64,000 nt of DNA, taken from assembly GCA_022826805.1 (NCBI GenBank), contig JAJDUH010000071.1, positions 16,947 to 80,946 on the forward strand, read 5' to 3'. Source of the DNA: Candidatus Poribacteria bacterium. GTDB taxonomy: Bacteria; Poribacteria; WGA-4E; WGA-3G. The notes below the pieces were generated by a model. That model saw only the letters and a list, made by a program, of their open reading frames with translations. It made no database searches and was not told the DNA's origin. Below, piece after piece: positions 1 to 64,000 of this stretch; position 1 is the stretch's first letter, and every line of letters begins with the position of its first letter. A program made the translations under genes and the position numbers.

Positions 1-2
1 GT

Positions 3-1232
3 CTGGAGACAGCGTATGGCGCGCAGACAGGAGATGCAGAACTCATTGCCGAGTGGACCCAGCATCACAGTCGTTTACAAACCCAGTTTGATACACTGAC
101 ACGCCAGCAGAATGAAGCCTTAAGGGGTTGCAAGGATATTGGGCAGCTTCACGGGATGATATCCGAAATCGGTAAAGCTATTCAGGAATCCACTGGGTTA
201 GAGGAAAAGCGAGAGAAACTTATACAGCAAATCGGACGGCTTGAGTCCCAAATCGCAGCCTTGACAAGCGTCTGTAATACCCTCCGAGGTCTCATTGAAA
301 GCGAAGATCGGCACTGTCCTACTTGTTACCAAGAGGTTGAGCAGGAGGTTATCCAACGGATTGTTGATGAGAAAGAACAAGAAAAATCGCAATTCTGTGA
401 TGAACTTGAGAAACACAAGCAGGCACTGGAGATAGAAACCACAAACTTAAAAAGTCGGCATCAGCTTGAACAACGCCTTGAGACTTTTCAGACAGGCGCG
501 ACGCTGTTTCAACAACGCACACAGGAAATTGAAACTGTTCAAACCGAACTCGCCGCACTCACCTCACGATTGAATGCAAGAGGTATTCAACAGAGTGAAC
601 CCAACGCGCCTGAAATACCCCCGGTCCTCGACAAATCCAAATTGCAAGTACAAATAGATCGCGAGCGGAGGCAGCTTGACAAACTCAAACAAGAAGAGGC
701 TATTCGGTTAGATAGACTCGCATCGCTCCATCGCGTAAACACGGAAGCAGCTCACGTTGAAAAGACCCTCCTCAGCTTAGAACTCGCCTGCACCGGGGTT
801 GAAAAAACCATCGCAACCCTCCAGAAGCAGATTCTCAGACCTGCTGAAGAAGAACTCCATCGCTGGTTGGAAAAAATGCAACTCTTCGGTGAAACCCGCA
901 TCGATCTACAACGCCAATACCTACTCCCGTCGCTTACCATAGACGGTGTGGACCGAAGTTTGATGTTGCTCAGTGGTAGTGAGAAGATGTTCCTCTATCT
1001 CTGTTTTAAAGTTGCTCTTGCCAATGTTTTAGGCAATCCAGGTTTCTTTGTATTTGATGACCCGACGCTCCATTTAGATGGGGAACGTAAAGCATTGATG
1101 GTCGCTTTTATCCGTCAACTCGCCGAAGAATATCAGGTAGTCGTGACGAGTTATGATGAAGATGTCCGTGCCGGGTTAGAAGACGCACATCTCATTGAAA
1201 TGCGGCGAGAAACGTCTCAAAAAGTGTCTTAG
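3..1232 (+). CDS. Rad50/SbcC-like zinc-hook ATPase, C-terminal part (5' end outside window)
   Basis: The reading frame is open from the left edge without a stop, so the listed ATG at 156 is probably internal and the gene is truncated by the window. The visible part is mostly charged heptad-like coiled coil interrupted by HCPTC (about residue 54 after the ATG), the single CxxC zinc hook used by Rad50/SbcC proteins to dimerise. The C-terminal lobe has an ABC signature-like LLSGSEK (about 271) and a Walker B FFVFDDPTLHLD (about 297), followed by a VVVTSYDED switch region. Family knowledge suggests DNA end processing or recombination, usually with an MRE11/SbcD nuclease that would lie upstream. 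The Walker A half is not visible, so SbcC, Rad50 or a phage/defence SMC-like ATPase cannot be separated. Confidence 0.85.
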   Translation: METAYGAQTGDAELIAEWTQHHSRLQTQFDTLTRQQNEALRGCKDIGQLHGMISEIGKAIQESTGLEEKREKLIQQIGRLESQIAALTSVCNTLRGLIESEDRHCPTCYQEVEQEVIQRIVDEKEQEKSQFCDELEKHKQALEIETTNLKSRHQLEQRLETFQTGATLFQQRTQEIETVQTELAALTSRLNARGIQQSEPNAPEIPPVLDKSKLQVQIDRERRQLDKLKQEEAIRLDRLASLHRVNTEAAHVEKTLLSLELACTGVEKTIATLQKQILRPAEEELHRWLEKMQLFGETRIDLQRQYLLPSLTIDGVDRSLMLLSGSEKMFLYLCFKVALANVLGNPGFFVFDDPTLHLDGERKALMVAFIRQLAEEYQVVVTSYDEDVRAGLEDAHLIEMRRETSQKVS

Positions 1233-1351
1233 AATCTCGCTTGGTAGACAAAGTTTCCAGCAACTTGGGTTATTATAGTAAAACCTAAAAATAAATAGAC
1301 ATTCTTCCCTACCTTGGTAGGGTTTTTGCGAATCAACGCTGAATGCGCGCA

Positions 1352-1490
1352 AATCAGAATCAGAATCAACGGTATGAAGTCCGTATGGACTTCAAAATCA
1401 GAATCAACGGTATCAATGCCTTAATGGCATTGCCCGGGTATAAAGCCTATAAAGGCTTTACCGGGGTATGAATGCCGTATGGCATTCATC
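1352..1490. repeat. Hairpin array A (four covarying hairpins)
   Basis: Four short perfect hairpins follow each other: GAAGTCC/GGACTTC, CAATGCC/GGCATTG, AAAGCCT/AGGCTTT and GAATGCC/GGCATTC, with loops of about 2-5 bases. They are separated by the spacers AATCAGAATCAACGGTAT or CCCGGGTAT. The spacers are reverse complements of those in arrays at 23.6 kb and 57.5 kb, so this copy is in the opposite orientation. Stem sequences differ between modules but always pair. Confidence 0.85.
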
Positions 1491-1628
1491 GGCCTCGCAG
1501 TGAGAGTCATCGGGGTGTTTCTTCAAGGTTTCTAACCTCGCCGGTGCAGAGTGTTCAATCAATGCTAAACTTTACTATAAATGTGTGATATTTTCAAGTA
1601 TATCATACGGCACAGAAATAGGATTTTC

Positions 1629-1657
1629 TTGATTTTTTTTTCCCAAAAGGTTATAAT
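1629..1657 (+). promoter_or_regulatory. Putative sigma70-type promoter for the 1756 gene
   Basis: TTGATT at 1629-1634 is separated by 17 bases from a perfect TATAAT at 1652-1657, in an AT-rich stretch about 100 bases upstream of the GTG start at 1756. Recognised by eye only. Confidence 0.5.
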
Positions 1658-1755
1658 GAACCCTGAAAATATATGAACATACCAATTTGGGAGCTTCCTC
1701 AAAAAAGAGGCAATACGTAAGTCCTATCTATAAAATATAAAGGAGAAATTCAGAA

Positions 1756-2940
1756 GTGAATTACTTTGAAAAAATAAACATTTATTTGGCTTGCACGTTG
1801 TGCATGCTGGTGGCGACGTTATGTATGAATGAGGCGACTTATTCTCACGATATACCGGTTCCCGTTGATATACAATCTTCAGATGGCTCAGAGGTTGTAC
1901 TGGTTACCCACATGGATCTTTATGATAAAGACGGAAATTTTGTCGCACATATCCATGATTGGGCAACCAGAAGGTATACGCAGGAAGAAGCCAACGAGGT
2001 TCACGCGAATAACCCGCATACGCGTCAAAGCGTAATAGATGGGCTGCCTAAAGCGGGGGACGTTTCTGGGGTTACTGGGCGTAGTTATGACAATCCGGGT
2101 TTTAGTGAGCCTGATAATACGGATAATATTGGTGGACCAGATCCGGACGGTGAATATGAGAATTATGGAATTGTAACTCTGCAAGATCACCTGCAAGATC
2201 CAAATAGTCAGGAAAATTCGCTATCTACTCAAAATGAGCAAGGCGCTCAACCATCTCTTCAAGAGAGCCAGGGAACGCAGCCAGTTGTCCCAAATCAAGT
2301 TACGGCTACTTACAACGGGGCGCAGGAAAGTTTTGAGGAAGTATCAGAACCAGAATCCTCTGACGAAGAACTGTTCGTAATCTCCGAAGGAACAGCTATC
2401 CCCGCAAGTGAGATTACTGACCCGTCTGAGTATAGTGGAACACGGTGGCGGCTTCTCTCAAGTTCGGCGACAGGACGGACTCTATCGGAGACACACCGCT
2501 TAGAGATTGTCGGTGTTATTGAAGTTGGACCCCCGCGTCGGCTGGTCATGACACTCCGCAATCATACAAGAAGTTTCATTAATTTAGCGGAAGGTTGGTC
2601 TCTGCTCCTGTTGCGTCCTGATGGGAGTTCTGCCGCAGCAAACATGCGGAGCCAAGGTAGTTTGTTTATCACACCGCAGAAAGCACGCGGTGAAAAATAC
2701 GCTGACACGGATATAGCCCTGTTGCCGAGAAAGTCGTTTAGAAAATTGGATGGTAAGGAACGTTTTTTCTTAAGTCTTCAGTATTTCTACGGTTCACAGA
2801 GCGGTTATAAGCCCGGAGATGTCTTCATTCTTTCCTATGAAGGAGCGGAAGTGAGTCGATATCCTGAAGCGATGCAACTCGCACCGCGCCTACACAGAAC
2901 TCTCACTACGACTTGGGGTTCACTGAAAAAGTCCCAATAG
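1756..2940 (+). CDS. Secreted hypothetical protein with acidic/Gln-rich linker
   Basis: The GTG start is preceded by AGGAGAAA at 1741. Residues 1-30 form a signal peptide with a hydrophobic core (YLACTLCMLVATLCM). The mature N-terminus has a short HMDLYDKDGNFVAHIHDW segment followed by a low-complexity linker rich in Gln, Asn, Asp, Glu and Ser (about residues 100-220). The C-terminal 170 residues (from about TRWRLLSSSATG) look like a compact beta-rich domain, but I do not recognise the family. It is separated from the next secreted protein by a strong hairpin, so the two are probably separate transcription units. Function unknown; extracytoplasmic location is inferred from the signal peptide. 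Confidence 0.75.
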   Translation: MNYFEKINIYLACTLCMLVATLCMNEATYSHDIPVPVDIQSSDGSEVVLVTHMDLYDKDGNFVAHIHDWATRRYTQEEANEVHANNPHTRQSVIDGLPKAGDVSGVTGRSYDNPGFSEPDNTDNIGGPDPDGEYENYGIVTLQDHLQDPNSQENSLSTQNEQGAQPSLQESQGTQPVVPNQVTATYNGAQESFEEVSEPESSDEELFVISEGTAIPASEITDPSEYSGTRWRLLSSSATGRTLSETHRLEIVGVIEVGPPRRLVMTLRNHTRSFINLAEGWSLLLLRPDGSSAAANMRSQGSLFITPQKARGEKYADTDIALLPRKSFRKLDGKERFFLSLQYFYGSQSGYKPGDVFILSYEGAEVSRYPEAMQLAPRLHRTLTTTWGSLKKSQ

Positions 2941-2950
2941 CCTGGAATTA

Positions 2951-2982
2951 AAGTCCCTACACCTTCTTAGGCGTAGGGACTT
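2951..2982 (+). terminator. Hairpin terminator candidate
   Basis: AAGTCCCTAC pairs perfectly with GTAGGGACTT, extended by CC/GG, around a short TTCTTA loop, 10 bases after the stop codon of the 1756 gene. There is no long T-run, so it may be a weak terminator or a REP-like hairpin. Confidence 0.6.
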
Positions 2983-2999
2983 CTGTTACAGGACAAATC

Positions 3000-5900
3000 A
3001 TGAACACAAAGTTGCTTCTATCGTTCTGTCTACTTATTTTTGGGGTGTTCTCGTTTCTACCTAAGACTTTTGCTCAAGTAACTGACCGTCACAATGTTGT
3101 ACGATTAATCTATTTCGTTCCACGGCACCGCCAGCCACAACCTAACATCGACGCGAAACTGGATAGGCTTATCAAAGATGTCCAACGCTTTTTCGCCGAT
3201 GAGATAGAACGCCACGGGTTTGGTCGGAAAACCTTCCAATTTGAAACCGATGGCCGCGGCAATGCCGTCGTGCATCGCGTGACTGGAAACTTTCCCGATA
3301 CGTATTATCATCAGGACACTGCGTCTAAGGTTGTTAAGGAGGTCTCTCCACGATTCGACTTCACAAAAAATGTATATCTTTTGATCGTTGATGTAAGTAG
3401 CGAACTCATTGATAGTGTCTGTGGACGGGGCGGCGAGTTTTGGAATACTGCAGGCGATTGGGGCGGACATGCTTTCATTCCAGCGTCCGGCGAATGTTTA
3501 AACACACATTTAGGTTTTGAACTAACTGCTCACGAACTCGGACACGCCTTTGGCTTACCCCATAACTTTACGAGAAATGCCTATATCATGTCTTATGGGC
3601 AGAACCCAGACCAATTGGCACACTGTAGCGCTGAATGGTTGAATACCAACCGGTATTTTAATGATCACCGAACGCCGTCTAACAATCACGAAACGACAAT
3701 TCAGATGCTTGCGCTCGAGGCAGATCCAGACTATACCTTTCGTTTTCGCTTCAAGATAAGTGATACCGATGGACTTCGACACTCGCAATTGGTAACTCCC
3801 GCGACTTCTATCTATGAGGACCCAGGTTCCCCAAAATTGATCGGCTGTAAAGAATTGGAAGGGGATAGTCAGAGTGTGGAGTTTATTACGAATCAACTCT
3901 CCCTACAGTCCGAGCTCATAACATTGCGTGTTGTTGATGCTCTTGGCAATTTTTCATGGCAAGACTATCCGATTGATATCAGTGACTTACTCCCTGCCCC
4001 GCGAGTTGTCTCGATTCCTGATGTGAATTTGGCAGCAGCAATTCGCAGTGAACTTGGATTGAGACGATTCATCAACATCACGCAACTGGATATGTTAAAG
4101 TTAACAGCCTTGTCCGCTGAAAATCAGCAAATAAAAGATCTTACTGGGCTTGCCCACGCAAGAAATCTAAAGTACTTGTTTCTCAGTCAAAATCAGATTA
4201 AAGACATTGCTATCTTGGAGAATCTGCCAAATTTAGCAGTGTTATCGCTCTCGTTTAATCAAATTAACGACTTCACCTCCATCGCAAGGCTGACCAAATT
4301 AATTGAATTAGATCTTTCAGAGAATCCAGGTAATGATATAAGACCGGTTACAAAATTAACACAGTTACAAACGCTATATCTAAGTGGGTATCGCATCCAA
4401 GATTTGACACCGTTTGCCAGATTTACCAATCTACTCCGTTTGGGACTTGAGCACAACCAGATTAGGGACCTCACTCCACTCGCAGAATTGACACAATTAA
4501 GAAATTTACGGCTCTGGGACAATCAAATCCAAGATCTTACACCGCTCACAGAATTAATCAATTTGGAGTGGTTGGAGCTTTCAGAAAATCGAATTAGCAA
4601 CCTTACCCCCCTCAAAAGCTTGACACAACTTCAGGTCTTGCAACTTTCCAGTAATCAGATTGATGATCTCACACCGCTCTCTAAGTTTAAGAATTTAACG
4701 CATTTGACACTTGTGGGTAATCAGATTGGCGACATTACACCTCTTTCGGCATTAACGAATTTAGAGGTGTTGGTTGCAAATCACAATCAGATTAGGGACC
4801 TTACCCCTCTCACCACATTAAGACAACTGACGACTTTATGGCTCACAAACAATCAAGTAAGCAACCTCAAGCCACTTACAAAGTTACGTAGTCTTGTTGA
4901 ATTGAGAGTCGCCCAGAATCCAATCGCTGACAGAACACCGCTTCACGTACTACTCAAACGCAATTCAAGGCTAAAATTGGATATCGATCCGACCCAACTC
5001 TCCCCTATTGTTTTATTCAGCGGAGCAGGATACCCACCGATGTATTGGACGGATACCGCGACGAGCGGATTCTACCGGCTTGTCGGAACCAAAGAAACAG
5101 TAGAAAATAACGCACAAGGCATCCAAAATATAATAGCACTTGCTGTAGATGTTGACGGTGGTAAGCTTTACTGGATAGAACAGAAAGACAAAAAACACGG
5201 CAGAATAGTCCGTGCTAATCTTGACGGTTCAAATGTCCAAGTAGTTAAGCAGTTATTGTATGTCCCTCGCGACATTGCAATTGACACTGCTAACAAAGGA
5301 ATATACTGCACGAATCCCAATGGTAAAATTCAACGCATCAACTTTAATGGATCAAACTTTAAAGCCAATCTCGTTACAAACTTAGATACACCAAATCATA
5401 TCGCCTTAGATGTCCCTGGCGGCAAGTTCTATTGGACGGAAAAAGGGGAAAGTATCCGGCGGGCGAACCTGGACGGTTCAAATATCGAAACGCTTGTCAC
5501 AGACTTAGGAGCACTCGGCGGGATAACTATCGCTGCAGACAAACTCTATTGGACAGAACACACAAGCGAGAATACGGGGAACATCCGAAGTGCCAACCTT
5601 GATGGCGCAAACGTTCAAACGCTTGCTACATTAAAGAGTCTACCTCTTGGTATTGCTGTGGATACAGCCGGCAGAAAGCTATACTGGACGAACGCTACGG
5701 GACGGATCCAGCGCGCAAATCTCAACGGTAAAAATATCCAAAACGTCGTTACGGGTCTATCAAATCCGATAGATTTGGTGCTCGGGATGGATGCAGCCAC
5801 TGTGCCAGTCGCCGCCGCACCTGCTGCAGTCCTTCCGGATGCCACAGATTTATTGCCAAATTATCCCAACCCCTTCAATCCAGAAACATGGATACCTTAT

Positions 5901-6131
5901 CAGTTAGCGAAACCAGCAGATGTGATACTAACCATCTATGCCATGGATGGACAGTTAATTCGCACTTTGGCGTTGGGACACAAATCTGCCGGTCTCTATC
6001 AAACTCGGAGCCGCGCAGCATATTGGGATGGCAAAAATGAATTCGGTGAGAAAGTGGCGAGTAGTATCTATTTCTATACCCTATCCGCTGGCGATTTCAC
6101 CGCAACACGAAAAATGCTCATCGTAAAGTAG
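3000..6131 (+). CDS. Secreted zincin-type metalloprotease with LRR, YWTD propeller and FlgD-like C-terminal domain
   Basis: A 1043-residue mosaic. Residues 1-25 are a signal peptide. The N-terminal 250 residues contain the zincin signature HELGHAFGLPH (178-188) followed by a MSYG sequence resembling a Met-turn, so a zinc protease is expected. Residues about 335-660 carry some 13 leucine-rich repeats of 22 residues, of the internalin/SDS22 kind (NQIxDLTPL). Residues about 674-930 have six LDL-receptor-type blades with YWTD or YWTE and ANLDGSN motifs. The last 90 residues are a FlgD-like Ig domain starting NYPNPFNPETW and ending in a KMLIVK tail, seen in secreted proteins of Poribacteria and similar to C-terminal sorting domains. 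It probably acts outside the cell or on its surface. The substrate is unknown and the LRR and propeller suggest protein or glycan binding. Confidence 0.85.
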   Translation: MNTKLLLSFCLLIFGVFSFLPKTFAQVTDRHNVVRLIYFVPRHRQPQPNIDAKLDRLIKDVQRFFADEIERHGFGRKTFQFETDGRGNAVVHRVTGNFPDTYYHQDTASKVVKEVSPRFDFTKNVYLLIVDVSSELIDSVCGRGGEFWNTAGDWGGHAFIPASGECLNTHLGFELTAHELGHAFGLPHNFTRNAYIMSYGQNPDQLAHCSAEWLNTNRYFNDHRTPSNNHETTIQMLALEADPDYTFRFRFKISDTDGLRHSQLVTPATSIYEDPGSPKLIGCKELEGDSQSVEFITNQLSLQSELITLRVVDALGNFSWQDYPIDISDLLPAPRVVSIPDVNLAAAIRSELGLRRFINITQLDMLKLTALSAENQQIKDLTGLAHARNLKYLFLSQNQIKDIAILENLPNLAVLSLSFNQINDFTSIARLTKLIELDLSENPGNDIRPVTKLTQLQTLYLSGYRIQDLTPFARFTNLLRLGLEHNQIRDLTPLAELTQLRNLRLWDNQIQDLTPLTELINLEWLELSENRISNLTPLKSLTQLQVLQLSSNQIDDLTPLSKFKNLTHLTLVGNQIGDITPLSALTNLEVLVANHNQIRDLTPLTTLRQLTTLWLTNNQVSNLKPLTKLRSLVELRVAQNPIADRTPLHVLLKRNSRLKLDIDPTQLSPIVLFSGAGYPPMYWTDTATSGFYRLVGTKETVENNAQGIQNIIALAVDVDGGKLYWIEQKDKKHGRIVRANLDGSNVQVVKQLLYVPRDIAIDTANKGIYCTNPNGKIQRINFNGSNFKANLVTNLDTPNHIALDVPGGKFYWTEKGESIRRANLDGSNIETLVTDLGALGGITIAADKLYWTEHTSENTGNIRSANLDGANVQTLATLKSLPLGIAVDTAGRKLYWTNATGRIQRANLNGKNIQNVVTGLSNPIDLVLGMDAATVPVAAAPAAVLPDATDLLPNYPNPFNPETWIPYQLAKPADVILTIYAMDGQLIRTLALGHKSAGLYQTRSRAAYWDGKNEFGEKVASSIYFYTLSAGDFTATRKMLIVK

Positions 6132-6185
6132 CCTTCAACAGCCTTGTTTGGCAAGGTCTCCGCGTCTCGCCTGCTGATCATCTCT

Positions 6186-6228
6186 TTGTAGGAGCGAGTG
6201 TTTTTGCTTGGGTGTTTCTGCATGCTCG
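6186..6228. repeat. GTAG-footed hairpin with long loop insert
   Basis: GTAG at 6186-6189 is followed by GCGAG and, after a loop, CTCGC. The loop contains TGTTTTTGCTTGGGTGTTTC, identical to a segment at 24663-24682 that also sits inside a GGCGAGGT/ACCTCGCC hairpin. The element lies in the gap between two convergent genes. Confidence 0.7.
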
Positions 6229-6268
6229 CGATCTTCCTGACTGACGACTGATGATTGATTAGGAACTG

Positions 6269-7678
6269 CTATTCTTCTGACGACTGATGTTTGACTACTG
6301 AAAACCGCTCAAGATAAATATCACCCTTATCTTCCTGCATGTTGCTCCAGACAACAACCCAGGTTCCATCCCCAATAGATACCACAAACGGTGGATGGTG
6401 TTCCCCGGTGCTTGTAGAGATAGGAACGCCGGTTTCTTCCCACAGCAGCCTACCCGATAAGTCAATTTGCTGTCCATAGATAGCATCTCTACTCTCTTCA
6501 CCGAAGTCTTCTCGGTAATCTACCCATGCCACGAAAAACCGATCGTTCTTGGTATGTACGATAAACGGTTTGTCCTGATGACCACCAGCAGTGCAGATAG
6601 GAATGCCGTCTTTTTCCCAAGCTAACGTTCCATCTGCCCGGACGCACTGCGCGTATAGGTCAGAATAGACATCGCGTTCATCACGCCACACTGCAACAAA
6701 CCCACCGCTGCCATCACTGACAATCGAGGCGTGTTTCTGAATTCCCAGGGCAGTGCATACGGGAATACCATCTTCGTTCCACATCTTACTTCCATCCGGG
6801 GCAATCCGCTGCGTGTAGAGCTGATCATTGATGAAATTTTCATACACCTGCCACAAAACAATGATCCCACCTTCACCATCCGCAATTACACGCGGCTCGC
6901 CTTGCATGCCATCCATCGGCGTAACGAGAATTGGAGCGTCCCATAACGGTGCAGCGTCTAAATCCAGGCGATATGCCATCAGATGCCACGCATCGTAGCC
7001 GATAACGTCCCACCAAACGATGTAAAACCCGCCCACGTCATCGCTAACCAGAATCGGATCGCTCTGCAACGATTCTGACGGATAAACGGGGATTCCATCA
7101 ACCTTCCACATCGGTTCACCTGTAGCAGTGAGTCGTTGGATATAAAGGTCTTGAAATTCAGAGCTACGACGTTCATCTTCCCAGACACAGATCGCACCCC
7201 CTTCTCCATCGCTCATAATCGCTTGGGTCGATTGATCGGCACTATTCACACACACCGGGATTCCATCTGTTTCCCAGAGTATATCGCCATCCAAACTCAC
7301 CGCTTGCGCGTAAATATCCCAATTGCTTCGATCCCGCCTGTCGTTCCACACAACAATTGCGTGCTTATCGTCCCGAACCATTCGCAATCGACGCTGGTTT
7401 CTATCTGCTGTGCATATTGCCAATCCGTTTGATTCCCACAGCGTCTTTTCAGTACTATCAACGCGCTGCGCGTAGACGTCCCAGTCCTTTCCCGTACGGT
7501 AATCCTCCCACATCACAATAACGCCACCTTCACCATCGTCCACAACCCACGGCAGAAATTGTCCATCTACAGCGGTTGAAACAGCAACTTCAGCCGATGC
7601 AGTGTTGCAGAGCACAGCAGCACTCACACAAAGAAAAAACATTAACCTTGCGAATGATCTACGCCTAAAATTCACCAT
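6269..7678 (-). CDS. Secreted W/YAQ-repeat protein, probable beta-propeller
   Basis: Residues 1-29 are a signal peptide ending in NTASA. The rest consists of about seven full repeats of roughly 58 residues with the pattern DGEGGxIVxWxDxR...DIYAQRV...GxxLWxxxGIPVC, plus a final partial repeat (WVVVWSNMQEDKGDIYLERF). A partial last unit and an initial VDDGEGG segment suggest velcro closure of a propeller, which is inference. No catalytic residues are recognisable. The gene is convergent with the zincin mosaic at 3000. Function unknown; location periplasmic or extracellular. Confidence 0.75.
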   Translation of the reverse strand: MVNFRRRSFARLMFFLCVSAAVLCNTASAEVAVSTAVDGQFLPWVVDDGEGGVIVMWEDYRTGKDWDVYAQRVDSTEKTLWESNGLAICTADRNQRRLRMVRDDKHAIVVWNDRRDRSNWDIYAQAVSLDGDILWETDGIPVCVNSADQSTQAIMSDGEGGAICVWEDERRSSEFQDLYIQRLTATGEPMWKVDGIPVYPSESLQSDPILVSDDVGGFYIVWWDVIGYDAWHLMAYRLDLDAAPLWDAPILVTPMDGMQGEPRVIADGEGGIIVLWQVYENFINDQLYTQRIAPDGSKMWNEDGIPVCTALGIQKHASIVSDGSGGFVAVWRDERDVYSDLYAQCVRADGTLAWEKDGIPICTAGGHQDKPFIVHTKNDRFFVAWVDYREDFGEESRDAIYGQQIDLSGRLLWEETGVPISTSTGEHHPPFVVSIGDGTWVVVWSNMQEDKGDIYLERFSVVKHQSSEE

Positions 7679-7710
7679 AATGAATCTGTCTAAAAACCCT
7701 CCATCCCCTG

Positions 7711-7734
7711 GTAGGCGAGGTTTCCTAACCTCGC
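7711..7734. repeat. GTAG-footed hairpin (GCGAGGTT type)
   Basis: GTAG followed by GCGAGGTT, a short loop, and AACCTCGC. It is a simple intact member of the GCGAGGTT hairpin family that recurs at 37801 and 42902, and in interrupted form at 24655. Confidence 0.75.
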
Positions 7735-7755
7735 AGAGCTACATACAACGCCTAA

Positions 7756-8253
7756 TTAATCTGTGAAAAGTGTTTTGGGAGTCCATAAGTTGACTAAAGT
7801 TGCTTTTGTATACAAATCAAGTGCTTCCCAACGTTCGATGGGGAGTTCAATATGAGCCAGTGCTGCTGTTGGCATCAATTTGATATGTCCAGTCAAGTGG
7901 CCCACGAGTTGTTCCATGGTCGGATTATGCCCAACTACCATGACGCTCTGATATTTTTCCGGCTGGACTTGTAAGGTTTTGAAGTAAGCCCCTAAGACAG
8001 TATCATAGAGCGCGTCTAACTTTTTCACTTTTCCCGCGTAACCGGACGCTTTCACGACTCTATTCGCTGTTGATCGAGCGCGTTTCGCTGATGAGGTGAG
8101 AATCATGTCTGGAATCAATCCTTCTTGGCGCAAGTGTTTTCCCATGCGCGGCGCGTCCCGTTTGCCGCGTCCATTGAGAGGGCGATCATAATCAGAGAGT
8201 TCAGGATAATTCCAACTCGATTTTGCGTGTCGCATAATAAGAAGGGTTTTCAT
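7756..8253 (-). CDS. sixA: SixA-like phosphohistidine phosphatase
   Basis: Histidine phosphatase superfamily protein of 165 residues, the usual SixA length. The catalytic RHA motif is at 8-10 (LLIMRHAKSSW), followed by the characteristic SSAKRARSTA segment (about 54-63) and the second histidine in GHNP (108-111). SixA proteins remove phosphate from phosphohistidine of PTS or histidine-phosphotransfer proteins. No PTS or phosphorelay gene is nearby, so the physiological partner is unknown. The ATG is preceded by a purine-rich AAGGAGACC on the minus strand, which supports the start. Confidence 0.85.
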   Translation of the reverse strand: MKTLLIMRHAKSSWNYPELSDYDRPLNGRGKRDAPRMGKHLRQEGLIPDMILTSSAKRARSTANRVVKASGYAGKVKKLDALYDTVLGAYFKTLQVQPEKYQSVMVVGHNPTMEQLVGHLTGHIKLMPTAALAHIELPIERWEALDLYTKATLVNLWTPKTLFTD

Positions 8254-8586
8254 GATGGGGTCTCCTTATGTCGCGTTTATATTTCTGTTCTATCTTATCA
8301 CAGCCTGATTTGAATGTCAATTGTTGTCATTTATAATCACTGACCCTGACCGCCGACCACTGACAGCTGATAGCCAACTTATCCGATGAATCCTAAAATC
8401 CTGGTTCAGACAATTTGCCAACTCCCAACCCCAATTGCCGACAACTTATAACCAACCACCAACTAATTTTGCCTTGCATTCGCAACTCTTATGTGATATT
8501 ATTTTATAAAAAGGTTTGTCAACGTTTTTTGAGATATATCCGTTACAGCGTTTAAATGAAATGAAAACTCTGGAGGATATAGACCA
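8254..8586. other. Intergenic region between divergent genes
   Basis: No gene is visible. The left half has low-complexity text built from CTGAC/CCGAC and CAACT units (for example GACAACTTATAACCAACCACC) that recurs in diverged form at about 55803-55850. The right half carries the promoter at 8474-8502. Confidence 0.6.
8474..8502 (+). promoter_or_regulatory. Putative sigma70-type promoter for the FN3 lipoprotein gene
   Basis: TTGCAT at 8474-8479, a 17-base spacer and TATTAT at 8497-8502, about 85 bases upstream of the ATG at 8587. Found by eye only. Confidence 0.45.
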
Positions 8587-9384
8587 ATGTTGTTAAAAAT
8601 TAACGGAATTCTCGCAACACTACTTTTCGTAATACTACTTGCTGGTATCAGTGGATGTTATATTGATACCAATGATAGCGATCGTGAACCACCCGCTATT
8701 CCACGCGGTGTCCGAACTGTCACCGGCGATGAGCAAGTTATCGTTGAATGGTATCCGAATGGAGAATTCGACTTGGCAGGCTATAGAGTCTGGCGGGGTA
8801 GAGACGGCGTCAACTTTAATGACCTGTTAGTAGATGTGTCCGAAAATACAACACACTATACAGATATAGATGTCCAAAACGGGAGAACTTATTACTACGC
8901 TGTCTCCGCTTATGACACCGAAGGAAACGAAAGCGAACTGAGTCCCGAAAATGCTTCCGATACGCCACGACCAGAAGGACGAAACATTACACTTGATGAC
9001 TACATCCTTTTCCCGGGAAGAAGTGGTTTCGATTTCTCGCAACCACAGAAAGGGAGTATCCCATGGAACGTACCAGAGACCGATATCTATTTCGGACTTG
9101 ATACTGAAATTGGTGTTACATACCTCTATTCAGACAATGAAACTCTCATGCAGGATTTGGGGTATCACGAGGACTTTGACGCAATTGATGTCGTTCCAGA
9201 GATGGGATATACGACCCTGTTTGTTGAGCTGATTGAAGGGCATATCTATGCCATCTATACACCCGATGGAAACTTCGCAAAAATTCAGGTCCGCCAACTG
9301 TTTGATGATGCCGTCATTTTCGATTGGGCGTACCAGATCGACCCGGAGAATATCCAATTGGCTCCACCTCTTAATAGACCTTGA
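8587..9384 (+). CDS. Lipoprotein with fibronectin type III domain
   Basis: The ATG follows CTGGAGGATATAGACCA. The N-terminus is a lipoprotein signal with lipobox-like GISGC (Cys about residue 24). Residues about 37-130 are a fibronectin type III domain (PPAIPRGVRTVTGDEQVIVEW ... GRTYYYAVSAYDTEGNESELS). The C-terminal 130 residues are beta-rich and unrecognised (EGHIYAIYTPDGNFAKIQV). It probably sits on a membrane surface as a binding or structural protein. The next gene starts 12 bases downstream, so they are probably co-transcribed. Confidence 0.8.
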   Translation: MLLKINGILATLLFVILLAGISGCYIDTNDSDREPPAIPRGVRTVTGDEQVIVEWYPNGEFDLAGYRVWRGRDGVNFNDLLVDVSENTTHYTDIDVQNGRTYYYAVSAYDTEGNESELSPENASDTPRPEGRNITLDDYILFPGRSGFDFSQPQKGSIPWNVPETDIYFGLDTEIGVTYLYSDNETLMQDLGYHEDFDAIDVVPEMGYTTLFVELIEGHIYAIYTPDGNFAKIQVRQLFDDAVIFDWAYQIDPENIQLAPPLNRP

Positions 9385-9396
9385 CAAGGAGTACAC

Positions 9397-10059
9397 TTGA
9401 TGAAAAAAAAACAGCGAACGACACGGATGTTCCTTCTACATGTAACCCTGCCATTCCTGCTCTTTCTCATCGCTGGATCTATTTCGGTAACCGCCGGTAC
9501 CTCACAGGAGGACGCAGATACCTCAACAGCGGAATCCGACACTGAAACGCAGAGGATGTTACCGCTTATCCGTAATTACTTGACAGAAACTGAAACCAAA
9601 TCCACTTATCCGCTGTTCCGCTCCCATGCAGAGCGTTACTACCCTGAAATAGATGTCAAAAGAGCATCGCGACTATCGACTTTTATGCCAGGGTTGGGAC
9701 AGGCTTATGCTGGTAATTATACAAAAGCGACTCTTTTCCTCACCGCCGAATTAGGTGTTTTTGCACTGGCAGGGTATAACATCGCTCGTGCCTTACATTA
9801 CAACGAACAAGATGTTTTCGAGACGGGATTCCAAGACATCCGTACAGGTGAGTTCTTAACCTATGAACAGGGACGCGCCCGAATGCAAAATCACACCTTT
9901 TTCAGTGGTGTATTTCTGGTAACTGGCATCGGACTGCATATCTGGAATATCCTTGACGCACCAAAGACAGCCGAAGCATATAATAACCGAAGATTTTCCG
10001 TGCAAATGCAACAAACTGATAGTGGATTTCAGTCTCTGGTTTTTTTACATAGATTTTAG
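9397..10059 (+). CDS. DUF5683-like membrane protein
   Basis: 220 residues with an N-terminal hydrophobic segment (LLHVTLPFLLFLIAGSISV) that is a signal peptide or TM anchor. The core MPGLGQAYAGNYTKATLFLTAELGVFALAGYN (about 95-126) resembles DUF5683 proteins, which have a PGxGQxY motif followed by paired membrane helices. A second hydrophobic stretch (FFSGVFLVTGIGLHIWNILDA) follows, and the C-terminus has a short polar tail ending in aromatic residues. An AAGGAG motif precedes the ATG. Function unknown; association with cell-envelope lipoproteins fits its neighbour. Confidence 0.7.
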   Translation: MMKKKQRTTRMFLLHVTLPFLLFLIAGSISVTAGTSQEDADTSTAESDTETQRMLPLIRNYLTETETKSTYPLFRSHAERYYPEIDVKRASRLSTFMPGLGQAYAGNYTKATLFLTAELGVFALAGYNIARALHYNEQDVFETGFQDIRTGEFLTYEQGRARMQNHTFFSGVFLVTGIGLHIWNILDAPKTAEAYNNRRFSVQMQQTDSGFQSLVFLHRF

Positions 10060-10199
10060 TCCTTACTGTTTAAAACTCAGTTATCCTGTAGAAGGAATCT
10101 CCAAATTGTGTTCCTAAAGCGCAGTATGTCTTAGCTTTACATTTCCCGGTGCTTAGCTCAGGTAGAGACGCTTATTTGTGAGAATGCTTTGCAACCCTG

Positions 10200-10988
10200 A
10201 TGTCTAACGAGGACAAAAATGTGCGTTATATCAAACACCTAATCTTTTTATGTTTGCTGATTGGGAGTATTGCTGTAAATGGTGCCGCCACCTCTCTTGT
10301 TGAGAGTGAGAATCTCTCGCCTCAACCGTTACAGATTGGTGAAAAACTAACCTATGATATTAGTTGGAAAAAATTACCTGCTGGAACAAGAACAGACTGG
10401 ATCGCTAAAGAGGAAACGTTAAATGGGGAATCTGTTTATCATATCCGTTCTGAAATGAAAACCCGAGCACTCTTCAGATTCTATAGTTTCCGTAATCAGC
10501 AAGAGACATACCTAAATCCTTCTACCCTCTCTCCTGTCCATTTTCGGAACCAGGTACAAGATCGGAAATATCGTGCCACCGTTGTGGTTGATTTCCGAGA
10601 GGGCGAAGCAGAATATAAAAAAACTTCCCAGCGCAATCCGAAGTCGGCTCAGAAACACGAGGTGAAAACGCTAACAATGCCAGCTGGTACACAAGATGAA
10701 CTATCGACGCTCTATTTTCTACGTTCTAAACACCTCGCACTCGGTAAAACGTATTTTTTCCCGCTCCTTGTGAAGGGAAAAGTACAGAAGGTCACGCTCA
10801 CCGTTGAGCGCACGGAGTTTGTTAAGAATAAGGCACTCGGCAGAGTTAGGACGCTCGTGTTGCGGACCTCGAAAGGTGATCGTTTCTGGCTTACGGACGA
10901 TAAACGGCGGCTACCAGTCAAGATGGAAGCAGAAAGCAAAATAGGGCCACTCAAAGCCGTTTTAAGGAATGTTGAGTTTGCAAACTAA
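10200..10988 (+). CDS. DUF3108-family periplasmic protein
   Basis: 262 residues. A hydrophobic signal segment (HLIFLCLLIGSIAVNGAA) is followed by a DUF3108-type beta-rich domain beginning LQIGEKLTYDISWKKLPAGT and including YHIRSEMKTRALFRFY and LSTLYFLRS. DUF3108 proteins are envelope-associated and poorly characterised. The true start may be the GTG at 10221, which has GAGGA 7 bases upstream and gives a more compact signal peptide. The ATG at 10200 lacks a clear Shine-Dalgarno sequence. No operon partner is evident on either side. Confidence 0.75.
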   Translation: MSNEDKNVRYIKHLIFLCLLIGSIAVNGAATSLVESENLSPQPLQIGEKLTYDISWKKLPAGTRTDWIAKEETLNGESVYHIRSEMKTRALFRFYSFRNQQETYLNPSTLSPVHFRNQVQDRKYRATVVVDFREGEAEYKKTSQRNPKSAQKHEVKTLTMPAGTQDELSTLYFLRSKHLALGKTYFFPLLVKGKVQKVTLTVERTEFVKNKALGRVRTLVLRTSKGDRFWLTDDKRRLPVKMEAESKIGPLKAVLRNVEFAN

Positions 10989-11005
10989 GTCCGTAATAAA
11001 ATTTT

Positions 11006-11079
11006 GTAGCCCAATAGGAGACCCACCCGTTCCTCGATAGGGGAAAGTTTCCTAAACGGGCTCTCTACGCGAGGTCTCC
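11006..11079. repeat. Triple-nested palindrome with GTAG foot
   Basis: After GTAG at 11006, three palindromes lie one inside another: GGAGACC (11017-11023) with GGTCTCC (11073-11079), CCCGTT (11026-11031) with AACGGG (11055-11060), and GGAAA-G-TTTCC (11042-11052). The arms are exact. This looks like repeated insertion of one hairpin into the loop of another. Confidence 0.75.
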
Positions 11080-11131
11080 AATTTATCTTAAAAATGGTAG
11101 CCGGGATTTCCAACCTTGCCCGCTTTGAGTC

Positions 11132-11162
11132 GTAGGTTGGGTTGCGCGCAGCGAAACCCAAC
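11132..11162. repeat. Compact GTAG hairpin, GTTGGGTT type (copy R1)
   Basis: GTAG then GTTGGGTT, a GC-rich loop (GCGCGCAGCG) and AACCCAAC. Longer versions of the same hairpin occur at 47345 and 51278, and inverted ends occur at 47550-47611 and 48792. Confidence 0.75.
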
Positions 11163-11196
11163 ATCTGCCAGACTGACGACTGGTAACTGACAACTT

Positions 11197-14100
11197 ATGA
11201 TAGAACTTTTACGTAAAACGGATAATTATCAGACGCTTGTGTCACGTCTTAAAGACGGTCAGAAGCTCCCGTGGCTCAGAGGATTGGCGAACGCGTCTAC
11301 TGCCTATCTTTTAGCAACGCTAATTGATGATTTCCCAGAAAGATCTTTCCTAATTGTGCTGCCTTCACAGCGTGAAGCCGAACAGATACTTGAAGAGATC
11401 TGCACGTATCAGGCATATCCTGCTTTGGACATTACACCGATGTCTGATGCGTATCCAGAACTTAATCTTTTCCCAGGATGGCATCGCAAATTCATTGAGG
11501 GGATTGCACCACCCAAAAATATCGTCGCAGATCGGATGCGATGTCTTGATCGCTTGCTCCATCAAAAACGGAGCGTCGTTGTCACGACAAGCCAAGCCAT
11601 GCTTTACAAGCTGCCCTCGCGAACACGTTTGGCTGCCGCCTGTCGTGTCCTTAATCTCGGCGACGAGATTGATCCAGACGACATTGCAGTCATGCTAATG
11701 TGTGGTGGGTACCAGAACGTTGAACTCGTAGAAGTCAAAGGTGAATTTGCGCGCAGAGGCGATATTTTAGATGTCTATCCACTTACCGCTGATGCTCCCA
11801 TACGCATCGAATTTTTTGGAGATGAACTGGATGCAATCCGGGCATTTGATCCAGTTTCGCAACGTTCAACGGAATCTCTTGAATCCGTGACACTCACGCC
11901 CCTCCGCGAAATCTTTTCTATTGAGATGTCCATAGATTATTGGCGAACACAAACGGATGCTCTCATTCGGGAAGGGGCAACACCCCAACTAAAAAATGCT
12001 ATTTGGGAAATGACACAGCACCTAACAGAAAGCGCATCTTCTCACTATGGACTTGCCAGTTGTGACTTAAATAACGAAATTGATGCATTCTTGTCGATGC
12101 TTACTTCGGAAACCGAACTCCTCACAGATTACCTGTCTGATGACACGATTATCTGCTTGATTGAACCGCAGTGGCAGAAGCGGGAAGCAGTGCACATGCA
12201 CGAGCAGATGCAGGAATCCTATAAACAAAAACTTGATGAATCTCATTTCGTCGTGCCACCCGATAAACTCTTGGTACCCTTTGAAACGCTTACTGCTCAA
12301 ATCGAGAAGTATCCAATCATCTCTTCGTCTTTAGCACCTCCGCGTGAAATCACAGACAACAAATTCGTCCCACTGCCTTTTGAAATGAAGCCGCTCGCGT
12401 TACCATCTGGGAACTATCAAACGGTTATTAATCAGATGAAAACATGGACCCAGCAAGGACATCAAGTTCATCTCTTCTGTGAAACCCCACAGCAATCCAA
12501 GCGGGTGTCTGAAATTTTAGCCGAACGCGAGCTGCTGCCACCGGATATTGACATCAGTGTAGGGGCAATCAGTCAAGGATTTCTCAATGAATCGCTGAAT
12601 CTTGTTGTCATTTCTGAAGATGAACTTTTTGGAAATCGTCAGCACCGTCCAATTCGGCGTCGCTCTACCACAGATGGAACACCGATTCTCAGTCTTATTG
12701 ATCTCAAGCCTGGAGACTATGTTGTTCACATCTCGCACGGTATTGCTATTTATGATGGCATACGTCGGTTGGATATTGATGGCAAGTCGCAAGATTTTTT
12801 GATTCTCAAATACAGCGCAGACGATATCCTCTACGTGCCTACTTATCAAGTCGATCTCGTCCAAAAGTACATCGGTAGCAAGAATGAAGCATACAAACCA
12901 CGCCTTGATCGTCTCGGCGGCGTCGCTTGGCAGCGCCGAAAGGGACGTGTCAAAGCATCAATACAGGAAATGGCGGATGAACTCCTTAAGTTGTATGCGC
13001 TCCGACAGGCACGAACAGGGTATAGTTTCCCTGCTGAAATCCCTTGGCAAACCGAGTTTGAAGCCCTCTTTCCTTATCAGGAAACCAATGACCAACTCCA
13101 AGCCATCGAAGACGTTAAAACAGATATGGAAAGTGAACGACCGATGGATAGGCTTGTATGTGGTGACGTTGGATACGGAAAGACAGAGGTTGCTCTCCGT
13201 GCAGCCTTTAAAGCCGTCATGTCAGAAAAGCAGGTCGCGATTCTCGTTCCAACAACTATTCTCGCACTCCAGCACTACGATACCTTTGAAAAACGTTTTC
13301 AATCTTTCCCTGTCCATGTCGAAATGCTAAACCGGTTCCGGACACCGAAGAAGGTAAAGCAGATTAAGGAAGGATTGGCAGAAGGTACTGTAGACATCGT
13401 TATTGGCACCCACAGCCTCCTCTCCAAAACGGTAAAGTTTGACAATCTCGGACTCCTTGTAGTTGATGAGGAGCATCGTTTTGGTGTTAAACACAAAGAG
13501 AAAATCAAACAGTTCAAAGAAACCATTGATGTGCTTACGTTGACTGCTACCCCGATTCCCCGCACGCTCCACATGTCACTCGTCGGTATTCGGGATTTCA
13601 GCGTTATCAATACACCGCCAGCAGATCGATTGCCGATTCAGACCCAGGTCATGCCTTACGACTCCGAGATTATTCGAAACGCTATCACCGCAGAATTAAG
13701 TCGCGATGGACAGGTGTTCTTTGTTCACAATCGTGTTCAGGATATCCAGAGTATTGCATTGGCTGTTCAGCAACTCGTACCCGAGGCACGCGTCGCTGTC
13801 GCACATGGGCAGATGCCAGAACGGGAATTGGAATCCGTTATGCTTGAGTTTGTCCGCCACAAACACGATATCCTCGTCTGTACAATGATTATTGAATCAG
13901 GACTGGATATACCCAATGTTAATACGATCCTAATTAATCGGGCAGATGCGCTCGGTTTGGCGCAACTCTATCAGTTACGTGGACGAGTCGGCAGAGCTAC
14001 CGCGCAGGCTTACGGATATCTGTTCTATCCGCAGCATCACGCGATTACAGAAGGCGCACAGAAGCGACTCCGAGTTATTGAGGAATTCACCGACCTCGGT

Positions 14101-14700
14101 TCGGGTTTTAAAATAGCGCTTCGAGATCTCGAGATTCGCGGGACAGGGAATATCCTTGGGGCTGAACAGCATGGACATATCGTTACCGTCGGCTATGAAC
14201 TTTATTGTAAACTCCTTGAAGAAGCAGTAATGGCACTAAAGGGTGAAAAGGTCGAGGAGACTGTCGAGACACGCATCAGTTTGCCTATTGAGGCGTATCT
14301 CCCCGACGACTACGTGCCAGACAGCCGCCAAAAGGTCTCTGTCTACAAAAAAATTGCTGGACTAAAAGACAGTGATGCAATCATGGAACTCCGCGAGGAA
14401 CTTCAAGACCGCTACGGCTCTATTCCTGAACCCGTTGAAATGTTGCTTGAAGTTGCAAGCCTTAAGCAGCTCAGTAACCGCTTGGGTATCACCGCTGTTG
14501 TTGCTGGAAAGGAACAAGTGAAGGTTACATTTGAGGAACAAAACCCACGAATTAATGTGAAGAAATTTGTTGAAATAGTACACCAAAATAAGAACCTTCA
14601 GTTGCAACCACCCGCGCAACTCAGAATTCGCATGCCAGGGATGACTGGCGCAAATATGTTAACCGAACTGCAGCAAACTTTGCAGTTGTTTATTGAATAA
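11197..14700 (+). CDS. mfd: Transcription-repair coupling factor Mfd
   Basis: 1167 residues, close to the 1148 of E. coli Mfd. The order is an N-terminal UvrB-homology region (EFARRGDILDVYPL about 180-193), an RNA-polymerase-interacting domain (LKPGDYVVHISHGIAIYDGI, about 500-520), and an SF2 DNA translocase with Walker A GDVGYGKTE (about 652), DEEH box VVDEEHRFG (about 752), and motif VI QLRGRVGR. A C-terminal TRCF domain (LPDDYVPDSRQKVSVYKKIA) completes it. Mfd removes RNA polymerase stalled at lesions and recruits UvrA. The ATG lacks a strong Shine-Dalgarno sequence. It is followed at 145 bases by the parvulin cluster, on the same strand but not obviously linked in function. Confidence 0.97.
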   Translation: MIELLRKTDNYQTLVSRLKDGQKLPWLRGLANASTAYLLATLIDDFPERSFLIVLPSQREAEQILEEICTYQAYPALDITPMSDAYPELNLFPGWHRKFIEGIAPPKNIVADRMRCLDRLLHQKRSVVVTTSQAMLYKLPSRTRLAAACRVLNLGDEIDPDDIAVMLMCGGYQNVELVEVKGEFARRGDILDVYPLTADAPIRIEFFGDELDAIRAFDPVSQRSTESLESVTLTPLREIFSIEMSIDYWRTQTDALIREGATPQLKNAIWEMTQHLTESASSHYGLASCDLNNEIDAFLSMLTSETELLTDYLSDDTIICLIEPQWQKREAVHMHEQMQESYKQKLDESHFVVPPDKLLVPFETLTAQIEKYPIISSSLAPPREITDNKFVPLPFEMKPLALPSGNYQTVINQMKTWTQQGHQVHLFCETPQQSKRVSEILAERELLPPDIDISVGAISQGFLNESLNLVVISEDELFGNRQHRPIRRRSTTDGTPILSLIDLKPGDYVVHISHGIAIYDGIRRLDIDGKSQDFLILKYSADDILYVPTYQVDLVQKYIGSKNEAYKPRLDRLGGVAWQRRKGRVKASIQEMADELLKLYALRQARTGYSFPAEIPWQTEFEALFPYQETNDQLQAIEDVKTDMESERPMDRLVCGDVGYGKTEVALRAAFKAVMSEKQVAILVPTTILALQHYDTFEKRFQSFPVHVEMLNRFRTPKKVKQIKEGLAEGTVDIVIGTHSLLSKTVKFDNLGLLVVDEEHRFGVKHKEKIKQFKETIDVLTLTATPIPRTLHMSLVGIRDFSVINTPPADRLPIQTQVMPYDSEIIRNAITAELSRDGQVFFVHNRVQDIQSIALAVQQLVPEARVAVAHGQMPERELESVMLEFVRHKHDILVCTMIIESGLDIPNVNTILINRADALGLAQLYQLRGRVGRATAQAYGYLFYPQHHAITEGAQKRLRVIEEFTDLGSGFKIALRDLEIRGTGNILGAEQHGHIVTVGYELYCKLLEEAVMALKGEKVEETVETRISLPIEAYLPDDYVPDSRQKVSVYKKIAGLKDSDAIMELREELQDRYGSIPEPVEMLLEVASLKQLSNRLGITAVVAGKEQVKVTFEEQNPRINVKKFVEIVHQNKNLQLQPPAQLRIRMPGMTGANMLTELQQTLQLFIE

Positions 14701-14844
14701 GCGTAAAAGCGAAAGGTCAACGAAAAAGACGTGCTACGCGCGTTATCCAAAGCGCGTAAGCCCAACCAACGGACGGGCTGGGTATACGGAAAGGTCCTTC
14801 ATTTTCCAAACCGACCCGACCGAACCGCAAGGAACATTAAAAAT

Positions 14845-15816
14845 ATGAAAAAAACGATTACTATTTTTGTAATTGTCATTATGACCTGCCTACTCACATG
14901 GCGGTTTGTTCAGTCCGATGGTCATGAACAATCCATGCCGGCTGTGGACGAAAGCCAGGTAATTTTGGCAGCCTACAAATGGAACGACAAATCCTATGAG
15001 ATCTCGCTGGCAGACTTAAACGCCGCCATCGCTGAATTGCCTGTCTACCGGCAACAGAACTATGAGAACAGAGAGGATAAAGCCGAGTATCTCGAGGAAT
15101 TAATAGAGGAACGTCTCAAAATCCTACGGGCTACTGATGAAGGGTTTGATACGCTCCCTGAACACCTCAAGAAGCTCGAGGATTATACGCATCAGCTCAT
15201 GGTTGAGAAATTAACCGAGGCTGAAGTCGATGCCAAGGTCGTCTATACCGATGAAGAGCTCATGGCTTATTATCAAGAAAATCTCAGTGAGTATATTGAG
15301 GATGCCAAAGTTCGCGCAACCTGCATCTCACTCGACGATGAAGACCTTGCTTATGAAACGCTTGATGCTATCAAAGCTGGAAAGGATATCGTTGAGATGG
15401 CAAAGGAACTCTCCGAAGCTGGAAAACTTGCTTCTGGACCCGGCACTAATCGCGATGATCCCGGCAATACCTATTTCTTCTCGAAAGCCGCTTCCGCGCG
15501 TTGGTCAGAATTCATTGAAGCCGCCTTCGCGTTAGAGGTCGGCGAAATGACAGATGCTGTCTTTGAAACCGAGGTTAACGACGCAGTCTTCTACCTCATC
15601 TTCCGTAAAGAGGAACATCAGCCTGACCGTCAGCAGGAATTCGAGGAAGTTAAAGATGATATTGTACGGACCATTGAACGCGAAAAGAAGCGGGAACGTA
15701 TCAACGAGTGGGTCGAAGAAATCTCGGCAAGAGGCAAACTGCAGACCTATCCTGAAAATATTCCAGAGCCACCGCAACCTGAAGAAGAAGCGGAGACCGA
15801 GGCGTCAGACGAATAG
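14845..15816 (+). CDS. Parvulin-like (PpiC/SurA-type) periplasmic protein, copy 1
   Basis: The track starts at 14731, but the ATG at 14845 follows AAGGAA and gives a clean signal anchor (KKTITIFVIVIMTCLLTWRF), so I use it. The predicted mature part has a SurA-like N-terminal helical region (DLNAAIAELPVYRQQNYEN ... EYLEELIEERLKILRA) and then a parvulin-like domain (AKVRATCISLDDEDLAYETLDAIKAGKDIVEMAKELSEAG ... ALEVGEMTDAVF), and ends in a Glu-rich tail. The GPGTN...DPGNTYFFSK segment occupies the place of the usual GGDLGW loop, so isomerase activity is uncertain. It is paralogous to the next gene and begins an envelope-assembly cluster ending in lptD. Confidence 0.75.
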   Translation: MKKTITIFVIVIMTCLLTWRFVQSDGHEQSMPAVDESQVILAAYKWNDKSYEISLADLNAAIAELPVYRQQNYENREDKAEYLEELIEERLKILRATDEGFDTLPEHLKKLEDYTHQLMVEKLTEAEVDAKVVYTDEELMAYYQENLSEYIEDAKVRATCISLDDEDLAYETLDAIKAGKDIVEMAKELSEAGKLASGPGTNRDDPGNTYFFSKAASARWSEFIEAAFALEVGEMTDAVFETEVNDAVFYLIFRKEEHQPDRQQEFEEVKDDIVRTIEREKKRERINEWVEEISARGKLQTYPENIPEPPQPEEEAETEASDE

Positions 15817-15886
15817 TCTATTCCCATTTTGTGGAAGCAACCTCCAGTTCTAAAACTGGGCGGAGAAAAGGAGTTAGAATAAAATA

Positions 15887-16957
15887 ATGCTCACAAGAAT
15901 GATAACCTTCATGGGCAAAATGGATAACCGAAATCCGAAGTCAGCCCATAGCAATCAGCGTACGGGACAGAAGCAATTCTCGGTTATCTCCCTACTTTTA
16001 CTCGCGGTTATTGCTATACACCCCGTCTTCTACAGTTGTGGGGACAAGGCAATCGGTGCCGATGGCACTGTCATCGCAGAATTTGAATGGAACGGCAAGC
16101 AGCACATCACGCTTGAAGAGATGCAGCAAGAGATTAGCGAACTTCCAGAATACAAGCAGCGGCAGTATCAGGACAAAGAGGGCTTGGAAACCTATATGCT
16201 CCTTATGGCGGAGAGCCGCTTGATTCTTAACCTCGCTCGCGACCAAGGACTCAATGAAGATCCGGAAATTCTCAAGAAGGTCCAAGACTATCTCCATGAG
16301 TTGATGGTTAAGAAAATTACCGCTCAGGAAATTGACGATAAACTTGCTTTGAACGAGCAGGACCACCTCGAATACTACGAAGCGCATAAGGAAGACTACG
16401 TCCGTCCTGAACAGGTCAGGCTTATGTGTATTACCCTTACCGATAAGGTGCGAGCAGACGAAACTTACGCCCAAATCACAGGCGGAAGAGACATAGCCGA
16501 AGTCGCTCAGGAACTTTCCGACAAGGGTGAACTCGTCGGCCCCGGTGCAAATCCTGCCAGCCCTGGCGATACCGACTATATCAGTCGAGAATCCTTTCCA
16601 GCTGGAACCGAACCTTTCTTAGATGCAGCCTTCGCCGCTGAGATCGGCGCGATGCATGATGGTGTTATTGAAGTTGATGTCCAAGGACAGATGTACTACA
16701 TGATGTTCCGCAAGGATGAAGCGCGTGATGCTTATCAGAAGCCTTTTGATGAAGAGGACGTCCGTAGAAATGTAGAACGCAAGGTTGAGCGCGAAAAACG
16801 GCAGGCACTCATGGATGAGTGGATTCGCCAGCTCCGCGAGCGTGCTGAAGTCAAAACCTATATCGATCGCATTCCAGAGGCACCCTCCGAGGAGGAAGCG
16901 GCTGAGGATGAACCCAAAGCAGAAGAAACACCTGCTGAGGGAGAACCTGAAGAATAG
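15887..16957 (+). CDS. Parvulin-like periplasmic protein, copy 2, possible lipoprotein
   Basis: 356 residues, clearly paralogous to copy 1: EFEWNGKQHITLEEMQQEISELPEYKQRQYQDKEGLETYML matches the equivalent segment upstream. A hydrophobic segment ends in FYSC, which could be an atypical lipobox. An internal ATG (MDNRNPK) is an alternative start. The parvulin-like region is QVRLMCITLTDKVRADETYAQITGGRDIAEVAQELSDKG followed by DTDYISRESFPAGTEPFLDAAFAAEIG. The C-terminal tail is Glu/Pro-rich. The spacing of AAGGAG to the ATG is long (about 14 bases). It likely acts as a periplasmic chaperone for outer-membrane proteins, by analogy with SurA. Confidence 0.72.
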   Translation: MLTRMITFMGKMDNRNPKSAHSNQRTGQKQFSVISLLLLAVIAIHPVFYSCGDKAIGADGTVIAEFEWNGKQHITLEEMQQEISELPEYKQRQYQDKEGLETYMLLMAESRLILNLARDQGLNEDPEILKKVQDYLHELMVKKITAQEIDDKLALNEQDHLEYYEAHKEDYVRPEQVRLMCITLTDKVRADETYAQITGGRDIAEVAQELSDKGELVGPGANPASPGDTDYISRESFPAGTEPFLDAAFAAEIGAMHDGVIEVDVQGQMYYMMFRKDEARDAYQKPFDEEDVRRNVERKVEREKRQALMDEWIRQLRERAEVKTYIDRIPEAPSEEEAAEDEPKAEETPAEGEPEE

Positions 16958-17117
16958 TAGTTGGCGATTGGCGGCTTGCTGTTAGTAGTTGGTAGTCAGC
17001 AGTCAGTAAGAGGACTCTATTTTCTTAGAATGACTCTTCACCGGCTGCTGATAGCCATTTGTTATCTGCTAATTGCCAATTGCTAATCGCTATTCGCCTT
17101 AAATAGGAGGTATGCAC

Positions 17118-18422
17118 ATGGTCTATAAAACGGCTGCCTATCTCACCATTTGTCTGCTGCTCATTACTTATGGGCTAACAACCGGCACTGCCCGCACTTT
17201 CGACAAAATCGTCGCTTACGTCAATGACGATATTGTAACCAAACGGGAACTCGATGTCTTAGTGAACCAGCGCGCAGTGGAACTTCAGCAGATTTATCGT
17301 TTTAGTGAACGAGAAGCACGCAGCGAAGCTGAACGACAACGCCAAGAACTCCTTGACCGTCTGATCCGTCAGATGCTGCTGTTGGAGGCAGCGCTAACAT
17401 TGAAAATCACTGTTAACGACGCAGAAGTCGAGCAGTACATCCAGGAATTTAAAAATAGATACCAGATTGCAACCGACCAGGAATTCAAAGAACAATTAAA
17501 TAAAGAGGGTATGACGCTCGTCGCTTTTCGTGAACAAGCAGAACGCAATCTTAAAGCCGAGAAACTTGTGATGGGGAGAATTGTCCCTCGATTGCAGGTG
17601 CGGGACAGCGAGATCCAAACATTTTTTGAGGAGAATCGAGATCAATTGCCCGTTAAATCCGATAAAGTGGATCTGCGGCACATCTTTATCGCTTTTGAAC
17701 CGACCCAAGTTGATCGGGATACGGCTTACAGCAACGTTAAGAAAGTTCGCAACGAAGTCTTAACGGAGGGTGCTGATTTTGAAGATATCGCGAAGCGTTA
17801 CACTTCAGAGCAAAACCCTACTTCACAGGCTGGGATCCTCATAGAAGCTACCACTGATGAACTCAGCAGATTTCCGAACATATTTCAGGACGTACTAACA
17901 AATTTAGCAGCCGGTGAGGTGAGTGAACCCATTGAAGGAAACGAAGGGCTCTACCTTTTTAAAGTTGAGACAAAAGACGATAAAATGACCGCCTTTCGTT
18001 ACCTCATCGTACCACTTGAAATTAGCTCGGAGGCGATGCAAGCCGCACGCCAGCGTAGCGTTGAGATTTTCAAAAAATTAGAAAACGGAGAAGATTTTAA
18101 TACACTCGCCAAGACAAATTCCGATGATACCGATACGCGAGAAAATGGAGGCTATCTTGGAGTTCGATCCTTATCCGATCTTAATCCCAATACCCGTAGA
18201 ATCATTGAACCTCTGGCAGCGGGTGCTTATAGTAATCCCCATGAAACCGAGTCTGGACTCCACATTTTCATGGTGGACGAGCGAAACAGTCCAGACCTCA
18301 CTGATGCTGAGAAGCGACAGATTATTTCTATACTCCGTCAGCAGCGCTTTCAGGAAGAATGGAACGCATACACCGACAGTCTCATCGCGAATGCTTACAT
18401 CGAAATTAAATTGAAAGAGTAA
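17118..18422 (+). CDS. surA: SurA-like chaperone with two parvulin domains
   Basis: 436 residues in the track, close to the 428 of E. coli SurA. The second ATG (17118) lies 7 bases after AGGAGG, whereas the first (17112) is too close, so I start at 17118. A signal peptide (about 1-25) is followed by the SurA N-terminal domain (FDKIVAYVNDDIVTKRELD ... LLDRLIRQMLLLEAA), parvulin 1 (DLRHIFIAFEP ... ADFEDIAKRYTSEQNPTSQAG) and parvulin 2 (AFRYLIVPLEI ... EDFNTLAKTNSDDTDTRENGGYLG). SurA escorts outer-membrane proteins, LptD among them, through the periplasm. It ends 8 bases before the lptD-like gene, the same pairing as in E. coli (lptD-surA) but in the reverse order. Confidence 0.85.
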   Translation: MVYKTAAYLTICLLLITYGLTTGTARTFDKIVAYVNDDIVTKRELDVLVNQRAVELQQIYRFSEREARSEAERQRQELLDRLIRQMLLLEAALTLKITVNDAEVEQYIQEFKNRYQIATDQEFKEQLNKEGMTLVAFREQAERNLKAEKLVMGRIVPRLQVRDSEIQTFFEENRDQLPVKSDKVDLRHIFIAFEPTQVDRDTAYSNVKKVRNEVLTEGADFEDIAKRYTSEQNPTSQAGILIEATTDELSRFPNIFQDVLTNLAAGEVSEPIEGNEGLYLFKVETKDDKMTAFRYLIVPLEISSEAMQAARQRSVEIFKKLENGEDFNTLAKTNSDDTDTRENGGYLGVRSLSDLNPNTRRIIEPLAAGAYSNPHETESGLHIFMVDERNSPDLTDAEKRQIISILRQQRFQEEWNAYTDSLIANAYIEIKLKE

Positions 18423-18430
18423 GAAGATAC

Positions 18431-21400
18431 GTGAAAAAGAGCCAACCCGATTTGCCTACCTATAACCAACATCGATACTCCAAGAAAAGGTGCTTAGGTA
18501 CAGGAAATGCTGCATCGCGCCGACGCTCTGTTCTTGTAAATTTCCTTTCGATATCGCGCATAAGCGTCGGTATTTTAGCGGTTGTGTGTTTCTTCTCTCC
18601 GCTACAGGTGCTTATCGCACAGGAGGAACCACAACAGGAACAAGCACCCGCTCAAACACCTGCTGAAGAAACTCAGGAACCCGACGCTGCAGAAGGAACG
18701 CAAGAGGAAGCACCCGCTCAAACACCGGCTGACGGAACAACTCAGGAACCCGATGCTACAGAGGAAACAGAGGAAGAAGGATCCGTCTCTGAACGGTTGA
18801 ATCCAGAAACCGATGTCCCTGAAGAAGGCACGGTAATTGGTGATGGCGACAATGTGTCGATGGTGGATAATTTTGTTTCGCTTCACGGAAACGCCCTTGT
18901 TAAATTCGAGGATGTCATCCTGCGAGCCGACCACATCTGGGCTGATTTCGATGACAATCTCATGCGCGCTTCGGGGAATGTTCATCTGAAGGTCGGTGAT
19001 GAAGAAACCTACTCCGATGAACTCGTCTTCAATCTTGAAAACAAAAAGGGGATCGCCAGAGATGGATTTACGTATAGTGATCCTTGGTACTTTGGCGGCA
19101 GTGAGATCTTTAAGATAGAGGAAAATAAATCTTATGTCCGCGGCGCGACTTTAACGACCTGTTCCCTGGAACATCCGCACTACTATTTTAGCGTCACTGA
19201 AGTCATCGTTCGAATGAATGAGGAGCTAATTGCCAAGAACATTGTCTTACGCATTGGTGGATTTCCGCTCTTCTATTTTCCTGCTATTCGTCGAGATCTT
19301 CGTAAAGGAAAGATTGCCAAGATTATCGTCAAAGTCGGAACTGATAGTTATCAGGGCCCCTACCTCAGCATTATCCAACCGCTTGTACGCAAACGCCGCT
19401 ACGATGCAGCGCTCCTTTACGACAGAAGCGCGCGACGCGGACAAGGGGTCGGATTTGAAGGAAAGTATCGCTTTAATGATACAAAATTTCAAGAAATACA
19501 CATCCCTATTCCTCCTGATGCAACGCCGAATCAACGCACCAAATTGGAAGAGAAGGCGCAGGAATTACAAGACCGCCTCGACGGAGAATATGATCGTTAT
19601 TGGCTAAAGCAGCTTTTCCTTGAATATAAAATCACCGATGACGATGTAAAACGTGCTAAAGAGCGCGCCGAGGAAATCCGCACGCAGACCTTAGAGGAAG
19701 CCGCCGATTTCGCACAAATCGCACAAAGCAACTCTGACCACTCCGATACCCGCTACGAAGGCGGTGATATAGGGTTCCTTGTTCCCGGTGAAACCGATGA
19801 AGATGGTAACCCAAAACTCGATCCTGTGCTGGAGGAAGCCGCCTTCGCTTTACAAGAAGGCGAAATTAGTTCTGTCGTACAAACTGAATCCGCTTTTCAT
19901 ATCCTTAAGGCAGATCGTGTTATTGACGTTTACGGTGAACGTGAAGTCAAACTCCGTCGTATTGACATCAACATCACCGCAAGCGAAGAAACCGAAACGA
20001 TGCTTCGCGAATTAGCCGATGATCTGCTACTGCATGCCCATGAAGGTGAAACCTTTGAAGCACTTAAAGAACGTGCCGAGGTCCTCTCTGATTATGTTAA
20101 TACGACCCTAACCGAGATCAATGAAGGGGAAGGCATGATGCTAAATGAGATGGCGTCTTCTTGGCAATACTCCGTCAGACGTATGGAAAATCCTGGCGAT
20201 GTAACTGAACGCCGTCCGGTTTCCACACCAGAAGGATTATACATCTTTCAATTAATCGAAAAAGAGCAAACCCCTTCTTTTGAAGCACTCGCTGAAGGAT
20301 TCGAGGCGGAATGGGATGCTTTTTACGAAGACATAATGAATCCCGCACCAGAGGAGACAGATGAGGATACTGATACAGAAGAATCCAAATCCGGTGATGT
20401 AGAAGAAGATACTGATGCCCCACCTACAGTCCCGGAAGCGACACAGGCAATTGATACGACTGATACAGACACGGAAATTCAAAATGCCGAGGTAGTTACA
20501 CCAGAGGATGAACAAGAAGACGAGGCACAGGAAGAAATCCAAGAGACGGAAACAACTGAGAATCAAGAAGGTGTTGCACCTCAAGAGGAAACCCAAGAAG
20601 CAGAGGCAACTGAACCAGAAGGTGAACAAGAAAGTGAGTCCCAAGAAGGCACCGAAGACGCAGAAGCAGCTAAGTTAGAAGGTGAACAGGAAGGCGAGGC
20701 ACAGGACGAAGATGTAACCGACTCGGACGAAGAGGCCGAAGAAGAGGAAGCCGAAGAAGGTGTTTATAGGAAGCACGGCTTTCGCGGGAGGTGGGAAGAC
20801 CCGAGTGCCGTGGCTTCGGAAGCACAACGGTTATATGCCGGGGACCACAGTACGCGCCCCATTCGAACGAGTAAGTCATTTCGACTTATCAAAATTGATC
20901 GAAAGCGAGCATATCGAGGAGACATCTACCTCTACGGTGCTGACCGCTACTCTTACGAACGGCAGAACGCAACCCGGATCGGTAGAAGTTGGATTATGCG
21001 GTGGGCACATACCCAATCCTTCTTTACCCCTTGGGACAGCCGAGAAGCCGGCAGACGTCCTATCAGTTTTAACGGTAGGACAGAACTGCGCGCCCTTAAC
21101 TACAAAGAGGAATTGCAGCTCCCCGGTGAATCTACACTCAACACTTTCGGAATACTCACCTATGGTACTGCTTTCTCTGCATTTAGTCCACAGGATGTTG
21201 ATGAGGACGGCAATCTCAGGTTTTCGCGCGAAACTATCGGGGACTTCACTGGCAGGCTTGAAGTTCGGCACATTCACGATTTCACGGATGAAGGCACCCC
21301 GTCGTTGCAGAAACTCCCACAACTCACTTTGAACTTTTCACGGATGCGTCTGAGTGCTTTCCCGCTCTTTGAAACCCTCAACGACGGTATGCTATCCATC

Positions 21401-22591
21401 GCCGAGAGGTTTGCAACTGAAACACCGTTCCTTTCAATGTTTACATTCCCAACGCTCGAAAGCACCAGTCTCGATTTAGATGTTGAACTCGGAAACTTTT
21501 TTAGAGAAGTCTATCGAGGCAAAGCCGGTGAGGAAAGAGACGTATTTCTACAGACAGTGGACCTTGGGTTTGATGTTCGTAAGCAATCAACGCTCCTGAT
21601 TACACCGCTCCGCGAACTCCAGTTAAACCTTTATCTCAACACAAACGCTATCTATCATGACCGGGATCAAGCGCAGAATAGGAACATTGTACGTGGGGTT
21701 TACAGTATCAACGCAAACGCTACAAATACCCTCTTCCGCATCTTCGACGTTAGTTATATCCCCGGACTGCGAAAATTGCGCCACGAAATGCAGTCATCGC
21801 TCCGCTTTGATTATCAGCCTCCAGTTGACGAGAATGATGACCTCTATCCTTTCGGACCCAGCACCTATTTCTATGAACGAAAGATGCTTACGTATAACTT
21901 CAATACAGGCATTGAAATCAAGACCCCACGAGGTCAATCACCACACCGTGTCTTATATTTTGATACACGGCTTACCGCTGATTTTACTGATTTTGACCCC
22001 TTATATAAGCGTAAGTATGAGCCTATTGAAAGCGATTTTACATTTATACCGCTCCCCAGTCGAAATCTAAACGTTACGGTACGCTTTACCCACGACCCAA
22101 ATCCACATCCAGTTGACGAAAAACAATTCAAAATGGTCGGTTTTCGTTCCAATATCCGGTACACACGACAGAGTTGGAATGTCAGCATTGGAAGTTCCTT
22201 CAGCAAACGTCACACCTCAAGGAGAGCCTCCCGTTCTATCACTGCTACTGGACGCTACCGTTTCAGCCGCAATCTTGAATTTGATGTCAGTCTCATCTAT
22301 TATCCGATTGAGAGACAGTTTTATTCACAGCGCATTATGATGACACGGAATCTTCACGATTGGAATCTCCGCATCTCTTGGAACCGTATCGGTATTAAAC
22401 GCGACGACTCGCCTTACAACAACGTCCGACAAGATTTCACATTCCAGGTTAGTCTGATTCAGGAGCCAGCAATTTCAATGGGTGTTGGCTATGATGCTAC
22501 TACTGAAACTTGGGGGGTCCGAACTGTACCGTCAGGCATGCCTTACAACGCCTTTGGTGCCGGGAGCTCACTCGGTCGGTCTTATTTCTAA
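18431..22591 (+). CDS. lptD: LptD (LPS-assembly outer-membrane protein) with embedded tandem parvulin module
   Basis: 1386 residues against 784 in E. coli. After a signal peptide with a long n-region (cleavage near residue 63) comes an E/T/P-rich linker (64-130), then the OstA/LptA-like domain (SLHGNALVKFEDVILRADHI about 150-169). The LptD hallmarks TTCSLEHPHYYF (242-253) and PLFYFPAIRRD (279-289) follow. The first barrel strands (AALLYDRSARRGQGVGFEGKYRF, 326-348) are visible. The chain then leaves the barrel: residues about 400-500 are a parvulin domain (FAQIAQSNSDHSDTRYEGGDIGFL ... SAFHILKADRV), 510-610 a degenerate second one (ETFEALKERAEV ... EGLYIFQLIEK), and 636-776 a very acidic linker. 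The rest (777-1386) is the remaining beta-barrel. By comparison with LptD topology the insert follows strand 2, so it should face the periplasm. LptD inserts lipopolysaccharide into the outer leaflet, normally with LptE. Confidence 0.88.
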   Translation: MKKSQPDLPTYNQHRYSKKRCLGTGNAASRRRSVLVNFLSISRISVGILAVVCFFSPLQVLIAQEEPQQEQAPAQTPAEETQEPDAAEGTQEEAPAQTPADGTTQEPDATEETEEEGSVSERLNPETDVPEEGTVIGDGDNVSMVDNFVSLHGNALVKFEDVILRADHIWADFDDNLMRASGNVHLKVGDEETYSDELVFNLENKKGIARDGFTYSDPWYFGGSEIFKIEENKSYVRGATLTTCSLEHPHYYFSVTEVIVRMNEELIAKNIVLRIGGFPLFYFPAIRRDLRKGKIAKIIVKVGTDSYQGPYLSIIQPLVRKRRYDAALLYDRSARRGQGVGFEGKYRFNDTKFQEIHIPIPPDATPNQRTKLEEKAQELQDRLDGEYDRYWLKQLFLEYKITDDDVKRAKERAEEIRTQTLEEAADFAQIAQSNSDHSDTRYEGGDIGFLVPGETDEDGNPKLDPVLEEAAFALQEGEISSVVQTESAFHILKADRVIDVYGEREVKLRRIDINITASEETETMLRELADDLLLHAHEGETFEALKERAEVLSDYVNTTLTEINEGEGMMLNEMASSWQYSVRRMENPGDVTERRPVSTPEGLYIFQLIEKEQTPSFEALAEGFEAEWDAFYEDIMNPAPEETDEDTDTEESKSGDVEEDTDAPPTVPEATQAIDTTDTDTEIQNAEVVTPEDEQEDEAQEEIQETETTENQEGVAPQEETQEAEATEPEGEQESESQEGTEDAEAAKLEGEQEGEAQDEDVTDSDEEAEEEEAEEGVYRKHGFRGRWEDPSAVASEAQRLYAGDHSTRPIRTSKSFRLIKIDRKRAYRGDIYLYGADRYSYERQNATRIGRSWIMRWAHTQSFFTPWDSREAGRRPISFNGRTELRALNYKEELQLPGESTLNTFGILTYGTAFSAFSPQDVDEDGNLRFSRETIGDFTGRLEVRHIHDFTDEGTPSLQKLPQLTLNFSRMRLSAFPLFETLNDGMLSIAERFATETPFLSMFTFPTLESTSLDLDVELGNFFREVYRGKAGEERDVFLQTVDLGFDVRKQSTLLITPLRELQLNLYLNTNAIYHDRDQAQNRNIVRGVYSINANATNTLFRIFDVSYIPGLRKLRHEMQSSLRFDYQPPVDENDDLYPFGPSTYFYERKMLTYNFNTGIEIKTPRGQSPHRVLYFDTRLTADFTDFDPLYKRKYEPIESDFTFIPLPSRNLNVTVRFTHDPNPHPVDEKQFKMVGFRSNIRYTRQSWNVSIGSSFSKRHTSRRASRSITATGRYRFSRNLEFDVSLIYYPIERQFYSQRIMMTRNLHDWNLRISWNRIGIKRDDSPYNNVRQDFTFQVSLIQEPAISMGVGYDATTETWGVRTVPSGMPYNAFGAGSSLGRSYF

Positions 22592-22646
22592 TACCTGACG
22601 CTGCCTAATAAGTGCAGTTGGAAACCAACCGAACCACCAAGCCAGA

Positions 22647-22690
22647 AAATGTTGCAAGGATTTTGGAGGATACGGTATAATATCAAAACA
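22647..22690. repeat. Relic of an hsdM 3' end with embedded promoter
   Basis: TTGCAAGGATTTTGGAGGATACGGTATAATATCAA differs by one base from the end of hsdM at 28007-28041. The homology continues a few bases upstream with an indel, so the piece is not in frame. It contains TTGCAA (22652-22657), an 18-base spacer and TATAAT (22676-22681), pointing to the SDR gene at 22789. Confidence 0.75.
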
Positions 22691-22788
22691 CTGAAATTCA
22701 CATTACACCTTCAGATGGAACAGCCAGACACCAGCGAGTTTTTGTAACGTAGCGACGCCTCGCTTCGCTTTAGCAGGGAAAAACTCTA

Positions 22789-23562
22789 ATGCTACTCAAT
22801 GACCGTATCTGCATCATAACGGGTGGGAGTTCAGGTATCGGACGCGGCATCGCACTCGAATTCGCACGCGAAGGCGCCAAGATCGCTATTGCCGATATAC
22901 AGGAGGCACCGCTTCGCGGCAAATACCACGAAACCGAGGTCACAACGCCAACTGTTGAAGAAATCGAAAAACTCGGAGCGCAGGGGATATTCGTCCAAAC
23001 CGATGTCGCCGACGCATCACAGATCGCACACGTAATCCAGCAAACCGTCGAACACTTCGGTGGACTTGATGTCCTTGTCAATAACGCCGGCATCCACATA
23101 CCGGGGGGCGCACAAGAACTCTCTATCGCCAACTGGGACAAAGTCGTTGGTGTTAACCTTCGCGGCATCTTCGTCGCAACGAAACTCGCACTCCCACATC
23201 TGAAACAGTCTAAATTCGGGCGGATTATCCAGATCGCCTCGGTTCACGCCTACGGAGGCGGCGCGGGACCTGCGTATGCACCTGCCAAGTCGGCTGTCGT
23301 TAACATGGTTCGCGATACAGCATTAGAAATCGGACAATTCGGCATAACCGTCAATGCCATCTGTCCGGGTTATATCGAAACAGCAATCCAGGATTACCTC
23401 ACACCCGAGCAGGTTGAAGAGGCATTAGAGAAAACCGCTTTACCACGATTCGGTCTGCCCAGAGACATCGGGCGCGCCGCTGTCTTCCTTGCCTCCGACG
23501 ATGCCGAATGGGTCACTGGTGCTTCTCTCCTCGTGGACGGCGGATTCGCCGCTGGCGTGTAA
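22789..23562 (+). CDS. SDR-family NAD(P)-dependent oxidoreductase
   Basis: 257 residues, the classical SDR length. The nucleotide-binding TGGSSGIG is at 11-18, the acidic residue after strand 2 is in IADI (suggesting NAD preference), NNAG is at about 98, and the catalytic Y-x3-K is YAPAK (163-167). The C-terminus has the usual GLPRDIGRAAVFLASDDAEWVTGASLLVDGG. A somewhat unusual insertion after the beta-2 aspartate (IQEAPLRGKYHETEVTTPTVEEIEK) is present. The substrate cannot be read from sequence. A second SDR follows on the same strand, separated by a hairpin array. A piece of duplicated hsdM carrying a promoter lies about 100 bases upstream. Confidence 0.9.
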   Translation: MLLNDRICIITGGSSGIGRGIALEFAREGAKIAIADIQEAPLRGKYHETEVTTPTVEEIEKLGAQGIFVQTDVADASQIAHVIQQTVEHFGGLDVLVNNAGIHIPGGAQELSIANWDKVVGVNLRGIFVATKLALPHLKQSKFGRIIQIASVHAYGGGAGPAYAPAKSAVVNMVRDTALEIGQFGITVNAICPGYIETAIQDYLTPEQVEEALEKTALPRFGLPRDIGRAAVFLASDDAEWVTGASLLVDGGFAAGV

Positions 23563-23579
23563 AGAACCCTATCTCTTCT

Positions 23580-23671
23580 GTAGGAGGCGGTGAATGCCCG
23601 GTGAAGTCCATAAGCACTTCATACCCGGTGAAGCCTTTATAGGCTTCATACCGTTGATTTGATTCTGATTT
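23580..23671. repeat. Hairpin array B with GTAG foot
   Basis: GTAG at 23580 leads into GAATGCC-CGGT, a half-decayed GAAGTCC/(GC)ACTTC hairpin, the spacer ATACCCGGT, a perfect GAAGCCT/AGGCTTC hairpin, and the tail ATACCGTTGATTTGATTCTGATT. The same spacers and tail are found in array C. The GAATGCC arm lacks its partner here. Confidence 0.8.
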
Positions 23672-23730
23672 ACGCGGCAAAATTTGTCTTAGCTTTACAT
23701 TTCCCGACTTTTTTCATAAAGGAACACGAT

Positions 23731-24534
23731 ATGCAAGCAAACCAATGGGGCACAATCCGTTTTACAGATAAAGTCGCCCTAATAACAGGTGGTGCCTCCG
23801 GTATCGGCAGAGCAACAGCGAACCGACTCGCAGCCGAAGGCGCACGCGTCATCATCGCCGATATCAACGCCGACATGGCAAATAAGGCTGTCTCTGAAAT
23901 CCAAGCAGCAGGTGGGAAGGCACTGTTTATCGAAGTCGATCTCGCTGATGACGAGAGCGTCATCGCCGCCGCAAGTACTGTTGCCGAAAAGTTTTCCGCC
24001 CTTCACATTCTTGTCAATAATGCTGCTATCGCCGGAGGTGGCAGAATTGAGGACGGCGGTTGGGTTTCAACTTGGGGACCCGAAACCTCAATCGGTCTCC
24101 GCGGTTGGGTCGTCATCACACAGCACCTATTACCTCTCTTAAAACAGGAAGGTGGTGCCATCGTCAATCTCTCATCAGAGGGCGGATTCCTCGGCAGACC
24201 CGGGGGTTGGGTCTACGATGCCATTAAATCCGCATTGGTCTCTCTCACGAAAACGATGGCGTATGAATTCGTCGAATACGGAATTCGCGTGAACGCCGTC
24301 GCCCCCGGCTGGGTTGTCACAGAGATGCACTTCGGGAGAGCACCCGACCCCGCTGCTCGGAAAAAGGAGTTAGAGGAAACATCCATCACTTCGTGCATCA
24401 TGGGACGTCGATGTGGACCCGAAGAGATAGCATCGGCGATCGCCTTCCTCCTCAGCGAGGATGCCTCCTACATCACAGGTCAGACGATACACGTTGACGG
24501 CGGACGATGGGGGATGTCTGTTAGAAGAGATTGA
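23731..24534 (+). CDS. SDR-family oxidoreductase
   Basis: The track begins at 23659 inside repeat-derived sequence. The ATG at 23731 follows AAAGGA at a good distance and matches normal SDR length (267 residues), so it is the likelier start. Features are TGGASGIG (about 18-25), the acidic beta-2 end IADINAD, NNAAIAGG (about 97), catalytic Ser in VNLSSEGG and Y-x3-K in YDAIK (161-165), and a C-terminal SYITGQTIHVDGG. The two SDRs are only moderately alike, so they are not a recent duplication. Substrate unknown. Confidence 0.9.
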   Translation: MQANQWGTIRFTDKVALITGGASGIGRATANRLAAEGARVIIADINADMANKAVSEIQAAGGKALFIEVDLADDESVIAAASTVAEKFSALHILVNNAAIAGGGRIEDGGWVSTWGPETSIGLRGWVVITQHLLPLLKQEGGAIVNLSSEGGFLGRPGGWVYDAIKSALVSLTKTMAYEFVEYGIRVNAVAPGWVVTEMHFGRAPDPAARKKELEETSITSCIMGRRCGPEEIASAIAFLLSEDASYITGQTIHVDGGRWGMSVRRD

Positions 24535-24605
24535 ATCTATTTTCTCTGGAAGCCTCTAATAGCAATTGGTAGGTGTGCATTCAACTGCAGCTGACAACAA
24601 TATTG

Positions 24606-24629
24606 GTAGGTGCGGTTTTCAACCGCACC
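24606..24629. repeat. Intact GTAG hairpin, GGTGCGGTT type
   Basis: GTAG foot and GGTGCGGTT-TTC-AACCGCACC, a perfect 9-bp stem with a 3-base loop. At 57492-57674 the same two arms are separated by 165 bases containing array C, so this is the uninterrupted form. Confidence 0.8.
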
Positions 24630-24654
24630 CAATTGAAGACACCTTATCTCCTGC

Positions 24655-24697
24655 TGGCGAGGTGTTTTTGCTTGGGTGTTTCCCCCCCAACCTCGCC
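24655..24697. repeat. GGCGAGGT/ACCTCGCC hairpin with loop insert
   Basis: The GGCGAGGT arm is split from its partner ACCTCGCC by a segment starting TGTTTTTGCTTGGGTGTTTC. The same 20 bases occupy the loop of the hairpin at 6186. The uninterrupted form is at 42902 and 7711. Confidence 0.7.
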
Positions 24698-24718
24698 TAT
24701 GGTGAACGATAATTTATT

Positions 24719-25264
24719 ATGCCAACCAAAACCCACACAACAGCCGTTGTTCTCATCCCACCGGAATCCGCACAACCACCCATCCAAGCCATCCGCCGAA
24801 TCCACGACCGGAACTTCGTGCGATGGATGCCACACATAACCCTCCTCTATCCATTCGCAGAACGTCATGATTTTGGAGATATTACCCCCGCACTCGCAGA
24901 AGCTGCACAACAGGTAGACTCTTTTTGTATTGAACTTGCACGCTTCGACGTTTTCAAACACCGTAAATCGTGTACAATGTTCTTAGTCCCTGAACCAGCA
25001 GACGAAATTGTGCGCTTACACGGTGTACTGATGCAGCATCTACCCGACTATAATGATACCGCGCAGTTTGCCGGTGGATTCCACCCACACCTCTCCGTTG
25101 GACAATTCCAACACCGTTCCCTTGACAGTGAACAACTGCGACTCCAAACCGAATGGCAGCCCGTCCAGTGTGAAATAGAATCCCTTAGCCTTATCTACCG
25201 TTCACCTGAGACAGATGACCGTTTCGTTGTTGCCGAGCAATTTTCCTTCCAGACCAGGAGTTAG
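24719..25264 (+). CDS. 2H phosphoesterase (2'-5' RNA ligase / LigT-like)
   Basis: 181 residues with both signatures of the 2H superfamily: HITLLYPF (about residue 39) and HPHLSVGQF (about 122). These histidines form the active site of enzymes that open 2',3'-cyclic phosphates (ThpR/LigT) or related cyclic phosphodiesterases. The second motif has a Ser in HxS as usual. The C-terminus retains SLSLIYRSPETDDRF, typical of the family. The gene is separated by only two bases from the following lipoprotein gene, so they are probably co-transcribed even though no functional link is evident. Exact substrate unknown. Confidence 0.85.
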   Translation: MPTKTHTTAVVLIPPESAQPPIQAIRRIHDRNFVRWMPHITLLYPFAERHDFGDITPALAEAAQQVDSFCIELARFDVFKHRKSCTMFLVPEPADEIVRLHGVLMQHLPDYNDTAQFAGGFHPHLSVGQFQHRSLDSEQLRLQTEWQPVQCEIESLSLIYRSPETDDRFVVAEQFSFQTRS

Positions 25265-25266
25265 TA

Positions 25267-26439
25267 ATGAACACAAAAATTTTTCTATCATTCATCGCAA
25301 TTATAGTTGTATCCCTTACTGGATGTGAACGAGTAGAACAGGTGATTGTATCTGATTCGCCCTCGACCGATGCTGTTTCTACTGTTAAAATTGGCGTGAT
25401 TCAGCCCTCAGGGTACTATACCGGTTTTGCCCAAGGTGCAGAACTCGCTCGAACCCAGATCAATAACCGCGGTGGTGTTCTTGGGAATCAAATTGAATTT
25501 ATCGTTATGGATAATCAAGGCACGCGTTTAATCCCGGATGCAGCGGAAAGCGTCCATATCGCAAAAACGCTGATTGCGCAGGAGGACGTTGTTGCAATTC
25601 TGGGACCTATTTTCTCTAACAACTCCGTGCAGGTCGGACCCATCGTCCAGCAACTTGAGCGTCTCATCATTCCCGGCTCCTCGGGTGATCGTGTGACCGC
25701 TGCGGGGAATTTTGTCTTTCTCGTTGTCCCGCCGACATCAGCCCACGGAACGGTAATGGCACAATTCGCTATTGATCCGTCCGAACTCGGTGCAGGGACC
25801 GCCGCGACCTTCCGTCAAACTGAGAGTGCTTACACAGAGAGCCTGACTCAAGCATTTGAGGAGAATTTTCAGAAACTCGGCGGGGAGGTCGTGGCCAGCG
25901 AAGTTTATCGAGTGGGTGATAAAACCTTTGATGCACAACTGACAAACATCAAAGCCGCAGCCCCCGATGTTTTGTATATTGCAGGGGTTATTCCAGATAT
26001 TCACTTCGTGATGGCGCAAGCCAAAGAAATCGGTATTCAAGCAACTTTCCTTGGACCCGGGAGTTGGGATGAATCTCAAAAACTTTTCAACACCTTAGCT
26101 GATAACACTTCGTTGGAAGGGGCTTACTTTACTGCGGATTTTAGTCCAGAATTACCGAATGCAGAGAACTTTGTCCAGGCTTATACAGCCCTGTTCATGA
26201 CCTCGCCAGATAGCGCAGCTGCTTCGGGTTATGATGCCATGTCGTTGTTGGCGATTGCAATCGAAAGCGCACAGACACTAAATCCGTCTGCTATTCGCGA
26301 TGCTCTGGCGAATATCACTAATTATCAAGGGGCGACGTTCATGTCTCGGTACAATGCAAACCGACATCCCGTTAAAAGCGTTGTGATTAACACAATTCGC
26401 AACGAACAAATCGAACTCTACAAAGTTGTTGAACCGTAA
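25267..26439 (+). CDS. ABC transporter substrate-binding lipoprotein (branched-chain amino acid type)
   Basis: 390 residues. Lipobox SLTGC places the lipidated Cys at 20. The mature protein is a type I periplasmic binding fold of the Leu/Ile/Val receptor family: VKIGVIQPSGYYTGFAQGAELARTQINNRGGVLG near the start, then VVAILGPIFSNNSVQVGPIVQQ and a late SAAASGYDAMSLLAIAIESAQ. No permease or ATPase genes are adjacent, so it is an orphan receptor in this window. Ligand unknown: amino acids, amides and urea are all bound by this family. The next gene begins the restriction locus 30 bases downstream. Confidence 0.88.
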   Translation: MNTKIFLSFIAIIVVSLTGCERVEQVIVSDSPSTDAVSTVKIGVIQPSGYYTGFAQGAELARTQINNRGGVLGNQIEFIVMDNQGTRLIPDAAESVHIAKTLIAQEDVVAILGPIFSNNSVQVGPIVQQLERLIIPGSSGDRVTAAGNFVFLVVPPTSAHGTVMAQFAIDPSELGAGTAATFRQTESAYTESLTQAFEENFQKLGGEVVASEVYRVGDKTFDAQLTNIKAAAPDVLYIAGVIPDIHFVMAQAKEIGIQATFLGPGSWDESQKLFNTLADNTSLEGAYFTADFSPELPNAENFVQAYTALFMTSPDSAAASGYDAMSLLAIAIESAQTLNPSAIRDALANITNYQGATFMSRYNANRHPVKSVVINTIRNEQIELYKVVEP

Positions 26440-26469
26440 CAACAAACCTTGCCCCAAAAAGGAAATATC

Positions 26470-28035
26470 ATGGACCCTAACCTCACTGAAATCGAGAATC
26501 GGCTCTGGAGTGCTGCCGATGAACTCAGGGCGAATTCACGCCTCCGCGCCTCAGAATACTCTACACCTGTGCTCGGGTTAATTTTCTTAAGATACGCCGA
26601 TCACAAATTCACACAGGTCGCACAAGAGATCGACAGCGAGACCGCTACGGGTAAGCGAAGTAGGACGGATCCGCGAGTGCAGTATCAAGCGCGCGGCGCA
26701 TTCTACTTACCCGATAACGCACGATTTCAATACCTCCTCAATCTGCCGGAGAGTGCGAACATCGGACAAGCCATCACTGACGCTATGAAGGCAATTGAAG
26801 CGGAAAACCCTCAGGTCAACGGAGTCCTACCCAAGACGTACAATCGCCTTGAAAAGAGCACCCTCTTTGAACTCTTACGTATCATGGAGCAGATTCCCAT
26901 GGATATTGAAGGGGATGCGTTCGGAAAGGTCTACGAGTACTTCCTCGGCAATTTCGCTATGAGCGAAGGGCAGCGCGGGGGTGAATTCTTCACGCCTACC
27001 TCGCTTGTTAAACTCATCGTTGAGATTATTCAACCCTTTCACGGTCGTATTCTCGATCCCGCATGTGGTTCGGGTGGAATGTTCGTCCAGAGTGCCGAGT
27101 TTATTCGCAATCATCAGAGCAACGGCAGACGTGGAAACATCAGCATTCACGGCGTGGAACGCGTCGCTGAAACAATCAGATTGTGTAAGATGAATCTTGC
27201 TGTTCATGCGCTTGAAGGCGATGTCAAACAGGCAAATAGTTACTACGAAGATCCGCATGACTGCTGGGGTAGATTCGATTTCGTCATGGCAAATCCGCCC
27301 TTCAATGTAGATCGCGTGGATAGGGAACGGATCAAAGACGATCCTCGGTTTCCGTTCGGTATGCCCCGTGTCGATAACGCCAATTACCTCTGGATTCAGT
27401 TATTCTATAGTTCGCTTTCCGAGTCTGGGCGTGCAGGCTTTGTCATGGCGAACTCCGCAGCCGATGCCCGCGCCTCTGAATTGGAGATTCGCCGCCAAAT
27501 TATCGAATCCAGTGCAGTCGATGTTATCGTCAGTATCGCCTCAAATTTCTTTTATACGGTCACTTTGCCCTGTACCCTCTGGTTTTTCGATAAGTCCAAA
27601 CGGAACAGCGATAGACACGATAAAGTCTTGTTTATTGACGCACGACACCTCTATCAGCAGGTGAGTCGCGCACATAGACAGTTCACACCCCAACAACTTG
27701 AATTCCTCTCTAATATTGTCAGACTCTATCGCGGAGAGGCACCGGAGAATCAGTACGACAGTGCAGATTTCCTCGCCTCAAAATTCCCCGATATAGAGTA
27801 TGTTGATATTCCAGGACTTTGCAAGGTCGCTACGATTGCCGAAATTGAGGCACAAGGGTGGAGTCTGAATCCCGGACGCTATGTCGGTGTCGCCGAGCAA
27901 ACCCGTGACGATTTTGACTTCGCCGAACGATTTATGGAACTCAACGAGGAGTTAGCAGTGCTGAACGCCGAAGCACATCAACTCGAAGAACGCATCGCCG
28001 AGAATGTTGCAAAGATTTTGGAGGATACGGTATAA
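26470..28035 (+). CDS. hsdM: Type I restriction-modification DNA methyltransferase subunit (HsdM)
   Basis: The track uses a TTG at 26449, but the ATG at 26470 follows AAAAAGGA at normal spacing and begins the family-typical [20 protein letters not shown]. The N-terminal helical domain ([18 protein letters not shown]) precedes the N6-adenine methylase domain with SAM motif [10 protein letters not shown] (about 195) and catalytic NPPF (about 274). HsdM methylates adenine in the site selected by HsdS and is needed for restriction by HsdR. The last codons overlap a promoter-like sequence (TTGCAA-N18-TATAAT, 28007-28036) that would drive the downstream toxin-antitoxin pair. Confidence 0.95.
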
Positions 28036-28036
28036 T
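28007..28036 (+). promoter_or_regulatory. Promoter inside the hsdM 3' end
   Basis: TTGCAA at 28007-28012, an 18-base spacer and TATAAT at 28031-28036, overlapping the hsdM stop codon. It is well placed to transcribe the DUF433/DUF5615 pair independently. A near-identical copy is at 22652-22681. Confidence 0.5.
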
Positions 28037-28095
28037 ATCAATAACACGGTAGAATTTTGGATCAAGCAATGGAAGATGTGAAAAGGAGGTGCCTC

Positions 28096-28467
28096 ATGGA
28101 ACTAGCAAGTATTTTTGAATTTGTCAACCCCAAAACGATTCGGATTAAAGGAACACGGGTCGGGATTGAAATCGTAATTGAAAAATTTCTTGATGGTGCA
28201 AGCCCGAAGGAGATTCAGGGACACTATCCACATCTGACCCTAAAACAGATCTACGCAACAATTACCTATTATCTGTTTAACAAAAATACCATAGATGCCT
28301 ACATGGAAGCCGACCGTAAGCGGGCGGAAACTGCTTATGAGGTCCAGCGAAAAAACCCACCCTCCGGTGTGAAGCGTCTTATGAAAATAAAAGCACAGCA
28401 GGACGCCCAAAGGATGGCATCCGCGAAGAGTGATAGTGAACAGAGATCAAATTCGCTTCCTTCTTGA
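28096..28467 (+). CDS. DUF433-family antitoxin
   Basis: The track starts with TTG at 28057; the ATG at 28096 has AAGGAGG six bases upstream and is preferred (123 residues). The N-terminal half is a DUF433 winged-helix-like domain: ELASIFEFVNPKTIRIKGTRVGIEIVIEKFLDGASPKEIQGHYPHLTLKQIYATITYYL. Proteins of this family are paired with PIN-like DUF5615 toxins and are thought to bind and repress them and their promoter. The C-terminal tail is basic and polar. It overlaps the toxin gene by 38 bases, a usual arrangement for coupled toxin-antitoxin genes. Confidence 0.88.
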   Translation: MELASIFEFVNPKTIRIKGTRVGIEIVIEKFLDGASPKEIQGHYPHLTLKQIYATITYYLFNKNTIDAYMEADRKRAETAYEVQRKNPPSGVKRLMKIKAQQDAQRMASAKSDSEQRSNSLPS

Positions 28468-28804
28468 TGAAAACACTTCTCATATTATCCGAGATGGCCT
28501 CAGACACAGGCACCCAGAGGTCGAAATTCGCGTTATCGGTAGTGACGGTGTACCCCCAATTGGTACAAAAGACGAGGAAATTCTTGAGTTTATTGAACGT
28601 GAGGCGTACATCCTTGTCTCATCAAATCGAAACACGATGCCTATACATTTGGAAGCACACCTTCAAGAAGGTAGACACATTCCCGGTATTTTGCTCTTGC
28701 GTCCCAGATTCTCTTATAGAGAGATTATTGATACGCTCGAACTCATCTTGTTCGCAGGTGTTCCAGAAGATTTACGGGATCAAGCAGTATATATTCCGTT
28801 TTGA
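28430..28804 (+). CDS. DUF5615 PIN-like toxin
   Basis: 124 residues beginning with GTG, overlapping the antitoxin. It shows the DUF5615 pattern: QIRFLLDENTSHIIRDGLRHRHPEVEIRVIGSDG, then GTKDEEILEFIEREAYILVSSNRNTMPIHLEAHLQEG and GILLLRPRF. The acidic residues in LLDEN and TKDEEIL match the conserved acid positions of the PIN-like fold, consistent with a metal-dependent RNase, though this is family inference. Together with the gene upstream it forms a complete type II toxin-antitoxin module placed between hsdM and hsdS. Confidence 0.85.
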   Translation: MIVNRDQIRFLLDENTSHIIRDGLRHRHPEVEIRVIGSDGVPPIGTKDEEILEFIEREAYILVSSNRNTMPIHLEAHLQEGRHIPGILLLRPRFSYREIIDTLELILFAGVPEDLRDQAVYIPF

Positions 28805-28849
28805 CTGTTCATGAATCGTGCACAACCCACGTAGCGAAAAGGATTCACA

Positions 28850-29968
28850 ATGTCTGACGAAACAAAACCTGATTTACCTACAACATCCGAAGGTGCATCA
28901 AATACTGCACTTGATACTGCTACTGATCTGGTTTTGGATGCAACTATTCCTGCGCCAATCAGACAAAATGTGCTAAAGGCTTTGGACAGATTAGGTTCTG
29001 CTTTGATTGATATACCTGTTGGAGCTCTTGAACGGAGATCTTCCGAGAAGCGGGCAGAATCGGAATCGCGCATTAAAATTACAGAGGCAGTTAATGCTCA
29101 AATTGTCCAGCAAATAAAGGTAGACCCAGAATTCCCACAGAGAGCATCAAATACATTTGCGAAGAAAATTCTTCGAGAACAGTACAATCTCGAGAAAATC
29201 TTAGGTTTCGCTACAGATATACTTAAGAGGAAAAAATATGATAATTCAACAAACCAACAGGCTGAAAGTGAAACGGAAAAGTCAATTGACGATGATTGGT
29301 TTAACATTTTCGAGAAAGAAGCAAGTCAGAAAAGTACTGAAGAGGTGCAGCGTCGTTTTGCCCGTGTATTAGCAGGTGAAATTGAGAAACCAGGATCGTA
29401 TTCAATAAAGGCTGTGAAAACCCTCGGTGAACTGGATCAAGAGGCTGCAACATTGTTCAAAAAACTGTGTTCAACGTGTATTGCTTTTGAGAATCTGACT
29501 GATGGATGTGTGCTTGATGCTAGAGTTCTCCCTTTGGGCAAAGAGGACCATAAACAAAAAGGTGAGGTTGGCCGATACAGCTTGAGTTCTTACCAAGAAG
29601 ATGTGCTAATTGAGTACGGGCTAATTCGTTTAATCGAAGAACATTCCTTGTATCCCTATAATTTATGCATAGAGAGTCTGAATAACCCAATGCCTCAGTC
29701 TTTTCGACACCAAGGGCGAGATTGGTTTTTCGATCCTTTCGATCCGATTCAGGAATTTAGGTTTCAAGGTATTGCTTTTTCCATAGTTGCCCGTGAATGC
29801 TCCGAATGACTCTTTTCTGAAGCAAATACCTCTTGTATTGCTTTTTCCATAGTTGCCCGTGAATTGTTCCGCATAGTGGATCAAGAACCTATGCCAGAGT
29901 ATACTAAAGACCTCAAGCAATACTTTGCAGGGCAGAACCTACAAATGGTTGAAGGACCAATCCAATGA
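28850..29968 (+). pseudogene. DUF2806-family gene with premature stop from a 66-bp duplication
   Basis: The main frame (28850-29809, 319 residues) matches DUF2806-type proteins: an Ala/Asp-rich start, RRSSEKRAESESRIKITEAVNAQIVQQIK, a central DDDWFNIFEKEASQKSTEEVQRRFARVLAGEIEKPGSYSIKAVKTLGELD, and FKKLCST. It stops in VARECSE at 29807. A 30-bp perfect direct repeat (29769-29798 and 29835-29864) flanks an in-frame 66-bp insertion carrying that stop. Removing 66 bases restores one frame through to TGA at 29966 and adds about 36 residues (VARELFRIVDQEPMPEYTKDLKQYFAG). The function of the family is unknown. It could be an intact variant, since translation to 29809 gives most of the protein. Confidence 0.75.
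29769..29864 (+). repeat. 30-bp direct repeat causing 66-bp in-frame insertion
   Basis: GTATTGCTTTTTCCATAGTT and the following ten bases occur at 29769-29798 and again at 29835-29864, offset by exactly 66 bases. The 36-base spacer is unrelated to the gene and contains the in-frame TGA. Confidence 0.9.
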
Positions 29969-30004
29969 TTTAAAAACTCATGAAATGCATTGAAGGGTGG
30001 GAAT

Positions 30005-31276
30005 GTGATTCAAAACTTATCCAACAACTGGAAGATAGAAAAACTTGACGACGTTATTCTTGATATTATTGACTACCGTGGTAAAACTCCCAAAAAATTG
30101 GGTGGGACATGGTCCGAATCAGGTATTATCGCTCTTTCTGCAATGAATGTTAAACAGGGTCAATTAGTAAACCTAGAAAAGGCAAAATTTGTAAGTGAAG
30201 ATTTGTACCGAAAGTGGATGAAGTCAGAAATTGCTAAAGGGGACATTCTGATGACCTCAGAAGCACCCCTTGGTGAAACTTACCTCGTTCCAGATGATAG
30301 AAAGATCTGTTTAAGTCAAAGATTATTTTGTATTCGAGCAAACTCAAGTATTATCCTTCCACAGTTTCTTTTTTATTTTTTTAACACGCCAATGAGTCGT
30401 GGGCAGATTGACTTAAGAGCCACAGGGACAACTGTACTGGGAATTCGACAACCCGACCTTCGGGAAGTACCAATAATTGTACCACCTCTCCCAACCCAAC
30501 GCAAAATCGCCGCCATCCTCTCCGCCTACGACGACCTCATCGATAACAACACCCGCCGCATCAAAATCCTTGAAGACATGACGCAGACCCTCTACCGAGA
30601 ATGGTTCGTCCACTTCCGATTTCCCGGACATGAGAACGTCCCGATGGTAGAGTCAGCGTTGGGACCGATACCTCAGGGATGGAAGATTTTTAAATACGCA
30701 GACATCGTGGATTTATCAAGAAAAGGGATTAATCCAAGCAAATTTCCATATGAAATCTTTGCCCATTTCAGTATACCCGCGTTTGATGGTGGTTGTATGC
30801 CGATTCTTGAAACAGGAAATTCAATTAGAAGTTCTAAATACTTGATTGCTGAAGAGTGTATTCTTGTGTCTAAACTGAATCCTCGTATTCCTCGCGTCTG
30901 GTTTCCATTCTTAGAGACAGAACATCGCGCAGTAACTTCAACTGAATTTCTCGCCCTGAACCCTAAACCACCCGTTGATTGTGTGTTCTTATATAATTTG
31001 TGCCGTTCACCTGAATTTTCTGCTGAATTGGCAGTTCGTGCGTTAGGAACTTCAGGTAGCCATCAACGAGTCAAACCTGATGACTTTTTCAACATGTTGG
31101 TTCTTATCCCAACAAAATTTCTTTTGAATAGTTTTTGTGATAAAGTTAGGCATATGTTGAATATCAGCAATACTCTCCGTTTAAAAAACAAAAACCTTCG
31201 CCAAACCCGCGACCTCCTCCTCCCCAAACTCATCTCTGGCGAGATTGACGTATCCGAACTTGATCTTGACGAGTAG
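30005..31276 (+). CDS. hsdS: Type I restriction specificity subunit (HsdS)
   Basis: The track starts with TTG at 29990; GTG at 30005 after AAGGGTGGGAA is a reasonable alternative and is used here. Two target-recognition domains are visible. TRD1 runs from WKIEKLDDVILDIIDYRG to about LPTQRKIAAILSAYDDLIDNNTRRIKILEDMTQTLYREWF, the conserved helical spacer. TRD2 starts at PIPQGWKIFKYADIVDLS and ends with the second conserved helix (NTLRLKNKNLRQTRDLLLPKLISGEIDVSELDL). HsdS determines the bipartite DNA site. TRD2 lacks the QxxIAxxL motif typical of the helix junction. The gene lies between cargo genes, separated from hsdM by two modules and from hsdR by six genes. Confidence 0.93.
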   Translation: MIQNLSNNWKIEKLDDVILDIIDYRGKTPKKLGGTWSESGIIALSAMNVKQGQLVNLEKAKFVSEDLYRKWMKSEIAKGDILMTSEAPLGETYLVPDDRKICLSQRLFCIRANSSIILPQFLFYFFNTPMSRGQIDLRATGTTVLGIRQPDLREVPIIVPPLPTQRKIAAILSAYDDLIDNNTRRIKILEDMTQTLYREWFVHFRFPGHENVPMVESALGPIPQGWKIFKYADIVDLSRKGINPSKFPYEIFAHFSIPAFDGGCMPILETGNSIRSSKYLIAEECILVSKLNPRIPRVWFPFLETEHRAVTSTEFLALNPKPPVDCVFLYNLCRSPEFSAELAVRALGTSGSHQRVKPDDFFNMLVLIPTKFLLNSFCDKVRHMLNISNTLRLKNKNLRQTRDLLLPKLISGEIDVSELDLDE

Positions 31277-31287
31277 CCCAAAAGCGA

Positions 31288-31316
31288 TTGACAGATACAA
31301 CGCAACGGTGTATAAT
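31288..31316 (+). promoter_or_regulatory. Perfect-consensus sigma70 promoter upstream of a PIN module
   Basis: TTGACA (31288-31293), exactly 17 bases, TATAAT (31311-31316): both hexamers and the spacing are perfect. It lies directly after hsdS. A related GGTGTGTAATTTAC stretch at 32096-32109 mirrors the -10 neighbourhood (GGTGTATAATTTAC) without the -35. Confidence 0.7.
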
Positions 31317-31344
31317 TTACAATAACGTCATTAGGAGGAGACTT

Positions 31345-31404
31345 ATGCGCGATGTCAACACTTGGCAATTTGTTGGTTATATTGGAAAATGCCAGCATAA
31401 GTAG
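31345..31404 (+). CDS. Possible 19-residue peptide ORF
   Basis: Directly after the consensus promoter, ATG at 31345 follows TAGGAGGAG at ideal spacing and opens MRDVNTWQFVGYIGKCQHK before TAG. It is far below the ORF-track cutoff. It could be a leader peptide, the surviving beginning of a deleted gene, or chance. The peptide has no recognisable motif. Confidence 0.3.
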   Translation: MRDVNTWQFVGYIGKCQHK

Positions 31405-31450
31405 GTAGAGCGGCTTAACCATCCGTAGTATTCAGGAAGGAGGAAATGGA

Positions 31451-31690
31451 ATGAATGTAACCACTGAATTAACAACTGATCAAGAAGTGCTGCCAAAAGA
31501 TAAGCAGCGAATCCCGCATGATGCTACAGAGCAAGCAGATACTGAACAAAAGGCACTTATGAACTACGCCGAGACACAACTTCGGAAATTAGCGGTGTCT
31601 CGGGGCTTGGATTGGGATATGATGACTGATGAGGCGCGCATAGATTTTGTTGATGACCTCATCCACGAGGACCGCGAGTGCAGCCGATAG
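31451..31690 (+). CDS. Small antitoxin-like protein upstream of a PIN toxin
   Basis: 79 residues, acidic, with a strong GGAAGGAGG site upstream. There is no recognisable DNA-binding domain in the N-terminal half. The C-terminal half ALMNYAETQLRKLAVSRGLDWDMMTDEARIDFVDDLIHEDREC is helical and could be the toxin-binding part. It overlaps the PIN gene by 13 bases, which suggests translational coupling and supports a toxin-antitoxin pair. The family assignment is by context, not by a motif I can name. Confidence 0.6.
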   Translation: MNVTTELTTDQEVLPKDKQRIPHDATEQADTEQKALMNYAETQLRKLAVSRGLDWDMMTDEARIDFVDDLIHEDRECSR

Positions 31691-32082
31691 CCGTTTACGA
31701 CACAAATATTCTGTTTTCAGGCACCGGTTGGAGCGGAACTCCTTATCACTGTCTTGAATTAGTACGGCAAGACAGAGTTGAGGGCGTAACCTGCATAGAA
31801 ATTTTAGATGAATTAACAGAAAAATTCTCTACCAAGCTCAATTTCTCGCCAACCCAAACGAGAAAAAGGATTGACTACCTTCGCGATTTCCTGCGGCTGG
31901 TTACGATTAACAATACACTCAAAGTTGTTAGCGCAGATCCGGACGATGACAAAATAATTGAGTGTGCGGTTATCGGTTCAGCAACCCACATTGTCACTGG
32001 AGATGCACATTTGTTAAAACTTAGAAACTATCAGAATATTCAGATCATAACAGCTGCAGAATTCTATGCTCAGTTTTCATAG
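31678..32082 (+). CDS. PIN-domain toxin of a toxin-antitoxin pair
   Basis: 134 residues from GTG. The N-terminus VYDTNILFSG supplies the first PIN Asp, ILDELTEKFS the conserved Glu, and SADPDDDKIIECAVIGSATHIVTGDAHLL the later acids, all in family order. This is the 'putative toxin-antitoxin system toxin component, PIN family' group. Expected activity is RNA cleavage. The gene is coupled to the small upstream protein by overlap. Confidence 0.85.
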   Translation: MQPIAVYDTNILFSGTGWSGTPYHCLELVRQDRVEGVTCIEILDELTEKFSTKLNFSPTQTRKRIDYLRDFLRLVTINNTLKVVSADPDDDKIIECAVIGSATHIVTGDAHLLKLRNYQNIQIITAAEFYAQFS

Positions 32083-32130
32083 GAACAACAACGACGGTGT
32101 GTAATTTACGGCAAGGCATCGGAGGAAATC

Positions 32131-32412
32131 GTGCAAGAATCTTCTATCATCCAATACTTCTCTGAAAAAAGTTTTGAACAAGGCATCGAGCAAGGCATCG
32201 AACAAGGTATCGAGCAAGGGAAAAAACAGCACGCTGTTGAAGCAATACTCACAGTGCTGGAGGTCCGATTTCAGCCTGATGTTGCAGAGAAACTAAGGCC
32301 TTTCCTTGGGGTGATTGACGATTTGGAACGTCTGGATCACTTACATCGCGTCGCTGCACGAGCGTCAAATATTGATGAGTTTACGCATGCCCTCTTAAAT
32401 CTTGAAAATTGA
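32131..32412 (+). CDS. Rpn/PD-(D/E)XK transposase-tail-like small protein
   Basis: 93 residues from GTG. The N-terminus has three and a half copies of EQGI (EQGIEQGIEQGIEQG) encoded by a near-perfect 12-base tandem repeat. The C-terminal helix region (HAVEAILTVLEVRFQPDVAEKLRPFLGVIDDLERLDHLHRVAARASNIDEF) matches the tail of Rpn-type proteins, in which an N-terminal nuclease precedes exactly such a QG-rich repeat. The nuclease domain is absent, so this is either a truncated gene or a small protein in its own right. The repeat could allow replication slippage. Confidence 0.6.
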   Translation: MQESSIIQYFSEKSFEQGIEQGIEQGIEQGKKQHAVEAILTVLEVRFQPDVAEKLRPFLGVIDDLERLDHLHRVAARASNIDEFTHALLNLEN

Positions 32413-32444
32413 AGAAGCCTAATCCTGATATAAAGGTAAAACCC

Positions 32445-33620
32445 ATGTCTGAACAGAAGGCGTTCTTAGAGAAGGTTCATATCAAAAACTTCCTGAGTTT
32501 GCGGAATATTTCGCTTCCGCTAAAACCTCTGACAGTTCTTGTCGGTCCCAATGCAAGCGGGAAGTCTAATACTTTGCGTGCTTTGCACCTTTTCAAGGGG
32601 ATCCTGAGCGTTGACCTGCCTCCTACGACGTTTAATTTTATCCCAGATCAGGTTTGGGCAGGTGGAGCTGACCATATCACTAGTGAACTGCACGCCAGAG
32701 TGAAGAAAACACCAGTTCAGTATAAACTGGTGTTTAAATCTGAGAATGAAAATCTTTCTGTTGATGAAGAATTATTGGTTAACGATGTAAAGATTATCTC
32801 AATTCAGAATGGAGAAGGGACAGTTCAGGATGAAGGCGGTAAAAACAGAACAACGTACAAATCAAATAAACTCGCTTTGAAGTCCGCTGGTGATTACGGA
32901 AATAAGCCAATCACTGGTGCCTTGGCAGAATTTATTCGGGAATGGGAATTTTATGACGTTCAACCAGATCACATACGAACTAATTCTAATAGATTCCCTT
33001 CTGATGCCAAAGATATTCAGGAATCGCTAAAGCTTAATCGTTATGGTATGAATGTCCCAAACATACTCTGGAACTGGTATGAACATACACCGGACGATTT
33101 TCGTTACGTTAGTGAAGCCTTAGCTGCTGCCACGAATATCAATATAGATTACCACAAAATTGATGGGGAATTCCAACTCTGCCTCCTTGAAGGTTACAAA
33201 GAGCCGATCCCTTTTATAAATGCTTCTGATGGTACGCTGCGTCTTCTGGCATACCATACTTTACTCAATCTGCCGGAATTACCCCCCCTTATTGCCATTG
33301 AGGAACCAGAGCGGAGCCTGCATCCTCGTGTGCTGACAGATATTGCCCATGTACTTGAACGACTTGCTGAACGAACACAAGTTATTATCACAACACATAG
33401 TTCTCAGTTTCTTGATGCTTTTGATTCAAAAAGATTATCGGATTCCCTTGGTGTTTTACTCTTACGCAATCGTCCCGGACTTGGCACAGAAGTCATCAAC
33501 GTTGAGGATATCCGCGAGAAACGAGAATCACTTGACGGTTGGATAGCCGACTTTGGGATCGGTAGTGCCGTTTTCGATAGCGGACTGCTGCAAGATATCA
33601 TGGAGGAACCGATATGCTAA
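32445..33620 (+). CDS. AAA ATPase (AAA_21/AAA_15-like) of a putative defence operon
   Basis: The ATG at 32445 follows AAAGG; the track extends 12 codons further with TTG. FLEKVHIKNFLSLRNISLPLKPLTVLVGPNASGKSNTLRAL carries the RecF/OLD-type Walker A (GPNASGKS, about 33). The C-terminal half has ASDGTLRLLAYHTLL (signature-like) and LIAIEEPERSLHPRVL (Walker B with the D-loop), then TQVIITTHSSQFLDAF. This architecture is shared by OLD, PARIS AriA and abortive-infection ATPases. There is no TOPRIM domain in the same protein. The stop is overlapped by the next gene by 7 bases, suggesting a two-component system. Confidence 0.85.
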   Translation: MSEQKAFLEKVHIKNFLSLRNISLPLKPLTVLVGPNASGKSNTLRALHLFKGILSVDLPPTTFNFIPDQVWAGGADHITSELHARVKKTPVQYKLVFKSENENLSVDEELLVNDVKIISIQNGEGTVQDEGGKNRTTYKSNKLALKSAGDYGNKPITGALAEFIREWEFYDVQPDHIRTNSNRFPSDAKDIQESLKLNRYGMNVPNILWNWYEHTPDDFRYVSEALAAATNINIDYHKIDGEFQLCLLEGYKEPIPFINASDGTLRLLAYHTLLNLPELPPLIAIEEPERSLHPRVLTDIAHVLERLAERTQVIITTHSSQFLDAFDSKRLSDSLGVLLLRNRPGLGTEVINVEDIREKRESLDGWIADFGIGSAVFDSGLLQDIMEEPIC

Positions 33621-34150
33621 GCGTGAGAATTTGGAATTTGCAATCCGATTGCGATGCTAAAGCAGTCAAGTTTTTGGAAAATGAATTCTTGAGATTTAGG
33701 CAGCTTGAGTATTTGGCTATCCGTACAGCTGGCAGGAATGCACTTCGTAGGTGCCACAAAAAAGGAACACCTGTAAGGGACAGTCTTAAAAGAGCGATTC
33801 AGCACTACCTCAAGCAAGACGACTATATTATTTTTGTTGTTGATTCCGACCAGAAACAAGAGTTAACGTCACTTGCCGATGAGATTAGACAAATCGTCAA
33901 AGATTGCAATTTATCTAACAAGGTATTTTTCGTCGCAGACATTCAAGAAGGCGAATTTGCTGCACCAACGCAGTGGCATCGCATTATTTCACGTTTTCGC
34001 ACCGAGGTTGAAAGTGAGCGCAAACGGCTTCGGGAAGAATGGGATAGGGCCGTCGCACACTTCCACAATGCATTTGCCGATATGCCAGAGGAGGAAGTGA
34101 TGCGTCATTTTGAGGAAGCACTCGCAGAGGTGAGGCGTGAGCGAGCATGA
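33614..34150 (+). CDS. Putative TOPRIM-like partner of the AAA ATPase
   Basis: 178 residues overlapping the ATPase by 7 bases and the PIN gene by 14. I do not recognise it with certainty. DDYIIFVVDSDQKQELTSLADEI gives a DxD after a beta-strand, and KVFFVADIQEGEFAAP a later acidic segment, as in TOPRIM-like DUF4276/OLD nucleases. The first TOPRIM Glu is not obvious (VRIWNLQSDCDAKAVKFL). The C-terminus is a charged helix (SERKRLREEWDRAVAHF). Coupling to an AAA ATPase favours an effector or nuclease role, but this is inference. Confidence 0.55.
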   Translation: MLSVRIWNLQSDCDAKAVKFLENEFLRFRQLEYLAIRTAGRNALRRCHKKGTPVRDSLKRAIQHYLKQDDYIIFVVDSDQKQELTSLADEIRQIVKDCNLSNKVFFVADIQEGEFAAPTQWHRIISRFRTEVESERKRLREEWDRAVAHFHNAFADMPEEEVMRHFEEALAEVRRERA

Positions 34151-34628
34151 GCAACGATGGCGCGTTTACCGAGCAATATTTGACACCAATATCTTTGTCC
34201 GGGCATTGATTCAGAAGGAAAATCTTGCCAATCATCTGATCTCGCTTTGGCTTGAGGGTCGATTCATTCTTGTGCTATCACAGGCTATTGTTACTGAAAT
34301 TCGGGGTGTTTTGTTACGTCCCGCTCTTATGCGAGAACTCCAGTATACACGCACAGAAGCCATGCGTCTCATCAACCTGTTGCCCCAAGCAAGTATTGTT
34401 GAGGTTACCACATCGGGTGAATTATGTCGCGATCCCAAGGATGATAAATTCGTTGATTGTGCTATCTCAGGACGCGTCCAATTCTTAGTCTCAACTGATA
34501 ACGATCTCGTAGATGATGCTGAACTTAAGAGAGCCTTGTTTGAGTTTGGCGTTGAAATCGTCGAACCACTGGATTTCTTAGAAAAGATTCGAGAGGCAGA
34601 AATCGACAGTTCTGACTCTGGTCAGTAA
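34137..34628 (+). CDS. PIN-domain protein coupled to the AAA/TOPRIM-like pair
   Basis: 163 residues from GTG, overlapping the upstream gene by 14 bases. AIFDTNIFVRALI (first Asp about 15), IVTEIRGVL (Glu about 52), CRDPKDDKFVDCAISGRVQFLVSTDNDL (later acids about 98-121) are the PIN active-site positions in order. It belongs to the same broad toxin group as 31678 but is clearly a separate sequence. No antitoxin-like small gene precedes it, so its regulator could be the TOPRIM-like or ATPase protein. It ends 6 bases before hsdR. Confidence 0.85.
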   Translation: MSEHEQRWRVYRAIFDTNIFVRALIQKENLANHLISLWLEGRFILVLSQAIVTEIRGVLLRPALMRELQYTRTEAMRLINLLPQASIVEVTTSGELCRDPKDDKFVDCAISGRVQFLVSTDNDLVDDAELKRALFEFGVEIVEPLDFLEKIREAEIDSSDSGQ

Positions 34629-34634
34629 TGAACC

Positions 34635-37600
34635 ATGCACAACCCATACAGCGAAGATGAACTCATAGAACAACCTGCCATCGCGCTCCTCACAGAAATG
34701 GGATGGGAAACGCAGAACGGCTACAGCGAATTCAATCAGGGACGCGAAAGTCTGCTCGGTCGGCAGACAAAATCTGAGGTCATCCTCACCGCTCGACTCC
34801 AACCCGCACTACAACGCTTCAATCCCAAAGCGGCACAAGATAGCATTATCAAGGCAATCGAGGAACTCACGCAGTCCCGCTCCTTTATGAGTCGTGTCGA
34901 AGCCAATCGCGAGATTTACAGCCTCCTAAAAGACGGCGTAAAGGTTACCATCACCAATCCAGATGGCGAAGGCGAGACCGTTGAAGTGCTTCGGATCATT
35001 GACTGGGAAAACCCGAAAAATAACGATTTTTTCGTCGCATCCCAATTCCAGATCACCGGGGACATGTACACAAGACGACCCGATATTGTCTGTTTCGTCA
35101 ACGGGATTCCATTAATCCTAATGGAGTTCAAACGGATTGATGTGAACCTCCGTGCCGCCTACGACGATAATCTCCGCGACTACAAAGACACCATCCCACA
35201 CCTCTTTTGGTATAATGCCTTTGTTATTCTCTCCAACGGCACGGACAGCAAGGTCGGAAGTCTTACCGCCGAATGGGAACACTTCGCCGAATGGAAACGT
35301 ATCCAGCGTGAAGATGAACCACCGACGGTCTTTTTACAGACAATCTTGGAAGCACTTTGTACACCCGAACGATTGCTTGATGTTGTAGAGAATTTTATCA
35401 TGTTTATGGAGGTACAAGGAGGATTAGTCAAAATTCTCGCCAAGAACCATCAGTACCTCGGTGTCAACAATACCATTGAATCACTCAAGCAGATCGAAAA
35501 TAACCAGGGCAAACTTGGGGTCTTTTGGCATACACAAGGCAGCGGAAAAAGTCTCTCAATGCTCTTTTTTGCTCAGAAAGTCCTTAGAAGGATACCGGGA
35601 AACTGGACATTCGTCGTCGTAACCGATCGCGCGGCATTGGACGACCAAATCTATAAGACCTTCGCAAGTACAGTTGGTGTCCTGACACAGCAGGAGGTTC
35701 ATGCGGAAGATATACAGCATCTCCGCCAACTGTTAAGAGAAGACCATCGTTATATCTTTACGCTCATCCACAAGTTCCAGACCCAAGGTGGCGAAAGGCA
35801 TCCTGTTCTCTCAGAGCGGTCAGACATCGTCGTTATCACTGATGAAGCACACCGGAGCCAATACGATACACTGGCATTGAACATGCGTACTGCGCTCCCT
35901 AACGCCGCGTTTGTTGCGTTTACCGGTACGCCACTCATGACTGGTGAGGAAAAGACGAAATCTGTCTTTGGTGACTACGTGAGTGTTTACGATTTCAACC
36001 AATCTATCCTTGACGGTGCAACCGTTCCACTCTACTATGAAAACCGTGTGCCAACCCTACATCTGATGAATGAAGACTTTAACAAAAACATCGAGCAAAT
36101 TCTTGAGAATGCAGAACTGGATGAAACGCAAGAGGTAAAGCTCGAACATGAGTTCGCCAGAGAGTATCACCTTATCACACGCGATGAGCGTTTAGAAACC
36201 ATCGCTGAAGACATCGTATTCCACTTTATGGGCAGAGGCTACCAAGGCAAAGCCATGGTCATCTCAATAGACAAAGCCACTGCCGTCAAGATGTTCGACA
36301 AGGTTCAGAAACATTGGAAGCAGTACATTGAACATCTAAAATCCGAGATAGCCACACAGACCGGTAGCGAACGACTCTTCTCAGAGAAACGGATTCGCTA
36401 CATGGAAGAAACGGATATGGCAGTCGTCGTTTCTCCAGGACAAAACGAGATTGATGACCTCAGCCAAAGGGGAGTGGATATCGTACCCCACCGCGCCCGT
36501 ATGAACACAGAGGATTTGGATACCAAATTCAAAGACCCAGAGGATCCCTTCCGAATCGTCTTCGTCTGTGCCATGTGGATTACAGGCTTTGATGTGCCTT
36601 CCTGTTCCACTATCTATCTTGACAAGCCCCAGAGAAATCATACTTTAATGCAGACTATTGCCAGAGCCAACCGTGTCTTCGGTGATAAGAACAACGGTTT
36701 AATTGTAGACTATATCGGTGTTTTCCGTGACCTTGAAAAGGCTTTAGCGATTTATGCCGCTGGTACTGATGCCGACGGAAACCAGAAACCGATCGCAGAT
36801 AAGTCGAAATTAGTTGAAAAGCTGAAAGAGGCGATCACAGATATCTCCGAATTCTGCAAAGGTCTCGGCGTTGACTTGGCGAAAATTGATACAAGTGAAC
36901 CTTTACAACGCATCAGTCAAATTGATGAGGCGATGGATGCCATTTTGGAAAACGATGAAACAAAACGAGACTATCTGCAATTAGCCGCGAACGTCACTAA
37001 ACTATACAAGGCGATTCTGCCCGACCCCGATGCACATGAATTTACCAGAATTTGCCAACTTATCTATGTCATCGCACAAAAAATCAGAAATTTAACGCCA
37101 CCCGCTGACATCTCTGGTGTAATGACAGAAGTCGAAACCCTACTTGACCGCTCAATCGCACCTGAAGGTTATCTTATTGAGGCACCGCTTGACAGTTACG
37201 ATATGAATCAGATAGATCTAAGTCAAATTGACTTCGAGCAGTTAAGTGAACAATTTCAAACAGAACACAAACGCGTCGAGGCAGAGAGACTCAGAGGCGC
37301 GATTAACACCAAACTCACTGCGATGGTTCGTCTCAACAGAAGTCGTATGGACTATCAAGAGAAATTTGAGCAGATGATTGCAGAATACAACGCAGGCACT
37401 ATTGGGGTCGAGGATTATTTTCAGGGGCTTTTTGATTTTGTGAGTGATCTCAATCAGGAAGACCAACGCTCCAGAACCGAGGACCTCTCTGAAGAGGAAT
37501 TGGCAGTATTTGATCTTCTGACGCGCCGCCAGCCGCATCTAACCGTTCCAGAGCGGGATGAAGTGAAGGCTGCGGTGCGGGAATTGCTTGAGACACTCAA

Positions 37601-37799
37601 ACGGGAAAAATTAGTCTTGGATTGGCGTAAACGGACCCAGGCGAGAGCTGAAGTCGAGGAAACCGTTAACACTATACTTGATGATGGGCTGCCGCAACCT
37701 TACACACGAGAGCTGTTCAGTCAGAAGTCCGAGGCGGTTTATCAGCACGTCTACGATTCTTACTACGGCGAAGGGAAAAGCATTTATACCGAAAATTAA
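34635..37799 (+). CDS. hsdR: Type I restriction endonuclease motor subunit (HsdR)
   Basis: 1054 residues. The N-terminal nuclease domain (YSEDELIEQPAIALLTEMGWE ... RPDIVCFVNGIPLILMEFKR, ExK about 162-164) is a PD-(D/E)xK fold. The SF2 motor has Walker A GSGKS (about 301), motif II DEAH (about 402), motif III FTGTP (about 433) and motif VI-like QTIARANRVF. A long helical C-terminal region follows. HsdR translocates DNA and cuts it when the HsdM2-HsdS complex meets an unmethylated site. All three subunits look intact here, so the locus is probably functional. Confidence 0.95.
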   Translation: MHNPYSEDELIEQPAIALLTEMGWETQNGYSEFNQGRESLLGRQTKSEVILTARLQPALQRFNPKAAQDSIIKAIEELTQSRSFMSRVEANREIYSLLKDGVKVTITNPDGEGETVEVLRIIDWENPKNNDFFVASQFQITGDMYTRRPDIVCFVNGIPLILMEFKRIDVNLRAAYDDNLRDYKDTIPHLFWYNAFVILSNGTDSKVGSLTAEWEHFAEWKRIQREDEPPTVFLQTILEALCTPERLLDVVENFIMFMEVQGGLVKILAKNHQYLGVNNTIESLKQIENNQGKLGVFWHTQGSGKSLSMLFFAQKVLRRIPGNWTFVVVTDRAALDDQIYKTFASTVGVLTQQEVHAEDIQHLRQLLREDHRYIFTLIHKFQTQGGERHPVLSERSDIVVITDEAHRSQYDTLALNMRTALPNAAFVAFTGTPLMTGEEKTKSVFGDYVSVYDFNQSILDGATVPLYYENRVPTLHLMNEDFNKNIEQILENAELDETQEVKLEHEFAREYHLITRDERLETIAEDIVFHFMGRGYQGKAMVISIDKATAVKMFDKVQKHWKQYIEHLKSEIATQTGSERLFSEKRIRYMEETDMAVVVSPGQNEIDDLSQRGVDIVPHRARMNTEDLDTKFKDPEDPFRIVFVCAMWITGFDVPSCSTIYLDKPQRNHTLMQTIARANRVFGDKNNGLIVDYIGVFRDLEKALAIYAAGTDADGNQKPIADKSKLVEKLKEAITDISEFCKGLGVDLAKIDTSEPLQRISQIDEAMDAILENDETKRDYLQLAANVTKLYKAILPDPDAHEFTRICQLIYVIAQKIRNLTPPADISGVMTEVETLLDRSIAPEGYLIEAPLDSYDMNQIDLSQIDFEQLSEQFQTEHKRVEAERLRGAINTKLTAMVRLNRSRMDYQEKFEQMIAEYNAGTIGVEDYFQGLFDFVSDLNQEDQRSRTEDLSEEELAVFDLLTRRQPHLTVPERDEVKAAVRELLETLKREKLVLDWRKRTQARAEVEETVNTILDDGLPQPYTRELFSQKSEAVYQHVYDSYYGEGKSIYTEN

Positions 37800-37800
37800 A

Positions 37801-37825
37801 GGCGAGGTTGGGAAACCTCGCCTAC
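37801..37825. terminator. Bidirectional hairpin between hsdR and pfk (GCGAGGTT family)
   Basis: GGCGAGGTT-GGGA-AACCTCGCC, a perfect 9-bp stem, lies between the convergent stops of hsdR and the phosphofructokinase. CTAC follows on the right, so the element is a GTAG hairpin in minus orientation. It may serve as a terminator for both genes. Confidence 0.65.
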
Positions 37826-37841
37826 CGGAAAGGTTAGCGTA

Positions 37842-39044
37842 TCAACTAATCTCACCAACTTCAATCAACCAATCGTCCAAAGACAAATCAGGACGCGGCA
37901 GATTACCGAAAAGCGGACGAAAATACCCGGCACCCGCTGGCGACATCTGATACCGTTCCGCATCGTAGAACCGTAGATCAAGGTCCCGTCGGACGACATG
38001 TCCGGTTTCATCCCGTTTGAGCACCTGTTCTAACGGCAACAACGTCGGTTCGATACCAGCATCTGTACGTGTAATCGTCGCTACACCGTTAAACATACCC
38101 TCTGAGAGTGCTTGCACTGCCAGCGCCCCCGCTTTAATAGCGGTATCCCTGTCCAACGGAATCGGACTGCCACATCTCTGGAGATAGCCGAGTATCAACG
38201 CCCGAAAAGCAGAACTTGAAATTTCAGGGAGAAGCCTCTTCATCGTTTCAACGATAATTTCAGAGCAGCCACCCGGTTTCGTATGTCCAAAGGCATCGAG
38301 TTCCGCTTCAGAATTAATCATCAATTCTCCTGCCTCATTCCGAATACCTTCCGACACAACAACAATCACGTTACCCTGTTCTGCGTGTTTCTCGCGAATC
38401 GCTTCTGCCAGTTTTTCCGGCTGATACCGCACCTCTGGGACAACGATCAAATCTGCCTGACCGTAAGCAGCAGACAACGTTAACCAGCCAGCGTCCCTTC
38501 CCATCGCTTCAACGACAATCACCCGATCGTGTGAATAGGTCGTCGTCCGTAAGTCGCGAACAGCATTGATAACGCTCTGTGCGGATGATGGGAAACCGGG
38601 ACAGAAATAGTTGACCATCTTAGAATAGTCAACGGCATCCCCTTCCGGCGGATTGATACCGACATCGTTATCAATCGTTTTGGTGACAAACGTGGTCGTG
38701 AATTGATCCGACAGGGCAGTTCCAACTGTCAAGGTATCATCGCCGCCTATTGGAATCAGACCGCTAATGTCCAATTTTCTCAGATTGCTGACTGCTTCAT
38801 CTAACTTATTATCTTTAATTAAATTCGTGCGTGAACTCTTTAATAACGTTCCACCCCGGTTCTCATCAATCAGGTCCGGGGTCAGCGTAAAGTAGCGTCC
38901 ACCTTTCAGGACACCGCGCCACCCTTCCATGAATCCGATCAGTTCAAAACCGAGTTCTTCCGCTTTTAGCGCGATGCCTTTAAGGGTAGCGTTGAGCGCA
39001 CTCGTATCGCCACCCCCTGTTAGAACACCGATCTTTTTGGGCAT
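37842..39044 (-). CDS. pfp: 6-phosphofructokinase, probably pyrophosphate-dependent
   Basis: 400 residues of the PfkA superfamily: IGVLTGGGDTSALNATLKG at the N-terminus, IPIGGDDTLTVG (100-104 GGDDT) and TKTIDNDVGI (122-127) further on. In this family an Asp in the second position of GGDx and a Lys before TIDxD go with use of pyrophosphate as phosphoryl donor, while ATP enzymes normally have Gly (GGDGT/S); both PPi-type residues are present. The reaction would be fructose 6-phosphate to fructose 1,6-bisphosphate, reversible with PPi. The annotation as ATP-dependent would be the default from overall similarity, so the donor is inference. Confidence 0.85.
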   Translation of the reverse strand: MPKKIGVLTGGGDTSALNATLKGIALKAEELGFELIGFMEGWRGVLKGGRYFTLTPDLIDENRGGTLLKSSRTNLIKDNKLDEAVSNLRKLDISGLIPIGGDDTLTVGTALSDQFTTTFVTKTIDNDVGINPPEGDAVDYSKMVNYFCPGFPSSAQSVINAVRDLRTTTYSHDRVIVVEAMGRDAGWLTLSAAYGQADLIVVPEVRYQPEKLAEAIREKHAEQGNVIVVVSEGIRNEAGELMINSEAELDAFGHTKPGGCSEIIVETMKRLLPEISSSAFRALILGYLQRCGSPIPLDRDTAIKAGALAVQALSEGMFNGVATITRTDAGIEPTLLPLEQVLKRDETGHVVRRDLDLRFYDAERYQMSPAGAGYFRPLFGNLPRPDLSLDDWLIEVGEIS

Positions 39045-39063
39045 TTTAAACTCCTTTTTATTG

Positions 39064-39180
39064 GTTATCGGTTTTCGGTTCGGTTGCTGCGCAACCTTTC
39101 GGTAGTCAGTTAAGAGCCACTTAAACTGACAGTGAGCGCAGCGAACGCACCGAAGGCGAAGTGCACCGACAACCGATAAC
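39064..39180. repeat. Imperfect inverted repeat enclosing a second hairpin
   Basis: GTTATCGGTTTTCGGT at 39064-39079 is complementary (one mismatch) to ACCGACAACCGATAAC at 39165-39180. Between them lies GGTTGC-T-GCGCAACC-type hairpin sequence. The element fills the gap between pfp and the ThDP enzyme. Confidence 0.65.
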
Positions 39181-39184
39181 TATA

Positions 39185-40744
39185 CTACTTAACAACCTCA
39201 AGAAGAACCGGCTTATCAAAGGCGAGTGCTTTTTCAAAAGTCGGTCTGAAATCGCTCGGATCCTCAACCCGTAACCCAATTGCACCGAACGACTCAGCGA
39301 ACTGAACGAAATCTGGGTTAGCGAGTTCAACACCGATCCGTTTGCCGAATCGCCGCAGCTGCCCCCGCTCAATTGAGGTATACTGATTGTCGTTCATCAC
39401 CAGCGTCACAACAGGTAAATCGTACAACACCGCTGTTGCGAGATCCGGACACGACATCAAGAAACCGCCATCACCACTAAGCGCAACCACTTTCCGTTCC
39501 GGGTAAGCGACCTGCGCACCGATAGCACCCGTCAATCCGATTCCCATTGCCACAGAAACCCCTGAAAAGATATAACTACCCGGGTGATAGCACGGGAAAT
39601 GTTGCAGTGCCCCGTATCCAGTGATATTAACGTCGACCGATAAGATCGCATCGCGCGGCATCACATCGCGCATATCCTTAAGGATCTGTGGCGGTTCAGT
39701 TGCTGTAAACCGACGGCGTAATTCGCGCAATCCTTCGCCCCAACCGCCAAACCGCTTCTCGTCGCGGAGTGCTGCGTTCAGCTGACGCAAAACCAGTTTC
39801 GGACTCGCACCAATGCCAACAGTAGCGGGATATTCCTTATGAATCTCCTCTGTATCGGCTTCAATGTGGAGCAACGGTTGTTCAACTTTGAAGCTCCAAT
39901 TACCCGTATCACGATAGTTAAACCGTGTGCCAACGGCAACCAGTAGGTCACACACATCCATCGCTGTTTGAGCAACACTGTCACGGAATATACCGATGAC
40001 ATTCGGTGAATCTTCAGGCACAGAACCTTTTCCAAAACCCGTCATCACGACTGGGGCATCTAATAGTTCTGCGAACTCAAGCATTTCCATAGTGGCGCGC
40101 GTATGGTTGATACCACCACCAGCAATAATCAGTGGACGTTCTGCTTTACGCAGTAGATCCATAGCGGCGTCTACATCTTGTGGGCTTGCTGTCGTCTGAA
40201 TACCGTTGTTATATGCCGGGATGGGAAAGTTAGCATCTGCATCCAGGGCATCTTTCGCCAGCTCAATCAGCACGGGGCCCGGTCTGCCTGAGCGTAGCGC
40301 GGTGAAGCTACGATTAATTGCTCCCGGAATCTGATCTACCCGATGCACAATTTCTAGATGTTTCGTCATCGGCGTAAAGGCAGCCCGTTGGTCCAAGCCG
40401 TGAAAACTCTTCTTCGGGTCGCGCGACGCCAAGTAGGACGGATTCTGACCTGTAATCCAAAGAACCGGTGAGGATGCCGTGTTTGCCTCACCAATACCGA
40501 TAGAGGCATTATTGGAACCGGGACCCGGAACAGTCATACAGACACCCACATCACCTGTCGCACGCGCATAACCGTCTGCCATAAACGATGCCCCGCCTTC
40601 ATGGCGCGTAACATAGTGCTGGATGCTATCTTGGTTATTGTACAGTGATTCGTAGACGGTGTCCAAGTGGTTACCCGGCAGACCGAAAATATCGCTAACA
40701 CCTTGTTCCTTCAAACATTCTACAAAAAGATCTCCACCTGTCAT
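39185..40744 (-). CDS. Thiamine diphosphate-dependent enzyme (acetolactate synthase / benzoylformate decarboxylase-like)
   Basis: 519 residues in the usual three-domain ThDP layout. The PYR domain has the catalytic Glu in RHEGGASFMADGYAR (E49). A central Rossmann-like domain (RKAERPLIIAGGGINHTRAT) follows, then the PP domain with the ThDP motif GDGGFLMSCPDLATAV...NDNQYTS. It resembles acetolactate-synthase-like proteins (IlvB paralogues, benzoylformate decarboxylase, oxalyl-CoA decarboxylase). No regulatory IlvN subunit is next to it, so biosynthetic acetolactate synthase is unlikely. The reaction is probably decarboxylation or carboligation of a 2-oxo acid, substrate unknown. Confidence 0.85.
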   Translation of the reverse strand: MTGGDLFVECLKEQGVSDIFGLPGNHLDTVYESLYNNQDSIQHYVTRHEGGASFMADGYARATGDVGVCMTVPGPGSNNASIGIGEANTASSPVLWITGQNPSYLASRDPKKSFHGLDQRAAFTPMTKHLEIVHRVDQIPGAINRSFTALRSGRPGPVLIELAKDALDADANFPIPAYNNGIQTTASPQDVDAAMDLLRKAERPLIIAGGGINHTRATMEMLEFAELLDAPVVMTGFGKGSVPEDSPNVIGIFRDSVAQTAMDVCDLLVAVGTRFNYRDTGNWSFKVEQPLLHIEADTEEIHKEYPATVGIGASPKLVLRQLNAALRDEKRFGGWGEGLRELRRRFTATEPPQILKDMRDVMPRDAILSVDVNITGYGALQHFPCYHPGSYIFSGVSVAMGIGLTGAIGAQVAYPERKVVALSGDGGFLMSCPDLATAVLYDLPVVTLVMNDNQYTSIERGQLRRFGKRIGVELANPDFVQFAESFGAIGLRVEDPSDFRPTFEKALAFDKPVLLEVVK

Positions 40745-40783
40745 AATAGACTCCTTTCATATTACTTAATCACAAATTCTGTT

Positions 40784-42619
40784 TTATGAAACTTCAAAAA
40801 GTCGTCCCTGTTTAGGGACAAACGCACTATTTAGATATGTCCTTCCATCAGCATCCCAAGCATTGATGTTCTGCTTCGTGCCTTCGAATAGATCCCACTC
40901 CACAACGCTCACTGCGCCTCGATCCATTTCAATCAAAGTGTCAATCGCTGCATCACTGCTGTTGAACAGATAGAAAAGTTCAGACGTACCTGTATCTCTC
41001 TGATGCACCTGAAAAACGTCTGTTGGGTCGTTATCTGGTTTTACATATACCGACACAGGATGTTGCACCCATTTTCGCAGGTGTTTTTCAAGTTTCTCCG
41101 CTTTCTCGTTCAGGGGACCCCGGAGAATCGTTGCACGCCGTCCATAGATAAGTTGTTCCAGTGGATAGGGTTCAAGTCCAATTTTGCCGTTGAGCAGATA
41201 CGGCGTCGGTTCATCTGCTATCAATCGCCCCTTCGCTTTCGTAAATGCTTTCAGGCATTTTACTGTCTCTTCTTGAAGCGATATGCAGCTCGGAAGCAGA
41301 ACAACACCGTATGTTTCCTCAACATCTACATGAGGATTGTTTACACGAAGACAGCGGTTCCTATGGGCACGTATTCCTATGCGTTGTGAATCTATTATCT
41401 CTGCTGAAACCAATTCCTGCTCCGAAACAATCCTGAAATCGTATCCTAATTCCCATACCGTTTCGCAGAGCCAACCCCACGCTTTTGTTACTTGGTTCCA
41501 TAGTTTCTTATCAGGTTTAGTCCAGAGACTCTGCGTCGGTGCCACCATCAGAAGCGGTCTCTTTGGATAACCCGCCCCTAACAGTTCAGATAACACAGGT
41601 ATTATGGCATTGGATTTTCCTGATCCGCTCCTATTCCGGTTTATCCATAGGTTAAAACCGATACTCGCGTCTTCTACCAGTGTGTCTTTATCTGTTTTAT
41701 GCGTATCTTTCCGTGAGATCCCAGCGTGTCGCGTGTTGCTACAGACCCATTTGGCAACAACGAATCGCTTCGGTGTATCTATTTCAGTTGCATTTAGAAT
41801 CGGACAATCTACCTGCGCCAACATCGCACCTAATTCAAAATCCAACGCCTTGGTACTCGCTGGTAAACTTAAGGCAAACCTTAACCTCTCCTGATGGCAG
41901 AAATCACGCAATCTCCCAAGAAAACAGGTCGCAAATCGCGTCGTTAGCTCACGCCAAAATGTGTTCCTAACTGCTGCCGAGTTGTAGGTTTCATAAAATA
42001 CCAACGGCAAATAGTCCGCGATTGCGTCTTCCATTTTCTCTAATAGTACCGGACTCCACGGGACCAACGACGTTCCAGTTTCTAAAACACTTGCCACCGA
42101 CAAGAACTGCGGCAATTCGCAACTAAAACCGACGAGGTGTCTCTTTCCGTAAGTCTCTAAATACCCCGTCAGCACATTTTCCACGAATGCTGAAACACCA
42201 CTATCGCTGAAAAGGTCCGCTCCCGGTGTTTCTGTTTGATAGAGCGTAATTACTGTTCGCCCGCGAAGCCGTTCAGCAATTTCAAGATCCCCTGCCACAC
42301 AGCTCCTAACGTAATCGCTGATATTGTAACATGGAGCCTCCGCATGCGGTTCTGCAATTAAATAGTGCTGATACCATTTCGTTTCCAGCGTTTGAGACAA
42401 CTGCCGAAGTGTTGATTGAATCGCTTTTGGTGTCTTTGAATCACCGAAGGACAGTTCTATGGCGTCCAATCCATACCGTGTTTTCAACAAAGCAGACGAC
42501 AACTGAATCCATGCGCGCTCACGGCGTCGCGACAACGCCGCTAATTCTGATCGGTGTGCTGTGTCTTGTTTTCCCTTCCATAATAGCACACTTCCTGTGT
42601 TGAAAGCGTCCGTCTGCAC
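40784..42619 (-). CDS. Glycoside-hydrolase-like protein, function uncertain
   Basis: 611 residues from GTG, with AGGAG upstream on the minus strand. I cannot assign it firmly. Part of the N-terminal half (HLVGFSCELPQFLS ... NTFWRELTTRFATCFLGRLRDFCHQERLRFALSLPAST) resembles the TIM-barrel core of large glycoside hydrolases, including a DEP-like turn replaced by CELP. The middle (RPLLMVAPTQSLW ... WGWLCETVWELGYDFRIVSEQELVS ... VVLLPSCISLQEETVKCLKAFTKAKGRLI) is very like the Rossmann-type trimerisation domain of family 42 beta-galactosidases. The last 130 residues are beta-rich (FYLFNSSDAAIDTLIEMD). There is no signal peptide. Confidence 0.5.
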   Translation of the reverse strand: MQTDAFNTGSVLLWKGKQDTAHRSELAALSRRRERAWIQLSSALLKTRYGLDAIELSFGDSKTPKAIQSTLRQLSQTLETKWYQHYLIAEPHAEAPCYNISDYVRSCVAGDLEIAERLRGRTVITLYQTETPGADLFSDSGVSAFVENVLTGYLETYGKRHLVGFSCELPQFLSVASVLETGTSLVPWSPVLLEKMEDAIADYLPLVFYETYNSAAVRNTFWRELTTRFATCFLGRLRDFCHQERLRFALSLPASTKALDFELGAMLAQVDCPILNATEIDTPKRFVVAKWVCSNTRHAGISRKDTHKTDKDTLVEDASIGFNLWINRNRSGSGKSNAIIPVLSELLGAGYPKRPLLMVAPTQSLWTKPDKKLWNQVTKAWGWLCETVWELGYDFRIVSEQELVSAEIIDSQRIGIRAHRNRCLRVNNPHVDVEETYGVVLLPSCISLQEETVKCLKAFTKAKGRLIADEPTPYLLNGKIGLEPYPLEQLIYGRRATILRGPLNEKAEKLEKHLRKWVQHPVSVYVKPDNDPTDVFQVHQRDTGTSELFYLFNSSDAAIDTLIEMDRGAVSVVEWDLFEGTKQNINAWDADGRTYLNSAFVPKQGRLFEVS

Positions 42620-42640
42620 AATTATCTACTCCTGATAAAT

Positions 42641-42670
42641 TTGCAGTTCTCAAATGTTTTATGATATACT
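42641..42670 (+). promoter_or_regulatory. Putative promoter between divergent genes
   Basis: TTGCAG (42641-42646), 18 bases, TATACT (42665-42670). Nearest downstream gene is the permease at 43072, about 400 bases away. Confidence 0.35.
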
Positions 42671-42901
42671 TTATAACATCAAGGTGTGTTGGAGGTATCG
42701 TTTTTTATCCGTGAGTAAATCTCTATTTTGTATGTTAAAGCAGTTTAGCACGTCTTTAGAATTCATGCAATCAAAACTTTTTGGTGCGATAAAGTCATTT
42801 ATGGTGAATAATAAAAATAAATTTACATTCGCGAACGTATTGTACCACACGCCAAATGCCACACGCGCATTTGGCGTTGATTCCTGTTAGTTTGTGCTGC
42901 T

Positions 42902-42922
42902 GGCGAGGTTTCTAACCTCGCC
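42902..42922. repeat. GCGAGGTT hairpin, uninterrupted form
   Basis: GGCGAGGTT-TCT-AACCTCGCC, 9-bp stem, 3-base loop. The foot is GCTGG rather than GTAGG. It is the intact counterpart of the split copy at 24655. Confidence 0.75.
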
Positions 42923-42965
42923 CACTCACAATGTATAGGTAATTCTAAAATTTACCATAGTTTTC

Positions 42966-42996
42966 CTGTAGGAGGGAACTCTGATTCCCGCCTCTT
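42966..42996. repeat. GTAG hairpin, GGGAACTCTGATTCCC type, copy 1
   Basis: CTGTAGGAGGGAACTCTGAT followed by TCCCG; a diverged copy with four or so substitutions is at 55697-55727. GGGAA and TTCCC form a short stem. Confidence 0.7.
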
Positions 42997-43071
42997 CGCT
43001 CTGCATTTTCGAGAGACTATGATACTCCGAAATCCCAGCGAAACTCAATGCTTTAGCGAAGAAAAATAAAA

Positions 43072-44322
43072 ATGAACATACTCGAAAATCTTATCTCAGC
43101 GTTTGCAATCCTTCGAGCGAGCAAACTCCGCACAATTCTCACGCTTTTAGGGATTACCATTGGGATCGCAGGTGTGATTGCCATGATGTCTTTTGGTGCT
43201 GGTGCTGAAAAACTACTCATGGCAGAAATCGACCAAATCGGTGGTCCCAGCATGTTTGGTGTATATCGCCCCGGATACGTACGCAAAAATGGTCGTTGGC
43301 AGCGCAACACCAGTCCACATCACTTAGAAATGGATGATCTTCGTGATGTCTTAACAGACTGCCCTTCCGTTGAAGTCGCCACTGTCGAAGGCAGTTACTA
43401 CATCGGTCTCGGCGTTGATGGGAAATTTCAGAAGACGTATCTCCGCGCGACAACGAATGAATACCAAGCCGTTCGGGAATGGCGCACAGAATTCGGCAGA
43501 TTCCTCGCTGATACCGACATGGATACTTGGACAAAAGTCTGCGTCATCGGTTCAAAAATCTGGAAAGAGCAGTTTAAAGGACAGGATCCTATCGGTAAGG
43601 AAGTTATAATCAACAATCATGGAACTAACAAACGCTTTACTGTTATCGGTATCATGGAGAGTCGAGGAGACGGGTTGGAGCGCGGAAAAAGCGATGACAA
43701 TATGCTCTTCATTCCGATTACAACCGCACAAAAACGGTTTTGGGGACACGATCACGTCGGGCATATCATGGTGCGTGCCAAAAGCCCTATGCTGGTCGAT
43801 CAGGCACTAAAAGAGGTGAAGACCGTCATCATGCGCAACCACGGTGGCGATGAAACTTTCTTCCGAACTTGGTCGGCAAAGAAAGGAATCGAGAACGCCA
43901 AGAGAATGATCTTTATCATAGAGACCGTTCTCGTCGTTATCGCCTCAGTCTCCTTGATTGTTGCGGGTATCGGTATTCTTAATATTATGCTCGTCTCCGT
44001 AACGGAGCGGATTCCAGAGATTGGACTGCGGAAAGCGGTCGGCGCGAAAAGTTTTGACATCCGACTCCAATTCCTCACGGAATCCGTACTTCTCTGCCTG
44101 ATTGGCAGCCTACTCGGTATCTTGTTTGGTGCCCTCGTTGGGAAAGGCTTTGCGTGGATAGTAGGGCAGTTCCTAAAAGAGATGGCGTGGCCGTCTGTGG
44201 TTACGCCGGAAGCTGTGCTGGTCTCTGTAGGTGCAGGCGCTGCTGTCGGTATCTTCTTCGGTTACTATCCTGCCAGCCAAGCCGCAAAAATGACCCCCAT
44301 TGATGCAATCCGCCATACATAG
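43072..44322 (+). CDS. MacB/FtsX-family ABC transporter permease, paralogue 1
   Basis: 416 residues. A first transmembrane helix (about 18-45, ILTLLGITIGIAGVIAMMSF) is followed by the large periplasmic MacB core domain (about 50-270) and the FtsX C-terminal part with three membrane helices (IFIIETVLVVIASVSLIVAGIGILNIMLVSVTERIPEIGLRKAVGA). It is the permease half of a macrolide/lipoprotein-type exporter. No ATP-binding protein or periplasmic adaptor is in the window, so partners must be elsewhere. It is separated by only 9 bases from an almost duplicate gene. Confidence 0.9.
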   Translation: MNILENLISAFAILRASKLRTILTLLGITIGIAGVIAMMSFGAGAEKLLMAEIDQIGGPSMFGVYRPGYVRKNGRWQRNTSPHHLEMDDLRDVLTDCPSVEVATVEGSYYIGLGVDGKFQKTYLRATTNEYQAVREWRTEFGRFLADTDMDTWTKVCVIGSKIWKEQFKGQDPIGKEVIINNHGTNKRFTVIGIMESRGDGLERGKSDDNMLFIPITTAQKRFWGHDHVGHIMVRAKSPMLVDQALKEVKTVIMRNHGGDETFFRTWSAKKGIENAKRMIFIIETVLVVIASVSLIVAGIGILNIMLVSVTERIPEIGLRKAVGAKSFDIRLQFLTESVLLCLIGSLLGILFGALVGKGFAWIVGQFLKEMAWPSVVTPEAVLVSVGAGAAVGIFFGYYPASQAAKMTPIDAIRHT

Positions 44323-44331
44323 AGGACGAAA

Positions 44332-45570
44332 GTGCAAATCTTAGAAAATCTCATCTCAGCTTTTTCGGTGCTGCGCGGGAGCAAACTCCGCACGGTTCTC
44401 ACGCTCTTGGGAATTACCATCGGCATTGCGGGCGTAATCGCCATGATGTCTTTTGGTGCCGGTGCTGAGCAGCTCATGATGGCACAGATTGAGAAAATCG
44501 GTGGACCCAGTATGTTCGGCGTTTACCGACCGGGTTATATCGAAAAAAACAATCGCTGGCAACGCAATACGAGTCCGCATTACTTAGAGATGCGAGATCT
44601 CCACGACATTCTGGCAGACTGCCCCTCTGTTGAAGTCGCCACTGTTGAAAGAAGTCATCCCATTAACTTTGAAGTCGAAGGGAAACACCGACGCACCTAT
44701 CTCCGAGCAACGACAAATGAATATCAAGCTGTCCAGCAGTGGGAGGCTGAGTACGGTAGATTCCTCGCCGATACCGATATGGACTTCTGGAATAAGGTCT
44801 GTGTTATCGGTGCAAAAGTCTGGAAAGAGCAATTTAAAGGACAGGATCCTATTGGCAAGGAGGTCGGCATTAATAACAACCGTTTTACGGTTGTTGGGAT
44901 TATGAAATCCCGTGGCGATGGATTCGATGAAGGTAGAAGCGAAGACAATATGATTTTCATTCCGATTACCACTGCACAAACCCGCTTTGGTGGGCGTAAT
45001 CGGGTCGGAGCCATCATTGCGCGTGCTAAAAGTATTGATGTCGTCGATCAAGCCATGAAGGAAGTGAAAACTGTTATCAGACGCAATCATGGTGATGACG
45101 ATACCTTTTTCCGAACGTGGAGCGCGAAAAAGGGTATAGAAGGTGGAAAAAGGATTATCTTTATTATGGAGATGGTCCTTGTCATTATTGCGTCTATCTC
45201 TTTGATTGTTGCGGGTATCGGTATCCTAAATATCATGCTCGTCTCGGTGACGGAACGGATACCGGAAATCGGACTGCGAAAAGCAGTTGGTGCAACAGGT
45301 TTTGACATTCGGATACAGTTTCTGACAGAATCTATCCTCTTATGTCTGGTAGGCAGTTTTCTCGGTATCATATTCGGTTTCATAGTAGGCAAAGGTTTCG
45401 TATGGGTAGTTGGTAGATTTTTCCCAGGTGTAGAGTGGCCTTCTGTTGTTACACTCGAAGCTGTCCTTATCTCCGTCGCTGCAGGTGCGGTGGTCGGTAT
45501 CTTCTTCGGCTACTATCCCGCCAGCCAAGCCGCCAAGCTCACACCTATTGATGCCATCCGACATACGTAA
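44332..45570 (+). CDS. MacB/FtsX-family ABC transporter permease, paralogue 2
   Basis: 412 residues from GTG. It aligns with the upstream gene almost end to end (LLGITIGIAGVIAMMSFGAGAEQLMMAQIEKIGGPSMFGVYRPGY), with most differences in the periplasmic domain (for example HPINFEVEGKHRRTYLRA). The two probably form a heterodimeric permease, as is known for other MacB-like pairs. The tandem order and close spacing indicate duplication followed by divergence. Translational coupling with paralogue 1 is likely. Confidence 0.9.
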   Translation: MQILENLISAFSVLRGSKLRTVLTLLGITIGIAGVIAMMSFGAGAEQLMMAQIEKIGGPSMFGVYRPGYIEKNNRWQRNTSPHYLEMRDLHDILADCPSVEVATVERSHPINFEVEGKHRRTYLRATTNEYQAVQQWEAEYGRFLADTDMDFWNKVCVIGAKVWKEQFKGQDPIGKEVGINNNRFTVVGIMKSRGDGFDEGRSEDNMIFIPITTAQTRFGGRNRVGAIIARAKSIDVVDQAMKEVKTVIRRNHGDDDTFFRTWSAKKGIEGGKRIIFIMEMVLVIIASISLIVAGIGILNIMLVSVTERIPEIGLRKAVGATGFDIRIQFLTESILLCLVGSFLGIIFGFIVGKGFVWVVGRFFPGVEWPSVVTLEAVLISVAAGAVVGIFFGYYPASQAAKLTPIDAIRHT

Positions 45571-45762
45571 TAGTTGTCAGTTATTGGTTGTCAGTCGTCA
45601 GTAAAGAGCACCCTGTATCCTAAATTGTTAGTGTGTGCAATTGGCGATTAGTGATGAGCAATTGACAAAGAGGTAGGAGATTGGAAGTAGTTGGGGTATC
45701 TTTGTAGCATAAACTGTCAGTTTGTGCATTTGCCAAAAACCAGAAGTGTAAGGAGGCAACTG

Positions 45763-46329
45763 ATGATTAATTCCCAAGCAGATCCTAAGTCTATTCAAGA
45801 GAACCCCGCATCCCATAAGATGACGCTGGAAGAATTTCTTGAAAACGACTTAGAAGGATATGAATATGTAAAAGGAGAATTAGTACCGATGCCACCCCCG
45901 TCAATGGAACACGGTGAAATCAGTGTCAATATTATCCACTGTTTATATAAATATGTTCGCGACAACCAGTTAGGACGGTTGTACACCGCGGAAACAACTT
46001 TTCAATTGGGTGACAGGTTGGTGAAACCCGATGTTGCGTTTGTTTCAACGGAACGCCTGCCGGAAAACAGACGTAAAGGATCGCCTATTCCCCCAGATCT
46101 CGCTATTGAGATCGTCTCCCCTACAGATAAACAGTACGATGTTACCGAGAAAGCATTCGCCTATCTAAAGGCAGGGACGCGTCTTGTGTGGGTGGTTGAA
46201 CCTGTCGCAAAAACGGTGATGGTCTATCGCTCTGAAACGGATTTCACCTTGCTTCGGTGTGAAGACACATTGACAGGTGAGGAGGTTATTAAAGGATTTG
46301 CGTGTCCAGTCGCGCAACTTTTTGAATAG
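45763..46329 (+). CDS. Uma2-family (DUF820) endonuclease-like protein
   Basis: The track starts 24 codons earlier; the ATG at 45763 follows AAGGAGG by six bases and is used. Residues about 20-190 have the Uma2 layout: MTLEEFLENDLEGYEYVKGELVPMPPPS, then VKPDVAFVS (about 86), DLAIEIVSP (about 112) and EKAFAYLKAGTRLVWVVEP. Uma2 proteins have a PD-(D/E)XK nuclease fold and are numerous in some phyla. The biological role is unclear. It lies just upstream of a NucS-like nuclease and near an orphan methylase. Confidence 0.88.
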   Translation: MINSQADPKSIQENPASHKMTLEEFLENDLEGYEYVKGELVPMPPPSMEHGEISVNIIHCLYKYVRDNQLGRLYTAETTFQLGDRLVKPDVAFVSTERLPENRRKGSPIPPDLAIEIVSPTDKQYDVTEKAFAYLKAGTRLVWVVEPVAKTVMVYRSETDFTLLRCEDTLTGEEVIKGFACPVAQLFE

Positions 46330-46402
46330 GTTGTAGCGCAAACTATTAGTTTGTGCCGCAAGATCCCTTTATTGGACTTATGTTAGATTTTAAGGAGAAA
46401 CA

Positions 46403-47338
46403 GTGCCTATTTTTAGATTAGAAGATGCTAAACTTGTTAGAGCAAAAGAAGCAGGAATTGAACGTGAGAGGGATATAGAAGATTGGCTCGAAAACAGCCC
46501 GTGGGCACTAATCCAAGATGAACTGGTTCTATGGATTGATCGGCAACCAAGAGCGCAAGATGAAGGAGGCACTACCTTTCCAGATTTGTTTGGGGTTGAT
46601 TCAGAAAATAATCTTATCATCGTTGAATTCAAGCGCGGAAGGACTCCAAGGGATGTGGTGGCACAATTACTAGGATATGCTGCATGGGCAGATGAACTTT
46701 CGGACTCAGATATTTATAAAGTCGCTGAAACTTACTTTGAGAGTCGCGATGAATGCAAAGAAAAAACTTTTGATAATGCCTTCAGAGACGCATTTGATAT
46801 ACCTGACGAAGACGAAATTCCACTATTAAATCAGAAGTTACGTTTGTTTGTAGTTGGAGAAGAGATACATCCGCGGGTAGCATCCGTTTGCCGATTTCTC
46901 CGAACTTCATACAAGGTGGATGTCAGTTGTATAGCAATTTCAAAGTTCCAAACTGAATCTGGAGACGAGATTGTTAGTACTGAGATTAAAGTCGGAAATG
47001 AAGATATCGCCACGTCTAAGAAGCGGCATCAACGAATTTCGCAAACATCACGGTGGTCAGGAGATAAACTAGGACAAGAACAGGTAGTGTCGGAAGCAGT
47101 ACGAGAATTTATAAATGGAGATCCAAGGGCTACATTTGCACCCGCGGACATTGACAAAGTCGTTGAAAATAGGTATTCTGATTTTCCGGTGTATATAGTA
47201 AGAAGGTGGATAAGAGGAGGCTGTGTTAACTTCCCAAAACGGAGTGATTATCCTGAGAGTGAAGATAAATACTGGCGGGTAGAGGATGGAAAATACCGTC
47301 TATATGATCCTGAGAAGGATAAAATGGAAGGATGTTAG
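46403..47338 (+). CDS. NucS-like (DUF91) PD-(D/E)XK nuclease-like protein
   Basis: 311 residues from GTG with AAGGAGAAAC upstream. TTFPDLFGVDSENNLIIVEFKRG has the D...ExK core (D about 60, EFK about 74-76) in the arrangement of NucS/DUF91 nucleases, which act on branched or mismatched DNA. A linker and KVDVSCIAISKFQT follow. The C-terminal 80 residues (VSEAVREFINGDPRATFAPADIDKVVENRYSDFPVYIVRRWI) form a winged-helix-like domain often fused to such nucleases. Whether this is repair or defence cannot be decided from sequence. Confidence 0.8.
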   Translation: MPIFRLEDAKLVRAKEAGIERERDIEDWLENSPWALIQDELVLWIDRQPRAQDEGGTTFPDLFGVDSENNLIIVEFKRGRTPRDVVAQLLGYAAWADELSDSDIYKVAETYFESRDECKEKTFDNAFRDAFDIPDEDEIPLLNQKLRLFVVGEEIHPRVASVCRFLRTSYKVDVSCIAISKFQTESGDEIVSTEIKVGNEDIATSKKRHQRISQTSRWSGDKLGQEQVVSEAVREFINGDPRATFAPADIDKVVENRYSDFPVYIVRRWIRGGCVNFPKRSDYPESEDKYWRVEDGKYRLYDPEKDKMEGC

Positions 47339-47635
47339 TAATTCGTAGGTTGGGTTGAGCGGAACATAAAAAATCAAATGCTTATGACCCAGGAAACTTC
47401 ACATTTTCAGAGGTTTGAACATTCCAAGATACCAGCGAAACCCAACATTTTAAGACACCTCCATCTCTTTGGTAAGGTTGTTGGGTTTCACTATCAATTC
47501 CCTAAATAGTGGAAAACTGGAGCATTTTGGGCTGATAGTCTTTCGCTTGTTGCCGTTCAACCCAACCTACGTCCTGCGATTTTTAGTAAATTCCCGTTCA
47601 ACCCAACCTACGCGTTAAGAATCCAGCATAAACCC
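47339..47635. repeat. Long GTTGGGTT hairpin (R2) and inverted copies
   Basis: GTAG at 47345 starts GGTTGGGTTGAGCG, and the matching AGCGAAACCCAAC arm ends about 100 bases later. The inside includes ACTTCACATTTTC and TTTGAACA, also present in R3 at 51278. Then GTTGGGTTTC and twice GTTCAACCCAACCTAC (CTAC at 47567 and 47608) give inverted ends of the same hairpin. No gene is visible here. Confidence 0.75.
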
Positions 47636-48757
47636 ATGCAACAAACACTTCCGCCCCTTCAAGCCCCTCCCACACAAAGCATCAAATACATCGGCTCCAA
47701 GCTGAAACTCATCCCACAAGTGTTGGAACTCGTCAAAAAAGTCGACGCCAAGACAATTCTCGACGGGTTCTCAGGCACAACCCGCGTCTCACAAGCACTC
47801 GCCAAACTCGGTTATACTGTTCTTTGCAACGACATTGCGCCTTGGTCCAAAGTCTTCGGCACCTGCTATCTTCTCAATACAAAACCGAAAGAAGCGTATC
47901 AACCCCTTATCAACCACCTCAACGCTGTCTCCCCTGTGGACGGCTGGTTCACGGAACACTACGGCGGATACGCCAACAGCGGTTGCGCAATCCAAACGGA
48001 CGGGCTCAAAAAACCGTGGCAGCTTCACAACACCCGCAAATTAGACGCAATCCGACACGAAATCGAAAGCCTTAACCTCAATCCAGTTGACAAAGCAATC
48101 GCGCTCACAAGCCTAATCCTTGCACTCGACCGCGTTGACAGTACCCTTGGTCACTTTTCCGCCTACCTCAAAGAATGGGCACCCCGCGCCTATAAAGAAT
48201 TAGTGCTTGAAGTGCCAGATGTTTTCACGTCAGAAGGAGACCACAAGGTTTACCAAACCGACATCTTTGAACTCGTGCCACGCGTCTCTGTGGATCTCGC
48301 CTACTTCGATCCACCCTACGGCTCAAACAACGAGAAGATGCCGCCCTCCCGCGTCAGATATGCCGCCTATTACCACCTCTGGAAAAGCGTTGTTCTTTTC
48401 GACAAACCCGCCCTTTTCGGCAAAGCGAAACGGCGAGAAGATACATCAGACCTCCTCGCCGCATCTGTATTTGAGGAATTCCGCCGCAACGATGATGGAC
48501 GTTTCATCGCCGTTGAAGCCATTGCCAACCTAATCCAGATTACACAAGCCCGTTGGATCCTGTTGTCTTACAGTTCCGGCGGTCGTGCAACTGCCCAACA
48601 ACTCAACGAAGTTATGCAAAGCAACGGGAAACTCCTTGCTGCCCTTGAACTTGACTATAAAAAGAACGTAATGGCAGGCATGAAGTGGACTAACGAGTGG
48701 GTAAGCGCAGCTGAAAAGCCGAACCGAGAATTCCTTTTTCTGCTTCAAAAAAATTAG
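47636..48757 (+). CDS. D12-class adenine-specific DNA methyltransferase
   Basis: 373 residues. IKYIGSKLKLIPQVLE (about 15) is the SAM-associated motif of Dam/D12 enzymes, with FSGTTRVSQAL (about 45), DPPYGSNN (about 224, catalytic DPPY) and a long target-recognition region. It is close to DpnII/MboI-type methylases. No cognate restriction gene is adjacent, so it could be an orphan methylase or a regulatory one. The start is the ATG at 47636, after a repeat-rich gap, with no clear Shine-Dalgarno motif. Confidence 0.88.
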   Translation: MQQTLPPLQAPPTQSIKYIGSKLKLIPQVLELVKKVDAKTILDGFSGTTRVSQALAKLGYTVLCNDIAPWSKVFGTCYLLNTKPKEAYQPLINHLNAVSPVDGWFTEHYGGYANSGCAIQTDGLKKPWQLHNTRKLDAIRHEIESLNLNPVDKAIALTSLILALDRVDSTLGHFSAYLKEWAPRAYKELVLEVPDVFTSEGDHKVYQTDIFELVPRVSVDLAYFDPPYGSNNEKMPPSRVRYAAYYHLWKSVVLFDKPALFGKAKRREDTSDLLAASVFEEFRRNDDGRFIAVEAIANLIQITQARWILLSYSSGGRATAQQLNEVMQSNGKLLAALELDYKKNVMAGMKWTNEWVSAAEKPNREFLFLLQKN

Positions 48758-48815
48758 CGTGCAGGTTTATAGTGAAATATACCATTAAGTCCGTTCAACC
48801 CAACCTACGCACTAA

Positions 48816-49823
48816 CTAAAGCGTAAGGGTTTGCGAAGTGTCCTTACAAAATGCCTTAACTCTCGGATGCTCCAGCACTTCCGGATTGAGCATATACGCG
48901 GGTACGCGTCCCTCAATCGCATCTTTAACCTGACCAATTGTCCGAAGATCCAGCCGAATACCAGATTCAACGGTCATACCAGCGTTGTGGTTGGTACAGA
49001 TGATACGCGGATGATCTTTATGAATCTCTCGCGGTCCGTTAACCGGATCGTCCACTACATAATACCAAAGCCGGTTTTCGCTGACAGCGCGGTTCGCTGC
49101 CGCATCGTCAACAAGATTTCCACGTGATGGATTAATTAGGGATGCATGTGGTTTCATCGCGCAGAGCTCTTCATAGCCTACAACTGTATCCGCACCCGAT
49201 AGGTGCAAAGATACAGTATCGCTCTCTTGAAAGAGTGTTATCGGAGAATCAACTGCCTCAGCGCCAAATTTCGCAGCGACTTCGGCGATATCCGGACGGA
49301 TGTCGTAAACCAAGAGCCTCCCTTCATCACCGAGAAGCGGACGCGCACGACGGGCGACCTCTTGACCAATCCGACCGAAGCCGTACAAACCGAGTGTAGA
49401 ATCCATCACCTCATGGGTCTTGATGAGTCCGAAATCTCCACTATGAGAAGCCCTATTGAGCGTGTAAACCCGCTTCATAGTTGCAAACCACTGCGCAATC
49501 GCATATTCGGCGACAGTCACCATGTGTTCAGGTGCAATCGTGGCAATAACACCGTATTCGGTCGCCAAATCCACGTTAACCGTTTCGTATCCGACACCCC
49601 AACGCGCAATGATACGAAGCGATGATGCCGCTTGGTAGAAACTTTCATGGAAAGGCACCGAACTGGCAATCACACCAACAACGCCGTCAGCATGTTCAGC
49701 CGTCAGTTCCCGCGGATGGATACTCAACGCCCCGAGTTGCCCCAAATCTGCCAACGCTGCACGACGTTCAGCGGTATCAAACTCGCTGTTTTCAAAGATA
49801 GGAGAGAGAAAAATCTTTTCCAT
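48816..49823 (-). CDS. 2-hydroxyacid dehydrogenase (SerA/PGDH-like)
   Basis: 335 residues with the D-isomer-specific NAD-dependent layout: a catalytic half, then the NAD motif LGLYGFGRIGQEVARRAR (about 142), and the catalytic order Arg in LINPSRGNLV (about 234), Glu and His around DHPRIICTNHNAGMTVES. There is no ACT domain, so it is not the feedback-regulated SerA. Substrates could be glyoxylate, hydroxypyruvate or sugar-derived 2-oxo acids. It ends 12 bases from the PfkB gene on the same strand and is probably co-transcribed with it. Confidence 0.85.
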   Translation of the reverse strand: MEKIFLSPIFENSEFDTAERRAALADLGQLGALSIHPRELTAEHADGVVGVIASSVPFHESFYQAASSLRIIARWGVGYETVNVDLATEYGVIATIAPEHMVTVAEYAIAQWFATMKRVYTLNRASHSGDFGLIKTHEVMDSTLGLYGFGRIGQEVARRARPLLGDEGRLLVYDIRPDIAEVAAKFGAEAVDSPITLFQESDTVSLHLSGADTVVGYEELCAMKPHASLINPSRGNLVDDAAANRAVSENRLWYYVVDDPVNGPREIHKDHPRIICTNHNAGMTVESGIRLDLRTIGQVKDAIEGRVPAYMLNPEVLEHPRVKAFCKDTSQTLTL

Positions 49824-49835
49824 AGTTTTATCTGT

Positions 49836-50879
49836 TTAGCGACTAATGCGCACGCTCCCCGCTTGCATCGCTGTTTCTGCCTCTTCTGCTGTTGCCCAGT
49901 TGAAGTCACCGGGGAAGGTATGTGCCAAGGCGGAGTAGCCCCCAGCAAAATCGACCGCCTCTTGTGGCGACTTTCCGTTCAGTAGGCTGTAAATTAATCC
50001 TGATGAGAAACTATCGCCGCCACCCACGCGATCCACGAGTTCCAAATCCTCATAGATACGGGACAAATAGAATTCTTCGCCATCATACAAGAGTGTGCGC
50101 CAATCGTTGAGCCAACCGGTTTTCGCATCGCGCAGCGTCGTGCCAATCATCTCAACTTTCGGGAAAGCGTCTTTGACTCGACTCGCCATCTCTTTGTAAC
50201 TCTCAGGTTCCAGTTTACTGTAGGATTCGGTTGTCCCTTCCGCTGCGAAACCGAGGGATTTCTCAAAATCTTCCTCGTTGCCGATAAGAACGGAGACATG
50301 CTCCATCATCGGTCGATTCGTTGCCTGTGCTTCCTCCGCACTCCACAGTTTGGAACGGAAGTTCAGATCGTAGCTTGTCTTAACACCAGCTGCCTGTGCT
50401 GCTTTTAGTGCCTCTGCTGAGACAGCCGCCGCCGATTCCGATAAAGCGGGTGTAATGCCGCTGAGATGAAACCAGCGCGCACCAGTAAAAATGGATGCCC
50501 AATCGATCTCTCCGACTTGCACGTTGGAAATTGCAGAATAGCCACGATCATAAGTGACACTACTCGCACGCGGACCGGCACCTAATTCAAGATGATAAAA
50601 CCCATTCCGCTCCAAGCCGATCCCGTCAAAGTCCACCCAAACGATGTTCGACATATCCACACCGAGTTCGCGTCCTTTGTTGCGGATATAACGACCAGAC
50701 CAGTTGTCCACGAGTCGTGATACCCACGCCGTCCGCAATCCGAGTTGTGCGGAATTGACGGCGACGTTCATCTCTGCCCCGCCTGCAGTAATTGCCAGCG
50801 ACGATACCTGTTCAAGCCGCATAAATTCCGGCGCAGTGAGCCGGATCATCGCTTCACCAAATGTAACCAAATCGTACAT
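49836..50879 (-). CDS. kdgK: PfkB-family sugar kinase, probably 2-keto-3-deoxygluconate kinase
   Basis: 347 residues. The N-terminus MYDLVTFGEAMIRL and GGAEMNVAVNSAQLGLRTAWVSRLVDNWSGRYI are typical of PfkB kinases close to KdgK. The catalytic motif VDRVGGGDSFSSG (about 285) has the Asp base. KdgK phosphorylates 2-keto-3-deoxygluconate in hexuronate and Entner-Doudoroff catabolism. The partner 2-hydroxyacid dehydrogenase and the enolase-superfamily sugar-acid dehydratase nearby fit that role. The substrate assignment is inference; ribokinase-like sugars are possible. Confidence 0.82.
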   Translation of the reverse strand: MYDLVTFGEAMIRLTAPEFMRLEQVSSLAITAGGAEMNVAVNSAQLGLRTAWVSRLVDNWSGRYIRNKGRELGVDMSNIVWVDFDGIGLERNGFYHLELGAGPRASSVTYDRGYSAISNVQVGEIDWASIFTGARWFHLSGITPALSESAAAVSAEALKAAQAAGVKTSYDLNFRSKLWSAEEAQATNRPMMEHVSVLIGNEEDFEKSLGFAAEGTTESYSKLEPESYKEMASRVKDAFPKVEMIGTTLRDAKTGWLNDWRTLLYDGEEFYLSRIYEDLELVDRVGGGDSFSSGLIYSLLNGKSPQEAVDFAGGYSALAHTFPGDFNWATAEEAETAMQAGSVRISR

Positions 50880-50882
50880 AGT

Positions 50883-51149
50883 TCATTCTCCTGTTATGAT
50901 GTCTGTTTTGTTCTGGTATTCGTTATAGAGATTTTCAATACATGTTCCACAGAAACAGTAGACCCTGCCGTAGCCGCCGATCTCTTTTTCAAGCAGTTCG
51001 GTCATCGGAAACTCCTCTTGGCACATCGCACAGAGCTCGATCGGTGCTTCCGGTTCCGCTTCTGAATCTGATTTCTTGCGAGAAGACATAAAGTGCAAGA
51101 GCAACCAAACGACAATAGGCGTGAGAATTACAAAGATAATAAATAGCAT
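50883..51149 (-). CDS. Small membrane protein with Cys-rich zinc-binding-like domain
   Basis: 88 residues. An N-terminal helix (MLFIIFVILTPIVVWLLLHF) anchors it. The soluble part has CAMC (about 40-43) and CFCGTC (about 64-69), a possible zinc ribbon. It lies 3 bases upstream of the kdgK-like gene in the same direction, so it is likely co-transcribed. I know of no function. Confidence 0.6.
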   Translation of the reverse strand: MLFIIFVILTPIVVWLLLHFMSSRKKSDSEAEPEAPIELCAMCQEEFPMTELLEKEIGGYGRVYCFCGTCIENLYNEYQNKTDIITGE

Positions 51150-51444
51150 TCAGTGTTTTCCTTATAACAACATTCAGCAACTCACATTTCCGTTACTATA
51201 GCCGACAGCCAAGAGGATGTCAACGGAAATTCTCTTGATCGTTCCTCGCGCTTATGCTAATATATTCATGCTATGAAGTAGGTTGGGTTGAGCGAAACAT
51301 GAAGAACCCAACGTATCTGGGACGTGGAACTTCACATTCAAGAAACTTGAACACACTGCGACACAGCGAAACCCAACAATTTCGCTATCTAACAAGACAG
51401 CTGCCGAAAGCCAACAGTTGAGCACTGAAAGCCAATAGCCACAC
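51150..51444. repeat. Intergenic region with long GTTGGGTT hairpin (R3)
   Basis: GTAG at 51278 begins GGTTGGGTTGAGCGAAAC and the matching AGCGAAACCCAACA arm ends about 51379. Inside, GAACTTCACATT and TTGAACA match R2 at 47345. An extra AACCCAAC lies near the left arm, suggesting a secondary insertion or a shorter hairpin inside. No gene is visible. Confidence 0.7.
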
Positions 51445-52575
51445 ATGCGTAAAATAGCACATATAGACGTTTACCCCACCGCTGTCGGGATGAAAGATGT
51501 CTTCACTATCGGTACAGGTTTCGTTGGGGACACCGGCGCCGCAGGCGACCATGTCTTCGTCAAAATTACAACAGACGATGGCTACATCGGTTGGGGTGAA
51601 CAACGCGCGCTCCCCTCTTGGAGCTACGAAACCACCGAATCTATCACAACCACTATCCGACATTACATCGCACCCTTGTTGCTTGGCGCAGACCCACTAA
51701 ATCACAACGGCATTCACCACGCCATCTACGATGCGTTGAAACCCGCTGTCAGTAATGGACACCCGTTCGCTAAAGCCGCAGTAGACATCGCTTTGCACGA
51801 TCTCCGCGGACGGATTCTTGGGGTGCCACTCCATACCCTCTTCGGTGGAAAACGGCACAGCACGCTGCCGCTCTGTTATGCCTTGAGTATTGATACCCCA
51901 GAGATAATGGGCTTGAAGGCAAAAGCCTTATCTCCCTGTTCCTGTTTCAAAGTAAAAGTCGCAGGCAATCCTGCAGAAGATGAAGAACGCTTGCGCGCAG
52001 TCCACGAAGCGATGCCACAGGCAAAACTCTGGATCGATGCGAATCAGTCGTATACGCCATCTAATGCCCTTGAACTGCTAAAGCGAGTCGCCGACATTCG
52101 CGAGATTTACTGCATGGAACAACCCGTGGCGAGCCAAGATTGGTTCAGTATGAAACGCGTCCGAGAAGACGCCTCAATTCCGATCGCGATTGACGAGGGC
52201 TGTTTCACCTACTTCGATCTGGCGAAAATCGCACGTCTGGAGTGTGCCGATGCCGTCGTTTTGAAGGTCTGTAAATCTGGTGGTTTAGCGGAATGTCTCA
52301 AAAGTGTTCATGTCGCTGAAGCCAATGCTTTGGAACTTCTCGGCAGCGGCTTAACCGAAGCTGGCATAGGTTTCATCGCTAGCGTCCATCTCTTCTCAAC
52401 GCTGGATTTAGTACTCCCCGCTGAACTCAACGCACCCGCCTTTTTGGAGACCTTGGCAGTAAGTGGTGTCGAAATTCATGACCACGTTGTAACAGTACCA
52501 GACGGTCCCGGCCTCGGTGTTACACCCGATGAAGATTACATTAAGGCAAATCTTCTGAAGATTGCGAACCCTTAA
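51445..52575 (+). CDS. Enolase-superfamily dehydratase/epimerase (mandelate racemase-like)
   Basis: 376 residues. The barrel carries the conserved residues in order: FKVKV (about 167), WIDANQ (D about 196), CMEQP (E about 223), IDEG (about 248) and LKVCKSGG (K about 273). The N-terminal capping domain (KIAHIDVYPTAVGMKDVF ... GWGEQRALP) is typical. The set KxK...D-E-D/E...K is of the muconate-lactonising/dipeptide-epimerase subgroup, but the catalytic function is not decidable by eye. With kdgK and a dehydrogenase nearby, acid-sugar dehydration is plausible. The gene overlaps the MFS gene end by 35 bases in convergent orientation. Confidence 0.85.
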   Translation: MRKIAHIDVYPTAVGMKDVFTIGTGFVGDTGAAGDHVFVKITTDDGYIGWGEQRALPSWSYETTESITTTIRHYIAPLLLGADPLNHNGIHHAIYDALKPAVSNGHPFAKAAVDIALHDLRGRILGVPLHTLFGGKRHSTLPLCYALSIDTPEIMGLKAKALSPCSCFKVKVAGNPAEDEERLRAVHEAMPQAKLWIDANQSYTPSNALELLKRVADIREIYCMEQPVASQDWFSMKRVREDASIPIAIDEGCFTYFDLAKIARLECADAVVLKVCKSGGLAECLKSVHVAEANALELLGSGLTEAGIGFIASVHLFSTLDLVLPAELNAPAFLETLAVSGVEIHDHVVTVPDGPGLGVTPDEDYIKANLLKIANP

Positions 52576-53734
52576 CCAGAATAAATGCCTCTATCAGAAT
52601 AGCGACGGCAACCGCTATACCACAGAGTAGATACGGACTCCGAACACCCAGTGGGGAATCCGCTGAAATGCCGCCTAAAAGCGGACCGAAGAGAATCCCC
52701 ACACCCAATATAGCCTCGTGCCATCCGCTCTGTTCGCCTTTGTCTATTTGCCTGTCCAACCCGTAGTAGAGGCTACTAAAATAAGTGAGTGCGACAGACA
52801 CACCGATAACCCCAAACGCAAAAGTCCAGAGAAACGTGTTTTGGACCTGCCATATCCCAAGAAAGCTGAGTATTGCCAACAATTGGACGATAAGTATAGG
52901 GGCGAACCGATAGTGCCACCGAGTCGAGTAGCCGGTGCCGAGAACGATGAACGCCAGTGTCTGCATGCCACCAAGCGTTAGCATTAGATTGCCGAATATC
53001 GCAGGCGGCATCCCCATCTCTTTTGTCAGTTTTGGGGCAAGTCGCCTTAACACACCCAACACAAACCACGACATAAAGTTCGCACACCGTGCAATATTCA
53101 GATAGGTCCTACGGACAGGTGGAGGAGGATAGAGTATTTCAGGAGGTTCTGATTGATGGGTTCTGACAATATCGAGTTTCTGGAAATTACTCCCAAAAAA
53201 AGCCACTAAAGTGAACAGAATCAAAATACCAGCAAGATAGAAAGGTCTAAACGGATTTGCATCGCCATAGAGGTAACTGGAGAATGCTGGACCTAAAGTG
53301 ATACCGATACTCCAAAACAGGTTAAAAAGCATAACCCGTTGGATGAGTTCACCTTCCCCTTCCCGTTCAGCAAGCCACGCCTCATAGGCGGGCCAGAAGA
53401 GCGCCATACTAATACCGATTCCGGGAAAAATAAGCAGGAGGTGAGTTCCGTTCCGACTGTATGGAAGTCCAAGACTCGCAGCGCCTAATACCAGAAACGC
53501 AGCGTAAAGCACGTATCTCCGATCTATTCGATCCGACAGCCGACCGAACGGAATCGCCAGCACCACAAAACAGCCAGTCGCAACTGCATTTAGGATACCC
53601 AGAAATGTTGAAGATAATCCTAAATAACTCGTATAAAAGGAGGTGTTGGTTAAGATACTGCTATAAGCGAAGTCGATTAACAGGACAGGAAAATAAACCG
53701 TAAACAGTTGACTCAACTTTAGGTTTAGGCGCAT
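52541..53734 (-). CDS. MFS transporter
   Basis: 397 residues and about 12 hydrophobic segments. The signature GRLSDRIDRRYVL lies in the loop between helices 2 and 3 (about 61-75), and YEAWLAEREGEGELIQRVMLFNLFWSIGITLGPAF in the N-terminal half resembles sugar and drug transporters. The C-terminal loop (KGEQSGWHEAILGVGILFGPLLGG) is typical of the family. Substrate unknown. It converges with the enolase-superfamily gene, overlapping by 35 bases, and may take up the substrate of the local sugar-acid genes. Confidence 0.85.
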   Translation of the reverse strand: MRLNLKLSQLFTVYFPVLLIDFAYSSILTNTSFYTSYLGLSSTFLGILNAVATGCFVVLAIPFGRLSDRIDRRYVLYAAFLVLGAASLGLPYSRNGTHLLLIFPGIGISMALFWPAYEAWLAEREGEGELIQRVMLFNLFWSIGITLGPAFSSYLYGDANPFRPFYLAGILILFTLVAFFGSNFQKLDIVRTHQSEPPEILYPPPPVRRTYLNIARCANFMSWFVLGVLRRLAPKLTKEMGMPPAIFGNLMLTLGGMQTLAFIVLGTGYSTRWHYRFAPILIVQLLAILSFLGIWQVQNTFLWTFAFGVIGVSVALTYFSSLYYGLDRQIDKGEQSGWHEAILGVGILFGPLLGGISADSPLGVRSPYLLCGIAVAVAILIEAFILVKGSQSSEDLP

Positions 53735-53757
53735 ATTTTTTCTTCCGCACCTGATGC

Positions 53758-54750
53758 CTATGACGTTACAATCGCTGCATCAATCATGTGATAGCCCGTC
53801 GCACCAACAGGTTCTACTTCAATGCCGATTTCGTCTTGAGTAACACCGCTGTGGGCGGTAGCTCTCGCATAGATTTCAACAGGTTCTGATTTCTCCGGCA
53901 CCTGCCAATCCCATTTCCAGAGCACCCATGCGAGCGGTGAATCCTTCGCCCAAATTTCTGCCTCTTCCCACGTTTGTCCGTAATCGATGCTAACCTCGAC
54001 TTTTTTGATACCGCCGTGGTTGCCCGCATCAAATGCTGCACCACTGACCGTATAAACTTTACCGCCTGTAATCTCTTCACCTTCACTTGGTGTTCCAATC
54101 ATGGTGGCAAGTTTCACCTGCGCGATTGGATCCCAGCCACGTTTCTCCCAATAACTTTCGTGTTCCGCCGCCAATTGGATGTTGACGATCCATTTCGGAT
54201 TTTTCGTGCCGTAGTTTCCAGGGTTCAGCAGACGTATCGGAAAACCGTGTTCCGTAGGAAGCGGAACACCGTTCATCTCATAAGCGAGGAGTGTCTCTGC
54301 CTCCATCGCCTCTTCCAACGGAATTGCTGTGTGATAGCCATCTGCACAGCGGAAAACGACGACTTTGGCTTCAGGTTTCGGACCGACTTTCTCAAGCAGA
54401 TCGCGCAGGCGGATCCCTTTCCAGTTTGCATTGCTCATCTGTTCCGTACCGATCGGGTCTCCGATACATTTCAGAGTCCGCATCGCCGTAACAGGTTCCA
54501 TTGCCGTTAGGTCTTCAAGCCGTAAGGGCGGCATCGGTTTCTCAATCAATCCAGTGATTACCATGCGCCAGGATGCAGCATCAAGCACAGCCGGGTCACC
54601 GATCTGTAGAATATAGAAGTCAGCGTTCGGTGTTATTAGCGTGCTCGGCTTCAGGGATGGCATCGATGCCGTCTCTCCTTCCAGTCGAAGCGGCAAAACC
54701 ATGCCTGCGGCACTAATCGCGCTCAGTTTTATGAACCTGCGTCTCTTCAT
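53758..54750 (-). CDS. Tat-exported molybdopterin oxidoreductase (sulfite oxidase/MsrP-like)
   Basis: 330 residues. MKRRRFIKLSAISAAG is a twin-arginine signal. The Moco domain has PMPPLRLEDLTAMEPVTAMRTLKCIGDPIG, where the Cys in TLKCIGDP (about 94) is the Mo ligand, and an RLLNPGNYGTKNPKWI segment. The C-terminal Ig-like domain (GGKVYTVSGAAFDAGNHGGIKKVEVSIDYGQTWEEAEI) matches the sulfite-oxidase dimerisation domain. Expected activity is periplasmic sulfite or sulfoxide oxidation/reduction. The small membrane protein upstream overlaps by 38 bases and may be coupled. Confidence 0.88.
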   Translation of the reverse strand: MKRRRFIKLSAISAAGMVLPLRLEGETASMPSLKPSTLITPNADFYILQIGDPAVLDAASWRMVITGLIEKPMPPLRLEDLTAMEPVTAMRTLKCIGDPIGTEQMSNANWKGIRLRDLLEKVGPKPEAKVVVFRCADGYHTAIPLEEAMEAETLLAYEMNGVPLPTEHGFPIRLLNPGNYGTKNPKWIVNIQLAAEHESYWEKRGWDPIAQVKLATMIGTPSEGEEITGGKVYTVSGAAFDAGNHGGIKKVEVSIDYGQTWEEAEIWAKDSPLAWVLWKWDWQVPEKSEPVEIYARATAHSGVTQDEIGIEVEPVGATGYHMIDAAIVTS

Positions 54751-54937
54751 TACGCCTCCTATTCGCTCGCATTCGCATTGTAATCTTTACAACACCTCTC
54801 ACCATAATCGCTGTGCCACCAATCAAAAAAAGTGGCAAGCCCCATGCCCAATCAAAAAAATAATAGGCGATAAAGGTGACACACATTAAGACGATGAGGG
54901 TATTCAGAAGTGTTCTATTTTCGTACCATTTCTGCAT
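54713..54937 (-). CDS. Small two-helix membrane protein
   Basis: 74 residues with two hydrophobic segments (LLNTLIVLMCVTFIAYYFF and GLPLFLIGGTAIMVRGVV) and a polar charged tail. It overlaps the start of the molybdopterin oxidoreductase by 38 bases, suggesting translational coupling. The start lacks a clear Shine-Dalgarno sequence, so confidence is moderate. It could be a membrane partner for the oxidoreductase, but it has no heme-binding pattern. Confidence 0.5.
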   Translation of the reverse strand: MQKWYENRTLLNTLIVLMCVTFIAYYFFDWAWGLPLFLIGGTAIMVRGVVKITMRMRANRRRNEETQVHKTERD

Positions 54938-54989
54938 CTGTTTAGGGAGCTCTAAGAGTAAATGAGCATTTGTTTATTGCGAAATATAC

Positions 54990-55595
54990 TTATGCTTTTT
55001 GGGATACCATACTTGAAAGAATGCCCAAAACCTTGTTGCATTCTGCAATTTGGTAGTCTGCCATATCAATATGCAGTTTTTGCCCTTCCAATTTGAGGAA
55101 CTGCCATTCTGTTCCTGTAGTAGTAGCACCATAAATAGAAGGGATATTATTCTCTTTTTCCTGATTAAAACGCTGTGCAGCGAGCATTTCAGCAACACAT
55201 TGTCCTAACCCGAGTTTGGGCTCCGCATTCTTCGCCTCAACAAGTGTGATGATAGGTGCCTCAAGGAAAAATTGGCTTGGAGATAGACTGACTAAGAAAT
55301 CGCAGACCCCGGTTAATCCGCTTTCAACGTCAACGCTAAAGTCAATCCCTGAAAAGAGACTGATGTGGCGATCAAAATGCTCGCGGAGTTCTATCAGAAC
55401 GTTAGCAACTATCATTTCTGATCTTGCCTTTTCTGTCCCTATAGCAACGGCTAATGGCACATTGCGCTCCAACGCCGTGGTGAGATGGGTGCTTGGAGTC
55501 ACTGGTTCTATTTCTGCAAAGATACCCGCAGATTCGACCTTTTCAAGTTGAAACGTCGTTACTACTGATTCTAAGGTAAAGTTGCTGTAAGCCAT
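54990..55595 (-). CDS. Possible PD-(D/E)XK nuclease-like protein
   Basis: The track begins at 55664 with a hydrophobic run; ATG at 55595 (MAYSNFTLESV) gives a 201-residue soluble protein and is preferred. LTGVCDFLVSLS (D about 98) followed by APIITLVEAKNAEPKLGLGQCVAEMLAAQRF (E-x-K about 119-121) is the D...ExK arrangement of restriction-like folds, then YGATTTGTEWQFLKLEG. This is a common pattern in uncharacterised proteins of cyanobacteria and other phyla. Role unknown. Confidence 0.6.
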   Translation of the reverse strand: MAYSNFTLESVVTTFQLEKVESAGIFAEIEPVTPSTHLTTALERNVPLAVAIGTEKARSEMIVANVLIELREHFDRHISLFSGIDFSVDVESGLTGVCDFLVSLSPSQFFLEAPIITLVEAKNAEPKLGLGQCVAEMLAAQRFNQEKENNIPSIYGATTTGTEWQFLKLEGQKLHIDMADYQIAECNKVLGILSSMVSQKA

Positions 55596-55696
55596 ATGAA
55601 AGTCTCTGCTTTTTGTAGTTGTCGCTATAACGCTCCAAGATAATAGAAATAATACTATATCCATAGCCGAATGTCAACGAAAAATAAACGCATCTT

Positions 55697-55727
55697 CTGT
55701 AGGAGAGAACTCCGATTCCCGACTTCT
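55697..55727. repeat. GTAG hairpin, GGGAACTCTGATTCCC type, copy 2
   Basis: CTGTAGGAGAGAACTCCGAT followed by TCCCG is a diverged copy of 42966-42996, in the long gap before the sulfatase gene. The rest of the gap (55596-55927) holds CTGACAACTTGTAACTAACC-type repeats and no gene. Confidence 0.7.
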
Positions 55728-55927
55728 CCCTGTATGAGCGACCTATTCAGACAGCGAACTCATCCTGCAAAACCTGATTTTGATAATCCCAATTATACCC
55801 TCTGACAACTGACAACTTGTAACTAACCACCACTAACGAATTGCCTTTTTTTTCTAAAATTGCTATTCTATTCCTATATATTTACCTACAAGTCAAAACC
55901 TTTTTACCGAAAGGACCGGAATCCCTC

Positions 55928-57415
55928 ATGGCAAAGCAACCGAATATTCTTTTACTCATGACCGACCAGCAGCGTTTTGACACAATCGGTGCGCTTGGCA
56001 ATCCCCTTATTCAGACACCCGGTCTGGATCGTATCGTCCGAGGGGGCACGAGTTTCACTTCAACCTACTGTCCGTCTCCTGTGTGTGTAGCCTCGCGCTG
56101 CAGTTTCCTGCTTGGACAGTGGCCCCACGAGACAGGATGTACGAACAATTCACCAATGCCGCAGGATCGCGTCTCGGTGATGGAATTGCTGAACGAAGCC
56201 GGTTATCAGACACACGGTATCGGTAAGATGCACTTCTCGCCACAAAGCCGCAAGATGTGGGGATTTGAAACGAGAGACTATTCTGAGGAAGGACCCGGTC
56301 CCGATGACTTTACAGAATTCCTACATGAAAACGGCTACAACCATATTGTTGCGCCGCACGGTGAACGCAGCGAGTACTACTACATCCCACAACCTTCGCA
56401 GCTTCCCGCTCGCTTGCATCATACACAGTGGGTAGGAGATAGAACGCTCCAATTCCTATCGCAACGCGAGACAAGCCGACCCTTCTTGTGTTGGAGCAGC
56501 TTTATCAAGCCACATCCACCATTTGAATCACCTGTACCGTGGAGCCGACTCTATCGCACAGTCGAAATGCCGTTCCCCTTCCTGCCACCCGATTATAAGC
56601 ATTTGCATACCTACTGGAACCGGCATCAAAATCGCTATAAATACCGGGACCAAGGACGGGATATGAATCTGCTGCGGACAATGCGCGCCGCCTACTATGC
56701 TGCCATCTCCTTCATCGATTATCAAGTGAATCGAATCCTCGACTATCTTGAATCGGAAGGTGAGTTAGATAACACATTAATTTTGTACACCTCAGATCAC
56801 GGAGAGTTACTCGGCGACTATGATTGCTACGGAAAACGTGCCTTCCTTGACGCAGCCGCTCGGATTCCGCTCCTTGTCCGTTATCCTGAGCGTTTTCAAG
56901 CAAACGTACAGTGCGATACACCAACGAGTCTTGTGGATGTGCTCCCGACCTGTCTCGGCGCAGCAGATCTACCGTTACAGGCAGACAGGAGTGGGGTTGA
57001 CCTTGCGGATATTGCCGTGGGGGATGCACAGCGGGATGCAATCATTGGGCAATTGGGGCAGGAAGGCACGGGGCTTTATATGCTCTTAACGAGTGAATAC
57101 AAATACATCTATTCTGCTGCCGATCGCAGCGAATGGCTTTTCAGGCGTCTACAGGACAAGCTTGACGAACGCAATCTTGCAGGTAATCCTGCCTACAACA
57201 CAACGCTCAACGCCTATCGCAAACGTTTGATTGAGTGGTTCCGTAATGATGGTTATGAAGCTCCGCTTGATGGCAATGGATGGCGAGAGTTCCCATTACC
57301 CCTTGAGCCTGAGAACCCGGATGCAGGTCAACTCTTCCAAGATGGACGTTCCGTGAGCGATCAGTTTCCATCGGGCTATTCACCGAACGTGGATACGCTT
57401 AGGTCTTCATCTTAA
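55928..57415 (+). CDS. Sulfatase (alkaline phosphatase superfamily)
   Basis: The track starts at 55841; ATG at 55928 follows AAAGGACCGG and begins AKQPNILLLMTDQQRFDTIG, the metal-binding Asp motif. The sulfatase signature is SPVCVASRCSFLLGQ (about 50-64): Cys in C-x-A-x-R is converted to formylglycine. TSDHGELLGDYD carries the later metal ligands. There is no signal peptide, so unlike many sulfatases it may be cytoplasmic. Arylsulfatase or choline-sulfatase-like activity is possible. No formylglycine-generating enzyme is in the window. Confidence 0.88.
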   Translation: MAKQPNILLLMTDQQRFDTIGALGNPLIQTPGLDRIVRGGTSFTSTYCPSPVCVASRCSFLLGQWPHETGCTNNSPMPQDRVSVMELLNEAGYQTHGIGKMHFSPQSRKMWGFETRDYSEEGPGPDDFTEFLHENGYNHIVAPHGERSEYYYIPQPSQLPARLHHTQWVGDRTLQFLSQRETSRPFLCWSSFIKPHPPFESPVPWSRLYRTVEMPFPFLPPDYKHLHTYWNRHQNRYKYRDQGRDMNLLRTMRAAYYAAISFIDYQVNRILDYLESEGELDNTLILYTSDHGELLGDYDCYGKRAFLDAAARIPLLVRYPERFQANVQCDTPTSLVDVLPTCLGAADLPLQADRSGVDLADIAVGDAQRDAIIGQLGQEGTGLYMLLTSEYKYIYSAADRSEWLFRRLQDKLDERNLAGNPAYNTTLNAYRKRLIEWFRNDGYEAPLDGNGWREFPLPLEPENPDAGQLFQDGRSVSDQFPSGYSPNVDTLRSSS

Positions 57416-57795
57416 CATGAATTGCGTATTTGTAGCACAAACTTTTATGGTAAACCAGATAAATAAACAGACATTTCACCCCAACCTGGTAGGTGCGGTT
57501 TTGCGGCGTACTCGACCCGGTGAATGCCCGGGCAAGTCCACACGGACTTGATACCGTTGATTTAGGCATTCATACCCGGTGAAGTCCATACGGACTTCAT
57601 ACCCGGTGAAGCCTTTATAGGCTTCATACCGTTGATTTGATTCTGATTCATGCGATGTGCATTTCAACCGCACCCGCAGCGTGCCATACGCGCACGCTGC
57701 GTTGATTCGCTGAGTGTCCAATTAATTCTAAGGTGTACCATAATTTGCGCCTTAGCTGAAACAAGTTTAGACATCTCGTCCAGCAAATCGAAATT
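57416..57795. other. Intergenic region holding array C
   Basis: No gene is supported; the ORF listed at 57650 is repeat-derived text running into the adenylate-forming gene. It contains a split GGTGCGGTT hairpin and array C. Confidence 0.7.
57489..57674. repeat. Hairpin array C inside a split GGTGCGGTT hairpin
   Basis: GTAG (57489) and GGTGCGGTT (57492-57500) are separated from AACCGCACC (57666-57674) by 165 bases; the same arms are 3 bases apart at 24609-24629. Between them lie GAATGCC (57522) and its partner GGCATTC (57565-57571), themselves enclosing CAAGTCC/GGACTTG, and further GAAGTCC/GGACTTC and GAAGCCT/AGGCTTC hairpins with spacers ATACCCGGT and tail ATACCGTTGATTTGATTCTGATT. Confidence 0.8.
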
Positions 57796-59133
57796 ATGCC
57801 AATTCGTCGTTCTCTCAAAATGCTACTCTCAAAAATGGCGTGGCATTCCTACAATACCTATCGCAAAGGTGCCTATTACCGTTCCCAACTCTCACAAACG
57901 ATCGAGTTATTGGATGGGGCGCGCGAAGCGATTATGGAGTTTCAGACAGAACGCCTACAAAAACTCCTCCGACACGCATATCGGACAACTCCTTATTACC
58001 ATAAATTGCTAAAGACAGACGCGCCAGATATAACACAGATCCCCACACTTGAGAAACGGAACATCCGAGAACATTTGGAGCGTCTCTGTTCTGGAGCCTT
58101 TACAGCACAAGAACGTATCAAGAACGCCACTGGTGGTTCGACAGGGACACCGCTTACTTTCTATCAGGGGAGATATTATTGGAATCAACGCAACTTGAGT
58201 GTCTACTATTTCGATCGATGGGCAGGTTGGAATCCCGGTGAACCCCAACTGGTGGTCTGGGGAGCACCAGCGGATATGGAAGGCGATGCGCGCTGGAAAC
58301 ATAAGTTCAATGAATTTTGGCGAAATCAGTATTGGCTCAATGGGTTTTATCTCACACAGAGAACGATGCGAAACGCTTACGAGAAAATGGAGCGCGCTCG
58401 CCCACAGACAATACTCGCCTATCCGTCCTCGCTTTATCAGTTTGCAAGATTTGTCTTTGAAAACGGCTTGAAGCCGAGATGGGGACTGAAAGGGATTATC
58501 TCCTCAGCGGAGATGTTACATCCGCATTACCGAGATTTGGCGGAAACTGTTTTTACGACTAAGGTCTTCAACCGCTATGGTGGGCGGGAAGTCGGCTTAA
58601 TTGCGATGGAATGCACGGAAGGCAGGATGCATATCAACTGCCGAGACATCTACCTTGAAATAGATAGCCCCAATCCATACACCATACCTGGAGAGATACT
58701 CATTACGCAACTCAATAACTATGTGATGCCTTTTATTCGCTATCGGATTGGAGACATCGGCATGCTCTCTGACGAAATCTGTCCATGTGGCAATGAATTG
58801 CCTATTTTGGCAGACCTATTCGGACGTTCCACTGCGACTTTCCGAACGAGGACCGGGACCCTAATACACGGCGGCTATTTTACACAACGATTCTATCATG
58901 TTACAGGTGTGAACCAATTCCAGCTCATCCAGGAGACACTGAGGCGCTGTGTCTTGAAACTGGTTATTGACGAACAATGGACGGAAGAAACACGCCGTTA
59001 TCTGATCCAGAGCATCCAGGAGGTGCTCGGCGGAGATGTCGTTGTTGCAGTAGAATTTGTAAAGGAGATTCCGCTGCCTACTTCAGGCAAGCGGGAATTC
59101 ACGATTTCAAAAGTAACCGCCGGCAGTGATTAA
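57796..59133 (+). CDS. CapK/PaaK-like adenylate-forming enzyme
   Basis: 445 residues. The AMP-binding P-loop-like motif GGSTGTPL is at about 112. FNRYGGREVGLIAMEC (about 260) is the A5-like motif, RYRIGDIGM the A7-like motif, and a C-terminal SGKREF the A10-like motif with its Lys. It belongs to the phenylacetate-CoA ligase/CapK group, whose members activate aromatic or polysaccharide-related acids. The stop overlaps the stop of the minus-strand fusion gene by 4 bases. Substrate unknown. Confidence 0.85.
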   Translation: MPIRRSLKMLLSKMAWHSYNTYRKGAYYRSQLSQTIELLDGAREAIMEFQTERLQKLLRHAYRTTPYYHKLLKTDAPDITQIPTLEKRNIREHLERLCSGAFTAQERIKNATGGSTGTPLTFYQGRYYWNQRNLSVYYFDRWAGWNPGEPQLVVWGAPADMEGDARWKHKFNEFWRNQYWLNGFYLTQRTMRNAYEKMERARPQTILAYPSSLYQFARFVFENGLKPRWGLKGIISSAEMLHPHYRDLAETVFTTKVFNRYGGREVGLIAMECTEGRMHINCRDIYLEIDSPNPYTIPGEILITQLNNYVMPFIRYRIGDIGMLSDEICPCGNELPILADLFGRSTATFRTRTGTLIHGGYFTQRFYHVTGVNQFQLIQETLRRCVLKLVIDEQWTEETRRYLIQSIQEVLGGDVVVAVEFVKEIPLPTSGKREFTISKVTAGSD

Positions 59134-61553
59134 ATATTTTTTCTACTGCAGAGTTCTCGCAGTGTTTCTGTACGCGCTGTTCCACCAGGAAGGTAAGCCA
59201 AAATCAATCCGTCAACCGGCAGACGCCGATCCGCGATGACCCCTGTGCTCTGTTCCGCAGTTATACCTTTAGAAAGCAACAGGTAGAATGTATCCTTTGC
59301 CCAACCGGGGGTTGTAAAGAAATTCCCTTGTCCTTTTGAAATAACCAGATCCACTTCCAACAACGCGTTGAAGAATTCCGGTGTCCCGTGATAGAGATTC
59401 GTGCCGATTGTCTTTGCCCCAGACGACATTAACCTGACGACCCCGTCCTGCATCCCAGTCTGTAGTTTTCGGAATTGCGGCAAATTTACGATCTCCTGTA
59501 GGTCCGCCACTGTTGCATCGTTGCTGGCATTGTCTGCTTTGCCAACAATTGTGATACGATGTCCGCATTCAATGAGATCTTGAACGAAGGCAATGTCGAA
59601 AATCACTTCGCCGTCGTTATCAACGAGCCAAACGATCTCCTGTGGTCTCCCGTCAATTACCCGCTCGCGAAACGTTTCATAGCAATCTATAGTGAAAGGT
59701 GCGTCAACCGCTGCACGCAACACTTCGGAAAAATAGTCAGGATTCGCTTGCAACCGCTTGACAACCCGCTCACTACTATAATCAATGATATTTCCTGTAA
59801 CAACCAACTTCAAGCGATGCAGCCAGTCGTTATCCCAGAACTCCGGTAGGAGTTCCAAAGCCGTCTTTCGTGCATGCAGTTTATCGTGGTGATAAGGGTT
59901 CAGGTTGCCTGTATGGAGGGTTACCATCTCAAAAATGCTTCCCCATATCTCTTCAGGCGTGAGTGCCTCAATCAGATAGGCACCGTTTGCCCGGCGCATG
60001 TCCAAAAATGTTTTCACTGCCTCGCACATAATCTGTTGTAATTCTGGTATACGTGTCGCACGTGGAATCAACTCTGAAGCACTATGCGATTGGATATGCT
60101 GTCGCAGCCCTTCCCAATCCGGTAATTCCTTCATCTCACCAAGATTAAAGACCCCAGGGTTATATCCTGACGGCACAATCTTATCAAAAACCGATTGCGG
60201 AACCGAAGGTGGTGCTTGCGCCGGTGGAACGCCGAGCGTTCGGTCTGCCAAAGTAATGCCAGATGGAATCACCGTCCCTCGCGCCACAACCGATGAGAGT
60301 TGAACCTCACTTCCAACGCTTACGGCGTCAAATGTGCAATTTTTAATCGTACTCGCAGTTGCAAGACCGTGCACTGGTGCTGACACTGTTTCGGATAGCG
60401 GGTTAGCTGCAAATATCGTATCGGTCGCAGAGACCTCTTCCAACCCAACCGCATCGCCCACCGTCGTCGCACCGAGCAGTGTGACGTTTTCGAGTCTGCA
60501 ATAGTCTCCAATCCGAACTTTTTCACCAAGATGCACCCTACCAATGAGGTAACACGCCATTCCAATCTCAATGTCCTCACTGCCCAATGTTATCTGTGCA
60601 GTCGGATCGACGCGAATCCCTTTCTGAGCAAGGAACTCGCGAGTCTGTGCAAGGGTCACCGTTTCACCCGATAGGACGTTCGACCAACGATTAACACCCG
60701 ACAACACCTCGCCGCGATAGATAAAAGCGTTTGTTTTCAAGCCGTCTTCATAGCAGTGACGTATCAGATCGACCTGGTGGAGTTCATTGTTTCGGTTTGC
60801 GTGCGGTTGTAACCGATGCATCCGTTCTAACAACGCGCTTTTCCGAATAAGTGTAATACCGGTGTTAGTATATGCCTCGCCTTTATGCCACCGGTCCCAC
60901 ATCTCCTGTTTTTCTGTCGCCGTCATGTCGTACCACTCTTTGGTTCCTATAAACTTCCCTTCTCCATCGAAGAAAAGTCCTCCTTTATCTACGACTGTTT
61001 CAGGGACTTTACCGCATAAAGTGACGTCCGCACCGGAAATAAAGTGGGAGAGTAACGTCTGCGCAAAAATATCTCTTTCCAAAAACGGCTCGTCGCCGAA
61101 CGACACCCCAACCCATTCAGCATCGGCCTCGCCGAGTGCAGGCAGTGCCGCTTGTAACGCACCACCCGTGCCGTTCATCTCTTCTTGGATACAGTAAACA
61201 GCATTGGGACCTAACAACTGTTCTGCAGTGCCGCTTTTCTCGATACGCGACACCATCTGTGGATTGATAACAACAATATCGGGACGCGTACCGGGCAGAT
61301 GCCGTCGAGAGCGTTGGAGCATATTTTCCTCGCCAAAGGTGATGTCCAGCGTTTTGCTCAGGCGTCCAGTGGGGTCAATACGAGTGCCTTTACCCGCAGC
61401 AAGCACCACCCACTGTGGGGTAAGGTAACTTTCAAGGGAATCTGTGGGGAGTGTCGATAGGAAAGTTTCAAGAGCATCGGTATCTGCTGAGATTGCCGCA
61501 AGGGTGTCTTTTAGTGGGCAACCGAGTAGGTTTTCAAGAAAGTGTGTCTTCAT
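59130..61553 (-). CDS. Fusion of GlmU-like nucleotidyltransferase, left-handed beta-helix and DUF89 phosphatase
   Basis: 807 residues. An N-terminal NTP-transferase domain has LAAGKGTRIDPTGRLSKTL (51-69), GTGGALQAALPAL and GVSFGDEPFL. A hexapeptide-type repeat region (about 310-460: ITLGSEDIEIGMACYLIGRVHLGEKVRIGDYC) is the acyltransferase-like helix. Residues about 495-800 are a DUF89 metal-dependent phosphatase: DMRRANGAYLIEALTPEEIWGS, DNDGEVIFD (about 643) and KGQGNF (about 742). DUF89 proteins remove phosphate from reactive or misplaced sugar phosphates. The fusion suggests coupled sugar-nucleotide synthesis and damage control. The gene abuts the second hsdM exactly (start at 61553, hsdM stop at 61554). 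Confidence 0.85.
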   Translation of the reverse strand: MKTHFLENLLGCPLKDTLAAISADTDALETFLSTLPTDSLESYLTPQWVVLAAGKGTRIDPTGRLSKTLDITFGEENMLQRSRRHLPGTRPDIVVINPQMVSRIEKSGTAEQLLGPNAVYCIQEEMNGTGGALQAALPALGEADAEWVGVSFGDEPFLERDIFAQTLLSHFISGADVTLCGKVPETVVDKGGLFFDGEGKFIGTKEWYDMTATEKQEMWDRWHKGEAYTNTGITLIRKSALLERMHRLQPHANRNNELHQVDLIRHCYEDGLKTNAFIYRGEVLSGVNRWSNVLSGETVTLAQTREFLAQKGIRVDPTAQITLGSEDIEIGMACYLIGRVHLGEKVRIGDYCRLENVTLLGATTVGDAVGLEEVSATDTIFAANPLSETVSAPVHGLATASTIKNCTFDAVSVGSEVQLSSVVARGTVIPSGITLADRTLGVPPAQAPPSVPQSVFDKIVPSGYNPGVFNLGEMKELPDWEGLRQHIQSHSASELIPRATRIPELQQIMCEAVKTFLDMRRANGAYLIEALTPEEIWGSIFEMVTLHTGNLNPYHHDKLHARKTALELLPEFWDNDWLHRLKLVVTGNIIDYSSERVVKRLQANPDYFSEVLRAAVDAPFTIDCYETFRERVIDGRPQEIVWLVDNDGEVIFDIAFVQDLIECGHRITIVGKADNASNDATVADLQEIVNLPQFRKLQTGMQDGVVRLMSSGAKTIGTNLYHGTPEFFNALLEVDLVISKGQGNFFTTPGWAKDTFYLLLSKGITAEQSTGVIADRRLPVDGLILAYLPGGTARTETLRELCSRKNI

Positions 61554-63020
61554 TTACTTTTGATTGTCTAATTCTGCTTGGATATTCTGGAATTGTGCTA
61601 ACGCAGCTTCTAAGTTCTTAGTGATTTCCCCTACCAATACATCTGGGGTCGGAAGGTCTGCCACATCTTCAAACGAGTCCTCATTGAACCAGAAGATGTC
61701 AAGGTTGACGTGCTCGCGTTCAATAAGTTCATTGTAACTAAAAACGCGGAACCGCTCGGTTTCTATTCGTGCTTCGCGGTTCTCTGGTTTGTAAACAGCG
61801 ATAAAATCTTGTAGGTCGGTGTCTGTCAGTGGGTTTGTCTTGAGTGTAAAACGTTTATCCGTCCGTAGATCATAAATCCAGAGTTTCTGGGTCCACGGTT
61901 CTTCGCTTGCAGGACGCTTATCGAAAAAGAGCACATTTGCCTTGACCCCTTGGGCGTAGAAGATACCGGTAGGCAATCGTAGGAGGGTATGGACATCAAA
62001 TTGTTTCAGCAGCTGCTGACGAATTATTTCCCCTGCTCCGCGTTCAAATAAGACATTATCTGGAAGAACAACGGCAGCGCGTCCATCTGTTTTTAAAATA
62101 GTTTTGATGTGTTGGAGGAAATTGAACTGTTTATTTGAAGTTGTTGCCCAGAAATCGTCGCGTTCATAAGTAAGTGAAGCACTGTTCCGTTTACTGCCAT
62201 CAGTAGAGATTGTGATATTACTCCTATTACCGAAAGGTGGATTGGTAAGCACCATGTCGTAGCGGTTACCAGGGTCGCGACTCAGACTATCAGCAGTCGT
62301 AATTGGACTCTCGGTTCCCCCAATACCGTGCAGATATAGATTCATCACGCAGAGGCGAACGACGTTGTCAACAATGTCTGTACCAGCAAAGGTGTTAAAT
62401 CTTAGAAACTCTTTCTGTTCGCGGGTCATCATACTGCTGTAATTTTCGGAAATATAGTCGTGTGCCGCGAGAAAGAAACCACCCGTGCCGCACGCAGGGT
62501 CACAGACAGTTCGCATGGGAGACGGACGCATCACTGTAATCATTGCTTTGATGAGGGGACGCGGTGTGAAGTACTGCCCCGCCCCGCTTTTGGTATCTTC
62601 AGCGTTTTTCTGTAGCAGTCCTTCGTAGATAGTGCCTTTAATGTCGGCAGTCATCCCGCTCCAGTTCTCTGCGTTGATGAGATGGATAAGTCGTTGCAGG
62701 TTCGCGGGTGTCTGAATGCGATTTTGCGATTTTCGGAAAATTACACCGAGTAAACCTTGCGCGTTACTCAACTCCCTCAGAATTTTAACGTATTGCGCCT
62801 CTAACTCGGTACCACTCTCTTTGAGAAGGCTCTCCCAATCCAAATCAGCGGGGATAGTTGGCGGTTTGTTGAAGGGAGGTTTTGTCTGTTCGTCAGCAAG
62901 TTTGAGAAACAGCAGATAGGTAAGTTGTTCGACATAATCTGCGTAGCTGACGCCGTCGTCTCGAAGGACGTTACAGAAATTCCAGAGTTTTTGGACAATT
63001 GTTGCAGATTCGTTTGACAT
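61554..63020 (-). CDS. hsdM: Type I restriction methyltransferase subunit HsdM, second family
   Basis: 488 residues. Helical domain (QKLWNFCNVLRDDGVSYADYVEQLTYLLFLKLADE) and methylase domain with SAM motif DPACGTGGFF (174-183) and catalytic NPPFG (about 265). It belongs to the HsdM group with the DDGxSYxDYVEQL start, different from the one at 26470. No hsdS or hsdR is visible on this side, and it is followed without a gap by the nucleotidyltransferase-DUF89 gene, so any subunits may lie beyond the right edge or be missing. Confidence 0.92.
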   Translation of the reverse strand: MSNESATIVQKLWNFCNVLRDDGVSYADYVEQLTYLLFLKLADEQTKPPFNKPPTIPADLDWESLLKESGTELEAQYVKILRELSNAQGLLGVIFRKSQNRIQTPANLQRLIHLINAENWSGMTADIKGTIYEGLLQKNAEDTKSGAGQYFTPRPLIKAMITVMRPSPMRTVCDPACGTGGFFLAAHDYISENYSSMMTREQKEFLRFNTFAGTDIVDNVVRLCVMNLYLHGIGGTESPITTADSLSRDPGNRYDMVLTNPPFGNRSNITISTDGSKRNSASLTYERDDFWATTSNKQFNFLQHIKTILKTDGRAAVVLPDNVLFERGAGEIIRQQLLKQFDVHTLLRLPTGIFYAQGVKANVLFFDKRPASEEPWTQKLWIYDLRTDKRFTLKTNPLTDTDLQDFIAVYKPENREARIETERFRVFSYNELIEREHVNLDIFWFNEDSFEDVADLPTPDVLVGEITKNLEAALAQFQNIQAELDNQK

Positions 63021-63079
63021 AGAAAAACCTCAATAATGTATAAAAAGAAGTTTGTTCAGGTGGGATGGAAATTAACACG

Positions 63080-63505
63080 CTATTGAGAGGATAAGGCCTT
63101 TAACGTTGGAAGGAAATGGACAAGTGAGGCTAAATCGGTTAATAAGCAAGTTCCTTTGACTTCATCCGTGCTCCCTAAAGAAGCCCCATAAACCACTTGA
63201 TTATCGCCATATATGCTCATCGTTGCTATCCCTTTACCGTCTGTTGAACGCCATTCAAACCCAATTCCTCCATCCATCAACCAGCCAAGGTCAGCCGTAG
63301 GGACGTTATAATCAAAAAGAATTTCTAATAACAAATACGTATCGCGATAAGCAGAATCTTGAACCTGATCAATCTCCTTATCCAAGGCACAAGCTTCCTC
63401 TGCTTCTTGGCGAATTTCATCTAATTCACGTTGCACCTGTTTCCGAAACAGCATTTTGTCTGTAGGCGGTAAAGGGAAATGATATTCCTTTTGCTCGACT
63501 TCCAT
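63080..63505 (-). CDS. Hypothetical protein upstream of hsdM
   Basis: 141 residues; I do not recognise the family with certainty. The N-terminal half is a charged coiled-coil-like helix (VQRELDEIRQEAEEACALDKE), and the C-terminal half a beta-rich domain (GGIGFEWRSTDGKGIATMSIYGDNQVVYGASLG). It lies 28 bases after a PIN-type protein and runs in the same direction, so it may be its partner in a toxin-antitoxin-like pair. Confidence 0.6.
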   Translation of the reverse strand: MEVEQKEYHFPLPPTDKMLFRKQVQRELDEIRQEAEEACALDKEIDQVQDSAYRDTYLLLEILFDYNVPTADLGWLMDGGIGFEWRSTDGKGIATMSIYGDNQVVYGASLGSTDEVKGTCLLTDLASLVHFLPTLKALSSQ

Positions 63506-63533
63506 AATGTTTTTCTACCTAAGAGTGGCTGTA

Positions 63534-63998
63534 TTATTTTAAAAGAGGTACAAAGCCAGCTTGTTCAAAGTGGTGATCTGCAGTCAAGGCTTTAGTCATG
63601 CCTCGCTCTTCCATCACAATAAAACTGACAGCGTCAACAAGGCTCCATTTTTTATCCAACCGATTTACGAGCAATTGCCATGCTTTCTCGTCTAACACTT
63701 CGTCTACATGAACGATTTCCACCCAATCGGCCGAGCGGATAGTCTCAATATTGTTTAGAACAGCTGAACGATACTGCCCACGAGAACTGAGTAGAACAAT
63801 TAGTTCACTTAAAACATAGTTTGTTGTGACAACATATTGATTGTTTTGTTGCCACCGTTTCACTAGTGCTTTGTCAAGATTATCTTGACGTTTAAGTTGA
63901 AGGTTGTTATGCTTGTGGGTCCATATCCGAATACTCACCTTGTGAGGATTGTATGCCAGCGAAATGTCACCACGTGCGACTCGATGCCTGTCAACGCG
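63534..63998 (-). CDS. PIN-type toxin-like protein, N-terminus not recognisable, runs to window edge
   Basis: The track gives GTG at 63938, but the frame is open to the window edge without a stop (…RHRVARGDISLAYNPHKVSIRIW), so the 5' end is undefined. The visible part fits a PIN domain: NQYVVTTNYVLSELIVLL, EKAWQLLVNRLDKKWSLVDAVSFIVMEERG and KALTADHHFEQAGFVPLL. The first PIN strand with its catalytic Asp (normally VDTSAWIAL) is not present in the expected place, so the gene may be fused or damaged near the start. Confidence 0.6.
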   Translation of the reverse strand, partial: RVDRHRVARGDISLAYNPHKVSIRIWTHKHNNLQLKRQDNLDKALVKRWQQNNQYVVTTNYVLSELIVLLSSRGQYRSAVLNNIETIRSADWVEIVHVDEVLDEKAWQLLVNRLDKKWSLVDAVSFIVMEERGMTKALTADHHFEQAGFVPLLK

Positions 63999-64000
63999 AT

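Follow-up and report, generated by a model that had tools for sequence, protein, structure and literature searches.

The closest described relative of the protein analysed here is, on the transferase side, GlmU (TIGR01173; UDP-GlcNAc diphosphorylase / GlcN-1-P acetyltransferase) and, on the phosphatase side, the stand-alone prokaryotic DUF89 proteins (PH1575/2g8l, AF1104/2ffj; NF040824), for most of which the physiological substrates are unknown. Vertebrate CMP-sialic acid synthetase, with its C-terminal HAD domain, offers a precedent for a phosphatase-like domain placed behind a sugar-activating enzyme, although the families differ on both sides (HAD fold, CMP-sugar). In characterised DUF89 domains two conserved aspartates are essential, and the fused DUF89 domain of PANK4 hydrolyses 4'-phosphopantetheine, an intermediate of the same pathway, thereby limiting CoA synthesis (PMC9352595). 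As in the protein described below, DUF89 in PANK4 follows a biosynthetic enzyme, or the remnant of one, at the C-terminal end; PANK4, however, is eukaryotic, belongs to the CoA pathway and has a pantothenate kinase-like kinase or pseudokinase as the partner domain.

We analysed a window of 64,000 nucleotides from a Candidatus Poribacteria genome; the related contigs in public databases all come from Poribacteria MAGs. An ORF with an ATG start (59130..61553, stop codon included; minus strand, as are all parts of it given below) encodes 807 residues in a single 807-codon frame without an internal stop. A reading of the sequence alone (the sequence-only reading) had proposed that this one chain combines a GlmU-like NTP transferase, a left-handed β-helix and a DUF89 phosphatase, and the domain searches bear this out, with NTP_transf_3, NTP_transferase and ARMT1-like all above their Pfam cut-offs. 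The GlmU-like nucleotidyltransferase domain comprises residues 47–300 (60654..61415), with NTP_transf_3 at residues 49–179 (40.2 bits; cut-off 27) and NTP_transferase just above threshold (21.6 bits; cut-off 21.2). It is preceded by a helical N-terminal extension, residues 1–46 (61416..61553), delineated from an alignment of 25 fusions and from helices at residues 2–10, 14–21 and 25–34 of an AlphaFold2 model; related fusions share this extension, whereas GlmU lacks it. NCBIfam GlmU (TIGR01173) covers residues 49–374, which correspond to profile positions 4–315 of 452, but at 80.1 bits the match does not reach the curated cut-off of 366.85. The β-helix is placed at residues 310–445 (60219..60626; boundaries approximate) from the end of the GlmU profile match and the strands of the model. 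It is present but short, since Hexapep stays below its cut-off (14.6 versus 27), and neither the acetyltransferase half of GlmU nor its CoA-site β-helix was found in the fusion, where profile coverage ends at position 315 of 452. We therefore rejected the idea that the protein is a full GlmU. The C-terminal part, residues 528–807 (59133..59972), is a predicted DUF89/ARMT1-like metal-dependent phosphatase domain; PF01937 matches residues 540–745 with 110.2 bits (gathering cut-off 25; 1.5e-31) and was matched by all 10 fusions examined at E ≤ 0.001. By sequence comparison the chain is thus the uridylyltransferase part of GlmU and the start of its β-helix, then a linker, then DUF89. Relative to GlmU, with which it shares the nucleotidyltransferase fold, the UTP/Mg-site residues, part of the sugar-site residues and the beginning of the β-helix, it has DUF89 in place of the acetyltransferase half, extra N-terminal helices and two altered sugar-site positions. 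It is not an Arch_GlmU, and its best GlmU-type match is bacterial GlmU.

The AlphaFold2 model was built from a shallow alignment of 27 close sequences and has a mean pLDDT of 61.8, with higher values across much of the DUF89 region. The PDB entries that it matches best are those of the DUF89 proteins 2g8l and 2ffj, together with GlmU; 1xfi was also matched, and the three DUF89 entries gave target TM values of 0.67–0.73 for this moderate-confidence model. On the basis of this prediction, the C-terminal domain has the DUF89 fold, and the possibility that the DUF89 motifs lie outside their fold context was rejected. GlmU is the top structural match for the transferase part, and the structures matched include M. 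tuberculosis GlmU with GlcNAc-1-P. The transferase part of the model is weak, and residue claims for it rest on alignments.

Residues were mapped from GlmU to the fusion by alignment and their conservation was scored over 25 representative fusions; the positions compared are those which we take to form the UTP/Mg and GlcNAc sites of E. coli GlmU. All seven UTP/Mg positions (G14, R18, K25, Q76, G81, D105 and N227) are invariant (25/25). Among them are the equivalents of the Mg ligands D105 and N227, Asp154 (61092..61094) and Asn288 (60690..60692), the latter within a GVNRW motif. The GlcNAc-site equivalents of G140, E154 and N169 are likewise invariant (25/25), and the equivalent of T82 has one exception among the 25. 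Two positions are changed: Y197 is replaced by His259 in 25/25 fusions and T199 by valine (Val261 in the window's protein) in 23/25, which may mean a sugar other than GlcNAc. RID, GDE, EW and GVNRW form a distinct signature that is invariant or nearly so within the fusion class.

In the DUF89 domain, alignment with PH1575 (2g8l) places the DNDGE motif at residues 645–649 (59607..59621) and the KGQGNF motif at 740–745 (59319..59336), in the fold context that the sequence-only reading had assumed. Comparison with the characterised domains (PMC9352595) identifies D645 as the first catalytic Asp and D679, in the pair N678–D679 (59517..59522), which likewise aligns with PH1575, as the second. Fold and motifs (DNxGE, ND, KGQGN) are those of the stand-alone prokaryotic proteins, from which the fusion differs in being joined to a transferase and in forming a separate clade; it scores 70 bits against NF040824, below the cut-off of 440. 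The stand-alone DUF89 proteins compared carry a Cys-x-x-Cys near the start (e.g. CFPC, CVPC), which was found in none of the fusions. D645, N646, N678, K740 and Q742 are invariant in 23/25 fusions, including the window's, and are lost in G051 and G052, which are members of the deep families f6 and f7 (each represented by one genome), sit on very long branches and have a shortened DUF89 domain; D679 is lost only in G051. Both keep the transferase. It is the transferase, then, that stays constant, and two lineages can do without the phosphatase.

An ortholog of the fusion is present in 78 of the 85 Poribacteriota genomes, which excludes an assembly artefact; a chance ORF was likewise rejected, as the fusion is conserved across families. 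A 79th genome was matched, but its match (G061) is only a stand-alone DUF89. About 72 orthologs are single near-full-length open frames, the remainder being fragments at contig ends, genes split between contigs or the two degenerate cases. Among the full-length members, the deepest are down to about 40% identity. The Poribacteria sequenced so far are mostly sponge symbionts. Among ~700 genomes of other phyla (302 sampled and 396 relatives of another genome, a small sample of all species) the NTase–DUF89 arrangement occurred in no place, and DUF89 matches there were mostly frames of about 280–420 aa; one scan of virus contigs also found no fusion. A DUF89 domain tree groups all fusions in a single clade (support 100/99), distinct from the stand-alone proteins of this phylum and of others; the pattern is consistent with a single fusion event and vertical inheritance thereafter. 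Literature searches for DUF89 with Poribacteria, GlmU with Poribacteria and DUF89 with 'nucleotidyltransferase domain' found no paper. Priority is not certain, but as far as the literature searched shows, the NTase–DUF89 combination, its restriction to one phylum in our samples and its link to glmM–yvcK are undescribed; both domain families are known.

In the window the fusion start abuts the stop of a type I restriction-modification M subunit (HsdM/N6_Mtase; 61554..63020, minus strand), and the fusion stop overlaps that of a convergent gene for a PaaK-like adenylate-forming enzyme (57838..59133, plus strand). The same setting, between a variable island (HsdM, toxin–antitoxin-like genes) and the PaaK-like gene, is found in the window's family. 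The PaaK-like gene is conserved only within that family and HsdM is not conserved as a neighbour, being probably unrelated to the fusion; a functional link with the HsdM/PIN neighbours was rejected because the flank differs between genomes. The fusion instead adjoins yvcK (glmR) and/or a nag gene in five deep-branching genomes, which belong to two families. The order is GlgC–Arch_GlmM–YvcK–fusion–NagB, all on one strand, in G057; Arch_GlmM–YvcK–fusion–NagA in G052; YvcK–fusion–NagB in both G050 and G058; and fusion–NagB in G054. GlgC, Arch_GlmM, YvcK and NagB of G057 and GlmM and NagA of G052 exceed their NCBIfam cut-offs. In G057, G058 and G050 the reading frame of YvcK overlaps or touches that of the fusion. 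This context of glmM, yvcK, nagB and nagA places the fusion protein in amino-sugar/UDP-GlcNAc metabolism.

The rest of this pathway suggests that UDP-GlcNAc synthesis is divided in Poribacteria: no canonical GlmU exceeded its cut-off in 11 genomes, and GlmS is often absent where NagB is present. Arch_GlmU did not exceed its cut-off in any of the 85 Poribacteriota genomes. An Arch_GlmU-like protein of roughly 455–495 aa does occur in the window's family; in the window's genus it is 464 aa long and has a full β-helix. GlmS exceeds its cut-off in only 2 of 12 genomes (G036 and G044), and the ten without it are precisely those with NagB, so that NagB may be the source of GlcN-6-P in them. In G036, G038 and G039 GlmS lies beside a protein of 225–232 aa that matches Arch_GlmU (TIGR03992) over its acetyltransferase half alone; such a stand-alone half would complement the fusion. 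YvcK was present in 12/12 genomes examined, and GlmM and YvcK are adjacent in genomes of the window's genus and elsewhere. In Firmicutes, YvcK/GlmR regulates or itself carries out the synthesis of UDP-GlcNAc, and it has uridyltransferase activity there (PMC10128056). The genome G044 (one contig, 98% complete) encodes GlmM–YvcK–GlmS and also LpxA, a user of UDP-GlcNAc. Its other matches to GlmU models are IspD, KdsB, a MocA-like protein, a 248-aa protein without assignment and acyl/acetyltransferases; it has no Arch_GlmU match at E ≤ 1e-30 and yielded no candidate acetyltransferase. The clearest candidate for the uridylyltransferase step of G044 is the fusion, with YvcK as the alternative.

What the two domains do, on which substrates and why they are coupled is inferred as follows. 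The N-terminal half would use UTP together with N-acetylglucosamine-1-phosphate, or with a closely related hexosamine-1-phosphate, and release PPi and a UDP-hexosamine that is most likely UDP-GlcNAc; in part of the phylum, acetylation would come from the stand-alone β-helix protein beside GlmS. The DUF89 domain would act as a metal-dependent phosphatase on a phosphorylated hexosamine intermediate, or on an off-pathway sugar phosphate of the same pathway, and so may limit or clean the hexosamine-phosphate pool in the manner of PANK4. This reading, a bifunctional hexosamine enzyme that couples a split-pathway GlmU-type uridylyltransferase to a DUF89 hydrolase, is in our judgement evenly balanced between right and wrong. 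It draws on the operon context with GlmM, YvcK and NagB or NagA, the retained GlmU positions, the lack of GlmU or Arch_GlmU above cut-off in the genomes searched, the set of pathway genes in G044, the acetyltransferase half beside GlmS in three genomes, the intact DUF89 residues in 23/25 fusions, the fold match and the PANK4 precedent. Counted against it are the changes at Y197 and T199, the 464-aa Arch_GlmU-like protein, which could itself make UDP-GlcNAc, and the uridyltransferase activity of YvcK in Firmicutes (PMC10128056). The fusion in the window's own family does not adjoin glmM–yvcK, and the missing acetyltransferase candidate in G044 also counts on this side. In a bolder form, which we offer tentatively and hold to be rather improbable, the fusion replaced the GlmU uridylyltransferase phylum-wide and DUF89 is a built-in flux gate on hexosamine phosphates, together with YvcK. 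If true, a DUF89 enzyme would for the first time be linked to the synthesis of cell-envelope precursors, and such gating of hexosamine flux would be a bacterial counterpart of the PANK4 control of CoA synthesis.

The same phosphatase could serve damage control, in line with the 'repair-coupled' function of the sequence-only reading: the transferase makes the UDP-sugar and DUF89 prevents the build-up of sugar phosphates that are toxic or incorrect, such as fructose-1-phosphate or a hexosamine-1,6-bisphosphate released by GlmM. Fructose-1-phosphate is the preferred substrate of yeast Ymr027w and human ARMT1 (PMC8669784), the residues are intact in most fusions, and GlmM and NagB handle hexose and hexosamine phosphates. 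Sequence does not, however, separate a damaged substrate from a normal intermediate, and the gene context fits a normal pathway equally well. Repair is only partly supported, and the coupling is not obligatory because the phosphatase residues are gone in G051 and G052 and the step is dispensable there; we consider damage control unlikely. The changes to His259 and Val261, together with the signature of the fusion class, would suit a transferase that makes some other nucleotide sugar. In heptose and KDO activation, a phosphatase acts beside a nucleotidyltransferase, which provides a model for DUF89 dephosphorylating in another pathway. UDP-GlcNAc would then come from YvcK and/or the Arch_GlmU-like protein, in keeping with the latter's presence in the window's genus and the activity of the former (PMC10128056). 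Against this stand the operons with GlmM, YvcK and NagB or NagA, GlmU as the top structural match and the lack of an Arch_GlmU match at the above threshold in the complete genome G044, and we regard a different sugar as quite unlikely. The degenerate domain remnants kept in G051 and G052, and the missing Cys-x-x-Cys, could mean that DUF89 is mainly structural or a ligand sensor, with phosphatase activity secondary. This is very unlikely, since the phosphatase site is fully conserved in the other 23 representatives, 40%-identical ones included, which points to selection on catalysis, and the degenerate families rest on one genome each.

For this little-understood phosphatase family, the phylum-wide fusion and the operons with glmM, yvcK and nagB or nagA name a specific pathway. 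The comparison with PANK4 also has an inverse side: in amniotes it is the partner that is degenerate in PANK4, whereas in two families of Poribacteria it is the DUF89 domain of the fusion.

The occurrence of GlmS and NagB is exactly complementary among the 12 Poribacteriota genomes compared: two (G036 and G044) encode GlmS and lack NagB, whereas ten (G000, G005, G010, G022, G029, G082, G037, G057, G050 and G051) encode NagB and lack GlmS. GlcN-6-P may be supplied by NagB working in the amination direction. At three loci, GlmS is adjoined by a stand-alone beta-helix protein whose match to Arch_GlmU is confined to the acetyltransferase half (L193, 6901–7575; L194, 6080–6754; L195, 6555–7250, minus strand), and we interpret this arrangement as a split GlmU.

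Two orthologs of the transferase–DUF89 fusion (L111, 6960–9032, minus strand; L112, 3230–5347) have lost DUF89 catalytic residues; the transferase is intact in both. G051, which belongs to a deep family with degenerate DUF89, has an additional stand-alone DUF89 (L182, 4440–5297). In the same genome, an NTP transferase domain, a beta-helix and a phosphohexomutase domain are fused in one protein of 836 aa (L198, 4090–6597).

Upstream of the fusion in the window, HsdM, a small protein and a PIN-domain protein (61554–63938) occupy an island that is variable in the genus, with gene neighbours changing between genomes.

In G311, from another phylum, a 3527-aa single frame (L181, 912–11492), whose start resembles a signal peptide, carries a CofD/YvcK-like domain (1470–1905) and an intact-looking DUF89 domain (2897–3179), a separate instance in which YvcK-like and DUF89 domains have been joined independently.
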